DNA from: Planomonospora sp. ID82291
GTDB taxonomy: Bacteria; Actinomycetota; Actinomycetes; Streptosporangiales; Streptosporangiaceae
Reading direction: 5' to 3'
NCBI RefSeq assembly: GCF_015711645.1
Contig: NZ_JABTEX010000001.1
Location: 744,001-808,000, forward strand
DNA length: 64,000 nucleotides
Shown here: positions 1-64,000 of the stretch, piece by piece
Layout of the letters: each line of letters opens with the position of its first letter
Numbering within the stretch: the first letter of the stretch is position 1
Program-made: the position numbers and the translations under genes
The notes under the pieces: model-generated
Database searches by the model: none
What the model saw: only the letters and a program-made list of their open reading frames with translations
What the model was told of the DNA's origin: nothing

Positions 1-28
1 ACCGGTGGCGGGCGGCGGCGTCCGCGGG

Positions 29-988
29 TCAGCCGAACCGGTAGACCGTGCCGGAGGTGAACTCCTCGCCGGGGCGCAGCACCGTGGAGGGGAACTCCGG
101 CCGGTTCGGGGAGTCGGGGAAGTGCTGGGTCTCCAGGCACAGGCCCGCGTGCCTGCCGTAGTCCGTCTCCACGCCGTCGAGCATGTTGCCGGAGTAGAAC
201 TGCACGCCCGGCTCGGTGGTGGTGACCCGCATGACACGGCCGCTGACGGGCTCGCGGACCTCGATCTCGCCGCGCAGCACGTAGCAGTGGTCGTAGCCGC
301 CGTCCAGCGCCGGGTCGTCGATCCGCTCGCCGATCGCGCGCGGCGCCGTGAAGTCGAACGGGGTGCCCGCCACCGGGGCGAGCTCGCCGGTCGGGATCTT
401 GGTGGAGTCGACGGGCAGGTAGTGGTCGGCGTCCATCCGGACGACGTGCCCGAGCACGTCGCCGGAACCGGCGCCCGCGAGGTTGAAGTAGGAGTGGTTG
501 GTCAGGTTGAGCACGGTCGGCGCGTCGGTGGTCGCGCGGTAGTCCAGCACCAGGGCGTCGTCGGTCAGCGTGTAGGTGACGCTCGCGGTCAGCGTGCCCG
601 GGTAGCCCTCCTCGCCGTCCGGGCTCACGTACTCCAGCGTGATGGCCGACCGCGAGACGTCGGCGACCCGCCAGACCCGCGAGGAGAACCCGCCCGGCCC
701 GCCGTGCAGGCTGTTGGGCCCGTTGTTGAGCGGCAGCTCGTAGGCGGCCCCGTCCAGGGTGAACCGCCCGCCCGCGATGCGGTTGCCGTACCGCCCGACG
801 ACCGCGCCGAAGTAGCGGCTGCGCGTCAGGTAGTCGTCCAGGGTGTCGCAGCCGAGCACCACGTCGACCCCGGAGACCTCCAGGGACTGCACGACCGCGC
901 CGTAGCTGAGCACCGCGGCGCGCAGCCGGCCGCTGGACAGGACGTGCCGCTCGACGGGCTCTCCCGACGGCATGGTTCCGAAGTTCAC
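29..988 (-). CDS. galM: aldose 1-epimerase (mutarotase)
   Basis: A 319-residue cytoplasmic aldose 1-epimerase that should interconvert alpha and beta anomers of hexoses. The family signatures are visible: GNRIAGGRF near residue 70, NNGPNSLHGG near 90 with the catalytic His, and TNHSYFNLAG near 165 with the second His. Length is normal. The start is a GTG preceded by a GAGGAAAGG ribosome site. It lies 14 bases downstream of the LacI-type repressor gene on the same strand, so the two are probably co-transcribed and part of one sugar-utilisation unit with the divergent sugar-binding lipoprotein. The sugar itself cannot be read from the sequence. Confidence 0.93.
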   Translation of the reverse strand: MNFGTMPSGEPVERHVLSSGRLRAAVLSYGAVVQSLEVSGVDVVLGCDTLDDYLTRSRYFGAVVGRYGNRIAGGRFTLDGAAYELPLNNGPNSLHGGPGGFSSRVWRVADVSRSAITLEYVSPDGEEGYPGTLTASVTYTLTDDALVLDYRATTDAPTVLNLTNHSYFNLAGAGSGDVLGHVVRMDADHYLPVDSTKIPTGELAPVAGTPFDFTAPRAIGERIDDPALDGGYDHCYVLRGEIEVREPVSGRVMRVTTTEPGVQFYSGNMLDGVETDYGRHAGLCLETQHFPDSPNRPEFPSTVLRPGEEFTSGTVYRFG

Positions 989-1002
989 ACGTGCGCCTTT
1001 CC

Positions 1003-1986
1003 TCAGGAGCCGGCCGGTTCCGGAACCGGTCCGGTGGACTCCCGGACGACCAGACCGGTCGCCAGGGTGGCCAGGGTGGCGGTGCCGCCCTCGGCCACCG
1101 ACTGGAGCAGCAGGTCCACGGCCATCCGCCCGGCGGCGGCCGTGGGCATGGCCACGGTGGTGAGCCTGGGCCGGTTCAGCCGGCCGGAGACGATGTCGTC
1201 CACCCCGATGACACTGACGTCGCCGGGGACCCGCAGGCCCCGCTCGTGGAGCCCTTCGATCAGCCCCATGGCGACCAGGTCATTGTAGGCGAGCACGCCG
1301 GTCGCCCCGGAGGCGGTCACCTCCGGGGCGACCGCGAGACCGCCCTGCTCGGTGGGGACGTTGGGACCGAGGTAGACCAGGTCGACCCCGTCCACCGCCG
1401 CGGCGGCCTCCCGCATCCGCTTGCTCGTCCACGACCCGCTCGGCCCGGAGACGAGGGCGACCCTGCGGTGACCCAGCCCGGCCAGGTGCTCGATCGCCAG
1501 CCGGGCGCCCTGGCCGATGTCCATGAGCACCGTCGGCATGCCCTTGACCTCGCGGTTCACCACGACGAACGGCACGTCGGCGTGGAGCCGCTCGATGGCC
1601 CGGTTCGACAGCCGCGGGCTGCACAGCAGCACCCCGTCGACCTGCTTGGCGAGGGCCTTGATCAGCTCCTCCTCCACCTGCGGGTCCTCGTCGGTGTCGG
1701 CCACGAAGACGTGGTAGTCGCGCGTCCTGGCGTGCGCCTGGGCCGCCTTGATCAGCGGCGGGAAGAACGGGTTGGAGATGTCGGCGACGATCAGCCCGAG
1801 GTTGTGCGTCCGGCCGGTGGTCAGCGCGCGGGCCGCCCGGTTCGGGCGGTAGCCGAGGTCCTCGGCGACGGCGAGCACGCGGTTGCGCGTCTCGGCGTTG
1901 ACCAGATGGGGCGCGGAGAAGGTCCGGGAGACCGTGGAGACGTGCACGCCCGACGCCTGCGCCACGTCCCTGATCGTCGCTGCCAC
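1003..1986 (-). CDS. LacI-family transcriptional repressor
   Basis: A 327-residue LacI/GalR repressor. The N-terminal helix-turn-helix is ATIRDVAQASGVHVSTVSRT at residues 3-22, followed by the hinge region and a periplasmic-binding-protein-like sugar domain with motifs such as LGLIVADISNPFFPPL. I chose the GTG at 1986 over a longer open frame because AAGGAG sits just upstream and the protein then begins directly at the DNA-binding domain. It is divergent from an ABC sugar-binding protein and upstream of galM, and the intergenic region carries three CGGTTGC half-sites, so autoregulation plus control of the binding protein is likely. Confidence 0.93.
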   Translation of the reverse strand: MAATIRDVAQASGVHVSTVSRTFSAPHLVNAETRNRVLAVAEDLGYRPNRAARALTTGRTHNLGLIVADISNPFFPPLIKAAQAHARTRDYHVFVADTDEDPQVEEELIKALAKQVDGVLLCSPRLSNRAIERLHADVPFVVVNREVKGMPTVLMDIGQGARLAIEHLAGLGHRRVALVSGPSGSWTSKRMREAAAAVDGVDLVYLGPNVPTEQGGLAVAPEVTASGATGVLAYNDLVAMGLIEGLHERGLRVPGDVSVIGVDDIVSGRLNRPRLTTVAMPTAAAGRMAVDLLLQSVAEGGTATLATLATGLVVRESTGPVPEPAGS

Positions 1987-2048
1987 GCTGCTCCTTAGCC
2001 GGGCTCCTCGGCCGGGGGCCACCGGGCTTGGCAGCAGGGTAGTACAAA

Positions 2049-2216
2049 CGGTTGCATCGCTGTCAACGCCGCGCATCAGGGCCTTCGGCGGGATGGGAAC
2101 GGTTGCCCTCTCCGCGGCCCGCGCAGCCCTGTCGAGCCCCAGGCCAGAGGAGGTTTATCAAATTGCTCTCTTGACGTCGCGCACCGATGCCCGCAATGTT
2201 TCACGCAACCGGTTGC
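2049..2216. promoter_or_regulatory. LacI-type operator cluster in a 427-base divergent intergenic region
   Basis: The gap 1987-2413 separates the lacI-like gene from the sugar-binding gene. It holds CGGTTGC three times in the same orientation, at 2049-2055, 2100-2106 and 2210-2216. The last is part of a perfect 12-base palindrome GCAACCGGTTGC at 2205-2216, of the kind LacI-family repressors bind. Two sites lie close to the repressor gene and the palindrome lies about 200 bases before the transporter gene, which would allow looping or control of two promoters. No reading frame in the gap looks coding. Confidence 0.6.
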
Positions 2217-2413
2217 ATGTCCTCGGCGTCGAGCGGAAGGAGCCGGCCCGCCGATGGCGGCCGATACGGCGGATCTCAGGATACGCCGCCGTCGGAGTCG
2301 CGCGGCCCGGACGCCCCGCCCGCCGATCTCCCGCCCGCCGACCGCACCGGCCGTCGTCGCGTCGGGACGTATCCTTCGCCGAGAGGTACGTCGGGTTGAG
2401 AGGTTCGAGAGCA

Positions 2414-3733
2414 ATGACCACACGCTCCAGGCGCCTGGCGGTCCTCGCCACCGCGCTCGTGCTCGGGGCCGGCACCGCCGCCTGCGGGGCCGGGGATTCC
2501 GGCGTCGGCCCCGACGGCAAGACCGTCATCACCTTCTGGGACGACAACGGCGGTCCCGCCCGCACCCCGGTGTGGCAGCGCGTCATCGCCGAGTTCCAGC
2601 GGGCCAACCCGGCCATCGAGGTCAGGTACGTCGGCATCCCGATCTCCCAGGCGCAGCAGAAGTACGACGCCGCGATCGCCGGCGGCGAGCTGCCCGACGT
2701 GGGCGGCGTCACCAGCGCGATGCTCTCCCACCTGGTCGCGCAGGAGGCGCTGGAGCCGGTCGACGACCGCATCGCGGACGGCGCGCTGAACGGCAGGCTG
2801 AACGAGCAGGTGCTCAACACGGTGAAGTCGACCGTGGCGGACGGCAGGGTCTACATGGTGCCGATGTCCACCAACATGGGCGTGCTGTGGTACCGGAAGG
2901 ACTGGTTCTCCACGGCGGGCCTGCAGGTCCCGCAGAACTGGGACGACTTCTACACCGCGGCCGAGACGCTGACCCGCGCGGACAAGAAGCGCTACGGCTA
3001 CACCATCCGGGGCGGCGCGGGCTCCATCGCGCAGCTGCTGGAGGTGCTGTACGCCCAGTCCGGCATCACCCAGGTCTTCGACGCCGCGGGCCGGGCCACC
3101 GTCAACGACCCGCGGAACGTGACGGCGCTGGAGAAGTACGCCGCCCTCTACAACAACGCCACCCCCGAGGACGACTACGACAACGACTACGTGAAGATGG
3201 TCGCCCAGTTCGACGGCGGCACCATCGGGATGATGCAGCACAACCTGGGCTCCTACAACGACCACGTCAAGACGCTCGGCGAGGACAGGGTCGCGGCCAT
3301 GGCCATGCCGAAGTCCGGGAACGGCGTGCGCACGATCCTGTCGAACCCGGTCTACGGCATCGGCCTGTTCGCCGGCGGCGAGAAGCAGGACGCCGCCTTC
3401 GCCTTCGCCGAGTTCGTCGCCTCCAAGGCGATGAACAGCCACTGGGCGGAGAAGACCGGCGTGCTGCCGGCCAACACCGAGGTCAACGGCGAGCGCTGGA
3501 TCAAGAAGCTGCAGCACGTCGACATGGCGGTCAAGGTGCTCAACGACCCGGCGACCAAGGTCGTGCAGATGCCGTACCACCTGCCGGAGTTCAACACGAT
3601 CACCAAGACCGACGCGGAGCCGCAGTTCCAGAAGGTCCTGCTCGGCGAGCTGTCCGCCAAGGAGTTCCTGGACGAGATGGCGGCCAAGCTGACCGCGGCC
3701 CAGGCCGCCTACACACAGCGCAACGGCGGCTGA
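2414..3733 (+). CDS. ABC transporter sugar-binding lipoprotein (orphan)
   Basis: A 439-residue extracellular solute-binding protein of the sugar type. A basic N-terminus (MTTRSRRL), a hydrophobic stretch and Cys24 in the context GTAAC indicate a lipoprotein signal. The mature part begins with a typical strand (VITFWDDNGG) and has the family segment PMSTNMGVLWYRKDWF. The ATG at 2414 was chosen because it gives the signal peptide directly; longer frames upstream would bury it. The permease and ATPase genes that normally follow are missing, since the next gene is a helicase, so the membrane part must be encoded elsewhere. Regulation by the divergent LacI protein is likely. Confidence 0.93.
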   Translation: MTTRSRRLAVLATALVLGAGTAACGAGDSGVGPDGKTVITFWDDNGGPARTPVWQRVIAEFQRANPAIEVRYVGIPISQAQQKYDAAIAGGELPDVGGVTSAMLSHLVAQEALEPVDDRIADGALNGRLNEQVLNTVKSTVADGRVYMVPMSTNMGVLWYRKDWFSTAGLQVPQNWDDFYTAAETLTRADKKRYGYTIRGGAGSIAQLLEVLYAQSGITQVFDAAGRATVNDPRNVTALEKYAALYNNATPEDDYDNDYVKMVAQFDGGTIGMMQHNLGSYNDHVKTLGEDRVAAMAMPKSGNGVRTILSNPVYGIGLFAGGEKQDAAFAFAEFVASKAMNSHWAEKTGVLPANTEVNGERWIKKLQHVDMAVKVLNDPATKVVQMPYHLPEFNTITKTDAEPQFQKVLLGELSAKEFLDEMAAKLTAAQAAYTQRNGG

Positions 3734-3740
3734 CCCGCCC

Positions 3741-3765
3741 GCCGGGTCCCTCACACGGACCCGGC
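3741..3765 (+). terminator. hairpin after the sugar-binding gene
   Basis: A perfect nine-base stem, GCCGGGTCC paired with GGACCCGGC, with a seven-base loop, starts eight bases after the stop codon. No T-run follows, as is usual in such G+C-rich genomes. The right arm belongs to a 19-base direct repeat (3754-3772 and 3788-3806). Confidence 0.5.
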
Positions 3766-3955
3766 CGCTCGTCCCCCGGGCCCCGCGCACGGACCCGGCC
3801 GCTCGTGCCCCCGCGCCGCGACCGGCCGGGGGCGGGAGCCGTACGGCGCCGGCGCCTCGGTTCGAACCTTTCGTCAGGATCGGCACACCTCAGCGTCACC
3901 GATCGATTACGGTTCGACCGTCCCGCCGTACCCGACCTCTCCCCGGAGGAGCCCC

Positions 3956-5425
3956 GTGCCCGCACCGACGATCGAGCAGGAGGCCGCCGTCGCCGCCTTC
4001 CGCGGCGGCGAGAACCTCACGCTGCAGGCCGGAGCGGGGACGGGCAAGACCACCACGCTCACGATGCTCGCCGCCGCCACCCCGCGGCGCGGGCTGTACC
4101 TGGCCTTCAACAAGGGCATCGCCGTGGCCGCCGCCCGGGTCTTCCCGCCGACCGTGCAGTGCCGGACCACGCACTCGCTCGCCTACCGGGCCGTGGGCCA
4201 CCGCTACCGGGAGCGGATGGCGAACGCCGTCCGGGTCCCGAGCTGGCAGGTGGGCGCCCGTCTCGGCATCGCCCCGAACCTGGCGGTGCGCATCGGCGAA
4301 CGCACGATCACCGGCAGGACCGCGTCCATGGCCGCCCTGCAGGCGGTCAGCCGGTTCTGCCACTCCGCGGCCCCGGAGATCACCGCCGGTCACGTCCCCC
4401 GGCTGCGCGGCCTGGAGGCCGACCCCCTGCACGCCGAACTGGCCGAGCTCGTCCTGCCCTACGCCCGCAGGGCCTGGGCCGACCTGCAGAACCCGTACGA
4501 GGGCGCCGTGCGTTTCGCCCACGACCACTACCTGAAGATGTGGGCGCTGACCGAGCCCCGGATCGAGGCCGACTTCCTCCTGCTCGACGAGGCCCAGGAC
4601 ACCAACCCCGCGGTCGAGCGGCTCTTCACCCGCCAGCGGGGGCACGCCCAGCTCGTCATGGTCGGCGACTCCGCCCAGGCGATCTACGGCTGGCGGGGCG
4701 CCCGCGACGTCATGGCCGGTTTCGACGGCGCCCGGCTGACCCTCTCGCGGTCCTTCCGGTTCGGCCCGGCGCTGGCCGGGGAGGCCAACCGCTGGCTGGC
4801 CCTGGTCGACGCCCCCATCCGGTTGAGCGGGACCCCGGAGGTCCCCACCGAGGTGGCCGCGGTGGAGCGCCCGGACGCGGTCCTGTGCCGGACCAACCTG
4901 GGCGCGATGACCGAGGTCATGGCCCTGCTGCGGACGGGCCGGCGGGTCGGCCTGGTCGGCGGCGGGGAGAGCCTGGCCTCGCTGGCCAGGGCCGCCCGCG
5001 ACCTCAGGGCCGGCCGGCGCACCTGGCACCCGGAGCTGACCCTCTTCGAGACCTGGGGCGAGCTGCAGGACTACGCGCAGTGCGACCCGGCCGGCCGCGA
5101 CCTGCGGCCCCTGGTCGACCTGGTCGACGAGCACGGCCCCGACGTCATCCTGGACGCGCTCGCCCGGCTGTCCGGCGAGGCCGAGGCCGAGGTCGTCGTC
5201 TCCACCGCGCACAAGGCCAAGGGCCGCGAGTGGGCGCGGGTGCGCGTCAGCGGGGACTTCCGGGCCGTCGAGCCCGAGATCGCGGAGGGCGACGACGGCG
5301 AGCGCCGCCAGGGCCGGGTCGACGGCGACGAGGCGCGGCTGGCCTACGTCGCGGTGACCCGTGCCCGCCACCGCCTGGACCTCGGCGGCCTGTCCTGGAT
5401 CGACCGGTACGCCCCGACCTCCTGA
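3956..5425 (+). CDS. UvrD/Rep-like superfamily 1 DNA helicase, compact form
   Basis: A 489-residue ATP-dependent helicase with all SF1A motifs in order: motif I AGAGTGKT (residues 25-32), motif II DEAQD (211-215), motif III VGDSAQAIYGWRGA, motif IV SRSFRFGP, motif V STAHKAKGREW and motif VI YVAVTRAR near the C-terminus. The start is a GTG with CGGAGGA upstream. It is much shorter than UvrD or PcrA (over 700 residues) because the 1B and 2B insertions are reduced, which resembles the helicase core of FBH1-type proteins. That likeness is a family impression only. It stands alone between convergent or unrelated genes, so its exact repair role is unknown. Confidence 0.88.
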   Translation: MPAPTIEQEAAVAAFRGGENLTLQAGAGTGKTTTLTMLAAATPRRGLYLAFNKGIAVAAARVFPPTVQCRTTHSLAYRAVGHRYRERMANAVRVPSWQVGARLGIAPNLAVRIGERTITGRTASMAALQAVSRFCHSAAPEITAGHVPRLRGLEADPLHAELAELVLPYARRAWADLQNPYEGAVRFAHDHYLKMWALTEPRIEADFLLLDEAQDTNPAVERLFTRQRGHAQLVMVGDSAQAIYGWRGARDVMAGFDGARLTLSRSFRFGPALAGEANRWLALVDAPIRLSGTPEVPTEVAAVERPDAVLCRTNLGAMTEVMALLRTGRRVGLVGGGESLASLARAARDLRAGRRTWHPELTLFETWGELQDYAQCDPAGRDLRPLVDLVDEHGPDVILDALARLSGEAEAEVVVSTAHKAKGREWARVRVSGDFRAVEPEIAEGDDGERRQGRVDGDEARLAYVAVTRARHRLDLGGLSWIDRYAPTS

Positions 5426-5529
5426 CCGGGGCACCCACCGGCCGTCCACGTCACCGACCAGGATCATCCGCCGGATCACCCGTGCCCCCGACCGGGCGCA
5501 GGCCCCGCCGCCCGGTCCGCGGCGGACGG

Positions 5530-6750
5530 TCAGTCCTCCCAGCGGCGCAGGCTCGGCCAGGCCAGCAGACTGACCAGCAGGCGCAGCGCGGCGCAGACGA
5601 TCCAGGGGGCGACCAGCCCGAAGGCGTCGGCGACCAGGCCGCCGCAGACCGCGCCGAGCGGGATGGCGCCGAAGGAGATCATGCGGCCCGCTCCGCCGAC
5701 CCGGCCCAGCAGCTCGGCCGGGATCAGGCGCTGGCGCAGGGAGGAGGCCATGACGTTCCACAGCGCCACGGACAGCGAGAAGACCGTGAAGAGCGCCACC
5801 ACCGTGACCGCGCTCCTGCCGACCAGGGCGATGCCCAGCCAGCTCAGCGGGATCACCAGCTGGACGCCGAGCGCGATCGGCCGCCCGCCGAACCGCAGCA
5901 CGACGCGCCCGGCCACCAGGCTGCCGGCCACGCCGCCGACCGCCATGGCGGCCACCAGCAGGCCGTACCCTCCGGCTCCGACCCCCAGCACGTCGCGGGC
6001 GAACAGCACCAGCGTGGACATGGCCATGGTCTCGCAGAAGTTGCCGGCCCCGGCGATCAGCGTGAGGGTGCGGGGCAGCCGGTTGCGGGCCAGCCAGCGC
6101 AGCCCCTCCCCGATCTCGGCGAGCATGCGCCCGCGCGGCCGGGAGCGCTCGACCGCGCCGCCCGCGCGGATCCGGGTGATCAGCGCGAGCGCCAGCAGGA
6201 ACATCGCGGCGTCCAGCCAGAACGGCAGCGGCATCGCCAGGGCGAACAGCGCCGAACCGAGGGGCGGTCCGCCGAACTCCCCCAGCACCGACTCGGTGGC
6301 GACCCTGCGCCCGTTGGCGGTCTCCAGCGCCGCCTTCGGCACGACGGAGACGATCAGCGCCTCCCCGGCCCCGGTGACCAGCAGACCGGCCGCGCCGACG
6401 CCGAAGGCCAGGACGAACAGCATCCAGATCCGGGCCGCGCCGAACGTCACCAGCAGCGCCAGCACGGCGATCAGGAACACGTGCGCGCCCTGGGCGGCCA
6501 TCATCAGGCGCCGCCGGTCGAACCGGTCGACCCAGGCCCCCATCGGCAGGCTGAGCAGCAGCCACGGCAGGGTGGCCGCGGCGGTGACGCCGGAGACCAG
6601 CACGGGGTCGTCGGTGGTCGCGGCGGCGAGCAGCGGCATGGCGGCCAGCAGCGCGCCGTCGCCCAGCGTGGACAGGGCCCCGGCGCCCCACAGGTGACGC
6701 CAGTCCCTGCCCAGGCCCCTCGCGGGGGCCGGGGTGTCAGCAATGGTCAT
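5530..6750 (-). CDS. MFS transporter (DHA3-like drug exporter type)
   Basis: A major facilitator superfamily membrane protein of about 406 residues with some twelve hydrophobic segments. The loop 2-3 signature is recognisable as GAWVDRFDRRRL near residue 65. It resembles the drug or siderophore exporter group (MFS_3). Two starts are possible, ATG at 6750 or ATG at 6771; neither has a clear ribosome site, and I took the shorter because it leaves room for the divergent promoter. The divergent ArsR-type gene 70 bases away probably regulates it. The exported substrate is unknown. Confidence 0.88.
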   Translation of the reverse strand: MTIADTPAPARGLGRDWRHLWGAGALSTLGDGALLAAMPLLAAATTDDPVLVSGVTAAATLPWLLLSLPMGAWVDRFDRRRLMMAAQGAHVFLIAVLALLVTFGAARIWMLFVLAFGVGAAGLLVTGAGEALIVSVVPKAALETANGRRVATESVLGEFGGPPLGSALFALAMPLPFWLDAAMFLLALALITRIRAGGAVERSRPRGRMLAEIGEGLRWLARNRLPRTLTLIAGAGNFCETMAMSTLVLFARDVLGVGAGGYGLLVAAMAVGGVAGSLVAGRVVLRFGGRPIALGVQLVIPLSWLGIALVGRSAVTVVALFTVFSLSVALWNVMASSLRQRLIPAELLGRVGGAGRMISFGAIPLGAVCGGLVADAFGLVAPWIVCAALRLLVSLLAWPSLRRWED

Positions 6751-6821
6751 GCCGGACAGCGTGCGCCGCATCGGGCGGGCGGCGTTATCGTTTAGCCGGT
6801 TCTACAACATCGGAGGCTCGG

Positions 6822-7781
6822 ATGGCGGTCACGATCACGCTGTCCCGGACGGAGACGGCCCGCGTCCGGTTCGCCTACTCGCCTCTCGCCGAGACCGTCT
6901 TCGCCGTCAAGCTCCTGTTCCGCGGCGGCGCGAACGCGGTGCACCACCGCTGGGCGCGGCAGGCCGCCACGGCGGTGGCCGGGGATCCCGACCTGCCGCT
7001 CCTGGCCGACCTGACGTCCGAGTGCGTGCCGGCCTTCCTGCTGCCGCCGCCCCCCGGCCCGGAACCCGTCTTCGCCGACGAGCTGGACCGGGTGCGGCGC
7101 ACCCCGCACGACCGCTTCCGCGCCGAGCTCGACCGGGTCGTCGGCCCGGACGGGCGTCCGGAGCTGCGCGCCGATCCGGAGGCGGCCCTGGAGCGGCTGG
7201 CCGGCGCGCTGCGGCGCCACCACGACCGGCTGATCGCCCCGCACTGGGGGCGGATGCGGGCGATCCTGCTCGCCGACGTCGAGCACCGGGCGCGGACGCT
7301 GGCCGCCCGCGGCGTGGAGGGCCTCTTCGCCGCCCTGCACGAGAACATCACCTGGCGGGAGGGGGACCTCGTGGTGAGCGGGCGGCGCACGCCCGGGTCC
7401 TTCACCGTCGACCTGGGCGGCCACGGGCTCGTGCTCTTCCCGACGATCTTCTGCTGGCCGTACATCTGCATCGACATGGAGCCCTGGGCCGCCGGGTCCC
7501 TGCGCTACCCGGCACGCGGGCTCGGCACGCTCTGGGAGCCGGCGGGACCGGTGCCCGAAGGGCTGGCGGCGGTGCTGGGCCGGACGAAGGCGGCGCTGCT
7601 GGAGGCCCTCGGCGAGCCGCGCCCCACCGGGGAGCTGGCCCGGCGCCTGGGCATCACGGCCAGCGCGGTCTCCCAGCACGTGGGCGCGCTCCGGGAGGCG
7701 GGCCTGGTGACCACCCGCCGCGACGGCCGTACGGCCCTGCACCTGCGCACCGAGCGCGGGACCCGCCTCACCCAGGCCTGA
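6822..7781 (+). CDS. ArsR-like winged-helix regulator with DUF5937-type N-terminal domain
   Basis: A 319-residue regulator. The first about 240 residues form a domain without recognised motifs (segments RFAYSPLAETVFAVKLL and CIDMEPWAAGSLRYPARG), as in the DUF5937 group. The C-terminus is an ArsR-type winged helix, with PTGELARRLGITASAVSQHV as recognition helices near residue 270 and a wing TRRDGRTALHL. ATCGGAGG precedes the ATG. It is divergent from the MFS exporter and very likely its local regulator. No metal-binding Cys pair is present, so an organic ligand is more probable than a metal. Confidence 0.85.
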   Translation: MAVTITLSRTETARVRFAYSPLAETVFAVKLLFRGGANAVHHRWARQAATAVAGDPDLPLLADLTSECVPAFLLPPPPGPEPVFADELDRVRRTPHDRFRAELDRVVGPDGRPELRADPEAALERLAGALRRHHDRLIAPHWGRMRAILLADVEHRARTLAARGVEGLFAALHENITWREGDLVVSGRRTPGSFTVDLGGHGLVLFPTIFCWPYICIDMEPWAAGSLRYPARGLGTLWEPAGPVPEGLAAVLGRTKAALLEALGEPRPTGELARRLGITASAVSQHVGALREAGLVTTRRDGRTALHLRTERGTRLTQA

Positions 7782-7868
7782 GCACCGGCGCCTCTCCGGC
7801 GGCGCGTGGTCCTCTCCGGCACGGAGGAGGGCAGGCCCGCCTCACCGACGTGCTGCGAGCGGACCGGG

Positions 7869-7901
7869 CGGCGGCACCGGGGCCGGTTCCCGGTGCCGCC
7901 G
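7869..7901. terminator. bidirectional terminator hairpin
   Basis: A perfect 12-base stem GGCGGCACCGGG / CCCGGTGCCGCC (7870-7881 and 7889-7900), extendable by one more pair, with a seven-base loop. It lies between two convergent genes and can serve both. Confidence 0.65.
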
Positions 7902-7909
7902 GCCGGGGA

Positions 7910-9400
7910 TCAGAGGGTGAGCGTCCCGTCGACGCGGCGGGGGACGCCGAGCGGGTTGTCGTCGCGCAGCTCCGGCGGGAGCAGCTCGGCGGGCCAGTCC
8001 TGGTAGGAGGTGGGCACCAGCCAGCGGCGGATGGCCGCGGCGCCGACCGAGGTGTGCGCGGGGGCGGTGCTGGAGGGCCACGGGCCGCCGTGGTGCATGG
8101 CCCAGCGCACGGCGACGCCGGTCGGCCAGCCGTTCCAGATCACCCGGCCCGCCTTGCGGGTCAGCACCTCGGCGACCTCCTCCGCCTCGGCCGGGTCGGT
8201 CGCGTGCACGGTCGCGGTGAGCGAGCCGTCCAGCCGCTCCAGTACGGCGGGCAGCGCGGCCGGGTCGCGGTAGGTGACCACGACCCCCGCCGGGCCGAAG
8301 CACTCCTCGGCCACCCGCGGCAGGGCCGCGGCGAACGCCTCCAGGCCGATGGTGAAGAGCTGGGGGGTCACCGCGTAGGCGCCCTCGCCGGGCCGGCCCT
8401 CGGCCAGCCGGTCGAGCGCCGACAGCCGCTCCAGCTCGTGCAGGAAGCCCTCGCGCATGCGCGCGGTCAGCATCGGCCCGCCGGTGGTGGCGGCGACCGC
8501 CTCGGCCAGGGAGACGAGCAGCCCGGCGTCCTCGGGCACGAACAGCAGGCCCGGGTTGGTGCAGAACTGGCCGACGCCCAGGGTGAGCGAGGCCGCGAAC
8601 CCCTCGGCGAGGCCCTCGCGGCGGGCCGAGGGGAGCACGACCACCGGGTTGACGCTGCCCAGCTCGCCGTAGAACGGGATGGGGTCGGGCCGTTCGTCGA
8701 TCATGGCCTGGATGGCCTTGCCGCCCGGGATGGACCCGGTGAAGCCCACGCCCACCACGTCGGGGTGGCGGACCAGGCACCCGCCGGCCTCGCGGCCCCA
8801 GACCAGGCCGAGCAGGGCCTCGTCCGGCAGGGCGGCCCGGATGACCTCCGCGCAGAGCGCCGAGGTGCGGGGGTGGCCGTCGTGGCCCTTGACCACCACG
8901 GCGCACCCGGCGGCCAGCGCCGAGGCGGTGTCGCCGCCGGCCACGGAGAAGGCGAAGGGGAAGTTGCTCGCCGCGTAGACGCCGACCACGCCGGGCAGCG
9001 GGCGGTTCATCCGGCGCAGGTCCGGCACCGGGGGCTGGGCGGTGGCGTGGTCGATGACGGCCTCGACGTGGCCGCCGTCCCGCAGCACGGCGGCGAAGAG
9101 CCTGAACTGCCCGGCGGCGCGGGCCACCTCGCCGCGCAGCCGTACCTCGCCCAGTGCGGTCTCGGCGTCGGCGACCCGCCAGAGCTCCTCGACGTTCTTG
9201 TCCAGCGCGTCGGCCACCGCCTCCAGTACCCGGGCGCGGCTCGGCCCGTCGCCTCCGGGGCGCTCGGCGCCGGGCGTCGCCCGCCAGGCGCGGCCGGCCG
9301 CGTGGGCGGCGCGGACGATCGCGTCCGCCTCGGCCGCGGTGGTCGGGGGGATGGGGTCGCCGACGGTCTCGCCGGTCCTGGGGTCGTATGAGCGGATCAT
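7910..9400 (-). CDS. NADP-dependent aldehyde dehydrogenase (2-oxoglutarate semialdehyde dehydrogenase-like)
   Basis: A 496-residue aldehyde dehydrogenase. The catalytic Cys is in GVGQFCTNPG and the catalytic Glu in FYGELGSVNP. The N-terminal portion (RSYDPRTGETVGD, then the acceptor-binding region NFPFAFSVAGGDTASALAAG) matches the branch that oxidises 2-oxoglutarate semialdehyde or fatty aldehydes with NADP. The start ATG at 9400 has GAAAGG in front, and an upstream extension is unlikely. A cre-like palindrome lies about 60 bases upstream, so LacI-family control is plausible. A role in the last step of pentose or hexarate oxidation is inferred from the family, not from neighbours. Confidence 0.88.
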   Translation of the reverse strand: MIRSYDPRTGETVGDPIPPTTAAEADAIVRAAHAAGRAWRATPGAERPGGDGPSRARVLEAVADALDKNVEELWRVADAETALGEVRLRGEVARAAGQFRLFAAVLRDGGHVEAVIDHATAQPPVPDLRRMNRPLPGVVGVYAASNFPFAFSVAGGDTASALAAGCAVVVKGHDGHPRTSALCAEVIRAALPDEALLGLVWGREAGGCLVRHPDVVGVGFTGSIPGGKAIQAMIDERPDPIPFYGELGSVNPVVVLPSARREGLAEGFAASLTLGVGQFCTNPGLLFVPEDAGLLVSLAEAVAATTGGPMLTARMREGFLHELERLSALDRLAEGRPGEGAYAVTPQLFTIGLEAFAAALPRVAEECFGPAGVVVTYRDPAALPAVLERLDGSLTATVHATDPAEAEEVAEVLTRKAGRVIWNGWPTGVAVRWAMHHGGPWPSSTAPAHTSVGAAAIRRWLVPTSYQDWPAELLPPELRDDNPLGVPRRVDGTLTL

Positions 9401-9460
9401 GGGAAAGCCTTTCGTCACCGGGGGCGGCCACGCCGGCTCGGGGCATCGGCCGCTCCTAGG

Positions 9461-9473
9461 GTAAGCGCTTTCC
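9461..9473. promoter_or_regulatory. cre/LacI-like operator upstream of the aldehyde dehydrogenase
   Basis: GTAAGCGCTTTCC has the palindromic core AAGCGCTT at 9463-9470, close to the catabolite-responsive consensus bound by LacI-family regulators. It lies 61 bases before the ATG of the aldehyde dehydrogenase on the minus strand. Confidence 0.45.
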
Positions 9474-9517
9474 GTACCATGTGCCATCCCGCCGCCCCGG
9501 CCGTCGACCGGGACGGC

Positions 9518-9608
9518 GGGGCAGGGCTCCGGGACAGGGCTCCGGGGCAGGGCTCAGGGGCAGGGCTCCGGGGCAGGGCTCCGGGACAGGGCTCAGGGGC
9601 AGGGCTCA
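9518..9608. repeat. 13-bp tandem repeat, seven units
   Basis: Seven head-to-tail copies of GGGGCAGGGCTCC with single-base variants (third and fourth G to A, final C to A). The last unit ends exactly at the stop codon of the acyl-CoA ligase on the minus strand, so the array begins where that gene ends. It is almost pure short-period repeat and therefore a candidate variable-number locus. Confidence 0.95.
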
Positions 9609-11195
9609 GGGGGCCGACGCGGCCTCGGCGGTCTCGCGGGCCCAGCGGTAGTCGGCCTTGCCCGCCGGAGAGCGGAGCACCTCCTCGACGAAGGCGAAGG
9701 TCCGGGGGACCTTGTAGCCGGACAGCCGCCTCCGGCAGTGCGCGTCGAGCTCCGCGGCCGTCGGAGCCGTGCCGGGGCGGGGCTCGACCACGGCGGCGAC
9801 CCTGCTGCCCCAGCGCTCGTCCGGCACCCCGGTGACGACCGCGTCGAAGACCGCCGGATGTCCCTTGAGCACCGCCTCGACCTCCTCCGGGAAGACCTTC
9901 TCCCCGCCGGTGTTGATGCAGCCCGACCCCCGGCCGAGGAACGCGAGCGTGCCGTCCGCCTCGACCGTGGCCAGGTCCCCGGTGAGCAGCCAGCGCACCC
10001 CCGCCGCGTCGGTGACGAAGGTCCGGCGGGTCTTCTCCTCGTCCCCGTGGTAGCCGAGCGGGATGCGGCCGCTCCTGGCGACCGTGCCCACCTCTCCGGA
10101 GCCGGGCTCGACCGGCTGCAGGGACGCGTCGAGCACGGCCAGGCCGGCGGCGGTGTTCGGCTGGAAGCGCAGTCCGCTCTCCGGGGAGGAGCCGGGGGCC
10201 GCCGAGGCGGTGTAGCCGGACTCGGTGGAGCCGAAGCTGTCGATGATCGCCACGTGCGGGAGCAGCTCCTGGAGCCGGTCGCGGACCGCGCCGGTCAGGA
10301 TGGCCCCGGTGGAGCTGAGCACGCCCAGCGACGACAGGTCGTAGGAGCCCGCGGCGAGCTCCTCGGCGAGCGGCCGGGCCATCGCGTCGCCGGTGATGCT
10401 GAGCGTGAAGACCCGCTCCCGCGCGATCGCGCGCAGCACCGCGGCGGGGTCGAACCGGCGGACGTAGACCATGGTGCCGCCCATCCACCAGGTGATGAAG
10501 GTGGCCATCTGGGCGGCGCCGTGCATCAGCGGCGCCGCCGCCAGCATGACCAGCGGCCCGGAGGCGCGCGCCTGCTCCACCACGGCCTGCGGGCTGCGCA
10601 GCGGCTCGCCGTACGGGTTCCCGCCGCCGAAGGCGAAGAACAGGTCCTCGGTCCGCCACAGCACGCCCTTGGGCATGCCGGTCGTGCCGCCGGTGTAGAC
10701 GATGTAGAGGTCGTCTCCGGACCGGGCGGGGAAGCCGCGCGTCTCCGGCGTCCCCGCCAGCGCCGCCTCGTACGGCACCGCCCCGGCGGCCTTCGACGGA
10801 CCGCCCACCGCGACCAGGTGGGCCAGCGTGGGCACCTGGGGCGCGACGGCCGCCACCCGGTCGTCGAACTCCGTGTCGAACAGCAGCGCCGCCAGCTCCG
10901 CGTCCCGGTAGAGGTAGAGCAGCTCCTCCTCGACGTAGCGGTAGTTGACGTTGACCGGCACCGCCCGCAGCTTCAGCGCCGCCAGCATCCCGGCGACGTA
11001 CTCGACGCCGTTGTAGAGGTGGAGGCCGACGTGCCGCCCGGCCCCGACGCCGTGCGCGGCCAGGTGGTGCGCGAGCCGGTTGGCATGCGCGTCCAGCTCC
11101 GCGTAGGTCAGGCGGCGCCCGTCGCACACGACGGCGACGCGCTCCCCGATCGCGTCCGCGAGCCCTTCGAACAGATCTGCGTGGTTGAACTCCAT
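9606..11195 (-). CDS. AMP-forming acyl-CoA synthetase
   Basis: A 529-residue ANL-superfamily CoA ligase that activates a carboxylic acid through an acyl-AMP. Motifs: the phosphate loop YTGGTTGMPKGV (one S to G change from the usual YTSGTTG), FGSTESG, TGDLATV and the C-terminal catalytic Lys in SPAGKADYRW. The ATG has GAAGGAG upstream. It is the last gene of a minus-strand run that starts at 16114 and includes two thiolase-like proteins, so its substrate is probably a side-chain or ring-derived acid. It resembles FadD17/FadD19-like mycobacterial ligases; the exact substrate is not determinable. Confidence 0.9.
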   Translation of the reverse strand: MEFNHADLFEGLADAIGERVAVVCDGRRLTYAELDAHANRLAHHLAAHGVGAGRHVGLHLYNGVEYVAGMLAALKLRAVPVNVNYRYVEEELLYLYRDAELAALLFDTEFDDRVAAVAPQVPTLAHLVAVGGPSKAAGAVPYEAALAGTPETRGFPARSGDDLYIVYTGGTTGMPKGVLWRTEDLFFAFGGGNPYGEPLRSPQAVVEQARASGPLVMLAAAPLMHGAAQMATFITWWMGGTMVYVRRFDPAAVLRAIARERVFTLSITGDAMARPLAEELAAGSYDLSSLGVLSSTGAILTGAVRDRLQELLPHVAIIDSFGSTESGYTASAAPGSSPESGLRFQPNTAAGLAVLDASLQPVEPGSGEVGTVARSGRIPLGYHGDEEKTRRTFVTDAAGVRWLLTGDLATVEADGTLAFLGRGSGCINTGGEKVFPEEVEAVLKGHPAVFDAVVTGVPDERWGSRVAAVVEPRPGTAPTAAELDAHCRRRLSGYKVPRTFAFVEEVLRSPAGKADYRWARETAEAASAP

Positions 11196-11246
11196 CGGGG
11201 GCGCTCCTTCGACCGCTTCTGCGGGCCCGGCCCTGCGCTGAGGGCT

Positions 11247-12398
11247 CTAGGGTCTGTCCGTGCCGACCATCCACATCGCGAAGAACTGCGCGCCTCCCCC
11301 GTAGGCGTGCCCGAGGGCCCGGCGGGCCCCGTCCACCTGGTGCTCGCCCGCCATCCCGCGGACCTGCAGCGCCGCCTCGGCGAACCGGATCAGCCCGGAG
11401 GCGCCGATCGGGTTGCTCGACAGCACCCCGCCGGAGGGGTTCCACGGGATGTCGCCGTCCAGGGCGGTGGCCCCCGACTCGGTGAGCTTCCAGCCCTCCC
11501 CCTCGGCGGCGAAGCCGAGGTTCTCCAGCCACATCGGCTCGTACCAGGAGAAGGGCACGTACACCTCCGCCACGTCGATCTCCCGGCGCGGGTCGGTGAC
11601 CCCGGCCTGGCGGTACACGTCGGCGGCGCAGTCCCGGCCCGCCCGCGGGTCCACGGTGTCGCGGCCGGCCCGGAAGATCGGCTCGGAGCGCATCGCCGTG
11701 CCCTGCACCCAGGCGGGGGTGCCGGTGACGGCCTTCTCCGAGGCCAGGACCAGGGCGCACGCGCCGTCGCTGGACGGGCAGGTCTCCAGGTAGCGGATCG
11801 GCTCCCAGAGCATCGGCGTCGACTCGACCATGGCCCGGTCGATGCCGGGGATCTTCAGGTGGGCGTAGGGGTTCTTCAGCGCGTTGCGCCGGTCCTTGAC
11901 CGCGACCAGCGTGCCGATGTGGCCGGGCGCCCCGGACCTGCGCATGTACTCGCGGATGTGCGGGGCGAAGTAGCCGCCGGCGCCGACCACCAGCGAGGCG
12001 TTGAACGGCGGGTGGGTGGACAGGGCCCAGGTGGCGTTGGACTCCGACTGCTTCTCGAAGGCCACCACCAGCACCCGGTCGTGCACCCCGCCCTGGACGA
12101 GGGACGCGCCGACCAGTGCGGTGGAGCCGCCGACCGAGCCCGCGGTGTGCACGCGCATGATCGGCTTTCCGGCCGCGCCGAGCGCGTCGGCGAGGTACGC
12201 CTCGGGCATCATCACGCCCTCGAACAGGTCGGGGGCCTTGCCCAGGACGACGGCGTCGATGTCCCGCCAGGTCAGCTCCGCGTCGGCGAGCGCGCGGGCG
12301 GCGGCCTCGCGGACCAGCCCGGCGATCGAGACGTCCCGTCTCTTGGTGCGGTACTCGGTCTGCCCCACCCCGATGACCGCGCAGCGGTTACCACTCAT
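11247..12398 (-). CDS. thiolase-like protein (Ltp3-type lipid-transfer/aldolase family)
   Basis: A 383-residue thiolase-fold protein. The N-terminus CAVIGVGQTEY and the C-terminal GHAYGGGAQFFAMW are typical of the SCP2/Ltp branch. At the position of the thiolase nucleophile the sequence reads VHTAGSVGGSTAL, with no Cys. That matches the retro-aldolase type (Ltp2), which uses Tyr residues and a DUF35 partner rather than a Cys acyl-enzyme. Its length and order relative to the next two genes resemble M. tuberculosis Rv3521-Rv3522-Rv3523 (OB-fold protein, Ltp4, Ltp3). C-C bond cleavage of a CoA-linked side chain is inferred. Confidence 0.85.
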   Translation of the reverse strand: MSGNRCAVIGVGQTEYRTKRRDVSIAGLVREAAARALADAELTWRDIDAVVLGKAPDLFEGVMMPEAYLADALGAAGKPIMRVHTAGSVGGSTALVGASLVQGGVHDRVLVVAFEKQSESNATWALSTHPPFNASLVVGAGGYFAPHIREYMRRSGAPGHIGTLVAVKDRRNALKNPYAHLKIPGIDRAMVESTPMLWEPIRYLETCPSSDGACALVLASEKAVTGTPAWVQGTAMRSEPIFRAGRDTVDPRAGRDCAADVYRQAGVTDPRREIDVAEVYVPFSWYEPMWLENLGFAAEGEGWKLTESGATALDGDIPWNPSGGVLSSNPIGASGLIRFAEAALQVRGMAGEHQVDGARRALGHAYGGGAQFFAMWMVGTDRP

Positions 12399-12422
12399 GG
12401 CCGTTCCACCGTTCCTCGTTCG

Positions 12423-12529
12423 CCGCGTCGGGTTCGCTCCGGGTCATCGGCCGCGCACCGCTCCTCGTTCACCGCGCGGGCCGCCCGTACCTCGCGGACC
12501 GCTCCGCTCACCGCGTCGGGTTCGCTCCG
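12423..12529. repeat. 19-bp direct repeat in the inter-thiolase gap
   Basis: CCGCGTCGGGTTCGCTCCG occurs at 12423-12441 and again exactly at 12511-12529, separated by related CGTTC and CTCGTTC motifs. The 138-base gap between the two thiolase genes is filled with this repeat-like sequence and carries no reading frame of note. Confidence 0.8.
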
Positions 12530-12536
12530 CACGGCG

Positions 12537-13568
12537 TCAGCCCTCCATCACGGTGACGAGGTTGTGCTGCAGGCAGGGGCCGCTCGCGGCGTGTCCCAGG
12601 GCGCGGCCCGCGGCGCCGTCGATGATGCGCCGGGCCGCCTCGCCGATCCGGATCAGTCCGGTGGCCATGACGGGGTCGGCGGCCAGCGGGCCGCCGCTGG
12701 GGTTGATCTCGGTGGCCGCGGCGGAGGCCCCGTCGAGACCGAGGGCCTCGCGGAGGATGGGCTCCTCGTGGCTGAAGCGGACGTGCAGCTCGGCCACGTC
12801 GACCTGAGCCTTGCCGGCCCCCGCCGCGCGTGCGGCTTCGGCGGCGGAGGCCGACCGGGCGAGGTCTCTCATTCCCAGGTAATGGGAATCCATGCAATGG
12901 GCGATGCCCCTGATCCAGGCGGGACGCTCGCACACGCTCCGGGCCAGGTCCCCGGCCGCCAGCACCACCGCGGCGGCGCCGTCGGCGGGCGGCGCGACGT
13001 CGTACGGCCGCAGCGGCGCGACCGCGAAGGCGTCCCCTTCCGGGTCGGGCAGGTCGAGGGCGTAGGGGTTGGCCCGCCCCGCGGCGCGGCTGCGCCGTAC
13101 GATCTCGTCGAGCTCGGCCCGGTCCGCCCCGCGCGCCGAGGCCTGCAGGGCGGCGTAGGAGACGTGGTCCAGGCCGAGCGGGGCCAGGTAGTACGGGTCG
13201 AGCTGGAGGGTCATGATCTGGCGCAGGTCGCCCTGGGAGGGCTTGCCGAAGCCGTAGACCAGCGCCGAGTCGACGTCGCCGTGCTGGAGGCGGACCCACG
13301 CCTCGTACAGCGCCCAGGCCGCGTCCATCTCCACGTGGCTCTCGGAGATCGGCGGCCAGGCGCCGACCGCGTCGAGCGCGGAGACGAACGAGAACGGCGC
13401 GCCCGCGAGGTAGTCGCAGCTTCCCGAGCAGGTGAAGCCGAACGTCCGCAGGCCCGACGCGCGCCGCACCTCCTCGATCACCGGCAGGATCAGCTCCGGT
13501 TCGCTCAGCCCCTCGTCGACCGCGCTGTGCCGGGTCTGGGCGAACGCCACGACCGCCACTTCACGCAT
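12537..13568 (-). CDS. thiolase-like protein (Ltp4-type)
   Basis: A 343-residue thiolase-fold protein beginning REVAVVAFAQTRHSAVDEG. Where a thiolase has its Cys nucleophile this protein has SHVEMDAAWALYEA, so it cannot act as a classical thiolase. The C-terminal GHAASGPCLQHNLV keeps the His region. It follows the tandem DUF35 gene by ten bases and precedes the longer thiolase-like gene, the order seen for Ltp4 and Ltp3 in mycobacterial steroid loci. A heteromeric aldolase formed by the DUF35 protein with one or both thiolase-like subunits is the most likely arrangement (inference). Confidence 0.83.
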   Translation of the reverse strand: MREVAVVAFAQTRHSAVDEGLSEPELILPVIEEVRRASGLRTFGFTCSGSCDYLAGAPFSFVSALDAVGAWPPISESHVEMDAAWALYEAWVRLQHGDVDSALVYGFGKPSQGDLRQIMTLQLDPYYLAPLGLDHVSYAALQASARGADRAELDEIVRRSRAAGRANPYALDLPDPEGDAFAVAPLRPYDVAPPADGAAAVVLAAGDLARSVCERPAWIRGIAHCMDSHYLGMRDLARSASAAEAARAAGAGKAQVDVAELHVRFSHEEPILREALGLDGASAAATEINPSGGPLAADPVMATGLIRIGEAARRIIDGAAGRALGHAASGPCLQHNLVTVMEG

Positions 13569-13578
13569 CCGCGTCCCC

Positions 13579-14580
13579 CTACAGCTCGGCGTCGGGTTCG
13601 CCGGTGGGGGCGAACCACGTGATGTTCGACATCGACAGCGGGGCCGGCGCCCACTCCTGTCGCGGGGCCCAGACCGCCCGCACCCGCATGCCCTGCCGCA
13701 CCTCGTGCGCCGGGACGTCGCCGACCAGCGCGATCAGCGGCACGTCCGCGCCGTCGAGCAGGATGTAGGCCGAGACGAACGGGACCTGGGGGGCGCGGGG
13801 GTCGGGCAGGTTGTTGATCGCGAAGGTGGTGACCGTGCCGGTGTCCGGCAGCTCGCGCTCCTCGGTGATCGCCACACCGCACTCGGGGCAGGACAGGCGG
13901 TAGGGCACGTAGACCTTGCCGCAGGAGTCGCACCGGCAGCCCAGGAGCACGCCCCGGGCCACGCCCTCCAGGAAGCGGGTCAGCGCCCGGCCGGGCCGCA
14001 GGCGGTACTCCGTGCGGACCGGGGAGGTGATCCTCGTGACCTCGGGCACGAAGCTCTCGATGTCGGTGATGTGCCCGGTGCGCTCGGCCCGCCAGCGCGG
14101 GCGGACCCGCAGGCCGGGGCGCATGGCGCGGGCGTCGCCGGCGTCCACCGCGTGCACCAGCGCCGTGTCGGCGCCGTCGAGGCGGACCAGCGCCCAGGCG
14201 AACGGGCGGTCCAGCGGGTGCTCCGGGCGGGGGTCGCCCACCCAGGCCCAGCTCTGCACGGTCCCGGCCGGGCCGACCTCGGCGAACTCCCCGGTGACGT
14301 CCTCGCCGGTGGCGGGGTCGTACTCCAGCGGCGGCACCAGGACCCGGCCGTCGGCGGTGCGGACCCCGACGATCCGCGCGTCCCTCAGCTCGGTGAGGAA
14401 GCGCCCGATCACCGGCCCGGTCGTGCGCGTGTAGCCGCCGGGGAACTCCAGGACATGGTCGACGGCATGGTCGGCGACGTGCCCGGGGACGTGCTCGGCC
14501 GCGGGGTCCCCCGGCGGTGCGGTCACCTCGGACGGCGCCTCGGGCGGCGTCTCGGGCGGCGCCTCAGATGGCACGGTCAT
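13579..14580 (-). CDS. tandem DUF35 OB-fold/Zn-ribbon protein
   Basis: A 333-residue protein with two DUF35 (OB-fold) halves. The C-terminal half has an intact zinc ribbon, CRCDSCGKVYVPYRLSCPEC (CxxC, ten residues, CxxC). In the N-terminal half the equivalent place reads RVLVPPLEYDPATGE, so the zinc ligands are lost. DUF35 proteins are obligate partners of thiolase-fold aldolases and of acyl-CoA hydratases in steroid side-chain degradation. Its start overlaps the end of the upstream CoA ligase by 17 bases, and the Ltp4-type gene begins ten bases downstream, so the genes are translationally linked. Confidence 0.88.
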   Translation of the reverse strand: MTVPSEAPPETPPEAPSEVTAPPGDPAAEHVPGHVADHAVDHVLEFPGGYTRTTGPVIGRFLTELRDARIVGVRTADGRVLVPPLEYDPATGEDVTGEFAEVGPAGTVQSWAWVGDPRPEHPLDRPFAWALVRLDGADTALVHAVDAGDARAMRPGLRVRPRWRAERTGHITDIESFVPEVTRITSPVRTEYRLRPGRALTRFLEGVARGVLLGCRCDSCGKVYVPYRLSCPECGVAITEERELPDTGTVTTFAINNLPDPRAPQVPFVSAYILLDGADVPLIALVGDVPAHEVRQGMRVRAVWAPRQEWAPAPLSMSNITWFAPTGEPDAEL

Positions 14581-16114
14581 GTCCCTCCCAGTAGGGGTCG
14601 CGCAGTCGGCGTTTGAGGAGCTTGCCGTTGGGCTCGCGCGGCATCTCCTCGATGAAGTCGACGCTCTTGGGCCACTTCATCCGAGCCAGGCGCCCCTCCA
14701 GCGAGGAGAGGATCTCCGCGGCGAGCTCCGGAGAGGGCTCCGCACCGGGCACGGGCTCGATCACGGCCTTGATCTGCTCGCCCCACTCCTCGTCGGGGAC
14801 GCCGAACACGGCCACGTCGGCGACCTTGGGGTGCACGGTCAGCTCGTTCTCGATCTCCGCCGGGTAGATGTTGGCCCCGCCGGAGATGATCAGGTCGGCC
14901 TTGCGGTCGCAGAGGAAGAGGAAGCCCTCCTCGTTCAGGTAGCCGATGTCGCCGACGGTGAAGAAGTCGCGCAGGCGGCCGGCCTCCGTCTTGGCCGGGT
15001 CGCCCTTGTACTCGAAGGAGGCGCCCATCATCTTCATGTAGACGGTGCCGGGGGTGCCGGCGGGGACCGGCTCCAGGTTCTCGTCCACGACGAGCAGCTC
15101 GCTGATCGGCCAGGCGGTGCCGACGGTGCCGGGGTGCTTGCGCCAGCCCTCGGGGGTGGCGATCGTGCCGCCGCCCTCGGTCGCCGCGTAGTACTCGTAG
15201 ACGCAGTCCCCCCACCATTCGAGCATCGCCCGTTTGACCGGGACGGGACAGGGGGCGGCGGCGTGGATCATCCACCGGAGCGAGGACAGGTCGTAGGCCC
15301 GCCGGGTCTCCTCGGGCAGCGCGAGCAGGCGCTTGAAGTGGGTGGGGACCAGGTGCGAGTTGGTGACGCGGTACCGCTCGCAGAGCCGGAGCATCTCCTC
15401 GGCGTCCCACCGGTCCATGTAGACGAGCGTGTGGCCCATGTGCAGGGCCGTGCCGCCGAACTGGGTGACGGCGGTGTGGTAGCCCGGCGAGGTGACCAGG
15501 TGGACGTTCTCCTCGCCGGGGGTGATGCCGAACATGGCCAGCAGGAAGGTCATCAGCTCGGCCGAGTCGTCCGGGTCCAGGCCGGTGAGCGGGCGGCGCA
15601 CGCCCTTGGGCCGGCCCGTGGTGCCGGAGGTGTAGTGCATGGTGGCGCCCGCCGTACGGTCGGCGGGGGCGGTGTCCGGGCGGCCGTCGGTCAGGTCCGC
15701 CGCGGGCCGGGCCCCGTCCACCCGGCCGAAGGCGAAGACGCGGTCGGCGGGCAGGCCGGATCCCGCCGCGGCGCGCATGCCCTCGGCCGCGTGGCGCTCG
15801 TGCACGAAGAAGGCCTTCGCCTCGCTGTCGTCGAGGATGTAGGCGATCTCGGGACCGGTGAGGTGCCAGTTGACCGGCGTGTAGTACCACCCGGCCTGCA
15901 GCGCGGCCAGGTAGAGCACCAGGCCGTCGGCGCCGTTGGGGACCAGGCCGCAGATCCCGTCGCCGGGCCGCAGCCCCAGCTCCCGCAGGCCGTGCACGAG
16001 GCGGTTCGACCGGGCCAGCAGGTCTCCCGCGCGGTGTTCGGTGCCGTCCGGGTCCACGGCCGCGACCCGGTCCGGATCCGCCTGCGCCAGTCTCCAGAAG
16101 CCGAGCGTGCCCAT
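14564..16114 (-). CDS. AMP-forming acyl-CoA synthetase (FadD-like), first gene of the operon
   Basis: A 516-residue ANL-family ligase. Motifs: YTSGTTGRPKGV near 175, YYAATEGGG, the hinge region CDRKADLIISGG and the catalytic Lys in EPNGKLLKRR. It shares more detail with the ligase at 47.8 kb than with the one at 9.6 kb, for example the TPVNWHLT / VPVNWHYT segment. It is the promoter-proximal gene of the operon reading leftwards to 9606, and a strong palindrome containing AGAACGTGTTCT lies about 100 bases upstream. A substrate such as a steroid or isoprenoid side-chain acid is suggested only by the neighbours. Confidence 0.9.
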   Translation of the reverse strand: MGTLGFWRLAQADPDRVAAVDPDGTEHRAGDLLARSNRLVHGLRELGLRPGDGICGLVPNGADGLVLYLAALQAGWYYTPVNWHLTGPEIAYILDDSEAKAFFVHERHAAEGMRAAAGSGLPADRVFAFGRVDGARPAADLTDGRPDTAPADRTAGATMHYTSGTTGRPKGVRRPLTGLDPDDSAELMTFLLAMFGITPGEENVHLVTSPGYHTAVTQFGGTALHMGHTLVYMDRWDAEEMLRLCERYRVTNSHLVPTHFKRLLALPEETRRAYDLSSLRWMIHAAAPCPVPVKRAMLEWWGDCVYEYYAATEGGGTIATPEGWRKHPGTVGTAWPISELLVVDENLEPVPAGTPGTVYMKMMGASFEYKGDPAKTEAGRLRDFFTVGDIGYLNEEGFLFLCDRKADLIISGGANIYPAEIENELTVHPKVADVAVFGVPDEEWGEQIKAVIEPVPGAEPSPELAAEILSSLEGRLARMKWPKSVDFIEEMPREPNGKLLKRRLRDPYWEGHDRAI

Positions 16115-16205
16115 CGCGGGTTCCCCTCTGGTCGGAAGGCACCCGGGCCGCCGGAGCGGTGCGCGTCCCCGGATCGCGGCACGGCGCTGGCGGCGCGGGA
16201 GGTCT

Positions 16206-16229
16206 CGAACGAGAACGTGTTCTTGTTCG
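16206..16229. promoter_or_regulatory. KstR-like operator upstream of the acyl-CoA operon
   Basis: A 24-base near-perfect inverted repeat has the core AGAACGTGTTCT at 16212-16223, flanked by CGAAC on the left and GTTCG on the right. The core matches the central part of the mycobacterial KstR motif TNNAACNNGTTNNA; only the outermost T and A differ. It lies 92-115 bases before the ligase start. The whole gap 16115-16493 (379 bases) otherwise holds a second motif at 16261 and an A+T-rich stretch before the surface-protein gene. Confidence 0.6.
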
Positions 16230-16260
16230 CAGGGGCAGACTAACCCGGCCGCGCCCGCCT

Positions 16261-16274
16261 AACAAGCGTTTGAT
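16261..16274. promoter_or_regulatory. KstR2-like motif
   Basis: AACAAGCGTTTGAT matches the KstR2 consensus ANCAAGNNCTTGNT at all but one fixed position (T for C at position 9). It lies beyond the KstR-like palindrome in the same intergenic region and could belong to the operon promoter. Confidence 0.35.
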
Positions 16275-16344
16275 TTAAGGGCGGACCCCGGCGCGCCCTT
16301 GACCTTTCCCTCACCAACGGCACCGCCGCCGTCACGCATAGCTC

Positions 16345-16428
16345 ATGAAAGGTAAGAAGAAAGTCAAGTTCATGGATGAAACTGCTCATTTGTCCCTTAT
16401 GGGAAATTTGCTCAGTCAGTATGGCTAG
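16345..16428 (+). CDS. possible 27-residue peptide in an A+T-rich patch
   Basis: An ATG-to-TAG frame encodes a 27-residue peptide starting MKGKKKVKF, with a basic N-terminal third and a more hydrophobic end (LSLMGNLLSQYG). Its codons (AAA, AAT, TTT-like third positions) are unlike the G+C-rich codons around it. No ribosome-binding site is visible. It could be a leader or small peptide, a foreign remnant or chance. It lies 65 bases before the surface-protein gene on the same strand. A partly palindromic segment, 16388-16409 around CCCTTATGGG, overlaps it. Confidence 0.18.
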   Translation: MKGKKKVKFMDETAHLSLMGNLLSQYG

Positions 16429-16493
16429 GCGAGAGGCGGCGTCCCCGAGCTGGGCTCATGTTGACCACCCGCCGTCTCCGCGATGGGGAGATC

Positions 16494-18008
16494 ATGCGTT
16501 TCACCAAGTCCCTGGCAGCCGCCGGTGCCCTCGGCCTCGCCGTACTGACCGCTTCCCCGGCGCTCGCCGACGACCTCGACGGCGTGCCCGCCGATTCCGC
16601 TGTCAGCCTGACCGGGGCGCAGGACGACCTCAGCGCCACCGCCTCCGAGGGGGTGACCCCCGAGAGCGCGCCCGCCGCCGTGCCCGCCGCCGCCCCGGAG
16701 GCCGCCGCCCCGGAGGCGGTGGCCGAGGCGCCCGAGGCGCCCGAGGCGGAGCCCGCCCCCGCGGTCGAGGCCGATCCCGTCCCTGCCGAGAAGCCCGCGG
16801 AGAAGCCCGCCGACCCCGCCCCCGCCCCCGCGCAGGATCCCGTCCCCGCGCCGCCGGCGGCGGAGGAGCCCGGTCCCGCGTCGGGGCCGGCCCCCCGGCC
16901 CGGTGACGTCGTGGAGGTCAAGCGGCCGGTCATCGACTCGGCCGTCGTCACCCCCGGCACCGTCGTGCGCGGCGGCGCCTACAGCGTCACCGTCCGCACC
17001 CTGGAGGTGCCGAACGGCGCCCGCGTCTTCGTCCGGGGCATCGGCGGCAGGAGCGCCGCGGGCATCATCCGCTCGGGCCGGGCCGTCATCGGGATGACCG
17101 TCCCTGCCGACGCCCGCCTCGGCGAGCACACCCTGCGCGTCAGCGTCACCCGCGCCGAGCCGGTCGAGACCTGGGCGGTCGTCAAGGCCGCGCCGGTCGC
17201 CTCGCTGGACCTGCGCACCAGCCCCGGCAGCGTCCGCGCCGGGCAGACCTACCAGGCCGTCATCAGCACGAAGCGGGCCAAGCCCGGCACCGTGGTCACC
17301 GTCAAGGACCTGGCCGGCCGCCTCCACCGGGTCAGGCTCGACGCGCGCGGCTGCGCACGGATCACCCTGACCGTGCCCAAGGGCACCCGGCCCGGCCGCT
17401 ACGCGGTCTCGGCCTCGCTGCCGGACGGCGCCCGCGACGCCGCCGCCCTGACCGTCGTCAGGACGCCGCTGCCCGCGGGCCGGATCGCCCTGGACCTGAC
17501 CCCGGACACGGTCACGGCGGGCGGGAGGTTCACCGCGCTGATCGCGACCACGTACGTGGCCCCCGGCACCCGGGTCACCCTCGTCGACCCGGCCGGCCGC
17601 AGGTTCAGCCTCAAGCTCGACCGCAACGGCTCCGCCATCAAGCGGTTCCACGTCCCGTCCAGCACCGACGCGGGCTCCTACTGGTTCACCGCCAAGCTGC
17701 CCACCGGCCAGAAGTCCTCGGCCCGGCTGACGGTCAAGGGCTGGAAGGCGTCCGCCGGCACGCACACGCACGTCCACACGCACGTCCACACGCGGACGAA
17801 CGTCTACACGAAGGTCTACACGTCCGCCTACACCCCCCGGGGCGGCGCGCAGACCGGCGGTGGCCGCATCGAGCAGAACCTCGCGGCGAGCACCTCCGGC
17901 ACCGGCTCCTCGCCCTTCGCCGCACTGGCGCTCGGCGGCACGCTGATCGCCGGCGGCTCCGGCGCGGCCCTGTTCGGCCGCTTCGGCCGCTTCGGCCGCC
18001 AGGGCTGA
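16494..18008 (+). CDS. secreted surface protein with Pro/Ala/Glu-rich stalk, Ig-like repeats and His/Thr-rich stretch
   Basis: A 504-residue exported protein. Residues 1-25 are a signal peptide ending SPALA, with cleavage before DD. Residues about 60-140 are rich in Pro, Ala and Glu (stalk). Three Ig-like beta-sandwich repeats of roughly 95 residues follow, each starting with a T/SPGxVxxGxxY-like strand. Residues about 422-447 form a short repeat of Thr with His, then Tyr (THTHVHTHVHT, then NVYTKVYTSAYT). The C-terminus is a hydrophobic segment followed by RFGRFGRQG, which would hold it in the membrane; no LPxTG is visible. I chose the ATG at 16494 (GGGGAG upstream) over an earlier in-frame start. 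The sortase gene follows 212 bases downstream, so it may be the substrate, though the sorting signal is not clear. Confidence 0.8.
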   Translation: MRFTKSLAAAGALGLAVLTASPALADDLDGVPADSAVSLTGAQDDLSATASEGVTPESAPAAVPAAAPEAAAPEAVAEAPEAPEAEPAPAVEADPVPAEKPAEKPADPAPAPAQDPVPAPPAAEEPGPASGPAPRPGDVVEVKRPVIDSAVVTPGTVVRGGAYSVTVRTLEVPNGARVFVRGIGGRSAAGIIRSGRAVIGMTVPADARLGEHTLRVSVTRAEPVETWAVVKAAPVASLDLRTSPGSVRAGQTYQAVISTKRAKPGTVVTVKDLAGRLHRVRLDARGCARITLTVPKGTRPGRYAVSASLPDGARDAAALTVVRTPLPAGRIALDLTPDTVTAGGRFTALIATTYVAPGTRVTLVDPAGRRFSLKLDRNGSAIKRFHVPSSTDAGSYWFTAKLPTGQKSSARLTVKGWKASAGTHTHVHTHVHTRTNVYTKVYTSAYTPRGGAQTGGGRIEQNLAASTSGTGSSPFAALALGGTLIAGGSGAALFGRFGRFGRQG

Positions 18009-18122
18009 GGCTCCACCGGGGCTGAGGCTCCACGGAGCCGACGCTCCACGGAGCCGACGCTCTACGGAGTCGGCGCTTCACGGAGCCGACGCTCCACGGA
18101 GTCGGCGCTTCACGGAGCCGAC
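18002..18122. repeat. tandem repeats at the 3' end of the surface-protein gene
   Basis: GGGCTGAGGCTCCAC, which contains the stop codon, occurs at 18002-18016 and 18019-18033. It runs into six copies of a 16-base unit GCTCCACGGAGCCGAC (18027-18122) with alternating CC/TC variants. Each unit holds a small inverted repeat around CTCCACGGAG, so the array could also form serial hairpins and act as a terminator. Confidence 0.9.
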
Positions 18123-18220
18123 GCTTCATCGAAGGCGCGGACCCGATCCCCGGGTCCGCGCCCCGCCCCGATCAGACCGTCCCGATCCGACCATCCCGAT
18201 CTGAGGCAGGTGTCCCGGCC

Positions 18221-18970
18221 ATGTCCGGCCCCACTTCGTCCAAGCGCCGCATCGCCGTCACCACGGGAGCGGCCCTGGCGATCTTCTGCGGCGTGCTCGT
18301 CACCGGAGCCGCCCTGGCCGACGACCCGCCCTCCGCCCTCCCGGTGCCGGGTGCGGTCCAGGAGGACTCCGCCGGAGCCGGGGCCCCGGAGTCCTCGGAC
18401 TCCGGGGACTCCGCCGGGTCCTCCGCCGGGTCCTCGAAGGCGGACGGGTCCAAGAAGTCCGCCAAGAAGTCCGGCGCCGCGGGCGAGCCGGCGTTCGGCA
18501 CCGCCGAGGCGATGAGCGGGTCCGAGCCGGTCAGCCTGGACATCCCCGCGATCGGGGTGAAGGGCGCGCCGATCGATCCGGTCGGCCTGAACGCCGACCA
18601 GACCGTCGAGGTCCCCGCGCTGGACCGCCCGGAGCTCGTCGGCTGGTACAGGCACCGCCCGACGCCCGGCGAGGCGGGCCCCGCCGTACTGCTCGGGCAC
18701 GTGGACGCCTACGGCAGGCCCGCGGTCTTCGCCAGGACGCACACCCTCAAGCCCGGCGACACCGTCAAGGTCGCGCGCGCCGACGGCACGACCGCCGTCT
18801 TCACCGTGGACGAGCTGGAGCGGGTGGACAAGGACGCCTTCCCCACCGACCGGGTGTACGGCGAGACCGCCGCGCCCGAGCTCCGGCTGATCACCTGCGG
18901 CGGCGCCTTCGACGCGGCCACCGGGCACTACGAGGACAACATCATCGTCTACGCCCACCTGAAGGCGTGA
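18221..18970 (+). CDS. class F-type sortase
   Basis: A 249-residue sortase-like transpeptidase. There is an N-terminal hydrophobic segment, a Ser/Gly/Ala-rich linker to about residue 85, then the sortase beta-barrel. Catalytic His160 lies in LLGHVD and Cys226 in LRLITCGG. The strand after the Cys (GAFDAATGHYEDNIIVYAHL) has no Arg, although sortases normally place their third catalytic residue there. It lies just downstream of a secreted Ig-like protein. It would act outside the membrane, linking surface proteins to peptidoglycan, but the substrate signal is not evident. Confidence 0.85.
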   Translation: MSGPTSSKRRIAVTTGAALAIFCGVLVTGAALADDPPSALPVPGAVQEDSAGAGAPESSDSGDSAGSSAGSSKADGSKKSAKKSGAAGEPAFGTAEAMSGSEPVSLDIPAIGVKGAPIDPVGLNADQTVEVPALDRPELVGWYRHRPTPGEAGPAVLLGHVDAYGRPAVFARTHTLKPGDTVKVARADGTTAVFTVDELERVDKDAFPTDRVYGETAAPELRLITCGGAFDAATGHYEDNIIVYAHLKA

Positions 18971-19020
18971 CCTCCGCACCCTCCGCACCCTCCGCGTCCC
19001 CGCCACCCGCCGGGACTCCC

Positions 19021-19095
19021 GCCCTCCGCGCCTCCTCGGCCCGAGGCTCCCCGCCCTCCGCGCCTCCTCGGCCCGAGGCTCCCCGCCCTCCGCGT
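19021..19095. repeat. 32-bp tandem repeat with internal hairpin
   Basis: Two exact copies of a 32-base unit (19021-19052, 19053-19084) and the start of a third. Each unit contains CCTCGGCCCGAGG, a six-base stem hairpin. The array lies between the sortase stop and the enoyl-CoA hydratase promoter and could end sortase transcription. The rest of 18971-19150 is C-rich low-complexity sequence. Confidence 0.85.
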
Positions 19096-19169
19096 CCCAG
19101 GGTCCCCGCGATCCCCGGATCCCGCCCGGCCGTCTGGCGGCACGGGCGGGACCCGATCTAGGATCACCT

Positions 19170-19183
19170 AACAAGCGCTTGGG
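19170..19183. promoter_or_regulatory. KstR2-like operator upstream of enoyl-CoA hydratase
   Basis: AACAAGCGCTTGGG contains the perfect ten-base palindrome CAAGCGCTTG at 19172-19181. It matches ANCAAGNNCTTGNT except for the final T. It lies 20 bases before the GTG start and just downstream of a possible -10 box, TAGGAT, at 19159-19164, a good place for a repressor. Confidence 0.5.
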
Positions 19184-19202
19184 GCAACAACGGAGGTCGT
19201 CC

Positions 19203-20018
19203 GTGGAACCGCTGCCGATCAGCACGCCGCACTGCCGGGTCGAGCGCGACGGCCACGTCGTCGTCGTGACCATGGACCGGCCCGAGGCGAAGAACGCCCT
19301 CTCCACGGACATGCTGGTCGGCCTGGCCGACGCCTGGGCCTACGTCTCCGACGAGCCGGAGGTCCGCGTCGCCGTGCTGACCGGCGCGAACGGCACCTTC
19401 TGCGCGGGCGCCGACCTCAAGGCCATGGGCCGGCCGTCGTCCGATCCGCGCGTCGCCGAGCGGGCCGCGCAGATCCCCGACTACCACTGGAAGGGCCTGC
19501 TCCGCGATTCCGGCGCGCTGCCCACCAAGCCCGTCGTCTGCGCGGTCGAGGGCCACGCCGTGGCCGGGGGCACCGAGCTGCTCGTCGGCACCGACCTGCG
19601 CGTGGTCGCCGAGTCGGCCGTCCTCGGCCTGTTCGAGGCCCGCCGCGCGCTCTTCCCGATGGGCGGCTCCGCGGTCCGGCTGCCCCGGCAGATCCCCTAC
19701 GCCTTCGCCATGGACATCCTGCTGACCGGCCGGGCCGTCACCGCCCGGGAGGCGCTGGCCATGGGCCTGGTCAACCGGGTCGTCCCGGACGGCACCGCGT
19801 TGGAGTCCGCCCTGGAGACCGCCGCGCAGATCGCCGCCTGCGGGCCGCTGGCCGTCCAGGCCATCCTGCGCGCCTGCCGCGAGACCGAGGGCCTGCCCGA
19901 GCCCGAGGCCCTGAAGGTCTCCGACGCCCTCGGCTGGCCGGTGATCGGCTCCGAGGACGCCAAGGAGGGTTCCCTGGCCTTCCGCGAGAAGCGCCCGCCC
20001 GTCTACCGGGGGAAGTGA
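19203..20018 (+). CDS. enoyl-CoA hydratase/isomerase (crotonase family)
   Basis: A 271-residue crotonase-fold enzyme that hydrates or isomerises enoyl-CoA esters. Oxyanion-hole segments are GTFCAGADLKAM near residue 65 and GHAVAGGTELL near 120; FPMGGSAVRLPRQIP follows. The GTG at 19203 was chosen because CGGAGG precedes it and an upstream extension would overlap the operator. A KstR2-like palindrome at the promoter ties it to acyl-CoA or steroid catabolism. It stands alone and is followed by a strong hairpin. The exact substrate is unknown. Confidence 0.9.
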   Translation: MEPLPISTPHCRVERDGHVVVVTMDRPEAKNALSTDMLVGLADAWAYVSDEPEVRVAVLTGANGTFCAGADLKAMGRPSSDPRVAERAAQIPDYHWKGLLRDSGALPTKPVVCAVEGHAVAGGTELLVGTDLRVVAESAVLGLFEARRALFPMGGSAVRLPRQIPYAFAMDILLTGRAVTAREALAMGLVNRVVPDGTALESALETAAQIAACGPLAVQAILRACRETEGLPEPEALKVSDALGWPVIGSEDAKEGSLAFREKRPPVYRGK

Positions 20019-20062
20019 AGCGCCCGGCACGCTCCAGTCGAGAACAAAACGCCCCTTGAGAC

Positions 20063-20104
20063 GGCGTGGTTGTGGACGACCAGGCGGTCGTCCACAACCA
20101 CGCC
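20063..20104. terminator. 19-bp perfect hairpin terminator
   Basis: A 19-base perfect stem (20063-20081 with 20086-20104) and a four-base loop AGGC lie between two convergent genes. Read on the minus strand the stem is followed by a stretch containing GTTTTG, so it is best suited to end the accessory operon reading leftwards. It can also serve the hydratase gene. Confidence 0.8.
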
Positions 20105-20113
20105 ATCGGGAAA

Positions 20114-21196
20114 TCAGGCGCGTGCTGCTGTGCTCGGTCCGATCGGTGAGGCCATGAGAGCCGCCTGTAGTTCGGGATCAGTGAAACTGAGAGCGGCGTC
20201 GAAGCGGTATTGGAGGTTGCTGACCAGGCGGGCGATAGTGTTGCCGCAGCCGCCGCTGTTCAGGTAGACACGCATCCACTGTTCGCCGATGTCGAAGGAG
20301 AGCTGTTCGCCCACGTGGAGGTCGACGGCTTCGACCTCGGCGATGTCGGAGGATGCGGACAGTCGAGGTGTGCCCCACAGCCGGAACGGGTCGCGGGAGG
20401 AGAACAGCTCCTCGACGAAGGCTTCAAGGTCTGGGATGGACCTCGAGAAACGGATACCGATGGGGCCTCCCTTCAGCTGCGCTCCGATGTCGTTCCCCGG
20501 TCCGTCGAGAGGAGTCCATGAGATGGATTTCCGCTCGCACAGGAGCACGAGGCTCCGATAGCGGTCCACGATGTTCTGAACGAACTGGAAGTGGAGCTCA
20601 GGCGAGGTTCCCGACACGGCGAATCGCCCCTTCCGGTTCACACCTTCTCGGACGGTCCCGAACTCATCATCTGCCACGACCACTTCGACGGCGTCGTACG
20701 CGGCGGCAGACCGCAGGCCCTTGGCATGGAGGTACTCGTCGAGTAGCGCGGCACCGCCACCGGAAGCCTGAAGCTTGAGGTCGTCCATCTCGGAGGAGGA
20801 ATCGCGCAGAAGCTTGCTGCCATCGAACCTGACGCGGGTCTTGCGTCGTTGCGCGCCGGGCCAGGGCTCGCGTAGGTGTTCTGATGGGAGCCACAACCAG
20901 TCGAGGTCTCTCCTGGCGCTGACCTGCTTGTTGAGGTAGGCGGCGGCAACGCCGGTGGGCATGTCGGTGTGGAAGCTCCAGAACCGGCCATCGAGCTGAT
21001 CCACCCAGAAGTCCCCATCGGCGGTCTGGAGCCTGAAGAGATAGGCGTCGTCCGTTGCGACCAGACGGCCTTGCTCCATGAAGGATTCGAGGAACGCGAC
21101 GGGGTCGCCTTGGGGGTGCACCTCAAGTACGAACGTCTTCGTAGGCGAGCTCGGACTCATGGAGAGATGCTCGGCCATCTGTGCACGGCTGCTCAT
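20114..21196 (-). CDS. uncharacterised protein, partner of a nuclease-like gene
   Basis: A 360-residue soluble protein that I do not recognise. There is no signal peptide or membrane segment. It is rich in aromatic and acidic residues, for example DGDFWVDQLDGRFWSFHTDM near residue 60, and has several predicted beta-strand-like stretches (YDAVEVVVADDE). Its start codon overlaps the stop of the upstream nuclease-like gene (ATGA), so the two are translationally coupled. Base composition is less G+C-rich than the flanking genes and codon use is more relaxed, which suggests horizontal acquisition. A strong terminator follows. It could be a specificity, inhibitor or sensor subunit of the nuclease; no function is assigned. 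Confidence 0.75.
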   Translation of the reverse strand: MSSRAQMAEHLSMSPSSPTKTFVLEVHPQGDPVAFLESFMEQGRLVATDDAYLFRLQTADGDFWVDQLDGRFWSFHTDMPTGVAAAYLNKQVSARRDLDWLWLPSEHLREPWPGAQRRKTRVRFDGSKLLRDSSSEMDDLKLQASGGGAALLDEYLHAKGLRSAAAYDAVEVVVADDEFGTVREGVNRKGRFAVSGTSPELHFQFVQNIVDRYRSLVLLCERKSISWTPLDGPGNDIGAQLKGGPIGIRFSRSIPDLEAFVEELFSSRDPFRLWGTPRLSASSDIAEVEAVDLHVGEQLSFDIGEQWMRVYLNSGGCGNTIARLVSNLQYRFDAALSFTDPELQAALMASPIGPSTAARA

Positions 21197-22152
21197 GGCG
21201 TCCCCTCGGGCTGCTCGTTCTTGCTGTCGTCCGTCCCCTCGTCTGCTTTGTCCAGCTCATCGAGAAGGTCTGTCTGACCAGGTATAATAACCGACCCTCT
21301 GCGCCTGCGCCTAGATTGACTTGACCGTGCGAGCGCCTGATACGCCTGGGTCCGTCCTCTCGGGTCATTCGACTCAGGGGTCTTGAGCAGGGAGACCCAG
21401 CCATCCCGGTTGGGCGGAGGTCCGTGAAACCTGAAAGTCTGCGGGTTGTCATCGGCGATATGGCGGGCTGCTTCGCCCACCTTCTGCTTCAAGGCGGTCT
21501 GGGCTCTCCGACCGAACAGGGCGAAATGCCTGACCGACTGCTCGGTCAGAGCAGCCAGCGTGATTTCGGGAATGCTCCGGGTGAGCGCTGCGACGAGCGC
21601 TCCGAGGACGTGGGGTTCGACGACGCTCACGTCCGAGTCCATGTCGAAGGGGATGAGCCGTGAGGGTGGAGCCACCAACTGGACGGGTGTCGTGAAGATC
21701 CTCTGAAGCCGTTCGCTGGGGATGTCGGTCTCCAGCGTGATCTTCTGATCGTATACCGCGAGGATCGGGAAAGTGACGCCTGCCGTGGAGAGGCCCAGCC
21801 GTACCCGGCCCACGTGGTCGCCGAGGCAGGCGTAGACGACGTCCAGTGAGGGGGTGACCCGCTGGAACAGATCGATGCGGGCCTGGCGTATCACGGTGGC
21901 GGCGTCCAGCACGGCATATCTGGCGCACTGCGGTTCTTCGATGTTCCCGCCGCACTTGGACTCGATGGCCAGGATGTGGCCGGTGTTCCCGTTGGCGAGG
22001 ATGACGTCGATGACCACGTTTCCCGCCGGTGTGGTGACCGGGGCCTCGAGTCCGGCCACTCGGTACCCGTGTTCCGCGAGCACGGCGGGATTGATGCCGT
22101 CGGGAGTGGCGAGATCGATCATCGCGTTGATCGGTATGAGGCGCCTCTCCAA
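21193..22152 (-). CDS. PD-(D/E)XK nuclease-like protein
   Basis: A 319-residue protein. Asp49 (VVIDV), Glu64-Ser-Lys66 (LAIESKCG) and Gln75-to-Tyr79 (QCARY) reproduce the D, ExK and QxxxY signature of the RecB/Cas4 branch of PD-(D/E)XK nucleases. The middle and C-terminal parts are not recognisable. The tail is first Arg-rich (SQSRRRRRGS) and then acidic and presumably disordered. The start is TTG at 22152 with AGGGGAG upstream; the next ATG (22122) is possible but would still keep the motif. It is the first gene of a two-gene operon of foreign composition. Function as a restriction or defence nuclease is inferred from the motif and setting only. Confidence 0.75.
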   Translation of the reverse strand: MERRLIPINAMIDLATPDGINPAVLAEHGYRVAGLEAPVTTPAGNVVIDVILANGNTGHILAIESKCGGNIEEPQCARYAVLDAATVIRQARIDLFQRVTPSLDVVYACLGDHVGRVRLGLSTAGVTFPILAVYDQKITLETDIPSERLQRIFTTPVQLVAPPSRLIPFDMDSDVSVVEPHVLGALVAALTRSIPEITLAALTEQSVRHFALFGRRAQTALKQKVGEAARHIADDNPQTFRFHGPPPNRDGWVSLLKTPESNDPRGRTQAYQALARSSQSRRRRRGSVIIPGQTDLLDELDKADEGTDDSKNEQPEGTP

Positions 22153-22194
22153 CTACTCTCCCCTACAGTCTCGACGTGCCGGTGACATTACGCC

Positions 22195-22227
22195 CTGATC
22201 GCTACCGCTGCCCGCGATATCGATCAG
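22195..22227. promoter_or_regulatory. inverted repeat upstream of the nuclease-like operon
   Basis: CTGATCG (22195-22201) and CGATCAG (22221-22227) form a seven-base inverted repeat with a 19-base spacer, 43-75 bases before the TTG start. It could be an operator of the two-gene operon. Confidence 0.3.
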
Positions 22228-22315
22228 AATGTGACTGTCGGTAGGAGATCCGCTGCGCGCTGCGCTCGCAGGAGCGCCATCGAACAGGGAAGAGCATCCG
22301 GTCTATCCTGCGCAC

Positions 22316-22746
22316 ATGGTGATCACCGATGAGGAGTTGGCTCTGACGGCGGCGCAGGCGGGAGCCACCGTCGTGCAGGCCATGTACGGCGCGCCGCTGA
22401 CGCGTCTGGGGAAGTCTGCGGGTGACTTCGCCACGTCCGCGGACATCGAGGCGGAGAAGGCCATCCTCGACGTCATCCGCACGGCTCGACCGGACGATGC
22501 CGTGACGGCCGAGGAGAGCGGAAGCACCGGCCCGGACGGCGCGGCGTCACCGACGGCCACCTACGGGACAGTGTGCACTTCGCCGCCGGGATCGCACTGT
22601 GCCTGGCCGCCGGATGCCTGGTAACCGGTATCGACGGTCAACCGTTGCACACCGGTGCGGGCGGACTCGTCGTGGCGGCCGACCGGGAGACGCACACCGC
22701 GTTGCTGGATCTCATCGACGACCGGTTCCCCCGCTTCGCCCACTGA
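22316..22746 (+). pseudogene. inositol monophosphatase family protein, internally deleted
   Basis: The first about 80 codons read as the N-terminus of an inositol monophosphatase (TDEELALTAAQAGATVV, then TAEESGSTGPDGAA). The frame then shifts, and the C-terminal part continues in another frame from about 22569 (VHFAAGIALCLAAGCLVTG to the TGA at 22744). The middle of the protein, including the metal-binding WLVDPLDGT-type motif, is absent. In the intact family that region spans roughly 80-100 residues. This is an ancient or recent deletion and the remnant cannot be catalytic. Confidence 0.8.
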
Positions 22747-22799
22747 TCCACCGGCGCGGCCGCTCTCATGAGCCGCCCGGCACCGCCCTCACAGGACCG

Positions 22800-23150
22800 T
22801 CACATGCCGGACCTGCGGCGGCCGACGACGAGCAGCCCGGCGCCTCCGGCGAGACCGGCGACCGCACCGGCGGCCAGGAACTGCGCGCCCTGCGTCTGGG
22901 AGTCGTGCTCCTCCTGGTCGAGCTCGGCGAACTGCGCGCGCCGCCCGGCCTCACCCGTCAGCTGCTCGTGGCGGGCCGGGTCGCTCTCCTTGACGGACTC
23001 GGCCTCGCGGAGCAGGTCCTCCGCCGCCTGGAGGCTCGCATCGATCCGCGCCGCGGTCTCACCGGCCCGGGAGAACGCGAACGCGCTCAACCCCGCGGCG
23101 ACCAGGCCGACCACCAGCAGCCCGGCCCCGAGCCACGACATCCACTTCAC
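22800..23150 (-). CDS. small membrane protein with two transmembrane segments
   Basis: A 116-residue protein. Hydrophobic segments lie at residues about 5-27 and 92-110, with an acidic and Gln/Ala-rich, helix-prone stretch between them (AARIDASLQAAEDLLREAES), and the C-terminus RRRSGM is basic. GTG is the start, with GGAGGAG 9-15 bases upstream. No family is recognised. The central helix could form a coiled coil outside or inside the cell. It lies within the accessory island. Confidence 0.65.
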   Translation of the reverse strand: MKWMSWLGAGLLVVGLVAAGLSAFAFSRAGETAARIDASLQAAEDLLREAESVKESDPARHEQLTGEAGRRAQFAELDQEEHDSQTQGAQFLAAGAVAGLAGGAGLLVVGRRRSGM

Positions 23151-23402
23151 CGTGTTCTCCTCCGCACTCGCTCACCTGCGGCCCCGGTGCCTCCGGGCCG
23201 CGCGCAGGCAACGGTAGTGCCGCGTTCCGCCTGGTCACGCCCGCCGTACGGATGACCCGGCCTCCCCCGCCCGGGTGACCTGCCGGGACACCGCCAAGCC
23301 CGTGTACAGCCGGTCCGGGCCGCATCCGCCGTCCGGGCCGGCTCGGAGGTCGTGCGACGGCCACCGGTCCACACGTCCCGGTTGTCGCCTCACCCTTGAG
23401 AA

Positions 23403-23420
23403 CGTACAATTTTCTGTACA
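23403..23420. promoter_or_regulatory. YefM-YoeB type operator
   Basis: Hexamers CGTACA (23403-23408) and TGTACA (23415-23420) are spaced 12 bases start to start, one helical turn, just upstream of yefM. The E. coli yefM-yoeB operator uses TGTACA hexamers with the same spacing. Confidence 0.6.
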
Positions 23421-23438
23421 TGCCTGGAGGTGGATCGC

Positions 23439-23690
23439 ATGAAGATCATGACCTACTCCGAATCCCGCGCGAAGTACGCCGAGACCCTCAACTCCGTCGT
23501 CGACGACCGCGAAGAGGTGGTCATCACGCGTGCCGGCCACGACCCGGTGGTCATCGTCGCGCTCGACGACTACGAGTCGCTGAAGGAGACCGCCTACCTG
23601 CTCCGGAGCCCGGAGAACGCCCGCCGCCTGCTGGCCTCCATCGACCGGCTCGAGCACGGCGGCGGAACGGAACGGCCCCTCGCGGAATGA
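23439..23690 (+). CDS. yefM: YefM-family antitoxin
   Basis: An 83-residue Phd/YefM antitoxin. The N-terminal DNA-binding part is MKIMTYSESRAKYAETLNSV and the dimer core is VVITRAGHDPVVIVALDDYESL. The C-terminal tail (NARRLLASIDRLEHG) would cover the toxin. I took the ATG at 23439, eight bases after GGAGG, rather than a GTG at 23430. The stop overlaps the toxin start (ATGA). It represses its own operon through the TGTACA-type sites upstream. Confidence 0.92.
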   Translation: MKIMTYSESRAKYAETLNSVVDDREEVVITRAGHDPVVIVALDDYESLKETAYLLRSPENARRLLASIDRLEHGGGTERPLAE

Positions 23691-23947
23691 AGATCATGTG
23701 GGACGAGGGCGCCTGGGACGACTACGTCTGGTGGCAGACCGAGGACCGCAAGATCCTCAAGCGGATCAACACCCTCATCAGGGACATCCAGCGCAACGGC
23801 AACGAAGGGATCGGCAAGCCCGAGCCGCTGAAGCACGGGTTCCACGGCTACTGGTCGCGCCGGATCACCGATGAGCACCGGCTCGTCTACAAGGTGGTCG
23901 AGGGCGAGGTCCGCATCGCCGCCTGTCGATACCACTACAGCCCTTGA
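23687..23947 (+). CDS. yoeB: YoeB-family mRNA interferase toxin
   Basis: An 86-residue RelE-superfamily ribosome-dependent endoribonuclease. Catalytic residues fall at the E. coli YoeB positions: Glu46 (PEPLKH), Arg65 (DEHRLVY), His83 and Tyr84 (RYHYSP). It is full length and looks intact. The start overlaps the antitoxin stop by four bases. With yefM it forms a type II toxin-antitoxin pair in the accessory island. Confidence 0.93.
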   Translation: MKIMWDEGAWDDYVWWQTEDRKILKRINTLIRDIQRNGNEGIGKPEPLKHGFHGYWSRRITDEHRLVYKVVEGEVRIAACRYHYSP

Positions 23948-24112
23948 CGGACGTCCCGGAGTCGCGACCCCGAGGACCGGACCTGCTCGAAGGCCGGGGC
24001 GTGAGGTCGCGGTCCCGCTGACGCCTCGAACCCGTGCCGACCGGCCCCGATGGAACGCGACCGGGGGCCGCCTCCGCGGTCCCCGGCCGCGTACGGCCCG
24101 CCGCGTCGGCGG

Positions 24113-25228
24113 TCAGTCGCGCGTCAGGCGCTCCAGGCGGTCCATGGCCTCGACGTACTGCTCCACCATGCCGAAGACCACGTCGCGCGCGGACTTCACC
24201 TGGTTCATGGCCCCGATGATCTGACCGGCCGGGAAGGTGGCCAGCTCCGCGGCGTCGGAGCGGCCGATCCGGCGCAGCGCGTCGGAGACCAGCATGAACT
24301 GGAGCGGCATCGGGAGCGTGCCCGGCGACTCGGCCGACTCCCAGGCGTCGGTCCACTCGTTCCTCAGCAGCCGGGCGGGCTTGCCGGTCCAGGAGCGGGA
24401 GCGGACCGTGTCGCGGGAGGTGGCCTCCAGGATGCGCCGCCGGGCCAGCTCGGGGGTGTCGGCCTCCTCCACGGTCAGCCAGACGGACCCGGTCCACACC
24501 CCCTCCGCGCCGAGGGCCATGCCCGCCGCCATCTGGCGGCCGTCGCCGATGCCGCCGGCGGCCAGCACGGGCACGTCCACGGCGTCCACGACCTGCGGGA
24601 CGAGCACCATCGTGGAGATCTCACCGGTGTGCCCTCCGGCCTCGGTGCCCTGGGCGACGACGATGTCCACGCCGACCTCGACCTGCTTGACCGCGTGCCG
24701 GGGGGTGGAGGCGAGCGCCGCCACCTTGACCCCCTGCGCGTGGGCGAGCTCGACGATGTCGGCGGGGGGCGGGCCGAGCGCGTTGGCCAGCAGCGCGATG
24801 GGGTGCCGGAGCGCCACCTCGACCTGCGGCCGGGCGGTGGCGTCGGTCCAGCCGAGCAGCACCCGGCCCGCGTCGCTCCCCTCCGCCAGCGGCGGCACGT
24901 CGTGCGCGGCCAGCAGGTCGTCGACGAACCTGCGGTGGCCTTCGGGGATCATCCCGGCCAGGCGCCCCACCAGGTCCTCGGGGGAGTCGACGCCGAGGTC
25001 GGCCCCCGCGTAGGAGGCGGGCATGACCACGTCGACGCCGTACGGCCTGCCGTCGACGTGGTCGTCGATCCACTTGAGCTCCATCTCGAGCTCTTCCGGG
25101 GTGAAGTAGAGGGCGCCGAGCACGCCCATCCCGCCGGCGCGGCTGACCGCCGCGACGACGTCCCGGCAGTGGCTGAACGCGAAGATCGGAAACTCGATTC
25201 CGAGCATGTCCGTGACACGTGTCCGCAT
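24113..25228 (-). CDS. nitronate monooxygenase-family FMN oxidoreductase
   Basis: A 371-residue TIM-barrel flavoprotein of the 2-nitropropane dioxygenase family. The N-terminus MRTRVTDMLGIEFPIFAFSH and the FMN-binding PVLAAGGIGDGRQMAAGMALGAEGVWTG are typical; the His in QGTEAGGHTG is conserved. The ATG at 25228 was chosen because homologous proteins begin MRTRV. An exact match to the KstR consensus lies 32 bases upstream, so a steroid-ring role like that of the mycobacterial IpdC group is possible, but the family is broad and many members have other substrates. Confidence 0.85.
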   Translation of the reverse strand: MRTRVTDMLGIEFPIFAFSHCRDVVAAVSRAGGMGVLGALYFTPEELEMELKWIDDHVDGRPYGVDVVMPASYAGADLGVDSPEDLVGRLAGMIPEGHRRFVDDLLAAHDVPPLAEGSDAGRVLLGWTDATARPQVEVALRHPIALLANALGPPPADIVELAHAQGVKVAALASTPRHAVKQVEVGVDIVVAQGTEAGGHTGEISTMVLVPQVVDAVDVPVLAAGGIGDGRQMAAGMALGAEGVWTGSVWLTVEEADTPELARRRILEATSRDTVRSRSWTGKPARLLRNEWTDAWESAESPGTLPMPLQFMLVSDALRRIGRSDAAELATFPAGQIIGAMNQVKSARDVVFGMVEQYVEAMDRLERLTRD

Positions 25229-25259
25229 GCGCCCACGGTACGGCCGGCGAACCGGTAAC

Positions 25260-25273
25260 TGCAACGCGTTCTA
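25260..25273. promoter_or_regulatory. KstR-consensus operator
   Basis: TGCAACGCGTTCTA fits TNNAACNNGTTNNA at every fixed position. It lies 32-45 bases before the nitronate monooxygenase-family start. The adjoining TTCTAGTACAGAA (25269-25281) is a second inverted repeat overlapping its right end. Confidence 0.6.
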
Positions 25274-25336
25274 GTACAGAATCTTCCGATGAAAATTTCC
25301 GCCGCACTGACTGGAAATAGCGGCCGGAAACAGGTT

Positions 25337-26083
25337 TCAGCGCGGCATTCTGCGCCAGACCGCCCGGGGCAGCACCCGCATCACCGCGAACATCGGCCGC
25401 AGCGCGCCCGGCACCCACACGGTCTCGGCCCCCGACCGCAGCCCCGCCACCACCGCGTCGGCGACCTGGCCCGGAGTGGAGGACAGCGGCGCGGGGGTCA
25501 TGCCCTCGGTCATCCGCCCCACCACGAAGCCCGGCCGCACCACCATCACCCGGGCCCCCGACCCGTGCAGCGCGTCGCCGAGCCCCTGCGCGAACCCGTC
25601 CAGGCCCGCCTTGGCAGAGCCGTACACGAAGTTGGCCCGGCGCACCCGGACCCCGGCCACCGAGGAGAGCACCACGAGCGTCCCGTGGCCCTGCTCGCGC
25701 AGCCGCCGGGCGGCGTGCAGCCCGGCCGAGACGTGCCCGCCGTAGTTGACCGCGACCGCCTCGGCGGCGGCCACCGGGTCGGCGTCGTAGTCCGCCTGCC
25801 GGCCCAGCACGCCGAACGCGGGGATCACCACGTCCAGGTCGCCGACCAGCTTCGCCGCGGCCTCGATCACCTCGCCGTGCGTCTCGGGGCGGGAGGCGTC
25901 GAAGTCCAGCAGGTGGACCTCCGCCTCCCCGATCACCGGCGGCTCGCCGCCGGCCGCGTCCCGCGCGGCGAGCACGACCCGGCGGGCGCCGCCCGAGACC
26001 AGCCGCTCGACGATCGCCAGTCCGATCTCGCTCCGGCCGCCCAGCAGCAGCACCGTGTCCACCGAACCCAGCGCGTTCCTCAC
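25337..26083 (-). CDS. dprE2: decaprenylphospho-ketopentose reductase (DprE2-like SDR)
   Basis: A 248-residue short-chain dehydrogenase. The NAD-binding segment is LLLGGRSEIGLAI near residue 13, and the catalytic Ser and YxxxK are in VLSSVAGVRV and YGSAKAGLDGF. It reduces decaprenylphospho-2-keto-erythro-pentofuranose to decaprenylphospho-arabinofuranose. It is last in an operon after DUF3068, a UbiA-type transferase and DprE1, which fixes the assignment. It is separated from DprE1 by a 35-bp tandem repeat. Confidence 0.9.
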   Translation of the reverse strand: MRNALGSVDTVLLLGGRSEIGLAIVERLVSGGARRVVLAARDAAGGEPPVIGEAEVHLLDFDASRPETHGEVIEAAAKLVGDLDVVIPAFGVLGRQADYDADPVAAAEAVAVNYGGHVSAGLHAARRLREQGHGTLVVLSSVAGVRVRRANFVYGSAKAGLDGFAQGLGDALHGSGARVMVVRPGFVVGRMTEGMTPAPLSSTPGQVADAVVAGLRSGAETVWVPGALRPMFAVMRVLPRAVWRRMPR

Positions 26084-26130
26084 GGGACCGCTCTCCTCTC
26101 CACTCCCGGCCGCCGGCGGCCGGGGTCCGC

Positions 26131-26212
26131 GCCCGGCCTCACCACCCGAGCCTCCCGACCGGACCGCCCGGCCTCACCACCCGAGCCTCCCGACCGGACC
26201 GCCCGGCCTCAC
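26131..26212. repeat. 35-bp tandem repeat at the dprE1 3' end
   Basis: Two exact copies of a 35-base unit beginning GCCCGGCCTCACCACCCGAG (26131-26165, 26166-26200) and 12 bases of a third. The partial third copy contains the dprE1 stop codon (26209-26211), so the repeat appears to have grown from the gene end. Confidence 0.9.
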
Positions 26213-27555
26213 AGTCCGAGCCTCCTGGCCAGATCGGTGCGGAACACCCCGTCGGGGTCCGCCTCGTCGCGGACCTTACGCCACTCGGCGAGCCGGGGGT
26301 ACGTCGCGGCCATCGTCGCGGCCGTCATCCGGGAGTCCTTCGCCAGGTAGAGCCGCCCGCCGGCCTCGGCCACCCGCTCGTCGAACGCGCGCAGCAGCCC
26401 GGCCAGGCCGCGCTGCCCGGCGGGGATGTCCAGCGCCAGCGTCCAGCCGGGCATCGGGAACGAGAGCATCCCCGGCGTGCCGGGGCCGAAGCGCTTGAGC
26501 ACCGTCAGGAACGAGACCACGCCCTCGGCCGAGAGCCGCGCGACGATCCGCCGCAGCGTCGCCTCCTGCCCGAACGGCACGACGAACTGGTACTGCACGA
26601 ACCCGCGCGAGCCGTACACGCGGTTCCAGCCGTCCACGAAGTCCAGCGGGTGGAAGAACGGCGCCAGGCCCTGCACGGAGGTCCCGGGCCGGGACTTCAG
26701 GTACCAGGCCTCGTTGAAGGCCCGCACGGTCAGCGGGTTGAGCAGGCCGTTCGGCGCCCACGGCGGGGCCGCGAGCAGGGAGCGGGGGCTGAACTCCAGC
26801 GGGTCGGCGCCGCGCGGCAGCTCCTCGCGCGCGGCGTGGTCGCCGCGGGTGAGCACGCTGCGGCCCATCCGGCCGCCCCGGGCGAGCAGGTCGATCCAGG
26901 CGACCGTGTAGCGGTACCGGTCGTCGGTGGCGGCCATCGTCTCCAGCGTGTGGTCCAGGTCCCGGGTCCGCTCGGTGTCCACCCGGACCCGGGAGGTCGC
27001 GATCGGCACGCACCGGAAGACCGCCTCGACGATCACCCCGGTCAGCCCCATGCCGCCGACCGTGGCCCAGAACAGGTCGTCGGCCGGGGTCAGCGTCCGG
27101 ACCTCGCCGCCGGCGGTGACCAGGGTCAGCGCGCGCAGGTGCGCGCCGAAGGAGGAGTCCACGTGGTGGTTCTTGCCGTGCACGTCGGCGGCGACGGCCC
27201 CGCCGACCGTCACGTGCCGGGTGCCGGGGGTCACCGGGACGAACCAGCCGCGGGGCACCAGGGCCGCCATCAGGTCGTGCAGGCTCAGCCCGGCGCCGGC
27301 GGTGACCAGGCCGGTGGTCTCGTCCAGGGACCAGGAGGTCAGCGCGGTGCAGTCGACGACCAGCCCGCCGGCGTTCTGGGCGGCGTCGCCGTACGCGCGG
27401 CCGAGCCCCCGGGCGGCCACGCCGCGCTCCGGCGCCCGGCGCACGGTCGCGGCGACCTGCTCGGCCGTGGCGGGCCGGACCAGCCGGGCGGGCGTCGGCG
27501 CGGTGCGGCCCCAGCCGGTCAGGAAGGTCGTCCCGGGCGGCGCGGCGGAGCTCAT
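26209..27555 (-). CDS. dprE1: decaprenylphospho-ribose oxidase (DprE1-like)
   Basis: A 448-residue FAD-dependent oxidase. The FAD-binding region has GAGLSLHDLMAALVPRGWFV and DVHGKNHHVDSSFG; PFFHPLDFVDGWNRVYG and YLAKDSR, with the conserved catalytic Lys, follow. It oxidises decaprenylphosphoryl-ribose at C2. The residue aligned with Cys387 of M. tuberculosis DprE1, the covalent target of benzothiazinones, is Ala374 (GWTLALDIP in place of GWNICVDFP). The start ATG overlaps the UbiA-family stop by four bases. Confidence 0.93.
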   Translation of the reverse strand: MSSAAPPGTTFLTGWGRTAPTPARLVRPATAEQVAATVRRAPERGVAARGLGRAYGDAAQNAGGLVVDCTALTSWSLDETTGLVTAGAGLSLHDLMAALVPRGWFVPVTPGTRHVTVGGAVAADVHGKNHHVDSSFGAHLRALTLVTAGGEVRTLTPADDLFWATVGGMGLTGVIVEAVFRCVPIATSRVRVDTERTRDLDHTLETMAATDDRYRYTVAWIDLLARGGRMGRSVLTRGDHAAREELPRGADPLEFSPRSLLAAPPWAPNGLLNPLTVRAFNEAWYLKSRPGTSVQGLAPFFHPLDFVDGWNRVYGSRGFVQYQFVVPFGQEATLRRIVARLSAEGVVSFLTVLKRFGPGTPGMLSFPMPGWTLALDIPAGQRGLAGLLRAFDERVAEAGGRLYLAKDSRMTAATMAATYPRLAEWRKVRDEADPDGVFRTDLARRLGL

Positions 27556-28493
27556 GGCAGGTAGATCCCGATCGTCAGAAGGGCCACGAGGGCCGCGATG
27601 AACAACTGGACGGGCCGGTCGCGCAGGGCGAGCTCCTCGGGCTCCTCCCCGATGCCCCGGTCCACCAGGAGATTGTGCCGCAGCACGATGAGGATGAAGG
27701 GCACGATGCTCATCGCGTGGAACGGCCCGCCGGGGTGGTCGTTCAGCGCCCACAGGCAGTAGGTCACGATCATCGCCCCCGACGCCATGGTGCGGACCTG
27801 CGCGAGGTAGGCGGGGGTGTAGGCGGCGAGGATGGCCCGGGTGGCGTTGCCGGTGGCGTTCTGCGCCGCGGCGCGCACCTCGGCCTCGCGCTTGCCCGCC
27901 ACCAGCTGCAGCGAGCCGAGCGAGACCACCACCAGGAACCAGCTCGTCACCGGCACGTCCACCGCGATCGCCCCGGCGTAGGCCCGGATGACGTGGCAGC
28001 CCGCGACCGCGACCAGGTCGACCACGGGCTGGTGCTTGAGCCAGAAGGTGTAGGAGAACGTCAGCGCCAGGTAGCCGGCCACGACCGCCGGCAGCCGCCA
28101 GTCGCCGGGCAGCGCGGCCACGGCCGGGGCCAGGAGCACCAGCAGGATCCCGGCGGTCCGGGCGAGCGCGACCGGGACCAGGCCCGCGGCGACCGGGCGG
28201 AAGCGCTTGCGGGGGTGCCGCCGGTCGGCCTCGACGTCGGCGACGTCGTTGAGGAGGTAGGTGCCGGCGGCGGCCAGGCAGAAGGCGGCGAAGGCGACCA
28301 GCGCGCCCCGCAGCCCCGCCGCGGTGCCCAGCAGCCCGGCCGCCGCGGGGGCGGCGAAGACCAGGGCGTTCTTCAGCCACTGGCGCGGGCGGCAGGCCCG
28401 CAGCAGCGCGACCGGGGAGAACCGCCGGTGCGCGCGTACGGCCGCCGGCGGATCCGCCGGCGGCCGCAGGACCGTCCTCTCCTCGCCGGTCAC
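27552..28493 (-). CDS. ubiA: decaprenyl-phosphate phosphoribosyltransferase (UbiA family)
   Basis: A 313-residue polytopic membrane prenyltransferase-type enzyme with about nine helices. The Asp-rich motif is NDVADVEADRRHP near residue 82; a second conserved segment is LKHQPVVDLVAVAGCHVIRAY. It transfers phosphoribose from PRPP to decaprenyl phosphate, the first committed step to decaprenylphospho-arabinose. It corresponds to mycobacterial Rv3806c. Four-base overlaps with DprE1 downstream and the DUF3068 gene upstream show a tightly packed operon. Confidence 0.92.
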   Translation of the reverse strand: MTGEERTVLRPPADPPAAVRAHRRFSPVALLRACRPRQWLKNALVFAAPAAAGLLGTAAGLRGALVAFAAFCLAAAGTYLLNDVADVEADRRHPRKRFRPVAAGLVPVALARTAGILLVLLAPAVAALPGDWRLPAVVAGYLALTFSYTFWLKHQPVVDLVAVAGCHVIRAYAGAIAVDVPVTSWFLVVVSLGSLQLVAGKREAEVRAAAQNATGNATRAILAAYTPAYLAQVRTMASGAMIVTYCLWALNDHPGGPFHAMSIVPFILIVLRHNLLVDRGIGEEPEELALRDRPVQLFIAALVALLTIGIYLP

Positions 28494-29410
28494 GCCTTGC
28501 CGTCGGCGCGGCGCGCCACGAAGAAGCCGGTGACCAGCAGGACCAGGCCCAGCAGGAGCAGGATCAGCGGGATGGTCACCTTGATCATGGAGATCTGGTT
28601 CTTGCTCTCGGTGGCGTTGGACACCAGGTCGTTGACCGTCTCCGGGGTCATCCTGATCGTGGCCGCCAGGGCGGTGACGCTGTGGGCGCCGTCCTGGGTG
28701 CGCAGGACCTCATCGCGCCGCTGCTCCTGCTTGACCGGCGAGCCGGTGGTCGGCTCGATCCAGAACGTGTTCCGGCCCTTGTAGATCCGGTCCACCTGGA
28801 CGTCGCCGGTGACGTCGGTGACGCCCATGACGGAGGCGGGCACGCTGCGCGTCTCGGTCTTGGTCTCCGGCACGTCCTGCTCGAACTTGTAGGCGGTCAG
28901 GCCGTTGACCTGCTCCTCGCCGGCGAACCTGGCGTCGAACGCCTTGCCCGCGACGGAGTTGAAGACCTTGTAGGTCTTCTTCTCCACGTCGAAGGGCCAC
29001 TTGTAGATCTGGCCCTCCATCGTGACCGGCCGATCGTCGATGTTCACCGAGCAGCAGGTGACGCCCTCGCCGGTGTACTTGTTGAAGGCGCTGCGCCGCT
29101 CGGTGAGCGTGATGTTGGGGTTGTTGTTCGTCACGTCGTTGACCGTGGTGAACTCGTCCCAGACGACCGTGTCGTCCTTGGCCTGGCTCACGTCGCCGCG
29201 GGTGGTGACCGTGACGCCGAGCTGGGCGGTCATGACCTTGAGGTCCCTGGCGCTGAAGTACTGGGCGCCCTCGGCCTCCAGCTTGCTGATCCCGTACTGC
29301 GCGGCGGGCGCGGCGATCAGCCGGCCGGCCACCTGGAACCGCACCAGCGGCGCCAGGACGAGAAGAAAGGCTCCCAGGGCTAAGAGAACGATCCCGACTA
29401 TTCGGCGCAT
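28490..29410 (-). CDS. DUF3068 (PorA-family) membrane-anchored protein
   Basis: A 306-residue protein with one N-terminal transmembrane segment (IVGIVLLALGAFLLVLAPLV), a large extracytoplasmic domain and a C-terminal transmembrane segment (IPLILLLLGLVLLVTGFFVA). Cys pairs such as VTCCSVN suggest disulfides. PF11271 (DUF3068) has been called porin PorA, but function is not established here. It is the first gene of the decaprenylphospho-arabinose operon, with GGAGGATC before the ATG. A paralogue lies at 35378-36349. Confidence 0.88.
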   Translation of the reverse strand: MRRIVGIVLLALGAFLLVLAPLVRFQVAGRLIAAPAAQYGISKLEAEGAQYFSARDLKVMTAQLGVTVTTRGDVSQAKDDTVVWDEFTTVNDVTNNNPNITLTERRSAFNKYTGEGVTCCSVNIDDRPVTMEGQIYKWPFDVEKKTYKVFNSVAGKAFDARFAGEEQVNGLTAYKFEQDVPETKTETRSVPASVMGVTDVTGDVQVDRIYKGRNTFWIEPTTGSPVKQEQRRDEVLRTQDGAHSVTALAATIRMTPETVNDLVSNATESKNQISMIKVTIPLILLLLGLVLLVTGFFVARRADGKA

Positions 29411-29478
29411 TGATCCTCCTGGGGGGTCCCCGGCTGGGCAGGTGGTCATGGGGGGTGAAATGTACTTAAATCCTGAGC

Positions 29479-29490
29479 TACTGGCCAGTA
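29479..29490. promoter_or_regulatory. 12-bp palindrome in a divergent promoter region
   Basis: TACTGGCCAGTA is a perfect 12-base palindrome in the A+T-richer 123-base gap between the DUF3068 operon (minus) and the acyltransferase gene (plus). It is a likely binding site for a dimeric regulator affecting both. Confidence 0.45.
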
Positions 29491-29533
29491 TGTTAGTGAC
29501 GCCGATCACCCACGTCACCAGGGATGCGGAAAA

Positions 29534-30784
29534 GTGACCGAAACAAGTTCTAGGTCGGTGCCCGCCGTCCGCCCCGCCGTCGACCCCGCCGCCCGCCCTG
29601 CCGTCCAGCAGGAGGCGGCCGGCGCCGACGGCCATCTGGACGCCCTCGACGGGGTGCGCGCGGTGGCCTCCTTCACCGTGCTCGTCTACCACGTGGCGAA
29701 CGAGACCGGCGTCGCGCTGCGGGAGGGGTTCGCCGGCGCGCTGCTGTCCCGCGGCGACGTGGCCGTGCCGATCTTCTTCGCGCTCTCCGGCCTGCTGCTC
29801 TACCGCCCCTTCGCCGCGGCGGCCCTCACCGGCACCCCGGCGCCCCGGGCCGGGGCGTACCTGTGGCGCCGGGCCGTCCGCATCCTGCCCGGCTACTGGC
29901 TGGTGGTCGCCGTCGCCCTGTTCCTCTGGTCGCGCGAGCACCTGTCCGACGTCTGGAACTGGATCGTCCTGCTCACGCTGAACCAGAACTACGCGGTCGA
30001 GTCGTGGTGGCACGGCCTCGGGCCCAAGGGCCTGGCCCAGATGTGGAGCCTGTCGGTGGAGGCGGCGTTCTACCTCGTCCTCCCCCCGCTCGCGGCCGGG
30101 ATGGCCGCGTTCGCCCGGCGCGGCGGCGCCGGCGTCGACCTGCGGGCCCGGCGGCTGCTGGCCTGCCTGGGCGCGCTGGCGGCGGGCTCCTTCGCCTGGA
30201 CGCTGCTGGTCTACTACCCGGACTACCGCCCCCACCTGAACCTCTGGCCGCCCCGCTCGGCGGTCTTCTTCGCCGCCGGGATGGCCCTCGCCGTCGTCAT
30301 GGCCTGGGCGCGGGCCCGGCCGGACGGCCCCGCCGCGCGCTTCGGCCGGGCGGCCGCCGCCTCCCCCGGCTCGTGGTGGCTGGTCGCCGCCCTCGCCTAC
30401 GCCGTGGCGGCCTCCCCGGTGACCGGCACCCGCTTCCTGGGCATCGACGGCGTCTGGTCGGGCCTGTCCGAGCTGCTCCTCTACACCGTCGTCGCCTTCT
30501 GCCTGCTCGTCCCGGCCGCGCTGCTCCGCCCCGGCGGCTCCCCGGTCCGGAGCCTGCTGGGCAACCGGTTCACAGGCTTCCTCGGCCGCATCTCCTACGG
30601 CGTCTTCCTCTGGCAGTTCGTGGCGATCTACGTGTGGTACGGGTTCACCGGGCAGCAGCCGTTCACCGGCGACCTCCTCGCCAACCTGGTGCCCATCACC
30701 GCGCTCACCGTGGGCCTGGCCACGGCGACCCACCTGCTCGTGGAGCGCCCCTTCCAGCGGCTGAACGCCCTGGTGAGGCGCTGA
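29534..30784 (+). CDS. acyltransferase 3 family membrane protein (OafA-like)
   Basis: A 416-residue polytopic protein with about ten helices. Family hallmarks: LDALDGVRAVASFTVLVYHV near residue 36 with the catalytic His, the Arg of LWRRAVRILPGYWLV and the Glu of MWSLSVEAAFYLVLP. It would transfer acetyl or another acyl group onto a surface polysaccharide or lipid. The start is GTG. It is divergent from the arabinan-precursor operon, so an acyl decoration of the surface glycan is plausible. Confidence 0.9.
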   Translation: MTETSSRSVPAVRPAVDPAARPAVQQEAAGADGHLDALDGVRAVASFTVLVYHVANETGVALREGFAGALLSRGDVAVPIFFALSGLLLYRPFAAAALTGTPAPRAGAYLWRRAVRILPGYWLVVAVALFLWSREHLSDVWNWIVLLTLNQNYAVESWWHGLGPKGLAQMWSLSVEAAFYLVLPPLAAGMAAFARRGGAGVDLRARRLLACLGALAAGSFAWTLLVYYPDYRPHLNLWPPRSAVFFAAGMALAVVMAWARARPDGPAARFGRAAAASPGSWWLVAALAYAVAASPVTGTRFLGIDGVWSGLSELLLYTVVAFCLLVPAALLRPGGSPVRSLLGNRFTGFLGRISYGVFLWQFVAIYVWYGFTGQQPFTGDLLANLVPITALTVGLATATHLLVERPFQRLNALVRR

Positions 30785-30791
30785 GCGCGGC

Positions 30792-32660
30792 CTACTCGCC
30801 CTCGGCCTTCGGCACCCCCAGCGCCACACCGGTCACGCAGACCCGCGCGGCCGGATCGTCCATCACCACCCGCATGCCCCGGCCCTGACCGCTCACCGGG
30901 AAGTGGACGCGGTCGCCCGGCGTCCGCCGGAGGTTGAGGGCGATCCGCTCCCCGCCGATCTCGACGGTCGCCGAGAGCGGCCGGTCGGCCGCGTAGGACA
31001 GCGCCCCCGCGAAGCCCCGCCGCTCCTCGGCGACCGCCTCGGGCAGGGCCACCACGCCGTTCTCCGCGCGCAGGCAGCCCTCCCCCGGCGCCGGGGTCCG
31101 GAAGAAGCCGAAGATGCTCATCCGCACCAGCCGCCCGTCCCTGCCGAAGACCAGGGCCTCGTGGCTGGGCTCGGGATGGGCCATCCTGATCCGGATGCCG
31201 GGGCGGGCCAGGGGGGCGAGCAGGCGGTCGCTGAGCCGGCGGTCCCCGTTCAGCGGCAGCACGATGTCGTCCGGCACCGGCGCCGGGTAGATCACGACGT
31301 CGTCCGGCACCCGGGCGAGCTCCGCGGCGGCGGTCTCCAGGTAGGCCCGGACCCGGTCGCCGCTGAGCGTCGCCCGGTACGCCTCGGTCGAGACCACCGA
31401 GGCCGCCAGGTAGGCCCCGGTGGCCAGCCCCGCCGTCAGGAGCAGGGCGGACCTGCCGGGCGGCGGGCGGCGGTACGCGCCCTCCTCCCCCCGCAGCGGC
31501 AGCAGCGCCAGTCCCAGGCCGACCGCGAGCACGACCACGGCGTCCGCCACGTAGCGGGCCTCCGCGCCGACCAGCGCCACATGGGAGCCCCGGGCGATGA
31601 CCGTGGGGACCGCGTCGGCGAAGACCAGGTAGCCCGCCAGGATCACCCACGCCCGCAGCGCCCGCCGCCGGTGGACGACCGTGACCGCCACCAGGACGGC
31701 CAGCACCAGCCAGGAGAGCGCGACCACGGCGTCCGACGGGCCGGCCATCCCCCCGACCGGGGTGACCGGGCTCCAGGTGAACGGGCCGCCGACCGCCCCG
31801 GTGGGGAAGGTACGGCCCAGCAGGAGCCCGACCAGGTCCACCGCGACGTCCGCCCGGGGCATCGCCGCGCCCTCTCCCGGTGCGGTGTCCCGGCGGACGA
31901 GGTAGAGCGCGGTGTAGGCGGCCAGCAGCAGCGCGTACGCGCCCCACAGCCGCCGGTTCCGCCCGAGTTCGGCGGCCATGGACCGGATCCAGCCGGTCTC
32001 CCGGTCGCGCAGGAACGCGGTGGTCACGGCGAAGAGCAGGAAGGCGACGAAGACGCCCTTGGTGCTGAAGGCCATGCCGACCGCCGTCCAGGCCAGCGCG
32101 TGCCGGCCGTACCGGTCCCCCTCGCCCCGGGTGAACCGCACCTGCGCGGTCAGCGCGAGCACCATCGCGAGCTGGAGCGGGACCGCGTTGAGCGCGGACG
32201 CCCACCAGCCGAGCGGCGGGACCGTCAGCGGGCAGAACAGCAGCACCGCCAGCGGCGGCAGGATCGCCGGACGGGTGCCGAACAGCGACCGCAGCAACCG
32301 CAGCGCCAGCACGCCGAGCGCACCCTGGGCGAGGAGGGTGACGGTGGCCACCAGCAGCCAGTCGTACGGCGCGATCCGCGAGAGCACCCAGGTCAGCGCG
32401 AGCGCGCCGGGCATGAAGTGGCCCTTGTGGACGCGCGTCACGAATTCGGGGGTCAGGCCGCTCTCGTAGGCGTTGCCCACGAAGAGCAGGTCGTCCTCGA
32501 CGAAGTAGGAGTCCTTCAGGATCAGCGCGCGCAGCGCCAGGCAGACCGCGATGAGCGACGCCGCCCCCAGCAGCACCGGTTCGCGCAGCCACGCGGCCCA
32601 GCCGGGCAGGGTGATCCGCAGCGTCGGCGGCTGCGGTCGCTCGGTCTGTGTGACCCCCAC
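30792..32660 (-). CDS. GT-C-like integral membrane protein (paralogue 1)
   Basis: A 622-residue protein with about ten to twelve transmembrane helices in the first two thirds and an extracytoplasmic C-terminal domain. The first outer loop contains SYFVEDDLLF, an acidic motif at the position where GT-C glycosyltransferases carry their metal-binding residues, followed by VHKGHFMPGALALTWVL. It is paralogous to the protein at 33501-35381. The GTG start at 32660 has GAAGGAGG upstream; longer frames were rejected. Function as a polyprenyl-dependent glycosyltransferase is inferred. Confidence 0.82.
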   Translation of the reverse strand: MGVTQTERPQPPTLRITLPGWAAWLREPVLLGAASLIAVCLALRALILKDSYFVEDDLLFVGNAYESGLTPEFVTRVHKGHFMPGALALTWVLSRIAPYDWLLVATVTLLAQGALGVLALRLLRSLFGTRPAILPPLAVLLFCPLTVPPLGWWASALNAVPLQLAMVLALTAQVRFTRGEGDRYGRHALAWTAVGMAFSTKGVFVAFLLFAVTTAFLRDRETGWIRSMAAELGRNRRLWGAYALLLAAYTALYLVRRDTAPGEGAAMPRADVAVDLVGLLLGRTFPTGAVGGPFTWSPVTPVGGMAGPSDAVVALSWLVLAVLVAVTVVHRRRALRAWVILAGYLVFADAVPTVIARGSHVALVGAEARYVADAVVVLAVGLGLALLPLRGEEGAYRRPPPGRSALLLTAGLATGAYLAASVVSTEAYRATLSGDRVRAYLETAAAELARVPDDVVIYPAPVPDDIVLPLNGDRRLSDRLLAPLARPGIRIRMAHPEPSHEALVFGRDGRLVRMSIFGFFRTPAPGEGCLRAENGVVALPEAVAEERRGFAGALSYAADRPLSATVEIGGERIALNLRRTPGDRVHFPVSGQGRGMRVVMDDPAARVCVTGVALGVPKAEGE

Positions 32661-32776
32661 CGGCGTCCTCCTTCGTCCCACGGCGCGCAAGCACCCTACG
32701 GGGCTGCCAGGACACCGGCAATACATGCTGTTATGCTCCGGCGCACCTGATCTGTCCATCATGGTGAGGAGCGGCA

Positions 32777-33520
32777 TTGCAGACTCCGCAGGCGCCGTTC
32801 CGGGCCACCCTCGGCCGGTCGGTCCGGCTGCTCCGCGCCTTCCGCAAGGAGCAGAGCGACCCGGACTTCTTCTACGGCATGCTCGCCCGGGACACCGTCG
32901 CCCAGCTGGGGGCGTACGCCGAGCTGGACGGTGCGCTCGTCGCGGACATCGGCGGCGGTCCCGGGTACTTCACCGACGTGCTGCGGTCCGCGGGCGCCCG
33001 GCCCGTGTGCGTGGACTGCGACGCCGGGGAGATGATGGCCCGCCAGGGCGCGGCCCCGGAGGGCGCGGTGCTCGGCAGCGCCCTGGACCTCCCGCTCGCG
33101 ACGGGCGCGGTGGACGTCTGCTTCTCCTCCAACGTGCTGGAGCACGTGCCGGACCCGTGGCGGATGGCCGACGAGATGGTCCGCGTCACCCGGCCGGGCG
33201 GGGTGATCTACCTGTCCTTCACCAACTGGCTCTCCCCGTGGGGCGGCCACGAGACCTCCCCCTGGCACTACCTGGGCGGCCACCGGGCCGCCGCCCGGTA
33301 CACCCGCCGGTACGGCCGGCCCCCCAAGAACGTGTACGGCGCCGGCCTCTACCCCGTCTCGGTGGGCGCCGCCCTGCGCTGGGCCCGGCGGCACCCGGAC
33401 GTCCGGGTCCTGGACGCCCTGCCGCGCTACCACCCCCGGTGGGCCGTGCCGGTCGTCCGCGTGCCGGGGCTGCGCGAGATCGTGAGCTGGAACCTCCTGC
33501 TCATCCTGCGCCGCCGCTGA
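32777..33520 (+). CDS. class I SAM-dependent methyltransferase
   Basis: A 247-residue methyltransferase. Motif I is LVADIGGGPGYFTDVL near residue 53; NVLEHVPDPWRMADEM and LRIL-like strands follow. The substrate is unknown. The start is TTG with GAGGAGC upstream. It is divergent from GT-C paralogue 1 and overlaps the 3' end of paralogue 2 by 20 bases, so it probably modifies the same surface polymer or lipid-linked sugar. Confidence 0.88.
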   Translation: MQTPQAPFRATLGRSVRLLRAFRKEQSDPDFFYGMLARDTVAQLGAYAELDGALVADIGGGPGYFTDVLRSAGARPVCVDCDAGEMMARQGAAPEGAVLGSALDLPLATGAVDVCFSSNVLEHVPDPWRMADEMVRVTRPGGVIYLSFTNWLSPWGGHETSPWHYLGGHRAAARYTRRYGRPPKNVYGAGLYPVSVGAALRWARRHPDVRVLDALPRYHPRWAVPVVRVPGLREIVSWNLLLILRRR

Positions 33521-35381
33521 CCTCCTCCGGAAGCGCCGCCCCGACCGCGACGGCCCGCAGGCACGGCGCCGCCGCCCCCGGGTCCACCGCGATCCGCAGG
33601 TCCCCCCGGTGGACGGGGAGGGGGAGGAACACCTGCCGGTGCTCGGGGACCAGCAGGAGCCGGACGGCCGCCGCGCCCGCGTGCACCGTGACGCCGACGG
33701 GCCCGCGGACCTCGTAGTCGATCCTCGCGATGTGCCCCGGGTGCTCGGCGCGCAGGCCGACGGTGAGCGTGCGACCGCCTTCCAGCGGGAAGCAGCGGCG
33801 CCTCACCCCGTTCCGCTCCTCGGGCAGGGCGACCCCGCCGAAGATCCGGACCGGGCGGAGCCGCCCCCGCTCGTCGAAGGTGACGGCCCGGTGGGCCGGG
33901 CCGGGCCTGCGGACCCGGTCCCGGTCCGGCTCCGCCAGCGCGGGCGCCACCAGGAAGGAGCTGAGCCGCCGGTCCGCGCCGTGCCAGGGGAACAGGACGT
34001 TCTCCGGGACCAGGGTCGGGGAGATCTGGACGCCGTCCTCCAGCCGCGCCGTCTCCGCGCGGGCGTTGGCGAAGTAGCCGCGGGGGATCTCGTCCCGGAC
34101 CAGGCCGACGAAGCCGGCCGCCGACACGGCGCCGGAGACCGCGTAGCAGAGCGCGGCGACCGCGGCCACGGTCTGGTGCCCGGCGAGCGGCGGGCGCCGC
34201 CACGGCCGGTCCTCCCCCCGCAGCGGGATGAGGGCCAGCGCCAGGCACAGGGCCGTGACCGGGACCGAGTCGGCGATGTACCGGCTCTCGAAGGCGTGCT
34301 CGGGGTAGAACCTGGCCCGCGCCAGCAGGGTGACCAGTCCGTCGGCGACCACCACGAACCCGGCGGCGAGCACCCAGGCCCGCCAGGCCCGCCGCCGGTG
34401 GCGGACCGTCACCGCGACCACCGCGGCGAGGATCGCCCAGGCCAGGAGCACCGTGACGAGCGACGGCTCCACGACGGGGCCGATCGGCTCACCGGCGGCC
34501 CAGCCGACCGGGGCTCCGGTGACCAGGAGCGGGGCGGTCTGGACGAGGAACCACAGCGCGTAGTCGGCCGCCACCGACGGCTCGGGCAGCCCCAGGCCGG
34601 TCGACCCCGACCCCGCCGACAGCGACAGGTAGAGCGCGGCGTAGCCGCCGAGCAGGGCCAGGTGCCCCGCCCAGAGCAGGCGGAAGCGGCGCAGCGCCTC
34701 CCCCACGCCCGCCGCCGGGCCGCCGTCGACCAGGAACCAGGCCGTCACCGCGAAGAGCACGACCGGGATGACCACGGCCTTCTCGAAGAAGACCAGGCCC
34801 GCCAGGGTCCAGGCGAGGGTCGCCGCCCCGTGCCGGGCGCCCCCGCCGCGCGCCAGCCGCACCATGGAGCACAGGGCCAGGCACAGGGCGATCTGCAGCG
34901 GGACGATGTTGACCGCCGCCGCCGTCCAGGTGACCGTCTGGACCGCCGCCGGAGCCGCGAGCACCGCGAGCAGCGGGACGAGCACCATCCAGCGGCGGCC
35001 GAACAGCAGCAGCAGCAACCGGAGGAACGCCAGTCCCGCGCCCGCGTGCAGCGCCAGGATCAGGACCGACGCCAGGGTCCAGTCGTGGGCGTGGATCCTC
35101 GTGATCACCCACACCAGGGCGTACCCGCCCGGCATCAGGTGCCCGATGTGCACGCGGGTGAGGAAGTCCCAGTCCAGCGGCGCCTCCGCCGCGAAGGCGA
35201 TGAAGACCAGGTCGTCCTCGAAGAAGTAGGAGCCGCCCAGGGCGACGGCCTTCAGGGCCGTGGCCAGGACCGTCAGCAGCACCCCCGCGGCGGGCACGGC
35301 GTGCCGCCCGACCACCGGGTGCCCGGCCCACCGGGGCAGCCGTACCTCGAACGCGACCGGTGCGCCCGTCCCACCGCTCAC
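33501..35381 (-). CDS. GT-C-like integral membrane protein (paralogue 2)
   Basis: A 626-residue polytopic protein with the same layout as paralogue 1: first outer loop SYFFEDDLVFIAF, then VHIGHLMPGGYALVWVI, and an extracytoplasmic C-terminal domain. The two paralogues also share the RSRYIADSV / ARYVADAV segment. The GTG start overlaps the stop of the second DUF3068 gene by four bases (GTGA), so it is in the AftD operon. A glycosyltransferase role on the arabinan is inferred. Confidence 0.83.
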   Translation of the reverse strand: MSGGTGAPVAFEVRLPRWAGHPVVGRHAVPAAGVLLTVLATALKAVALGGSYFFEDDLVFIAFAAEAPLDWDFLTRVHIGHLMPGGYALVWVITRIHAHDWTLASVLILALHAGAGLAFLRLLLLLFGRRWMVLVPLLAVLAAPAAVQTVTWTAAAVNIVPLQIALCLALCSMVRLARGGGARHGAATLAWTLAGLVFFEKAVVIPVVLFAVTAWFLVDGGPAAGVGEALRRFRLLWAGHLALLGGYAALYLSLSAGSGSTGLGLPEPSVAADYALWFLVQTAPLLVTGAPVGWAAGEPIGPVVEPSLVTVLLAWAILAAVVAVTVRHRRRAWRAWVLAAGFVVVADGLVTLLARARFYPEHAFESRYIADSVPVTALCLALALIPLRGEDRPWRRPPLAGHQTVAAVAALCYAVSGAVSAAGFVGLVRDEIPRGYFANARAETARLEDGVQISPTLVPENVLFPWHGADRRLSSFLVAPALAEPDRDRVRRPGPAHRAVTFDERGRLRPVRIFGGVALPEERNGVRRRCFPLEGGRTLTVGLRAEHPGHIARIDYEVRGPVGVTVHAGAAAVRLLLVPEHRQVFLPLPVHRGDLRIAVDPGAAAPCLRAVAVGAALPEEVSGGAG

Positions 35382-36349
35382 CCGGTCTCCGTCTCGGTTC
35401 TCGACGTCTCCCCCGCCTCCCGCGCGGCGGGCGGCCTCGGCCGGCGCAGCCGCAGCGCGAGCAGTCCCAGCGCGGCGCCCAGGACGAGGAGCCCGCCCGG
35501 CATCACCTCCCGCAGGAGCAGGATCCGGCGGGCGAAGGCCCGCGCCTCCTCGACCTGGGCCGCGACGTCCTCGGGGACCATCGTCAGGCGGGCCTGGAGG
35601 ATCAGCTTGCGCTCGACCCCGTCGATCGTGCGCAGGGCCTGCCGGTGGCGCTCCTCGACCTTCACCGTCAGACCGCTCTCCGGCTCGACCCAGAGCGTCC
35701 TGGTCACCTCGGCGTAGCGGGAGACCCCGACCACGCGCCGGTCCGGCAGGCCCATGGCCCGGCCGGGGTACTCACCGGACCTCGCCTCGACCTCGACCGG
35801 TCCCGCCGTGTAGCCGTAGCGGTGCGTCCGCAGCCCTCGGACGTCCTCCTCCCGCTCGAAGCGCAGGGTGACCGCCCGGCGCAGCACCGTGTCGTACATC
35901 GGGTAGGAGCGCGGCTCCGCTCCGGGGGGGAGCCGGAACGCCAGCCCCGACTGCCGCGTCTCGGCGTCGGAGTCGACGTACCCCCCGCAGCAGTCGACCG
36001 CCGCCGCCGTCCTGCGGTCGAAGGCGGACCGGCGCTCGTGGTAGCCGATCCGCCGGCCCTGGCCGGTCTCGATCGAGGTGAACTCCGTCCACACGCCGGT
36101 CCGCTCGTCCCCCGCGGTGGTGTCGCCCCTCAGCGTGACCTTGGCCACGAGCGTGGCCCCCGTCCGGGAGACGAGCGTCCCGGGGTCGAAGTAGGCGCCG
36201 TCCGCCGTGGCCAGGCGGTAGGTCCTGTCCTGCTCCCGCGGCAGGAGCAGGACGCTCTCCTGGACCGGGAAGCGCATCAGCGCCGCGAGGGTGAGGAAGA
36301 ACGCGCCGGCGGCCAGCACCGCCGTCCAGGGGACCGGCCGCGGGGTCAC
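35378..36349 (-). CDS. DUF3068 (PorA-family) protein, second copy
   Basis: A 323-residue protein with an N-terminal helix (TAVLAAGAFFLTLAALM), an extracytoplasmic domain with VDCCGGYVDS (the same vicinal Cys pair as the first copy) and a C-terminal helix. The GTG start at 36349 overlaps the AftD stop by four bases. Two DUF3068 genes, one in the precursor operon and one in the transferase operon, point to a role in surface-arabinan export or assembly. That is inference. Confidence 0.85.
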   Translation of the reverse strand: MTPRPVPWTAVLAAGAFFLTLAALMRFPVQESVLLLPREQDRTYRLATADGAYFDPGTLVSRTGATLVAKVTLRGDTTAGDERTGVWTEFTSIETGQGRRIGYHERRSAFDRRTAAAVDCCGGYVDSDAETRQSGLAFRLPPGAEPRSYPMYDTVLRRAVTLRFEREEDVRGLRTHRYGYTAGPVEVEARSGEYPGRAMGLPDRRVVGVSRYAEVTRTLWVEPESGLTVKVEERHRQALRTIDGVERKLILQARLTMVPEDVAAQVEEARAFARRILLLREVMPGGLLVLGAALGLLALRLRRPRPPAAREAGETSRTETETG

Positions 36350-39300
36350 GCGTCCACCGCCTGCTTCTCCGGCCGGCGCACGACGGCGGGCGGTCCCGGG
36401 TCCGGCGTCTGCCGCCGCGCGCTCCCGCGGACGGGGACCGCCGCCATCAGCAGGGCGACCGTGACCAGGCAGAGCGCCTGCGCGGCGGTCTCGGCCCCCG
36501 CGCCGGCGCCGGACGCCCGGCCGGCGGCGAGCGCCGCCCCGGCCAGGCCGAGCGGGACCGCGGCCGCCCACGGCTCCGTCACCGCGCCCGCGACGCCGGG
36601 CAGCGGTCCGCCGCGCGCGTGCCGGGCCTCGGCCACCGTCCCCAGCCAGGTGTACAGGACCAGCGTCCCGCACACGACGGCGGCGCCGGCGAACCCGCCG
36701 GCCCACAGCCCGGCGAGGGGGGCCAGCGGCCAGACCCAGGCCGCGCGGACCGCGGCGGGCGCCGTGCCCGCCGGGTGCCGCGCCGTACGGCGGGCGGGCA
36801 CGCAGGCCGCCGCGACCACCAGGAGCACCAGGGCCAGCCCGCCGAACAGCGTCGCCCGGTAGATCGCGTCGGGCCCGTAGCGCATGGTCACGATCCCCGC
36901 TCCGGCGGGCACCTCCCAGGCCTGCCGCCAGCCGTCCAGCCGGACCGGGGTGAGCGGTTCGCCGTCCAGGTGGGCCTGCCACCCCCGGTTGAAGTTCTCG
37001 TTGACCACCAGGTAGGAGGGTTCGGCGGCCGAGACGCGCACGCGCCGCTCCGCCGGCCCCCAGATCTCGGTGCTGACCGGGACCGCGTCCGTCCCGGCGG
37101 TCTTCTCCGCCCCGGCGGTCTTCTCCGCCCCGGCGGCGGACGGGCGCAGGAGCATCGACTCGATCCGGAAGGCGTCGAGGGGGGTGGCGGAGACCCGCAC
37201 CGGTCCGGCCGCCAGCTCGACCGGCACGCAGGAGCGGTACCCGAGCGGGCGGCCGTTCAGCACGTCGCCCAGGGTCCCCTCCACGATCCGGGTGGCCACC
37301 GGGTTGCCGTTCACGGTGAGCGCCGGACCGCCGCCGCAGGGCAGCCGGAGGGGGAGGGAGTCCAGCGATCCCAGGGGCGCGACCCCCGGGACGGCGATCT
37401 CCGCCACCTCGATCGGCCGGGCGGCGGAGGCCGAGAACCGGATCACCAGCCGGTCCGTGCGCAGCGGGGCGAAGGTGACCAGGTCGTCGGCGTCGATCCA
37501 GCCCTGCACGGTCCGCCCGCCGCCCTGCACGGTCACCTTGACCGGCGGCCGCCCCAGGTAGGAGTCCGGCAGGAGAACCCGCAGCCGCGAGACCGTCGTC
37601 TCCCTGCCGAGTTCGACGGTCAGGGACGGCTCGCGGTCGGCGCCGTGGGCGTACCAGAGGGTGCCCAGGTCGCCGTCCATGGCCGCGCGGCCGAGCACCG
37701 CCGGGTGGTCGGTGACCGTGGAGGAGGCGGTCACCTTCGGGAAGACCCCGGGCAGGCCGGTGAGCCGCCCGGCCGTGACGGGGTCGGTCAGCACGGTCCG
37801 CCCGGTGACGACCCGCGACCCGCCCGACCGGACGGTGAACCCGCGGTCGAACCCGAAGCCGTCCTCGCCCAGGATCTCCAGATGCGGCGAGCAGGTCCAC
37901 GTGCTGGAACCCCGCATGCAGGCCGGAGCGTCGCCCTGCCGGGTGAGCAGGACCGCACCCGGGTCCCGCCCGGTCGCCGGCGGGACCACGACCCTGCGGC
38001 CCGCCTCCACCCCGGGGACGGCCACCTCGGCGATCCCGACCCGGTTGCCGAAGGCCGCCTCCGGTTCGTGCGCCAGCCGGGTCACCCGGATCCTCAGCCA
38101 GGAGCTCCGGCCGGGCGGCGGCGTGACGGCCTGGGGGCCGGCCGTCCGGAGCACCGGGACCCGGCGGGTCCCGGCGGCCGTCTCCAGGGAGATCTCCGCC
38201 ACCGGCGGCCCGACCGACCGCTCGAACGCCACCGTGATGCGCGGGATCTCCATGCTCTCGACGAGCCGCAGCTCCAGCCACTGCCCGACCGCGCCGGCCC
38301 ATCCGTCGGAACGCCAGCTCGTCCGCAGGTCGCCGTCGACCGCCGCGTACGGCTGCCGCCCCGGGTCGCGCCGCTCCCCCACGGCGGTGACGTCCGACTC
38401 CGAGGAGGAGGCGAGCACGTCCGCGATGCCGGAGTAGCGGGCCGACGCGGTGGCGCTCCGCCACGCCGGATCCGTCAGGTCGGAGACCGTCTTCCGGCGC
38501 AGGGGCTGCTCCTCGGTGAGCGTGGCCGTGCCGATCCGGCGCACGTCGCCGAAGACGATCTCACGGCGGCGCAGCGTGTCGGTCGCCACCGTGTCGCCCG
38601 GCGGCACGGCGCCCGCTCCCGGCTCGTCGCCCAGCAGCAGGGGCCGGTCGTCGTCGAGCAGCCCCTCCTCCGCCAGGGCGAGCGCGGCCTCCGGCGCTCC
38701 GGTCGCCCGCAGCGCGCCCCGGCGGGGCACGGTGGCGGCCCGCGGCGCCGGGTCGGGGACCGCGTAGACCTCCAGGGCGGGATACGGCTGGTCGAACCAG
38801 CCGGAGGCGGTGGAACCGGAGACGCTGCCGATCTCCGGGCCGAAGGCGGCGACCCGTTCCAGGCCGCCGGACTCGGCGATGGTCTCGTGGACCCGGGCGG
38901 GCCAGGCGGTGCCGAGCGTCTCCCGGGCGAGGTCGTTGCGGACGAGCAGGTAGGTGACGCCGATCCGGCGCAGCGCGGAGGTCAGGCCGGGCGAGCCCTC
39001 ACCGGTGGCGAAGCGCTCGTCGACCGCCTGGAGCAGCCGGGCCAGGCCGGGCGATCCCCAGGGCACGTTGGTGTGGGTGGCCCAGCGCACGGTCAGCAGC
39101 GACTGCGCGGGCTCGTCCATCGGGCGCCCCCACACGTACTCGCCCCGGCGCGAGCCGGGCGCGGCGAGCACCATCCCGTCCCCGGTGTGCTCGTTGAGCC
39201 AGGCGGCGGCGTCCCGCCAGTAGGCGGGGACCTCGCTGAACCCCCCGGCTGGGGTCACGCCCGCGAAGGCGACGGGGGCGACGGTCAGGGCGACCGTCCC

Positions 39301-40503
39301 CGAGGCGACGAGGAGGGCGGGGTCGCGCAGCCGGGCGGGGACGGCCGCCGGGAGCGCGGCCAGGCCGAGCGCGAGCGGGAGCCGGACGAGGGCGTCGAAC
39401 TTGTGCAGGTTGCGGAAGGGCGCGAGCGGGCCGTCCAGCAGCGCCCGCACCTGCTCGGTCCAGGGGTGGACGAACGCGTCCGCGTGGCCGAAGGAGAGGA
39501 TCACGATCCCCGCCAGCGCGGTGACGGCGAGGAACGACCGCTCCGGAGTGCCCCGGGCGGCGATCCCGGCGACGCCGAGCCCGGCGACCAGCGCGGTCGC
39601 CGCGATCAGCCAGGGGGTGGTGGCCTGCTCGAACGCGGCGGGCAGCCAGGCGTTGCCGTCCACCGCCAGGAACGAGATCCAGCCGGAGGTGCCGCGCAGG
39701 ATGTTGAGCAGCGAGGTGACGCTGGTGGTCGCGGACGCCGTCTCGATGAAGGGCAGGAAGGAGAAGATGTACCGCCCCATCACCAGCAGCGGGACCAGCC
39801 ACCACATCGACACCGCGCCGACGCACGCGAGCCACCAGGCCAGCAGCCTCCGCCTGCGCGGGCCCCTGCGGCGGGTGAGCAGGTACAGCAGCGGGACGGC
39901 CAGCACGGCGAGCTCGGCCACCGCGTTGATCCCGCCGGCGAACAGGAAGGCCAGCGCCGACAGGGCCGCCGCCCGGCGCGGGCTCACGTCCCCGGAGGCG
40001 GCGCGCACCAGCGGCAGCAGGATCCACGGCAGCACCGCGCTCGGCTGGAACTCCGAGGAGTTGATCCCGATCAGCGTGATCGCGTGCGGGGCCAGCGCGT
40101 AGGCGAGACCGGCCAGGATCCGGGTCGCCGGCGTGCCGGTGCCCATCGCGCGGGCCAGCCGCTCCACCCCCAGGAAGGCCGCGCACAGCACCGCGGTCAT
40201 CCACAGCCGCTGGATGTTCCACGGCGGCATGTCCAGCGCCTCGAAGAGGGCGTAGAACGGGCCCATCGGGAAGAGGTAGCCGTGCGCCTGGTTCTGCAGG
40301 TGGCCGAAGAAGGCCCCGTCCCACAGGTGCACCGCCCGCGACAGGAAGCCCAGCGGGTTGAGCGCCATGTCGAGCTTGGTCTCGGAGATGATCCGGCCGG
40401 GCGAGGTGTTGAACGCGACGGCGCCCAGCAGCAGGCAGCCCGCCAGCAGGCGCAGCCGGTGCCGCATCCGGACGGAGGCCGCGGCCGTGCTGTCAGGGGT
40501 CAT
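36346..40503 (-). CDS. aftD: alpha-(1->3)-arabinofuranosyltransferase (AftD-like)
   Basis: A 1385-residue protein, close to the about 1400 of mycobacterial AftD. The N-terminal third is a GT-C membrane domain (loop segment IISETKLDMALNPLGF with the acidic residue, then about ten helices). The remainder is extracytoplasmic, with galactose-binding-like beta-sandwich modules (segments SWRSDGWAGAVGQWLELRL and GTLWYAHGADREPSLTVEL) and a last helical hairpin near the C-terminus. It would add alpha-1,3 arabinofuranosyl branches from decaprenylphospho-arabinose. The start ATG lacks a strong ribosome site. Downstream DUF3068 overlaps by four bases. Confidence 0.9.
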   Translation of the reverse strand: MTPDSTAAASVRMRHRLRLLAGCLLLGAVAFNTSPGRIISETKLDMALNPLGFLSRAVHLWDGAFFGHLQNQAHGYLFPMGPFYALFEALDMPPWNIQRLWMTAVLCAAFLGVERLARAMGTGTPATRILAGLAYALAPHAITLIGINSSEFQPSAVLPWILLPLVRAASGDVSPRRAAALSALAFLFAGGINAVAELAVLAVPLLYLLTRRRGPRRRRLLAWWLACVGAVSMWWLVPLLVMGRYIFSFLPFIETASATTSVTSLLNILRGTSGWISFLAVDGNAWLPAAFEQATTPWLIAATALVAGLGVAGIAARGTPERSFLAVTALAGIVILSFGHADAFVHPWTEQVRALLDGPLAPFRNLHKFDALVRLPLALGLAALPAAVPARLRDPALLVASGTVALTVAPVAFAGVTPAGGFSEVPAYWRDAAAWLNEHTGDGMVLAAPGSRRGEYVWGRPMDEPAQSLLTVRWATHTNVPWGSPGLARLLQAVDERFATGEGSPGLTSALRRIGVTYLLVRNDLARETLGTAWPARVHETIAESGGLERVAAFGPEIGSVSGSTASGWFDQPYPALEVYAVPDPAPRAATVPRRGALRATGAPEAALALAEEGLLDDDRPLLLGDEPGAGAVPPGDTVATDTLRRREIVFGDVRRIGTATLTEEQPLRRKTVSDLTDPAWRSATASARYSGIADVLASSSESDVTAVGERRDPGRQPYAAVDGDLRTSWRSDGWAGAVGQWLELRLVESMEIPRITVAFERSVGPPVAEISLETAAGTRRVPVLRTAGPQAVTPPPGRSSWLRIRVTRLAHEPEAAFGNRVGIAEVAVPGVEAGRRVVVPPATGRDPGAVLLTRQGDAPACMRGSSTWTCSPHLEILGEDGFGFDRGFTVRSGGSRVVTGRTVLTDPVTAGRLTGLPGVFPKVTASSTVTDHPAVLGRAAMDGDLGTLWYAHGADREPSLTVELGRETTVSRLRVLLPDSYLGRPPVKVTVQGGGRTVQGWIDADDLVTFAPLRTDRLVIRFSASAARPIEVAEIAVPGVAPLGSLDSLPLRLPCGGGPALTVNGNPVATRIVEGTLGDVLNGRPLGYRSCVPVELAAGPVRVSATPLDAFRIESMLLRPSAAGAEKTAGAEKTAGTDAVPVSTEIWGPAERRVRVSAAEPSYLVVNENFNRGWQAHLDGEPLTPVRLDGWRQAWEVPAGAGIVTMRYGPDAIYRATLFGGLALVLLVVAAACVPARRTARHPAGTAPAAVRAAWVWPLAPLAGLWAGGFAGAAVVCGTLVLYTWLGTVAEARHARGGPLPGVAGAVTEPWAAAVPLGLAGAALAAGRASGAGAGAETAAQALCLVTVALLMAAVPVRGSARRQTPDPGPPAVVRRPEKQAVDA

Positions 40504-40538
40504 CGGGAGGTCACCGCGGGGCTCACGCAGGGTCGGTC

Positions 40539-41885
40539 TCACGCAGGGTCGGTCTCGCTTACGGCGAGACGGAGGTCGGAGGCTCCGGCCAGGGGGCGGC
40601 CTGCGCCCGCGGACCGGCGTCGACGGTCGGATACGGAGTCGGATATGGAGAGGTCTGTGGCGATAAGCCTGGTTATCGTAGCGCCGGTTCGCCCCCAGGT
40701 GAACTCCCCCGCCCAGGCCCGGCACGCCTGCTGGATCTCCGCCCGCCGCGCCGGGTCGGACAGTTCCCCGAGCGCCCGCTCGACCGCGGCGGCGAGCGTC
40801 TCCCCGTCCCGGACCAGCCAGCCGGTCACGCCGTCGCGGACCGAGTCGCGCAGTCCCGCCACGTCGTAGGCGACCGTGGGCACGCCGAAGGCCGCCGCCT
40901 CGATCACCGTCAGGCCCCAGCCCTCGAACTCCGAGGCCGTCACGTTCAGCAGGGCCGCGCTCAGCACGGCGTTCTTGTCCGGCTCGGCGAGGAAGCCGTG
41001 CAGGTGGACGCGGTCGGCGACGCCCCGCTCGGCGGCGAACGCGGCCAGGGCGCCGGACTCCGGCCCGCGCCCGACGACGTGCACGTGCAGACCGGGACGG
41101 CTCCGCCCGAGGTCGGCGGCGAGGCCGACCACGCGCTCGACGCGCTTGTGGCCGACCAGCCGGCCCAGGTAGACCACGGCCGGATCGCCCGGCACGGTCA
41201 GCCGCGCGACGGGCCGGACCGCCGGGCCCCCGTTGGGCACGACCTGGATCGGGGCCGTCCAGCGCAGCCGGGCGCGCAGGTCGTCCCGGGAGGACTCCGA
41301 GACGGTGACCGTCAGGCGGCGCCGGTAGAGCAGGCGGGCCACCGGCCCCTCGATGAAGCAGCCGATCCTGGCCAGCCAGGCGGGGAAGAACGCGTAGAAC
41401 TGCCGGTCGTGGACGTGGTGCACCAGGCAGATGACCGAGGTGCGGCGGCGCACGACGAGCGGGGAGAAGAACGGGATGCCGTTCATCGAGTCGATGACGA
41501 CGTCGAAGGAGCGGCGGCGCAGCAGCAGCCAGAGCGGGACGAGCAGGTAGACCAGGTAGCGGTTGCCCATCCGGTGCAGCGTGATGCCGTCGAGGTGCTC
41601 GCTCCCGGCCTGGCCGGGCTCCCGGCTGGTGGCGAAGTGCACCGTCGCGCCCTGGGCGGCCAGGTGGCGGCCGACCTGCCAGGCGTACTCCTCCGCGCCG
41701 CCCGCCACCGACTGCTGCGGCTCCCGGAAGTTCAGCACCGCCACCCTGACGCCGTCCAGCGGGGCCCCGGCGGGCTCCTCCCGCGCGTCCCCGCCCTGCC
41801 GCCCTCCGGTCTCCAGACTCAGCCGGGGCCGCGGTGCGGCCGGCGGATGCGGCGCGGCGGCCGCCTTCCCACGGGATAGGACCAC
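40539..41885 (-). CDS. GT4-family glycosyltransferase
   Basis: A 448-residue GT-B glycosyltransferase. The N-terminal domain has VLNFREPQQSVAGGAEEYAW near residue 50, a nucleotide-sugar acceptor-side glycine motif. The C-terminal domain has VVYLGRLVGHKRVERVVGLA and the EX7E region TASEFEGWGLTVIEAAAFG. The start is GTG at 41885 with GGAGGAG upstream; a longer frame exists but lacks such a site. It sits between DUF2613 and AftD, so it probably acts on the same surface glycan in the cytoplasm. Donor and acceptor are unknown. Confidence 0.88.
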   Translation of the reverse strand: MVLSRGKAAAAPHPPAAPRPRLSLETGGRQGGDAREEPAGAPLDGVRVAVLNFREPQQSVAGGAEEYAWQVGRHLAAQGATVHFATSREPGQAGSEHLDGITLHRMGNRYLVYLLVPLWLLLRRRSFDVVIDSMNGIPFFSPLVVRRRTSVICLVHHVHDRQFYAFFPAWLARIGCFIEGPVARLLYRRRLTVTVSESSRDDLRARLRWTAPIQVVPNGGPAVRPVARLTVPGDPAVVYLGRLVGHKRVERVVGLAADLGRSRPGLHVHVVGRGPESGALAAFAAERGVADRVHLHGFLAEPDKNAVLSAALLNVTASEFEGWGLTVIEAAAFGVPTVAYDVAGLRDSVRDGVTGWLVRDGETLAAAVERALGELSDPARRAEIQQACRAWAGEFTWGRTGATITRLIATDLSISDSVSDRRRRSAGAGRPLAGASDLRLAVSETDPA

Positions 41886-42040
41886 GATCTCTCCTCCACT
41901 CCGTGCTCCGCGCACGGCCGGACCAGGGCACGGCGGAGCCGGGCCCCGAGCTGGTCAGGGCATGACGACGTCAGACCCCTGGCCGATCACCCGGCCGATC
42001 ACTGATGTCCGGCCCCGCCTGGCCGGTGAAGAGGTGTGCT

Positions 42041-42063
42041 CGGGGGCCGCCGGGCGGCCCCCG
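42041..42063 (-). terminator. hairpin after the DUF2613 gene
   Basis: A perfect ten-base stem CGGGGGCCGC / GCGGCCCCCG with a three-base loop lies directly after the stop codon on the minus strand. It may attenuate transcription into the GT4-AftD genes. The remaining gap to 41885 has no other clear element. Confidence 0.65.
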
Positions 42064-42066
42064 CGA

Positions 42067-42198
42067 TCACTTGTCGCCGTAGTTGTACAGCGGCCTGTTG
42101 GGCGGCTCCGGCGTGGGCGCGGCGACGTTGACTACTGCCACAGAGGCACCGACCGCAAGGACCGCTCCGACGGCCAGTGCTGCGAGCACGCGTATCAC
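42067..42198 (-). CDS. DUF2613 small secreted protein
   Basis: A 43-residue peptide. It starts MIRVLAALAVGAVLAVGASV, a signal or anchor helix, followed by a short Pro-rich exposed tail ending NRPLYNYGDK. The start is GTG with GAGGGAG upstream. The homologous small protein lies next to aftD in mycobacteria (Rv0236A, DUF2613), and the same neighbourhood here supports it being a real gene. It is preceded by a good promoter and followed by a hairpin. Function unknown. Confidence 0.8.
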   Translation of the reverse strand: MIRVLAALAVGAVLAVGASVAVVNVAAPTPEPPNRPLYNYGDK

Positions 42199-42256
42199 TG
42201 AGCTCTCCCTCACAGATTCGGACAGTGTGCCGAGAGTAGAACGTGATTCATCTCAT

Positions 42257-42285
42257 AATCTATAGGCTTAGTAAAACCGTGACAA
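42257..42285 (-). promoter_or_regulatory. sigma70-type promoter for DUF2613/GT4/AftD genes
   Basis: On the minus strand TTGTCA (42280-42285) and TAGATT (42257-42262) are separated by 17 bases in an A+T-rich patch, about 60 bases before the GTG start of the DUF2613 gene. It is the clearest housekeeping-type promoter in the window. Confidence 0.65.
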
Positions 42286-42331
42286 AGTAAGTTACCCTCC
42301 GGTACGCCTGCGGATCTTCTGTCGTCGCAGG

Positions 42332-44089
42332 TCAGAAGGGGGAATCGAGGCGCAGGAGGACGAGCTCCCGACCCCGGAAAACCGGCACGCCGCCCTGGAA
42401 CACGTTATCGGAAGCGTGTTCGAGAACGTAGCGCACCCCGAGCCCGGCCAGGGCCGCGGCCCGCCGCCGCGGATCTCCGCGCAGCACCGCGGCGACCCGC
42501 CCGGCCAGCAGGTCCTCCGCCGCCACCCGGATCCGGCCGCCGCCGGGCAGTCCCACCAGCAGCTCGTCGTTCCAGACCACCCGCCGCGCGAACAGCTTGG
42601 TCGCCGGGTCCAGGACCACCCGCCCGCCGTTCCAGGCGAAGGCCCGGTGCGCCCCCCACGGCAGCGAGAGCAGCGCCCCCGGAGCCGGGTCGGCGTTCAC
42701 CACCGCCTGGACCCGCCGCCACTCGTCCGGGTAACCGACGGCCTCCAGCCGGCCGAACGCCCCCAGCGCGAAGGTGGGCAGCACCAGCACCGGCACCGCG
42801 ACCGCGACGGCGGCGGCGGCCCGGGAGGCGAGCAGCCGTACGGCCGACGCCAGGCCGAGGGCCTGCAGCAGGACGAACGGCGCCAGGTAGAGCTGGCCGT
42901 CGCGGAGCGGCCCGAACCCCGGCCACCAGCCGATCAGCGCCTTCAGCACCCCGGGCGCGAAGGCCCCCAGGCAGGCGACGCCCACCCCGGCCGCCGCCGC
43001 CCCGGCCAGCCCCGCCCGGTACGGCGGAGCCCCGGCCGGCCCCGCCCGGTACGGCGGAGCCCCGGCCGGCCCCGCCCGGTACGGCGGAGCCCCGGACCCC
43101 GGAGGTCCGGACCCGGATGCCCGAGGCCGGAAGCCCGGCGGCCTGGACACGGACGCTCCGGCGGCGGAACCCGGCGGCCCGTCGCCGCGGAGCCGTACGA
43201 AGCCCCCGACGGCGACCCCGGCCAGCAGCAGCCGCACGCCCGCCGACCACCAGGACTCCTGACCGGGCACCACCGCGTGCGCGTTCCAGATCCCGCCCAG
43301 GCCGAGCAGGCTGCCGACCACCCCGAAGGGGCCGTCCGCGCGGGCCGCGAACGCGTCCACCCCGGCGGGGTCGGTCGTGGCCCCGCTGAGCAGCGCGGGC
43401 ACCAGCCACGGCAGGCTCAGCCCGCCCAGGACGAGCGCCGCCGCCCCCGCCCTGCGGACCCGCGCCGCCGCGCCGGACGACCGCCGCGCCGGGCCGCCCT
43501 CCGCCGCGCCCGCACCGCCCGGGGAGCCCGCACCACCGGACGGCCTCACGGCGGCGGGCAGTGTCACGGCGGTGGCGAGAACGGTCAGGGCCGAGACCAG
43601 CATGGCCTGGAACCCGCCGACGGCCGCCGGGAGCAGGGCGACCGCGAGCCGCAGCCGCCCGCCGAGCACCACCGCCCGCACCGCCCAGGGCAGCCCGGCC
43701 ACACCCAGCAGCAGCGCCCACTGCCCGAGCAGGAGCCGCTGGGCGAGGTAGGCGTTCCAGGCGTAGAAGGCCGCGGCGGCCAGGCGCGGCCCGAGCCGTT
43801 CGGAGGGCACCAGCGCCGCCGCCCCCGACGCGGCCAGCACGAAGATCCCGAGCAGGAGCGCCTTCTGCACCGCCTCCTCGGGCAGCACCGCCGAGAGCAG
43901 CGCGACGACCAGGTCGCTGGGCACGGCCCGGGGGAAGCCCTGCCCCGGCAGGACGGGCGGCGGATCCGGGACGAACACCATGTCGTAGCGGAGCACGAAC
44001 CCCGGGCCGAGGGCGGGTCCGAGCGCCAGCAGCCCGAGCAGCAGCCCGAGCAGCGCGGGCGCTGCCGCTCTGACCCGATCCGTCCGCAT
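42332..44089 (-). CDS. polytopic membrane protein with GT-C-like first loop
   Basis: A 585-residue protein with about eleven hydrophobic helices. The first outer loop reads FVLRYDMVFVPDPP, an Asp-containing motif like those of GT-C enzymes. The C-terminal third includes VDAFAARADGPFGVVGSLLGLGG and RDGQLYLAPF, then a soluble tail (VRYVLEHASDN). In the middle there is a triple decapeptide repeat encoded by a 30-bp tandem repeat. It lies next to the DUF2613-AftD genes, separated by their promoter, but its 3' end faces that promoter. The exact role is unknown. Confidence 0.75.
   Translation of the reverse strand: MRTDRVRAAAPALLGLLLGLLALGPALGPGFVLRYDMVFVPDPPPVLPGQGFPRAVPSDLVVALLSAVLPEEAVQKALLLGIFVLAASGAAALVPSERLGPRLAAAAFYAWNAYLAQRLLLGQWALLLGVAGLPWAVRAVVLGGRLRLAVALLPAAVGGFQAMLVSALTVLATAVTLPAAVRPSGGAGSPGGAGAAEGGPARRSSGAAARVRRAGAAALVLGGLSLPWLVPALLSGATTDPAGVDAFAARADGPFGVVGSLLGLGGIWNAHAVVPGQESWWSAGVRLLLAGVAVGGFVRLRGDGPPGSAAGASVSRPPGFRPRASGSGPPGSGAPPYRAGPAGAPPYRAGPAGAPPYRAGLAGAAAAGVGVACLGAFAPGVLKALIGWWPGFGPLRDGQLYLAPFVLLQALGLASAVRLLASRAAAAVAVAVPVLVLPTFALGAFGRLEAVGYPDEWRRVQAVVNADPAPGALLSLPWGAHRAFAWNGGRVVLDPATKLFARRVVWNDELLVGLPGGGRIRVAAEDLLAGRVAAVLRGDPRRRAAALAGLGVRYVLEHASDNVFQGGVPVFRGRELVLLRLDSPF
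43011..43100. repeat. 30-bp in-frame tandem repeat
   Basis: Three units of 30 bases (43011-43040, 43041-43070, 43071-43100; the third differs in its last ten bases) encode AGPAGAPPYR-type decapeptides within the membrane protein. Copy-number changes would keep the reading frame. Confidence 0.92.
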
Positions 44090-44179
44090 AGCGCCAGACC
44101 CTACGGCAGCCCCGGGACCACCCGGAGCCGCCGTGCCGCCGTCACCGCCGTCACCGGCGCTGGCTGCGGCTGCGGCTGC

Positions 44180-44212
44180 GTCCCCGCCGTCATCGGCGAG
44201 GACGGCGGGGAC
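44180..44212. terminator. hairpin after the acyl-CoA dehydrogenase
   Basis: A perfect 12-base stem GTCCCCGCCGTC / GACGGCGGGGAC with a nine-base loop lies just after the acyl-CoA dehydrogenase stop on the minus strand, in a 148-base gap. Confidence 0.65.
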
Positions 44213-44237
44213 GGCGGGGACGGCGGCGGCGCCGGAC

Positions 44238-46490
44238 CTACTTGCCCGGCTCCGGGTCGCGGGGCAGGCCGAGCATGCGCTCGGCGATGATGTTCAGCTG
44301 CACCTCCGTGGTGCCGCCGTAGATCGTCATGGCGCGGGTCGCGAGCACGGCCCGGTTCCAGAGGCCCGGGTCGCCGAGCTTGACGTCGGCCGCCAGCACC
44401 GCCGAGGCGCCCAGCAGCCCCACCGCGCACTCCGAGACGTGCTGCGCGTGCGAGGTGGACAGCAGTTTGCGCACCGAGGCGTCGGCGCCCGGCTCCGCCC
44501 CGGCGAGCTGCTTCATCGTCACCCGCAGGCTGAGGGCGTTGATCGAGTGCCCCTCGCAGACCACCCGGGCCAGCTCCTGGCGCTCGGCCGGGGTCGGCTC
44601 CCGGCCCAGCCGCCCGGCCAGGCCGAGCAGGTCGGGGACGGAGGCTCCGGTGCCGCCCGAGCCCGACGAGAGCGAGACCCGCTCGTTGGACAGGGTGTTG
44701 CGGGCCACCTTCCAGCCCTCGCCGACCTCGCCGACGACCAGGTCGTCCGGGACGAAGACGTCGTCGAGGAAGACCTCGTTGAACAGGTTCTCGCCGGTCA
44801 TCTCGGTCAGCGGCCGGACGGTGACGCCGGGCGCCTTCATGTCGACCAGGAAGTAGGTGATGCCCTCGTGCTTGGAGCCCTCGGCGGAGTTGCGGGCGAT
44901 GCAGATGCCCCACTCGGCGAAGTGCGCCACCGAGGTCCAGATCTTCTGGCCGTTGAGCCTCCAGCCGCCCTCGACCCGCTCCGCCTTCATCTGCAGCGCG
45001 GCGAGGTCGGACCCGGCGCCCGGCTCGGAGAAGAGCTGGCACCAGATCATCTCACCGGCGAGCGTCTTGGGCAGGAAGCGCTCCTGCTGCTCGGGCGTGC
45101 CGTACGCGGCGATCGACGGCACCACCCAGGCACCGATGATCATCTGCGGGAGCTTGACCCTGGCGGCCTTGAGCTCCTGGAAGATCAGCACCTGCTCCAG
45201 CGGGCTCGCGCCGCGACCCCACGGCCGGGGCAGGTGCGGCATGACGAACCCGGCGCCGGCCAGCGCCCGCTTCTGCTCCTGGCCCTCCAGCCGCGCGATC
45301 GCGGCGATCTCGGCGCGGATCGACTCGCGCAGCGCGGCCGCGTCCTCGGGGAGCTCGATCTCCATCTCACGGGAGACGCCGTTCAGCGCGAGCTCGGCGA
45401 CCGCCTCGGCCCACTCGGCGCTCGGGCCGAGCAGGGCGCGCAGGGTGAGCGCGCGGCGGTAGTAGAGGTGGACGTCGTGCTCGTAGGTGTAGCCGATGCC
45501 ACCGAAGATCTGCACGGCGTCCTTGGCGCAGTGCACGGCGGCGTCGGGAGCGGTCACCCCCGCGATCGCGGCGGCGTAGGCGGGCTCGTCGCCCGCGCCC
45601 GCGCCCGTGGTCGCGCCCGCTCCGCTCGCTGCGTCCGCTCGCCGCTCCGCGGCGCGCGCGGCGTCCCAGACGGTGGCGCGGGCCTGCTCCAGCGCGACGA
45701 GCATCCGGGAGGCCTTGTGCTTGACGCCCTGGAACTGGCCGATCGGGCGGCCGAACTGCACGCGCACCTTGGCGTACTCGGCGGCGGAGGCCACGCACCA
45801 CGACGCGACGCCCGCGGCCTCGGCGCCCAGCAGGATCGCGGCCAGGTTCAGCACGGCCGAGCCCGTCAGCCCGTCCAGCACCCGGCCGGCGGGCACGGCG
45901 ACGTCGTCGAGCTCGACCGTGGCCACGCCGCGGGTGAGGTCCAGGGCCTTGACCGGTGTCACGGTCGCCGCGGAGGCGTCCACCGCCACCCACACCTCGC
46001 CCCGGCCGGTGTCCACCGGGAGCACCAGGACGTCGGCGAGCGCCCCGCCGAGGACGAACTCGGCGGTGCCGCCGACGGTCAGCGCGCCGTCCCCGCCCTG
46101 CCGGCCGGAGATCGAGCCCCGCAGCGCGACCGCGCCGGTCAGCGTGCCGTCGGCCAGGCCGGGCAGCAGCTCGGCGCAGGCCTTGCCCTCGGCGGCGAGG
46201 ATCGCGGCGCTGGCGAGCACCGTCGGGACGTAGGGGCCGGGGGCGACCCGCTCGCCCAGCGCCTCGACGGCCACGGCCGTCTCCAGCAGGCCGTACCCGC
46301 TGCCGCCGTGCTCCTCGGGGACGTGCAGCCCCAGCAGCCCCTGGTCGGCCAGGCCGGACCAGAAGGCGGGACGCGTCTCGCTCTCGGCCGCGATGGCGGC
46401 CCGTACGACCTCGGACGGGATGTTCCGCTCGGCCCAGCCCCGCACCGACGCGTGGAGCGCCTCGTGCTCCTCGCTCAACCCGATCGCCAT
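44238..46490 (-). CDS. fused two-domain acyl-CoA dehydrogenase (FadE34-like)
   Basis: A 750-residue protein of two acyl-CoA dehydrogenase halves. Residues about 1-380 are a degenerate copy (IFGGIGYTYEHDVHLYYRRA near 310). Residues about 385-750 are the intact copy (FSEPGAGSDLAALQM near 500 and YGGTTEVQLNIIAERMLG at the end). Such fusions occur in mycobacterial FadE34, which acts on cholesterol side-chain CoA esters. A Gly/Ala/Thr-rich low-complexity insert (SGAGATTGAGAGDEP) lies in the N-terminal half near 285. GGAGG precedes the ATG, and a palindrome overlaps its probable -10 box. Confidence 0.88.
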   Translation of the reverse strand: MAIGLSEEHEALHASVRGWAERNIPSEVVRAAIAAESETRPAFWSGLADQGLLGLHVPEEHGGSGYGLLETAVAVEALGERVAPGPYVPTVLASAAILAAEGKACAELLPGLADGTLTGAVALRGSISGRQGGDGALTVGGTAEFVLGGALADVLVLPVDTGRGEVWVAVDASAATVTPVKALDLTRGVATVELDDVAVPAGRVLDGLTGSAVLNLAAILLGAEAAGVASWCVASAAEYAKVRVQFGRPIGQFQGVKHKASRMLVALEQARATVWDAARAAERRADAASGAGATTGAGAGDEPAYAAAIAGVTAPDAAVHCAKDAVQIFGGIGYTYEHDVHLYYRRALTLRALLGPSAEWAEAVAELALNGVSREMEIELPEDAAALRESIRAEIAAIARLEGQEQKRALAGAGFVMPHLPRPWGRGASPLEQVLIFQELKAARVKLPQMIIGAWVVPSIAAYGTPEQQERFLPKTLAGEMIWCQLFSEPGAGSDLAALQMKAERVEGGWRLNGQKIWTSVAHFAEWGICIARNSAEGSKHEGITYFLVDMKAPGVTVRPLTEMTGENLFNEVFLDDVFVPDDLVVGEVGEGWKVARNTLSNERVSLSSGSGGTGASVPDLLGLAGRLGREPTPAERQELARVVCEGHSINALSLRVTMKQLAGAEPGADASVRKLLSTSHAQHVSECAVGLLGASAVLAADVKLGDPGLWNRAVLATRAMTIYGGTTEVQLNIIAERMLGLPRDPEPGK

Positions 46491-46517
46491 GACAGCCTCC
46501 AGAAACGATTCAGTAGC

Positions 46518-46530
46518 AGAATCATATTCT
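46518..46530. promoter_or_regulatory. palindrome overlapping the fadE promoter
   Basis: AGAATCATATTCT is a 13-base odd-centred palindrome (AGAAT-CAT-ATTCT). On the minus strand it covers TATGAT, a near-perfect -10 box, about 30 bases before the ATG. A repressor there would block RNA polymerase. It is related to the AGAACGTGTTCT core at 16212 but with one extra central base. Confidence 0.5.
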
Positions 46531-46544
46531 AGAAGGTGCTTCCA

Positions 46545-47708
46545 TCACAACGCGCGGACGCTCGCCACCAGAGGCGCGAGATCCGCCCAGAGCCGCCTGC
46601 GTCCGTCCGGTACGGTCGCCAGGAACACGGCCGGCTCGGCCCGGCGGGTCTCCAGCACCGCGAGCACCGCCTGCGAACCGCGCCGGACGCCGCCGATTCG
46701 GTAGTCGACGCGGTAGCCCAGCACCCAGCCCCGGCCGGCGGCGGGCCGCTGCGAGGCGGTCCACACGACCCGGGCGCCCGGCGGATAGCAGGTGCGCAGC
46801 GCCCACCGCACCGCGCCCACCGCCGCGGCGCGGAAACCGGCGTCGGTCCGCGGCCCGGTCCACGGCGCCCTGCCGGGCAGCGGGAGCGAGCCGACCGTCG
46901 TGCACGGCAGGCGCGCCCCGCCCACCCGCTGGCCCGCGGCGAACCGGGGCACCGGCCCGTCCGTCCACGGCCCGCCCAGCCTGACGTAGGTGATCCCGCT
47001 CTCCCGGTCGACGACCGCGCCGACCACCGGGCTCGGCCTGCCGGGCAGCGCCGGCAGCGGCCTGGACCTCGGCGGTTTCGGGAGCCGCGGCGGGACCGCC
47101 GCCGTGGGGGACGCGCTCGGCGGGGCGGACGCCGCCGTGGGCGCGGCGCCCGGGACCGGCCGGCGCAGCGGCACCGGATCGGCGGGCTCGTCACCGGAGA
47201 ACAGGGCGAAGACCGAGAAGATCGCCAGGACCGTCACCACGGCGGCCCCGGCGCTGTAGACCAGCCGGACCGGGATGTCGGCGATCCGCGCCGCCACCCC
47301 GCGCGGCAGGTCCCGCCCGGCGGGCGGAGCGGGCGGCGCCCCGAGACGGAACGGCCGGGCGGCCTCACCGGGGGCGCCGACGGGAGTGCCGACGGGAGTG
47401 CCGACGGAGGCGCCACCGCCGGGCGCGTCTCCCGCGACTCCAGCGGCTCCGTCACGTCCGTCAGGTCCGGCGGATCCGGCAGCTCCGTCAGGTCCGGCGG
47501 GCCCGTCAGGTCCGGCGGAATCCGGCACCGCCCGGCCGGGGCCGGACACCTGGACGTCCTCCCGCTTCCGGGGCCGCCGGGGCACGCGCGGAGTGACGAG
47601 CGGGTCCTCCTCCGGGCGGACGACGGGCAGGGGCGTGGTGGGCGCCTCGGAGGACGGGACCCGCCTGTCCCGGGAGCGTCCAGAGGAGGTGCCGTCAGCG
47701 TCCGCCAT
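46545..47708 (-). CDS. uncharacterised single-pass membrane protein, Pro/Gly-rich
   Basis: A 387-residue protein. Residues 1-145 are a charged and Pro/Gly-rich cytoplasmic region with repeated GPDGxAG-type triplets. One transmembrane segment (LVYSAGAAVVTVLAIFSVFALF near 165) follows. The extracytoplasmic part has a Pro/Ala-rich stalk and a folded domain containing SGITYVRLGGPWTDGP and LRTCYPPGARVVWTASQRP. No family is recognised. It lies just upstream of the acyl-CoA dehydrogenase with 54 bases between, but that gap contains the fadE promoter. Confidence 0.65.
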   Translation of the reverse strand: MADADGTSSGRSRDRRVPSSEAPTTPLPVVRPEEDPLVTPRVPRRPRKREDVQVSGPGRAVPDSAGPDGPAGPDGAAGSAGPDGRDGAAGVAGDAPGGGASVGTPVGTPVGAPGEAARPFRLGAPPAPPAGRDLPRGVAARIADIPVRLVYSAGAAVVTVLAIFSVFALFSGDEPADPVPLRRPVPGAAPTAASAPPSASPTAAVPPRLPKPPRSRPLPALPGRPSPVVGAVVDRESGITYVRLGGPWTDGPVPRFAAGQRVGGARLPCTTVGSLPLPGRAPWTGPRTDAGFRAAAVGAVRWALRTCYPPGARVVWTASQRPAAGRGWVLGYRVDYRIGGVRRGSQAVLAVLETRRAEPAVFLATVPDGRRRLWADLAPLVASVRAL

Positions 47709-47809
47709 GGCCGCCAGGTTACGTCGCCTAGGTGCCCGACACACCGTTTCCCGCGACGCTTGTGCCGCGAGCACACGGCTCACCGCAGGCGGCCACCCCC
47801 CTTCCGCCG

Positions 47810-47826
47810 ACAGAATCTAGTTCTGT
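47810..47826. promoter_or_regulatory. palindrome abutting the start codon of a CoA ligase
   Basis: ACAGAATCTAGTTCTGT (arms ACAGAA and TTCTGT) ends one base before the ATG at 47827. No ribosome site is visible, so the transcript may be leaderless, with the palindrome serving as promoter and operator at once. It is related to the palindromes at 46518 and 25269. Confidence 0.5.
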
Positions 47827-49323
47827 ATGGTCGCGCTCATGAGGGGCTTCTACGAGATCGCCGCCGCCGACCCCGCCCGCGCCGCCGTCCTGGGAGGCAC
47901 CGCTCCCGGCCACGACGCCGCCCCGGTGACGTACGGCGACCTGCACGACCGGGTCAACCGCGTCTCCCACGGGCTGCTCGCCCGCGGCGTCACGCCCGGC
48001 GACGCCGTGGTGACGGTCCTGCCCAACGGCGTCGACGCGATCACGATGATGCTCGCCACCTACCAGATCGGCGCCTACCTCGTCCCGGTGAACTGGCACT
48101 ACACCGCCGAGGAGATCGGCTACATCATCGCCGACTGCGCGGCCCGCGCGGTGGTCGGCTGCGAGCGGTACGCCGACGCCGTACCGGGCGGCTACGAGGA
48201 GGTCGCCGCGCTCGCCGCCGACCGGCCCGCCACCCCGCCCGCCGAGCGCCGGGCCGGGTCGATGATGCTCTACACCTCGGGCACCACCGGCAAGCCCAAG
48301 GGCGTGCGCAGGCGGCTGATCGAGGTCACCCCCGAAGAGCTCTTCCCCATCCTGCTCCGCAAGAGCTGGCGCCACTTCCGGCTGCCGTCCGACGGCGTCC
48401 ACCTGGTGCTGTCGCAGCTCTACCACTCCGCCCCGTACGGCCAGGCCATGATGGCGCTGCAGTACGGCCACGCGCTCGTGCTGACCGAGCGGTTCGACGC
48501 CGAGGAGACCCTGGAGCTGGTCGAGCGGCACCGGGTGACGAACACGTTCATGGTGCCGACCATGTTCCACCGGCTCCTGGCCCTGCCCGCCGAGGTCAGG
48601 GCCGGGTACGACCTGTCGTCGCTGACGCACCTCTACCACGGGGCGGCCCCCTGCCCGCCCGCCACCAAGCAGGCGATGATCGACTGGCTCGGCCCGGTGC
48701 TGTGGGAGTACTACGGCTCGACCGAGGCCGCCGCGGTCACCATGGTCTCCTCCGCGGAGTGGCTGGCCCGGCCGGGCACGGTCGGCCGGGCGGTCGAGGG
48801 CATGCGGCTCGTCGTCGTCGGCGAGGACGGCGAGGAGGCGCCCCCCGGAGAGCCCGGCCTCGTCTACATCGGCGGCATCAACCGGTTCGAGTACCACCGG
48901 GACCCGTCCAAGACCTCCTCGTCGATGCGCGGGCGCCTCTACACCGCCGGCGACATCGGCTACCTCGACTCCGACGGCTACCTGTTCCTCTGCGACCGGC
49001 GGACCGATCTCATCATCTCGGGCGGGGTGAACATCTACCCCGCCGAGGTGGAGGCGGTGCTCCTGGAGCACCCCGCGGTGGCGGACGTGGCCGTGATCGG
49101 CGTGCCGGACCCGGAGTGGGGGCACAAGGTCGTCGCCCTCGTCCAGCCCGCGCCGGGCTCCGAACCCGGCCCGGACCTGACCGCCGGCCTGCTGGCCCAC
49201 TGCGCCGGACGGCTCGCCCGGCTCAAGCACCCGCGGTTGATCGAGTACCGCGAGCGGCTCCCCCGCACGCCCACCGGCAAGCTCAGCCGCACCGGCGTGC
49301 GCGAGGCGTACCTGTCGTCCTGA
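47827..49323 (+). CDS. AMP-forming acyl-CoA synthetase (FadD-like)
   Basis: A 498-residue ANL-family ligase. Motifs: [16 protein letters not shown] near 155, [10 protein letters not shown], the hinge [17 protein letters not shown] and catalytic Lys in [10 protein letters not shown]. It is close in detail to the ligase at 14564. The ATG at 47827 (or 47839) immediately follows a 17-base palindrome, so it is probably controlled together with the divergent acyl-CoA dehydrogenase region. The substrate is unknown. Confidence 0.9.
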
Positions 49324-49446
49324 CCGGCCCGCCCGGTTCGCCCGGCCCTCCCGGCCCCCGGTCCGGCGGGTGACGGCGGCCCCGGTCCGGCAGGCGACGG
49401 CGACGTAACCGTAATTTTTCCCCATGGGCCGGGAAGGTAAGCCCGC

Positions 49447-50523
49447 ATGGAGAGACCACGCGCGCATCTCGCACTGCTCACCGCCGTCGCGGTGGCACTC
49501 ACCGGCTGCAGCGCGGACCTCGGCACCCGGTCCGCCTCAGGTCCCGCGACCCCCGCCGCCACCGCCTCCCCCACCTCCCCCGCAGGCGGGCCCGCCGCGC
49601 TGGAGGCCGCCTACGAGCGGGTCATCGGCGAGGTTCTCCCGTCCATCGTGCAGATCAACACGAGGACCGGGCTGGGTTCGGGCGTCGTCTACGACAGCGC
49701 GGGCCACATCGTCACCAACGCCCACGTGATCGGCGAGGCGCGGGAGTTCGAGGTCACCCTGGCCAGCGGCGGCGCCCCCCGGCCCGCCCGGCTGGTCGAG
49801 TCCTTCACGCTCGGCGACCTGGCCGTGATCAAGGTGGACGACCCCACCGGTCTCGCTCCGGCGACGTTCGGCGACTCCGGGAGGCTCCGGGTCGGCCAGA
49901 TCGTGCTGGCGATGGGCAACCCGCTCGGCCTGTCCGGCAGCGTGACCAACGGCATCGTCTCCGCGCTGGGCCGTACGGTCAGCGAACCCCAGACGCAGGG
50001 CTCGCCCGGCGCCACGATCACCAACGCCATCCAGACCTCCGCCGCGATCAACCCGGGCAACAGCGGCGGCGCCCTGGTCAACCTGGCGGGCGAGGTCATC
50101 GGCATCCCCACCCTCGCCGCCACCAACCCCGAACTCGGCGGTGGCGCGGCCCCGGGCATCGGCTTCGCGATCCCGTCCGACACCGTGACGGACATCGCCG
50201 ACCAGATCATCAAGGGCGGCAAGGTGACCAACACCCGCCGGGCCGCGCTCGGCGTGGCCGTGCAGACCGTGGTCGGCGCCCAGGGGCGGCCGGTGGGCGT
50301 CGGCGTCATGCGGGTCACCCCGGGCGGCGGCGCCGAGCGGGCGGGCATCGAGCCCGGCGACGTGATCGTCTCCGTCGGCGGCACCGAGACCCCGACCACG
50401 CAGGCGCTCTCCGAGGTGCTCGCCACCCTCACGCCGGGGAAGGAGGCCGAGGTGGGCCTCCTGCGCCCCGACGGCTCCACCTCGACGGTCACCGTCACCC
50501 TGGGCGAGCTCTCCGGCGAGTGA
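49447..50523 (+). CDS. HtrA/DegP-like serine protease lipoprotein
   Basis: A 358-residue extracytoplasmic protease. The lipobox LTGC gives lipidated Cys21. The chymotrypsin-like domain has His93 (TNAHVI), Asp124 (LGDLAVI) and Ser206 (NPGNSGGA). A PDZ domain occupies the last about 90 residues (GVGVMRVTPGGGAERAGIEPGDVI). A short Thr/Pro/Ser linker follows the lipobox. It would degrade or chaperone misfolded proteins outside the membrane. It stands alone. The ATG has GGGAAGG upstream. Confidence 0.92.
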   Translation: MERPRAHLALLTAVAVALTGCSADLGTRSASGPATPAATASPTSPAGGPAALEAAYERVIGEVLPSIVQINTRTGLGSGVVYDSAGHIVTNAHVIGEAREFEVTLASGGAPRPARLVESFTLGDLAVIKVDDPTGLAPATFGDSGRLRVGQIVLAMGNPLGLSGSVTNGIVSALGRTVSEPQTQGSPGATITNAIQTSAAINPGNSGGALVNLAGEVIGIPTLAATNPELGGGAAPGIGFAIPSDTVTDIADQIIKGGKVTNTRRAALGVAVQTVVGAQGRPVGVGVMRVTPGGGAERAGIEPGDVIVSVGGTETPTTQALSEVLATLTPGKEAEVGLLRPDGSTSTVTVTLGELSGE

Positions 50524-50528
50524 CGCGC

Positions 50529-51386
50529 TCACCCGTCCCGGCGGGCCAGGAGGGCGTTGAGCTCGCCGAACCCGACCCCTCCGGCCAGCGCCGTGTAGGT
50601 GCCCGACTCGTACAGCTCCCGCGCCGCCCGCCGGGCGACGGCGTAGGCCGCCGCGGCGATGTCCGAACCCGCGCTGACCCGCGCGACGCCGAGGGCGGCC
50701 AGCTCGCCGACGGACGGCGCCCCCGGCCCGCCCAGGACGTTCAGCGGCAGATCCGTCCCCTTGACCAGCGCGGCGATCGTGTCGGGGTCGGTGGGCCCGA
50801 CGACGAAGATCCCGCTGGCCCCGGCGTCCCGGTAGGCGGCGGCGCGTTCCAGCGCCGCCGCCAGACGGGCCTCCGGGTCTCCGGTGCCGCGCAGGTAGAC
50901 GTCCACCCGGGCGTTGATGTACAGGGGCACGCCCGCGGCGTCGGCCGCCGCGCGGGCCGCGGCGATCCGGGCGGCCTGCTCCCCGACCGGGCGCAGCCCC
51001 GGGGTCCCGTTCCCGTCCCGGACCGTGTCCTCGATGTTCACCCCCACCGCACCCGCCTCGATCACGGCGCGGACGGTCTCGGCGAGCGCTTCGGGCGTCT
51101 CACCGAATCCGCTCTCGATGTCGGCGGTGACGGGCACCCGCACCGCGGCGGCGATCCGCGCGACGAGGTCGAGGGCGCGGTCCCGGTCGAGCCGGTCGCC
51201 GTCGGGGGCGCCGAGGCTCCACGCCACCCCGGCGCTGGTGGTGGCGACCGCCTCCGCTCCGGCCTCCTCCACCAGCAGGGCGCTGGCGACGTCCCAGGCG
51301 TTGGCCAGGACCAGCGCCCGGCCGTCCCGGGTGTGCAGGGAGTGGAAGAGAGCGGCCTTCTCACCGAGATTCATCATGCTGATCAT
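50529..51386 (-). CDS. isocitrate lyase/PEP mutase family enzyme
   Basis: A 285-residue TIM-barrel enzyme. The metal-binding segments are VPVTADIESGFG near 85 and AVGVNIEDT near 115; the N-terminus ALVLANAWDVASALLVEEAG is typical of the 2-methylisocitrate lyase/PEP mutase group. The KKCGH catalytic Cys loop of isocitrate lyase is not present, so it is not an isocitrate lyase and the reaction is unknown. Two ATG starts (51386 and 51374) are possible. It is convergent with the protease gene, with five bases between. Confidence 0.85.
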   Translation of the reverse strand: MISMMNLGEKAALFHSLHTRDGRALVLANAWDVASALLVEEAGAEAVATTSAGVAWSLGAPDGDRLDRDRALDLVARIAAAVRVPVTADIESGFGETPEALAETVRAVIEAGAVGVNIEDTVRDGNGTPGLRPVGEQAARIAAARAAADAAGVPLYINARVDVYLRGTGDPEARLAAALERAAAYRDAGASGIFVVGPTDPDTIAALVKGTDLPLNVLGGPGAPSVGELAALGVARVSAGSDIAAAAYAVARRAARELYESGTYTALAGGVGFGELNALLARRDG

Positions 51387-51522
51387 TAAATCAGCGTGCT
51401 CCGGCGGCGGACCGGCGGTTTCCGGACGCGACCGGCGGCGCCCCGCGGCTCCGGCGCTCCGCGGGGCGTCTCTGCACCGGCCCTCCCGCGCCTCCCCACC
51501 GCCGGGCCTGGGGAAGACCGCC

Positions 51523-53457
<1,935 letters not shown>

Positions 53458-53537
53458 TGGGACGCCGCACGCACCACCTTCGGCGGACGGGCGGGACCCG
53501 GCCAGGTGTGCGGTCGGCCGTACCCGCGTCCGGGAAA

Positions 53538-53585
53538 GCCGAAGGGCGGCCGGCCGGCGAGGTCGCCGGCCGACCGCCCTTCGGC
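53538..53585. terminator. long bidirectional hairpin beside ssrA
   Basis: Two 23-base arms (53538-53560 and 53563-53585), starting GCCGAAGGGCGG and ending CCGCCCTTCGGC, pair almost perfectly around a two-base loop, with one mismatch. It lies 36 bases after the tmRNA 3' end on the minus strand, and downstream of the VapC remnant on the plus strand. Confidence 0.8.
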
Positions 53586-53620
53586 GATCTGCTCCGCATG
53601 GTCCGCATGCGGAGCGGGGG

Positions 53621-54005
53621 TGGAGGTGGCGGGAATCGAACCCGCGTCCTTCAACTCCAAGACAGGGCTTCTCCGGGTGCAGCCTGCTGTGCTTTTCTCA
53701 GCCCCGGCGATCACGCAGGCAAGACGCCGACGGGCTCAGCCACTGTCAGATTTCCCGCTCGACCCCGTGGCCGGGTCTCGCGGTTGAGCCTCCTAGCGAT
53801 GCCGGATCCGGGCCGGAGGCGCTCCCGGGCCGGCAGAAGCCACTCGCTGCTTAGGCGGCGAGGGCCAGGCTGCCCTGGCTCTTGACTTCGGAGTGCGTCT
53901 TATTGGCACTTATTGGTCGCGGTCACAGTGTTAACGAGGTTATGTCCGCAGTCCTCGACCCGCTTCTCCTGACTTGCAAAGCCAAAGTCGAAACCAGTCA
54001 CCCCC
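53621..54005 (-). ncRNA. ssrA: transfer-messenger RNA (tmRNA)
   Basis: A 385-nt tmRNA. The 5' end GGGGGUGACUGGUUUCGACU and the tRNA-like 3' end with T-arm GGACGCGGGUUCGAUUCCCG pair in a seven-base acceptor stem; the final CCA is not encoded. The internal tag frame is at 53851-53907 on the minus strand, encoding ANKTHSEVKSQGSLALAA followed by TAA. The ALAA end is the protease signal. It rescues ribosomes stalled on broken mRNA together with SmpB, encoded at 56375-56842. The mature ends are estimated from base pairing and may be off by a base. Confidence 0.95.
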
Positions 54006-54315
54006 CTGTTGAGTTGTCAACCCGCTCCCCACGAGGAGGGGCGGACCCTCTGACGATACCGGTTACAACGCCTCCGGCGCCAACCGGATTCCCATCGCCC
54101 CGTCGGACGGGAGAACGGCGAAGCCCCGGGGCCGCGGCGTCTCGCACGCGCCCCCGGGGCCGACCGGCAGGGTCGAGCCGGTCGATGAGGGCAGGGCCTC
54201 CCCCGAGACGAAGCCCTGGTCTCATCACGGCGACCGGGTCCGCAACCCCCCGAGCGGTGCCCAGTCATGGGGAAGGACGCACGCGGAGCCCCGGATGGTT
54301 GCTCCGGGTGACGAA

Positions 54316-54502
54316 GTCCTCCCCCGTCTCCCGGGACCCGCCTGCCGGCCGGGGTCCTCCCCCGTCTCCCGGGACCCGCCTGCCGGCCGGGGTCCTCCCC
54401 CGGCCCGCGTCCCGACCCGCAGGCTCGCCTCCCGGCGCGCAGGTTCACGTCCCGGCGCGCGTCCCGGCGCGCAGGTTCACATCCCGGCGCGCAGGTTCTG
54501 GA
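54316..54502. repeat. 38-bp and 20-bp tandem repeats between ssrA and the PBP-like gene
   Basis: The 471-base gap 54006-54476 has no gene. It holds 2.3 copies of a 38-base unit starting GTCCTCCCCCGTCTCCCGGG (54316-54353, 54354-54391, partial to 54402). Then come copies of CCCGGCGCGCAGGTTCACRT at 54431-54450 and 54463-54482 and a partial one to 54502. The second type includes the stop codon of the PBP-like gene (54477-54479). No clean ssrA promoter could be picked; TTGACA at 54015-54020 is too close to the 5' end. Confidence 0.85.
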
Positions 54503-56378
54503 AGAACCGGCCCGCGACGGTCGCCCCGGCCGTGGGGCTCGGGTTCTCCAGGAGCACCGCCACGGCCACGTCCCCCTGCCAGCCGACGAACCAGGACATC
54601 GGCCTGCCGTCGGCGGAGGCGGCGGCGGTGACGCCGTGGACCGGATCCCCCGGCGCCGCCGCCGCGCGGGCGGACCCCGAGGTCACACCGGCGCGCATGA
54701 GGGCGCGGAGGGTCTCGGCCGTCTTCTCGTCGAGCTCGATCGGGGCGACCGGCCGGGGCGGCTCGGCCTCGTCGGACGGATCCTGCGTCGCCGGCTCCTT
54801 GACCAGGACCGGCGGATGCCAGGTGCCGGAGGCCATCGCCCCCGCGACCAGCGCCATCGACAGCGGGCTGACCGAGACGTTCTGCCCGGCCAGGGCCCGG
54901 GCCGTGGCCGCGTCGTTCTTCAGGGGCTCGACCTTCCCGCTGAAGGACTGCAGCGGGAGCGTCCACGGCACGCCGATGCCGAACTTCGCGGCGGCGGCCG
55001 TCAGCGCGGTGCCGTCCACCCGGCGGGCGAGCGAGGCCAGGGCCGTGACGCACCCCCCGGCGAAGCTGGCCTGGATCGTCGGGGTGCCGCCGGCGGGCGC
55101 TCCCGCCTGCCGGAACCGGATGCCGCCCACGGTCCGCTCGGCGGGGCAGTCGAGTTTCTGCTCCAGGTCCACCTGGGACTTGAGCAGCCCTTCCACGGCC
55201 ATGACGGAGAACGCGGTCCCCGCCGGGAACTCCCCCGCGAAGGCCGGGGAGCTTCCGTTCTTCTCCTGGTGGTACTCCTTGGTGCCGCCCACGGCCAGCA
55301 CCTCGCCGGTCGACCCCTGGACCGCGACCAGCATGCCGGGGCCGCCCGCGGCCAGCGCGGCGTCGGCGGCGGCCTGGGTCTTGCGGTCGAGCGTGGTGCG
55401 CACCGGCGAGGCCGTACGGCCGGGCCGCCACTTGGCGAGCTCCGCGACGGGTTCCAGCGTCTTGAGGTCCACGATGATGACGCTGGTCTCGGTCGAGCCG
55501 GTCAGGTGCTCCTGGTAGGCCTTCTGCAGCCCGCTCCTGCCGACGGTGTCCCCGGCGCGCTGCGGGCCGCCGAGCTGCTGCTCGGTCTCCGGCGTGACCG
55601 CGGTGACGGTGCCGACGATCTGCGTGGGCGCGTCGGGCGCGACGGAGGCCTCGCGCACGGAGAACGTCAGGCCCTCGATGGCCTCCAGCTCCGGGCGGAG
55701 CTGGGCGAAGCGGAGCCGGCCGAAGGTCACCAGCGGCAGCTCCTCGCTCGGAGGGGCCGAGCGGATCCGGCTGAGCAGCCGGTCCTGGGGGAAGCCGGTC
55801 ACCTTGGCCAGCCGCTCGCAGAGCCCGGCCGCGTCCTGCAGCCTGGCCGGGGTGACGCTGGCCACGTGCAGGTTGGCGGGCCGCTGCAGCGGATCGTTGT
55901 TGCGGTCCACGATCGGCTGGCGGTCCTCCGGATCGATGTCCACCGCGAAGCGCTGGCCCTCGCGCAGTTCGGGGTGGAGCACGGCGGGCGACCAGCGCAC
56001 CTTCCACCGGCCGTCCACCAGGTGGAGCGGGAGCCTGCCGTCGTACTCCCACAGGGGGTTGTTCTCCCCCAGGTCCACCTCGGCCTCGAAGGTCGCCTCG
56101 GCCTCGTCCCCGGTCCGGCTGACCCCCTTGAGGCCGAAGCGGAAGGAGGCCGCGTCGAGCTGGATCCGGACGTCCTCCAGCGCCCGGCGCACCTTCTGCT
56201 CGTCGCCGTCGGTGCGGCGGGCGGCCATGGCGTAGTCGCCGGTCTGCCAGCCGACCAGGAAGTCGCGGACCGCGTCGTGGGCCGACGGCTCCGCGAAGCA
56301 CCCGGACAGCACGGGGGCCGTCACCGCCAGCGCGAGCGCCGCCGTCGCGGCCCTGCGAGCCCTCCCCGTCACGGTCAC
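54477..56378 (-). CDS. penicillin-binding protein-like lipoprotein with degenerate catalytic motifs
   Basis: A 633-residue exported protein. The lipobox LSGC gives Cys near residue 25. An NTF2-like N-terminal domain ([21 protein letters not shown]) of the MecA_N type and a transpeptidase-like domain follow. All three transpeptidase motifs are altered. The SxxK region reads [14 protein letters not shown] in place of PGSTFK, the SxN region [11 protein letters not shown] in place of SCNTAFA, and the KTG region VHGVTAAAS. It should therefore not acylate, and may be a structural or regulatory pseudoenzyme. The GTG start overlaps the smpB stop by four bases. Confidence 0.83.
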
Positions 56379-56842
56379 CGGTTCCGGTGCCTGACCGCGC
56401 GGGCCATCTCCCGCTTGGCCTGCTTCTCGGCCAGCGTCTGCCGCTTGTCCCAGTCCTTCTTGCCGCGCGCCAGGCCCAGTTCGACCTTGGCCCGGCCGTC
56501 CTTGAAGTAGAGGGAGAGCGGCACCAGGGTCAGGCCGCCCTCCTTCGTCTTGGCGACCAGCTTGTCGATCTCCTTGCGGTGCAGCAGCAGCTTGCGGGTG
56601 CGCCGCGCCGCGTGGTTGGTCCACGTCCCCATGGTGTACTCCGGGATGTGGATGTTGATCAGCCACGCCTCGCCGTCCTTGACGGTGGCGTATCCGTCCA
56701 GGAGGGAGGCGCGGCCCAGGCGCAGCGACTTCACTTCGGTGCCCTGCAGCACGAGGCCGGCCTCGTAGGTGTCCTCGATGTGGTAGTCGTGCCGGGCACG
56801 CTTGTTCTGGGCGATGACCTTCCGCCCGGTCTCACGTGGCAT
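56375..56842 (-). CDS. smpB: SsrA-binding protein
   Basis: A 155-residue SmpB. Conserved blocks: [20 protein letters not shown] at the start, then [18 protein letters not shown], and the basic C-terminal tail [19 protein letters not shown]. It binds tmRNA and delivers it to stalled ribosomes. It follows ftsX by 22 bases and overlaps the PBP-like gene. ssrA lies 2.4 kb further on the same strand, as in many actinobacteria. Confidence 0.97.
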
Positions 56843-56864
56843 GCCTGGAGCCTACCGGGATGCC

Positions 56865-57773
56865 TTACACACGGAGGTAACGGCGGAGCGTGACGAAGGA
56901 GGCGAAGACACAGATGAGCACGCCGAAGACCATCGTGACGCTGATCGACGAGGCGACCGTCTCCCAGGAGAGCTGGGCGGTGCCGCCGAGGTAGAGCTGC
57001 ACGCTGTCGAAGAGGAACACCTTGCTGACGATCAGCAGGACCGCCGCGATCACGCCGCCGATCAGGCCCGCGATCACGCCCTCCATCACGAACGGGAGCT
57101 GTATGTAGAGGTTCGAGGCGCCGACCAGCCGCATGATGCCCGTCTCGCGGCGGCGGTTGTAGGCCGACAGCCGGACGGTGTTGCCGATCAGCAGGGTGGC
57201 CGCGAAGACCAGGGTGATCGCGATCGTCAGCGCCGCCCAGCGGAGCTTCTCCAGCAGGCCGAAGAACTTCTCCAGGAGCTCCTTCTGGTTGATCACGTTG
57301 GAGACCCCGGGGGCGCCCTGCAGCCCTTCGATCACCGCGCCGTAGGTGTCGGGGTCCTTGAGCTTGACCCGGAAGGACTCGGGCATGTCCTCGACCTGGA
57401 TCGCCGTGATCATCACGGGGTTGTCGGCGTACTGCGCCTTGAAGTTCTCATAGGCCTTGGCGGCGTCCTCGAACTCGACGCGCTCGACCTGCGGCATGGC
57501 CTCGATCGTCGCCTTCAGCGCCGCCTGCTCCTGCGCGTCGACGCCGCCGCTGCCCTTGCACTGGGGGAAGGGGTCGTTCTTCTTGCACAGGAAGACCGAG
57601 ACCTCGACCTTGTCGTACCAGGAGTCCTTCATGCCGGAGACCAGGGAGTTGATCATCAGACCGACGCCCAGCAGCGCCATGCCGATCGCCACGGTCACGA
57701 TGACCGCGATGGTCATCGTGAGGTTGCGGCGGAGGCCGATCCAGACCTCGGAGAAGATGAAGTTTGCCCGCAT
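56865..57773 (-). CDS. ftsX: cell-division permease FtsX
   Basis: A 302-residue membrane protein with four helices. After the first helix (TMTIAVIVTVAIGMALLGVGL) comes an extracellular domain containing CKKNDPFPQCKG, whose two Cys would form a disulfide as in mycobacterial FtsX. Helices 2-4 follow (LVFAATLLIGN, MEGVIAGLIGGVIAAVLLIV, MVFGVLICVFASFV). With FtsE it activates peptidoglycan hydrolases of the RipC type. The start ATG is 57 bases after ftsE. Confidence 0.95.
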   Translation of the reverse strand: MRANFIFSEVWIGLRRNLTMTIAVIVTVAIGMALLGVGLMINSLVSGMKDSWYDKVEVSVFLCKKNDPFPQCKGSGGVDAQEQAALKATIEAMPQVERVEFEDAAKAYENFKAQYADNPVMITAIQVEDMPESFRVKLKDPDTYGAVIEGLQGAPGVSNVINQKELLEKFFGLLEKLRWAALTIAITLVFAATLLIGNTVRLSAYNRRRETGIMRLVGASNLYIQLPFVMEGVIAGLIGGVIAAVLLIVSKVFLFDSVQLYLGGTAQLSWETVASSISVTMVFGVLICVFASFVTLRRYLRV

Positions 57774-57830
57774 GCTCTTCCTGTCGCTGTCGCTTTCCGG
57801 GTCCTGGGACGTCCCGGGACGTCCTGGGGC

Positions 57831-58520
57831 TCAGTACGCCTGGCCGTACACGCCACGCGACTGGTCACGGACGATCTTGCCGTCCTCCAGTTCCACCACG
57901 CGTTTGCGCATGGAGTCGACGATGGCCGCGTCGTGCGTGGCCATGACGACCGTGGTGCCCGTCCGGTTGATCCGGTCGAGGACCTTCATGATGCCGATGC
58001 TCGTCGCCGGGTCGATGTTCCCGGTCGGCTCGTCGGCCAGGAGGATCATCGGCCGGTTGACGAACGCGCGGGCCATCGCGACCCGCTGCTGCTCACCGCC
58101 GGACAGCTCGTCGGGCATCCGGTGGGCCTTGCCCTCCAGGCCGACGAGCTCGACGACCTCGGGCACGACCTTGCGGATGAACCGCCGCGGCTTGCCGATG
58201 ACCTCCAGCGCGAACGCGACGTTCTCGTACACGTTCTTGTTCGGCAGGAGCCGGAAGTCCTGGAAGACGCAGCCGATCCGGCGGCGCAGGTGCGGGACCT
58301 TGAAGTTCGACAGCCGGGCAAGATCCTTGCCGGCGACGTGGATCGCCCCGGAGTTGGGGCGCTCCTCCTTCAGGATCAGTCGGAGGAAAGTCGACTTCCC
58401 GGACCCCGAGGGGCCGACGAGGAACACGAACTCACCCTTGTCGACGTCGACGCTGACGTGGTCCAACGCGGGGCGGTTCTGGTTCGCGTAGACCTTGGTG
58501 ACATTATCAAAATGGATCAC
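57831..58520 (-). CDS. ftsE: cell-division ATPase FtsE
   Basis: A 229-residue ABC ATPase. Walker [10 protein letters not shown] near residue 35, the ABC signature [20 protein letters not shown], Walker B LLADEPTG and the switch His in ATHDAAIV are present. The GTG at 58520 is chosen because it gives 229 residues, the exact length of M. tuberculosis FtsE, and the first strand ([11 protein letters not shown]); a longer frame to 58562 exists. With FtsX it forms the FtsEX division complex. A small plus-strand gene lies between it and prfB. Confidence 0.95.
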
Positions 58521-58754
58521 GGGCGCATCACGGCATGCCAGTCTAGGGGTTAGGACGGTCACGGTAGTGGCAGAGGTCCACTTTCCGCCTCTCGCCGGCC
58601 GGGGGGCGCCGATCTTTACCTGGATCGACGTTCCGGTTGGCCGGAGCCCAGTCTAGGGGGAAGACCGGCATGGAAGGTCCATAACGGAAACAAAACGATT
58701 CGGCGCCCGGTAACGACCGCATAAAGTGGTTCCGACTCCGAAGGGGAGGATCCC

Positions 58755-58946
58755 ATGAGCTGTGACGATCTGGTCTGCGCGCGGTGCGCCCATCCCGTCG
58801 CCGAGGGCCGCTGCCCCCTGTGCCGGGCCAACCGCGACCGCATGCACCAGGCGGGCCTGGGCGGGATGACTCCGGCGCTGGTCTCGCTGGCGCTGATCGT
58901 CCTGTTCTTCCTGACCCTGGCGCTGGAGCATCTCGCGAAGGGCTGA
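58755..58946 (+). CDS. small zinc-ribbon membrane protein
   Basis: A 63-residue protein. A four-Cys zinc-ribbon pattern, CARCAHPVAEGRCPLC (CxxC-x8-CxxC), is followed by a transmembrane helix (LVSLALIVLFFLTLALEHL). AAGGGGAGG precedes the ATG, with good spacing. It reads opposite to prfB and ftsE and is probably expressed from its own promoter in 58521-58754. Function unknown; a metal-sensing or protein-docking role in the membrane is possible. Confidence 0.75.
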   Translation: MSCDDLVCARCAHPVAEGRCPLCRANRDRMHQAGLGGMTPALVSLALIVLFFLTLALEHLAKG

Positions 58947-58966
58947 CCGGCCCCTCGCGGACCGGC

Positions 58967-58987
58967 CCCTCCCGGAGTCCGGGAGGG
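58967..58987 (+). terminator. hairpin between the small zinc-ribbon gene and prfB
   Basis: A perfect nine-base stem CCCTCCCGG / CCGGGAGGG with a three-base loop, in the gap between convergent genes. Confidence 0.65.
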
Positions 58988-59055
58988 CGTCCCCCCGCCC
59001 GGCCCCTCGGCCCCGGGGGACCCCGCGGAGCCCTCCGGGGCCGCCGCGGCCCGGT

Positions 59056-60174
59056 CTAGGCGTCCGTGCCCGCCTCCTGGCGGCGCAGCCAGCGGATCTC
59101 CGCCTCGATGAACCCGTCGAGGTCGCCGTCGAGCACCGAGCCCGGGTTGCCCGCCTCGGTGCCGGTCCGCAGGTCCTTCACGATCTGGTACGGGTGCAGC
59201 ACGTAGTTGCGGATCTGGGTGCCCCACGAGGTGGTGGACTCGCCCCGGATCTCGTTGAGCGCCGCGGCCTCCTCCTGGCGCTTGCGCTCCAGCAGCTTGG
59301 ACTGCAGGACGGCCATCGCGGTCGCCTTGTTCTGCAGCTGGGAGCGCTCGTTCTGGCAGGAGACCACGATGCCGGTGGGCAGGTGGGTCAGGCGCACCGC
59401 GGAGTCGGTGGTGTTGACGCCCTGCCCGCCGGGGCCGGAGGACCGGTAGACGTCGACCCGCAGGTCGTCCTCGTTGATGTCGATGTGGTCGGTCGTCTCG
59501 ACGACGGGGACCACGTCCACCCCGGCGAAGGAGGTCTGCCGCCGCCCCTGGTTGTCGAACGGGCTGATCCGGACCAGCCGGTGGGTGCCGTGCTCGCCGC
59601 GGAGCGTGCCGTAGGCGTAGGGCGCCTTGACCGTGAAGGTCGTCGACTTGATCCCGGCCTCCTCGGCGTAGGAGGTCTCGTAGACCTCCGTCGGGTAGCC
59701 CTTGCGCTCGGCCCAGCGCAGGTACATCCGCTGGAGCATCTGCGCCCAGTCGGCGGCGTCCACCCCGCCCGCCTGGGACTGGATCGTGACGACCGCCTCG
59801 CGCGCGTCGTACTCGCCCGAGAGCAGGGTGCGGATCTCCAGGGCGCCGACGTCGCGCCGGAGGGACTCCAGCTCGCGGCCGGCCTCCTCCAGGGTGTCGG
59901 CGTCGTCCTCGGCCGCGGCGAGCTCGTAGAGCACCACCAGGTCCTCCAGGCGCTGCCCCAGGGACTCGATCCTGTTGACCTCGCCCTGCATGTAGGACAG
60001 CCTGCTGGTGACCTTCTGGGCCCGCTCCTGGTCGTTCCACAGGTCGGGCGCGGCGGCCTGCTCCTCCAGCTCCTCGATCTGCTTGCGCATCGCGTCGAGG
60101 TCCAGCACGTCCTGGATGCTGCTCAGCGTGCCGGTAAGCTCGTTGATCTCTTCTGCCGGATCGATGACTGCCAC
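59056..60174 (-). CDS. prfB: peptide chain release factor 2
   Basis: A 372-residue class I release factor. SPF, the RF2 stop-codon recognition motif ([15 protein letters not shown]), and the GGQ motif ([17 protein letters not shown]) that triggers hydrolysis are present. It reads UGA and UAA. The frame is continuous: no programmed frameshift as in E. coli prfB is needed. The start GTG at 60174 gives the usual [12 protein letters not shown]-terminus. Confidence 0.97.
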
Positions 60175-60282
60175 GTCTGTAAAGGGTACGCGACCACCGC
60201 ACCCCGTTGTGTACGGCACGACCCCTCACGACCGGACAGGCCATAGCATGGGCGCCGCGGCGGGGACCATCAGGAGGTTGGC

Positions 60283-61329
60283 GTGCGGAGACACGGGCGA
60301 CGAGGGCTGCTCGTGCTGGCCCTGGTCCTGGCCGTGGCGTCCGGGGCCTGCTCCGGGTCCGGCGGCGCCGCCCCCTCCCCGGTCGCGCGGACCGGCGGCA
60401 CGACCCCCGCGCCGACGCCTTCCGCGCGCCCGCAGGTCACGCTGGAGGAGGCGGGCCGGGCGCTGCGGGCCGTCCTGGCCGCCGACGAGGTCCTGGGCTC
60501 GGCCGCGCCGCGCCTGCTGGCCGACCGGCACCACCTGCTCAAGCAGGCGCGCGACGGACACCTGGCGCTCGCCCAGGCCGCCTACGACAGCGCGGAGGCC
60601 GAGGGCGGGGACCCGCCCCGCTACACCTGGGGCGCGCCGCGGCTGCTGGTCCCCCGATCGGCGCGGGGGCCCGTATGGTTCGCCGCCGTGGTGGACCGCC
60701 GGGACGCCGCCGGGCGGGCCCGCCCCGCCGTGCTGACGCTGGTGCGGCAGGGCGCGGACGACTGGCAGGTCAGCTCCCTGTCGCTGCTGGACGACGCGCT
60801 CCCCGAGATCGCCCTGGACGCCGAGGGGTACGCCGCCGGCCTGGCCGAGGACGACATGACCGTGGCGATCAGTCCCCGGCTGATGGCGCCGCTGCACGCG
60901 ACCACGGCGGAGGAGGGGGCGGCGGGATTCTCCGCCGGGCTGATCGCCGAGGGCCCGCACACCACCGCCCACGCGGCCGAGATCGCGGCCACGCGCACGG
61001 CGGAGAAGCGGACCGGCTGCCTCAACTACGACTCGATCTTCGCCGCGGCCGGGTACCCGGTCCACGCGCTGCGCACCGTGGACGGCGGGGCGCTGGTGAT
61101 GTACTCCCTGGTCAGGACGACGACCCGGACGATCAAGATCGATCCCTGCGCGCCGTACATCCCGATCCCCCGGCCGGCGCGGGGGCTGACCACGATGCCC
61201 TACGCCCGCAAGGAGCTGCGCACCGTGGAGACGCAGCAGTACGTGAGCGTGGTCCCGGCGAAGGAGAGCGGCGAGCCGGCCAGGGTCATCGGCTATCTCG
61301 GCGGCATCACCAAGGTCTTCGTGTCCTGA
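60283..61329 (+). CDS. uncharacterised lipoprotein
   Basis: A 348-residue secreted lipoprotein. The signal peptide is GLLVLALVLAVASGACSG with the lipidated Cys in ASGAC, followed by a Thr/Pro/Ser-rich linker. The mature domain is about 290 residues with two Cys (TGCLNYDS and IDPCAPYI). No known family is recognised. The GTG start has CAGGAGG upstream. It is divergent from prfB and convergent with the glutamate dehydrogenase gene; a strong hairpin lies at its end. Confidence 0.75.
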   Translation: MRRHGRRGLLVLALVLAVASGACSGSGGAAPSPVARTGGTTPAPTPSARPQVTLEEAGRALRAVLAADEVLGSAAPRLLADRHHLLKQARDGHLALAQAAYDSAEAEGGDPPRYTWGAPRLLVPRSARGPVWFAAVVDRRDAAGRARPAVLTLVRQGADDWQVSSLSLLDDALPEIALDAEGYAAGLAEDDMTVAISPRLMAPLHATTAEEGAAGFSAGLIAEGPHTTAHAAEIAATRTAEKRTGCLNYDSIFAAAGYPVHALRTVDGGALVMYSLVRTTTRTIKIDPCAPYIPIPRPARGLTTMPYARKELRTVETQQYVSVVPAKESGEPARVIGYLGGITKVFVS

Positions 61330-61333
61330 CCCG

Positions 61334-61391
61334 CTCCCGTCCGGGTCTCCGCGGGGACGCCGGCGGTCCCGCGGAGACCCGGCCCGGACGG
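61334..61391. terminator. long bidirectional hairpin between lipoprotein and gdh
   Basis: The arms 61341-61358 (CCGGGTCTCCGCGGGGAC) and 61366-61382 (GTCCCGCGGAGACCCGG) pair almost perfectly with one bulged G, around a seven-base loop. CCCGT before and ACGGG after extend the structure. Confidence 0.8.
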
Positions 61392-61410
61392 GGACGGACC
61401 GGGGCGCCCG

Positions 61411-61500
61411 GCCCTCCGCGTACGGCGGACCGGGCGCTCAGCCCCCCGCGTACGGCGGACCGGACGCTCAGCCCTCCATGTACGGCAGGCCGGTGGAGGC
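61411..61500. repeat. 30-bp tandem repeat including the gdh stop codon
   Basis: Three 30-base units (61411-61440, 61441-61470, 61471-61500), each starting GCCC and containing GTACGGC. The innermost is the last coding segment of the glutamate dehydrogenase and is the most diverged; the two outer ones are nearly identical and lie just after the stop codon (61468-61470). Confidence 0.85.
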
Positions 61501-64000
61501 CACCAGCGTCCGCACCGCGCGCAGCGCCACCGAGAGCGTCGCCAGGTCGAAGTCGTCGCTCTCCCAGATCTCCGAGAGCGTCTGCCGGGCCCGGGCGACC
61601 GCCGCCGCGTTCACCTCGCTCCAGCGGGCGAGCCGCTCCTCGGGCGAGAGCCCGGACTCGCTGCCCATCAGCACGCCCCGGGTGAGCGCGGCGTGCGCGG
61701 CGTACAGGTCGTCGCGGAGCGCGGCCCGCGCCATGGAGTTCCACCGGTCGTCCCGGGGCAGTGCGATGACGCGCTCCCGGAGCCCGGCCAGCCGGAGCCG
61801 GTCGGCGAGGTCGAAGTAGACCTCGGCGGCCTCGTCCACCGGGCGGCCGGTGCTCGCGGCGATCTCCACCAGGTCGAAGGTGGAGTAGGCCGGGACCATC
61901 GCGGCGACCCGCTCGGCGAGGTCGTCGGGGACCCCGCGGGCGATGAAGGAGTCCCTGCGGTCCTCGAACGCCGCCAGGTCGGACCCGGTCAGCAGCTTGG
62001 GCAGGTGCGGGAGCAGGCCGTTCATGCCCTTGGTGAAGAAGCCCACCGTGGAGGCCAGGTCCAGCGGCGGCCGGCGGTTGCCCAGCAGCCAGCGGGTGCC
62101 GCGCTCGCACAGCTTGCGCGCCTCCAGCTCCATCGCGAGCTGGGTGGAGACGTCCACCTTGTTCTCCAGCTCCTCGACCGCCCGCCAGAAGCTCGGCAGG
62201 TCGAAGACCTCCCGGGTGGCCAGATAGGCGCGGGCGATGTCCGGGGCGGACGCGCCGCTCTCCTCGCCCACCCGGAACATGAAGGTGGTGCCGCTGGAGT
62301 TGACCAGGTCGTTCACCACGCAGGTGGTGATGATCTCCCGCCGGAGCGGGTGGTCGTCCATGAAGGGGCGGAACCGCTCGCGCAGCGCCGAGGGGAAGTA
62401 GGAGACCAGCCAGGACGCCAGGTAGGGGTCGTCGGGCAGGTCGGAGCCGAGGATCTGGGCGTCCACCACCAGCTTGGTGTAGGCCAGCAGCACGGAGAAC
62501 TCCGGCGCGGTCAGGCCGAGCCCGGCCTGGCGCCGCTCGGCGAGCGCCTTGTCCGACGGCAGGAACTCCAGCCCCCGGTCGACCAGCCCGTCCCGCTCCA
62601 GCCGGCGCAGGTAGCGCGCGTGGATGTGCAGCATCTCCGGCGCCTGCGCGCGGGCCGCGGCCAGCACCACGTTCTGGTCGTAGTTGTCGCGCAGGACCAG
62701 TCCGGCGACCTCGTCGGTCATGTCGAGGAAGAGCTGGTTGCGCTGCTTGTCGGTGAGCTCGCCGTCGCGGACCACCCGGTCCAGCAGGATCTTGATGTTC
62801 ACCTCGTGGTCGGAGGTGTCCACGCCCGCGGAGTTGTCGATGAAGTCGGTGTTGACCAGCCCGCCGCCCAGGGCGTACTCGATCCGGGCGAGCTGGGTCA
62901 GGCCCAGGTTGCCGCCCTCCCCGACCACCTTGCAGCGCAGCTCGGCCGCGTCGACCCGCAGGCCGTCGTTGGCCTTGTCGCCGACGTCGGCGTGCGACTC
63001 CGACGACGCCTTGACGTAGGTCCCGATGCCGCCGTTCCACAGCAGGTCCACCGGGGCCCTGAGGATCGCGCCGATCAGGTCGTTGGGGGCCATGGCGGCG
63101 ATCCCGTCGGGGATGCCGAGCGCGGCGCGCGCCTGCGGCGAGATCGGGATCGACTTGGCCGTGCGCGGCCAGACGCCGCCGCCCGCGGAGATCAGTTCGG
63201 GCGCGTAGTCCTCCCACGAGCTGCGCGGCAGCGCGAACAGCCGGGCGCGCTCGGCGAAGCCGCGGGCGGCGTCGGGGTGCGGGTCGATGAACACGTGCCG
63301 GTGGTCGAAGGCGGCGACCAGCCGGATGTGCGGGGAGAGCAGCATGCCGTTGCCGAACACGTCACCCGACATGTCGCCGATGCCGACGACGGTGAAGTCG
63401 GTGGTCTGCACGTCCACGCCGAGGCTGCGGAAGTGGTACTTGACCGACTCCCAGGCGCCGCGGGCGGTGATGCCCATGCCCTTGTGGTCGTAGCCGACCG
63501 AGCCGCCGGAGGCGAAGGCGTCGCCCAGCCAGAAGCCGTACTCCTTGGCGACCCCGTTGGCGATGTCGGAGAAGGTCGCGGTGCCCTTGTCGGCGGCCAC
63601 CACCAGGTAGGTGTCGTCCTCGTCGTGCCGGACCACGTCGGCGGGCGGGACCACGCGGCCGTCGACGAGGTTGTCGGTGAGGTCGAGCAGGCCGGAGATG
63701 AACATCCGGTAGCAGGCGACGCCCTCGGCGAAGAGGTCCTCCCTCCTGCCTGTCTTCGGGGGGTTCTTGACCACGAAGCCGCCCTTGGAGCCGGTGGGCA
63801 CGATCACGGTGTTCTTCACCATCTGCGCCTTGACCAGGCCCAGCACCTCGGTGCGGAAGTCCTCCATCCGGTCCGACCAGCGCAGGCCGCCGCGGGCGAC
63901 CTTCCCGAAGCGCAGGTGCACGCCCTCGACCCGGGGCGAGTAGACGAAGACCTCGATCTTCGGCCGGGGCAGCGGCAGCACGCCGATCGAGGGCGAGTCG
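61468..64000 (-). CDS. gdh: NAD-specific glutamate dehydrogenase (large 180-kDa type), C-terminal part
   Basis: Over 840 residues are visible; the gene continues past the right edge, so the N-terminal half of a protein of about 1600 residues is missing. Near the edge are the catalytic-domain segments EGVHLRFGKVARGGLRWSDR and VPTGSKGGFVVKNPP, with the reactive Lys. The NAD-binding part has CKVVGEGGNLGLTQLARIEY. The C-terminal helical region ends GLPYMEG. This class deaminates glutamate to 2-oxoglutarate with NAD and is typical of actinobacteria. A 30-bp tandem repeat includes its stop codon. Confidence 0.93.
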   Translation of the reverse strand, partial: DSPSIGVLPLPRPKIEVFVYSPRVEGVHLRFGKVARGGLRWSDRMEDFRTEVLGLVKAQMVKNTVIVPTGSKGGFVVKNPPKTGRREDLFAEGVACYRMFISGLLDLTDNLVDGRVVPPADVVRHDEDDTYLVVAADKGTATFSDIANGVAKEYGFWLGDAFASGGSVGYDHKGMGITARGAWESVKYHFRSLGVDVQTTDFTVVGIGDMSGDVFGNGMLLSPHIRLVAAFDHRHVFIDPHPDAARGFAERARLFALPRSSWEDYAPELISAGGGVWPRTAKSIPISPQARAALGIPDGIAAMAPNDLIGAILRAPVDLLWNGGIGTYVKASSESHADVGDKANDGLRVDAAELRCKVVGEGGNLGLTQLARIEYALGGGLVNTDFIDNSAGVDTSDHEVNIKILLDRVVRDGELTDKQRNQLFLDMTDEVAGLVLRDNYDQNVVLAAARAQAPEMLHIHARYLRRLERDGLVDRGLEFLPSDKALAERRQAGLGLTAPEFSVLLAYTKLVVDAQILGSDLPDDPYLASWLVSYFPSALRERFRPFMDDHPLRREIITTCVVNDLVNSSGTTFMFRVGEESGASAPDIARAYLATREVFDLPSFWRAVEELENKVDVSTQLAMELEARKLCERGTRWLLGNRRPPLDLASTVGFFTKGMNGLLPHLPKLLTGSDLAAFEDRRDSFIARGVPDDLAERVAAMVPAYSTFDLVEIAASTGRPVDEAAEVYFDLADRLRLAGLRERVIALPRDDRWNSMARAALRDDLYAAHAALTRGVLMGSESGLSPEERLARWSEVNAAAVARARQTLSEIWESDDFDLATLSVALRAVRTLVASTGLPYMEG

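Follow-up and report, generated by a model that had tools for sequence, protein, structure and literature searches.

A conserved two-gene module with a putative PD-(D/E)XK nuclease, probably serving defence, in scattered bacteria and archaea

Two overlapping genes in the genome of Planomonospora sp. ID82291, here called A and B, form a conserved pair that travels together in scattered bacteria and archaea, and we consider it likely that they encode a two-component nuclease module of an anti-virus or anti-plasmid kind. The pair combines a compact putative nuclease with a partner, has apparently been horizontally acquired, is kept together and often stands beside defence loci, and for these reasons it is probably an undescribed defence module. 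No description of it was found in the literature searched, a search that was mostly at the level of abstracts. The DNA analysed, hereafter the window, is a stretch of 64,000 nt from contig NZ_JABTEX010000001.1 (forward-strand positions 744,001-808,000), and the features of interest within it are as follows.

Gene A: 21193..22152, minus strand; 319 aa, TTG start; putative PD-(D/E)XK nuclease with a predicted winged helix
Gene B: 20114..21196, minus strand; 360 aa, ATG start; conserved partner of A
Putative catalytic-motif codons of A: 21916..22008, minus strand; from D49 (22006-22008) to Y79 (21916-21918)
Hairpin: 20060..20107, strand not applicable; 22-nt arms and a 4-nt loop, in the gap where B and an enoyl-CoA hydratase gene converge
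Imperfect 14-nt inverted repeat: 22195..22227, strand not applicable; 43-75 bp upstream of A

Reading of the sequence and of its open reading frames places the A/B overlap at ATGA, and the TTG start codon of A has a GGGGAG stretch 5 bases upstream. Both the overlap and the TTG start had been pointed out in a preliminary description made from the bare DNA, and both are present. The 2,039-bp region spanning A and B has a GC content of 0.635 versus 0.736 for the whole window, a value as low as this being reached in 0.65% of 1,240 sliding windows of the same size. Third-position GC is likewise 0.78 in A and B versus 0.96-0.98 in the five other window genes measured, in agreement with the earlier remark that the composition is unlike that of the flanks. 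On the left, the pair is flanked by the enoyl-CoA hydratase gene. On the right lie an inositol monophosphatase gene in two pieces (22316-22746; the second scores 25.1 bits, slightly below the curated cut-off of 27), the genes for YefM and YoeB (23439-23947) and then a nitronate monooxygenase gene; these Pfam matches give names to the gene remnants and the toxin-antitoxin pair that had been noticed nearby. Two relatives (G019 and G001) have the hydratase and monooxygenase genes in convergent orientation, with no match to A or B between them, and the interval measures 715 and 746 bp there, between the aligned parts of the two genes, versus 4,094 bp in the window. Only these two among the loci of eleven relatives show both flanking genes within the stretch compared. 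Because the flanking genes stand about 0.7 kb apart without A or B in two relatives, the simplest reading is that the A-B module, plus adjoining material, is an insertion in the window genome. Among the window flank genes examined by Pfam, none was an ATPase, methylase or helicase gene of defence type, and no defence system apart from YefM-YoeB was recognised near A-B.

Two small sequence elements border the pair. The hairpin starts 6 bp beyond the end of B, and its 22-nt arms contain one mismatch and 19 bp of perfect pairing. It had been called a perfect terminator; the hairpin itself is real, but its role as a terminator is unproven, since no T-run lies directly behind it and the sole match in a terminator consensus scan, a weak adjacent 5-pair stem, is what shuffled sequence would also yield (1 match, shuffle mean 1.0). 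A two-way terminator between the convergent B and enoyl-CoA hydratase genes is a possible function. The inverted repeat upstream of A, also described earlier, was found with arms at 22195-22208 and 22214-22227 (14 nt, 86% complementary); it is a possible operator but, being short, may be due to chance.

In all likelihood A is a PD-(D/E)XK nuclease, to judge by its conserved motif and by profile comparison. The residues D49, E64-S-K66 and Q75-xxx-Y79 all occur where the preliminary description had placed them, and their conservation was read from an alignment of 29 A homologues that adjoin B. Position 49 is D in 28/29 and E in 1/29, position 64 is divided between E (16) and D (13), K66 and Q75 are each kept in 28/29, and Y79 in 25/29. 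An acidic residue is thus present at both 49 and 64 in all 29 rows, and the lysine in 28 of them, which is the conservation that a nuclease reading of D49, E64 and K66 had been expected to show. The A of one locus, L059, has lost K66, Q75 and Y79 together. At E<=10, A has no match in Pfam, NCBIfam or PADLOC. The preliminary description had further recognised a RecB-Cas4 signature in A. The D/ExK/QxxxY motif is indeed conserved, with QxxxY following the ExK strand, but the same D-ExK-QxxxY order is present in HSDR_N_2 proteins, so QxxxY does not single out RecB/Cas4, and RecB/Cas4 models are absent from the 17 Pfam families listed for the 29 A members at E<=0.1. A may belong to the RecB-Cas4 branch in particular.

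The likeness to HSDR_N_2 was examined by profile comparison with hhalign. The profile of all 29 A sequences aligned over 60 columns with four HSDR_N_2 proteins, motif residue upon motif residue (E 1.5e-4, probability 52%), and the 13 archaeal A sequences alone reached E 1.8e-5 (78%). The window's own clade of six A sequences gave no direct match to HSDR_N_2 (E 0.41), so the link runs via the archaeal relatives, with which the window's clade aligns at E 5.4e-8 over 219 columns; a negative control, in which A was compared with B, gave E 0.45. The HSDR_N_2 model of Pfam matches 1/29 A members (E 0.058). An AlphaFold model of A, built with five sequences, yielded no confident nuclease core, having a mean pLDDT of 45.7 and values below 50 in the motif region; at this low confidence it places strands at residues 30-36, 46-54 and 60-67 and a helix at 73-80, with the motif in the order expected for PD-(D/E)XK. 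The better-predicted part, residues ~168-263, is winged-helix-like (best Z 8.4), and this C-terminal region is predicted to be a winged helix. A sequence search of the PDB, with A alone and with the A and B family profiles, returned nothing below E 0.03 and nothing covering the motif region.

The partner had been described as lacking a recognisable domain, and B in fact has no match at E<=10 in Pfam, NCBIfam or PADLOC. It matches only the unnamed phrog_22469 (E 1.9e-32, residues 63-335), a family without assigned function that by construction consists of viral proteins. Among 30 B members, Pfam DUF7770 is matched by 3 (best 1.2e-4). B is the better conserved of the two proteins, with a mean column identity of 33% (30 rows) versus 24% for A (29 rows). 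Residues invariant in all 30 rows are K20, E25, R71, D99, W102, H202, Y213, E221, G275, D292, H294, C317, N319, R323, N327 and D333. The model of B (pLDDT 64.7) comprises two units of the beta-alpha-beta4-alpha type and a middle part that is uncertain, and in this predicted form B weakly resembles two TBP-like repeats. TBP chains and the RnlA toxin occur among its structural matches but do not rise above the background, with Z 5.8-5.9 for TBP rows, 5.9 for RnlA and up to 7.8 for other rows. The VIA-align rows for KA1, appendage, GGDEF and others all have Z <8 and are too even to single out a structural relative. Foldseek in BFVD gave 888 matches to the B model, mostly of low TM-score, among them TBP/TFIID-like, RnlA-like and AdoMetDC-like viral proteins; the top row was an unnamed protein, H9YRB2 (probability 1.00, TM 0.57 by target). 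The TBP-like fold is used elsewhere for nucleic-acid binding, and B may have a role in nucleic-acid binding or sensing. According to PMC3710099, some HEPN domains of RNase LS carry a fused TBP-like domain, and the TBP-like domain of RNase HIII binds DNA-RNA hybrids.

When each genome is counted once, 29 of the 32 B loci have an adjacent A; in the full set of 33 rows, which includes one duplicate record and some loci that are close relatives, 30 have one. With gene starts set mechanically, all 30 pairs lie on the same strand with a gap of at most 13 bp and 27 of them overlap, the gene order being A-B in 6 rows and B-A in 24. The loci lacking A carry an intact B (L023) or a truncated one (L069, L070), and in L059, whose A is without K66, Q75 and Y79, the B reading frame is full length. 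Because the loci had originally been found through B, the reverse search was also carried out, using a profile of the 13 archaeal A sequences in the same 243 haloarchaeal genomes as the B search. A was found in 17 genomes, all of them among the 18 with B and all with the genes adjacent; the 18th has a partial B match only, of 117 profile positions. Since this profile was built from A sequences adjoining B, it might fail to find an unpaired A of strongly diverged sequence. These counts bear out the conserved co-occurrence of the pair that had been put forward as a check on the module. Over 28 pairs, with L059 excluded, the distances within A track those within B (r 0.977; 0/2,000 permutations as high), a correlation confounded by shared descent, which alone could give such an r.

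Relatives of B occur in actinobacteria, on plasmids of Bacillaceae, in haloarchaea and on a plasmid of Methanocaldococcus jannaschii, and across this archaeal and bacterial spread they are 21-28% identical to the B of the window. The nearest relative found is in Nonomuraea candida, where the gene order is likewise A-B and the identities are 68% and 76%. Searching 72,556 plasmid records by tblastn with B gave four good matches (M. jannaschii pDSM2661_1, Lysinibacillus irui, Halobacterium hubeiense and Metabacillus) and two partial ones. The partial matches, from Salinibaculum and Natronosalvus, cover ~30% of B and were excluded from the 33 rows, as was a B fragment in another genome (G868, locus L044), by its coordinates probably the same Natronosalvus record. 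At the limits used, B was found in 0/50,697 phage records, and a pattern-based scan of viral contigs for B gave none. Among the whole genomes sampled, B is uncommon and unevenly distributed: with own and bait genomes included in the counts, it is present in 5/297 genomes of the window's own order (single sequence, E<=0.001), 2/396 genomes of the phylum, 6/250 genomes of the family of the Micromonospora matches (two of the six truncated) and 18/243 genomes from the order to which the Haladaptatus match belongs, which we take to be Halobacteriales. A scan of genome contigs with the B alignment gave four loci, and many copies lie on contigs >2 Mb. B proved the better bait, tblastn with A in the plasmid records and a scan of genome contigs with A having returned nothing. 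In 198 relatives, a single-sequence search with A recovered A itself and only one 59-residue match (E 1e-4), which was dropped because its frame was judged non-coding.

Defence genes lie nearby at no fewer than 15 of the 31 loci other than the window, some of them up to ~5 kb away. The proteins were picked by eye, with 13 loci tested individually, so this figure should be taken neither as a frequency nor as a complete count. The neighbours, and the means by which they were recognised, are listed below.

L026: DrmD gene overlapping the end of A, then DrmMI (PADLOC)
L067: DrmA and DrmB, adjacent to the pair and divergent from it (PADLOC)
L023: HmaB (PADLOC)
L052: PLD-helicase (PADLOC)
L058: HKD-SNF2 helicase and type IIG-like methyltransferase (PADLOC)
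L068: JetA, JetB and JetC (Wadjet), divergent from the pair (PADLOC)
L064: HsdM and HsdR (PADLOC)
L065: BrxHII-like helicase (PADLOC)
L057: DrmMI/IIG-like methyltransferase (PADLOC)
L021: OLD (PADLOC)
L060: PDC-M33A (PADLOC)
L010 (M. jannaschii plasmid): OLD-type domains (Pfam)
L066: GmrSD (Pfam)
L053, L061: genes grouped with the helicases of L023, L052 and L058 (neighbour clustering)

At the limits used, PADLOC gave no match for three further proteins, at 18921-20000 of L026, 12488-13426 of L021 and 6387-8339 of L064. Placement in defence islands, which had been put forward as a check, is thus seen at about half of the loci, while at 16 of the 31 others no defence system was recognised in the stretch examined. 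Given these 16 loci and the window, YefM-YoeB aside, the pair may often stand alone.

A bulk PADLOC scan at E<=1e-10 was applied to neighbour genes taken from a simple ORF caller (>=120 aa, five nearest per locus). The 119 neighbour genes, which came from 25 loci, matched 261 families, and among the families listed DrmD and related helicase models hit up to 6 genes each. The controls, 20 regions from one each of 20 genomes, 18 of these among the genomes of the 25 loci, gave 63 families among 140 genes, with at most 4 genes per family among those listed. Controls were tallied by family and not by locus, and the contrast is a difference in kind and no test, since many models are redundant and the first 25 families were listed per scan. 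Six neighbour clusters are common to at least three loci; four of them are of helicase-methyltransferase defence type or lie in such an operon, and only one is replication-like. Transposase and integrase genes stand beside the pair in L011, and Orc/Cdc6-like genes, named by eye, in L053, L058 and L061.

If the pair is a defence module, as we favour, A would be its effector, a PD-(D/E)XK (D/ExK/QxxxY) DNA nuclease whose core is suggested by motif and profile and whose C-terminal winged helix, in the better part of the model, may contact DNA. B would be the recognising or gating partner, acting through its two TBP-like repeats, a role suggested by a weak fold resemblance. The overlapping genes would fix the ratio of A to B, and the two proteins may assemble into a single complex that needs no other system to cleave DNA that is invading or in an abnormal state. 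As a cassette the pair would spread horizontally and, where its neighbours are systems of the DISARM, Hma-type, Wadjet, type I, type IIG-like or type IV kind, could act as an auxiliary or back-up nuclease. That A-B itself defends against phage or restricts DNA, as the preliminary description supposed, is what we infer from this arrangement. A bolder and rather doubtful version is that the pair represents a new class of immunity found in archaea and bacteria, in which the TBP-fold B senses a nucleic-acid structure made by the invader, for example a duplex that is distorted, or a DNA-RNA hybrid where replication or transcription begins, and licenses the PD-(D/E)XK protein A, the module then serving as an interchangeable back-up nuclease in DISARM, Hma, Wadjet and restriction loci.

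Three other explanations deserve consideration. The overlapping genes and compact cassette would also suit a toxin-antitoxin pair, with A as a DNA-cleaving toxin and B as its protein antidote, kept by addiction on plasmids or islands; the good B matches on four plasmids and the YefM-YoeB genes near the pair in the window fit such a scheme, and the B without A in L023 would suit a spare antitoxin. We regard this as unlikely, as B is larger and better conserved than A, differs from small antitoxins in its charged and polar invariant residues, is found in both gene orders (A-B in 6 rows, B-A in 24) and is kept in L059 beside an A without K66 and Q75. The DrmD overlap in L026, the adjacent DrmAB in L067 and the Hma-type genes in L023, L052 and L053 would instead be expected if A and B belonged as accessory subunits to helicase-methyltransferase systems of the DISARM, Hma or type I-like kind, depended on those cores for their activity and were here stranded or working in trans. 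The neighbouring systems, however, vary by locus (DISARM, Hma-type, Wadjet, type I, GmrSD) and are divergent from the pair in L067 and L068, and in the stretch examined no such system was recognised at 16/31 other loci or in the window, which makes this explanation quite improbable.

A function in the maintenance or recombination of mobile elements, instead of defence, would involve the pair in replication, repair or junction processing. PD-(D/E)XK enzymes often serve in such roles, and the plasmid copies, the transposase and integrase genes of L011 and the Orc/Cdc6-like neighbours named by eye in three loci are in keeping with one. Against this stand the many copies on contigs >2 Mb and the shared neighbour clusters, four of six being of helicase-methyltransferase defence type and only one replication-like, and we give this possibility very little credence.

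Should the defence reading hold, Pfam, NCBIfam and PADLOC 2023 would have missed a small candidate module whose range spans Nonomuraea, Lysinibacillus and Methanocaldococcus jannaschii. Its two-gene form would allow effector and sensor to be mutated separately, and its repeated placement by DISARM and Hma-type loci bears on which nucleases act there or provide back-up under phage inhibition. If B truly recognises foreign nucleic acid by a TBP-like fold, it would be an unusual sensor.

Several known systems resemble the pair in part. The HSDR_N_2 or HsdR N-terminal PD-(D/E)XK nucleases (PF13588) have a restriction role and carry D, E-x-K and Q-xxx-Y in the same order as A; A differs in having no helicase or methyltransferase part, in its predicted winged helix and in coming with B. 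The weak fold matches of B include chains of RnlA and TBP, which recalls the RnlA/LsoA (RNase LS) defence toxins and RNase HIII, but B differs from RnlA/LsoA in its two predicted TBP-like repeats and separate nuclease partner, and no HEPN was found in it by sequence. Hachiman HamAB likewise consists of two genes for an effector nuclease and a sensor, according to PMC12278908; its sensor is a helicase, whereas B has no match to any Pfam family. DISARM is a direct neighbour of the pair in L026 and L067, the only two loci in which it was recognised, and core genes of Hma/DUF499 systems neighbour the pair in some relatives. A and B themselves match neither the PADLOC Drm models nor the HmaA helicase and HmaB methylase models at E<=10. 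The pair is not described in the consulted parts of PMC12839542, PMC4158269, PMC3710099 and PMC7641849. The closest parallel in placement comes from PMC12839542, which in the part consulted presents stand-alone PD-(D/E)XK REases near BREX and DUF499/Hma systems as auxiliary and proposes them as back-up effectors. Like A, these are stand-alone nuclease genes adjoining helicase-methyltransferase defence loci; that part of the paper names no B-like paired protein for them, whereas here the pair is the unit, and the A-B pair also lies near DISARM, Wadjet, type I and GmrSD systems or stands without a recognised one.

The partner gene B was also found beside a divergent homologue of the predicted nuclease gene A, or with no A adjoining (L coordinates refer to each locus's own stretch):

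L059 8723-9808, minus strand: divergent homologue of A, lacking K66, Q75 and Y79
L023 9289-10344, minus strand: intact B, no A adjoining

Judged from its sequence, the L059 homologue is possibly an inactive nuclease retained alongside B, which is full length there. At L023, the genes for a helicase and for a DUF1156-type methylase that matches HmaB lie 0.2 kb from B; we guess that the helicase protein may supply a nuclease at this locus.

On the M. jannaschii plasmid, the A-B pair is preceded by two further genes:

L010 377-3974, plus strand: EVE-domain gene and OLD-type gene

EVE proteins are described near DUF499-type systems in PMC7641849.

Within the window, a decayed gene adjoins the A-B module, and a toxin-antitoxin pair has GC below that of measured host genes:

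22316-22746, plus strand: inositol monophosphatase gene, two fragments of one gene matching only the profile ends (N-terminal, C-terminal)
23439-23947, plus strand: gene for the YefM antitoxin (Pfam 1.3e-22) and gene for the YoeB toxin (Pfam 4e-37)

A second lower-GC stretch (window 56501-58939; GC 0.66 or less) is probably ordinary, since its ORFs, named by eye, resemble smpB, ftsX and ftsE.
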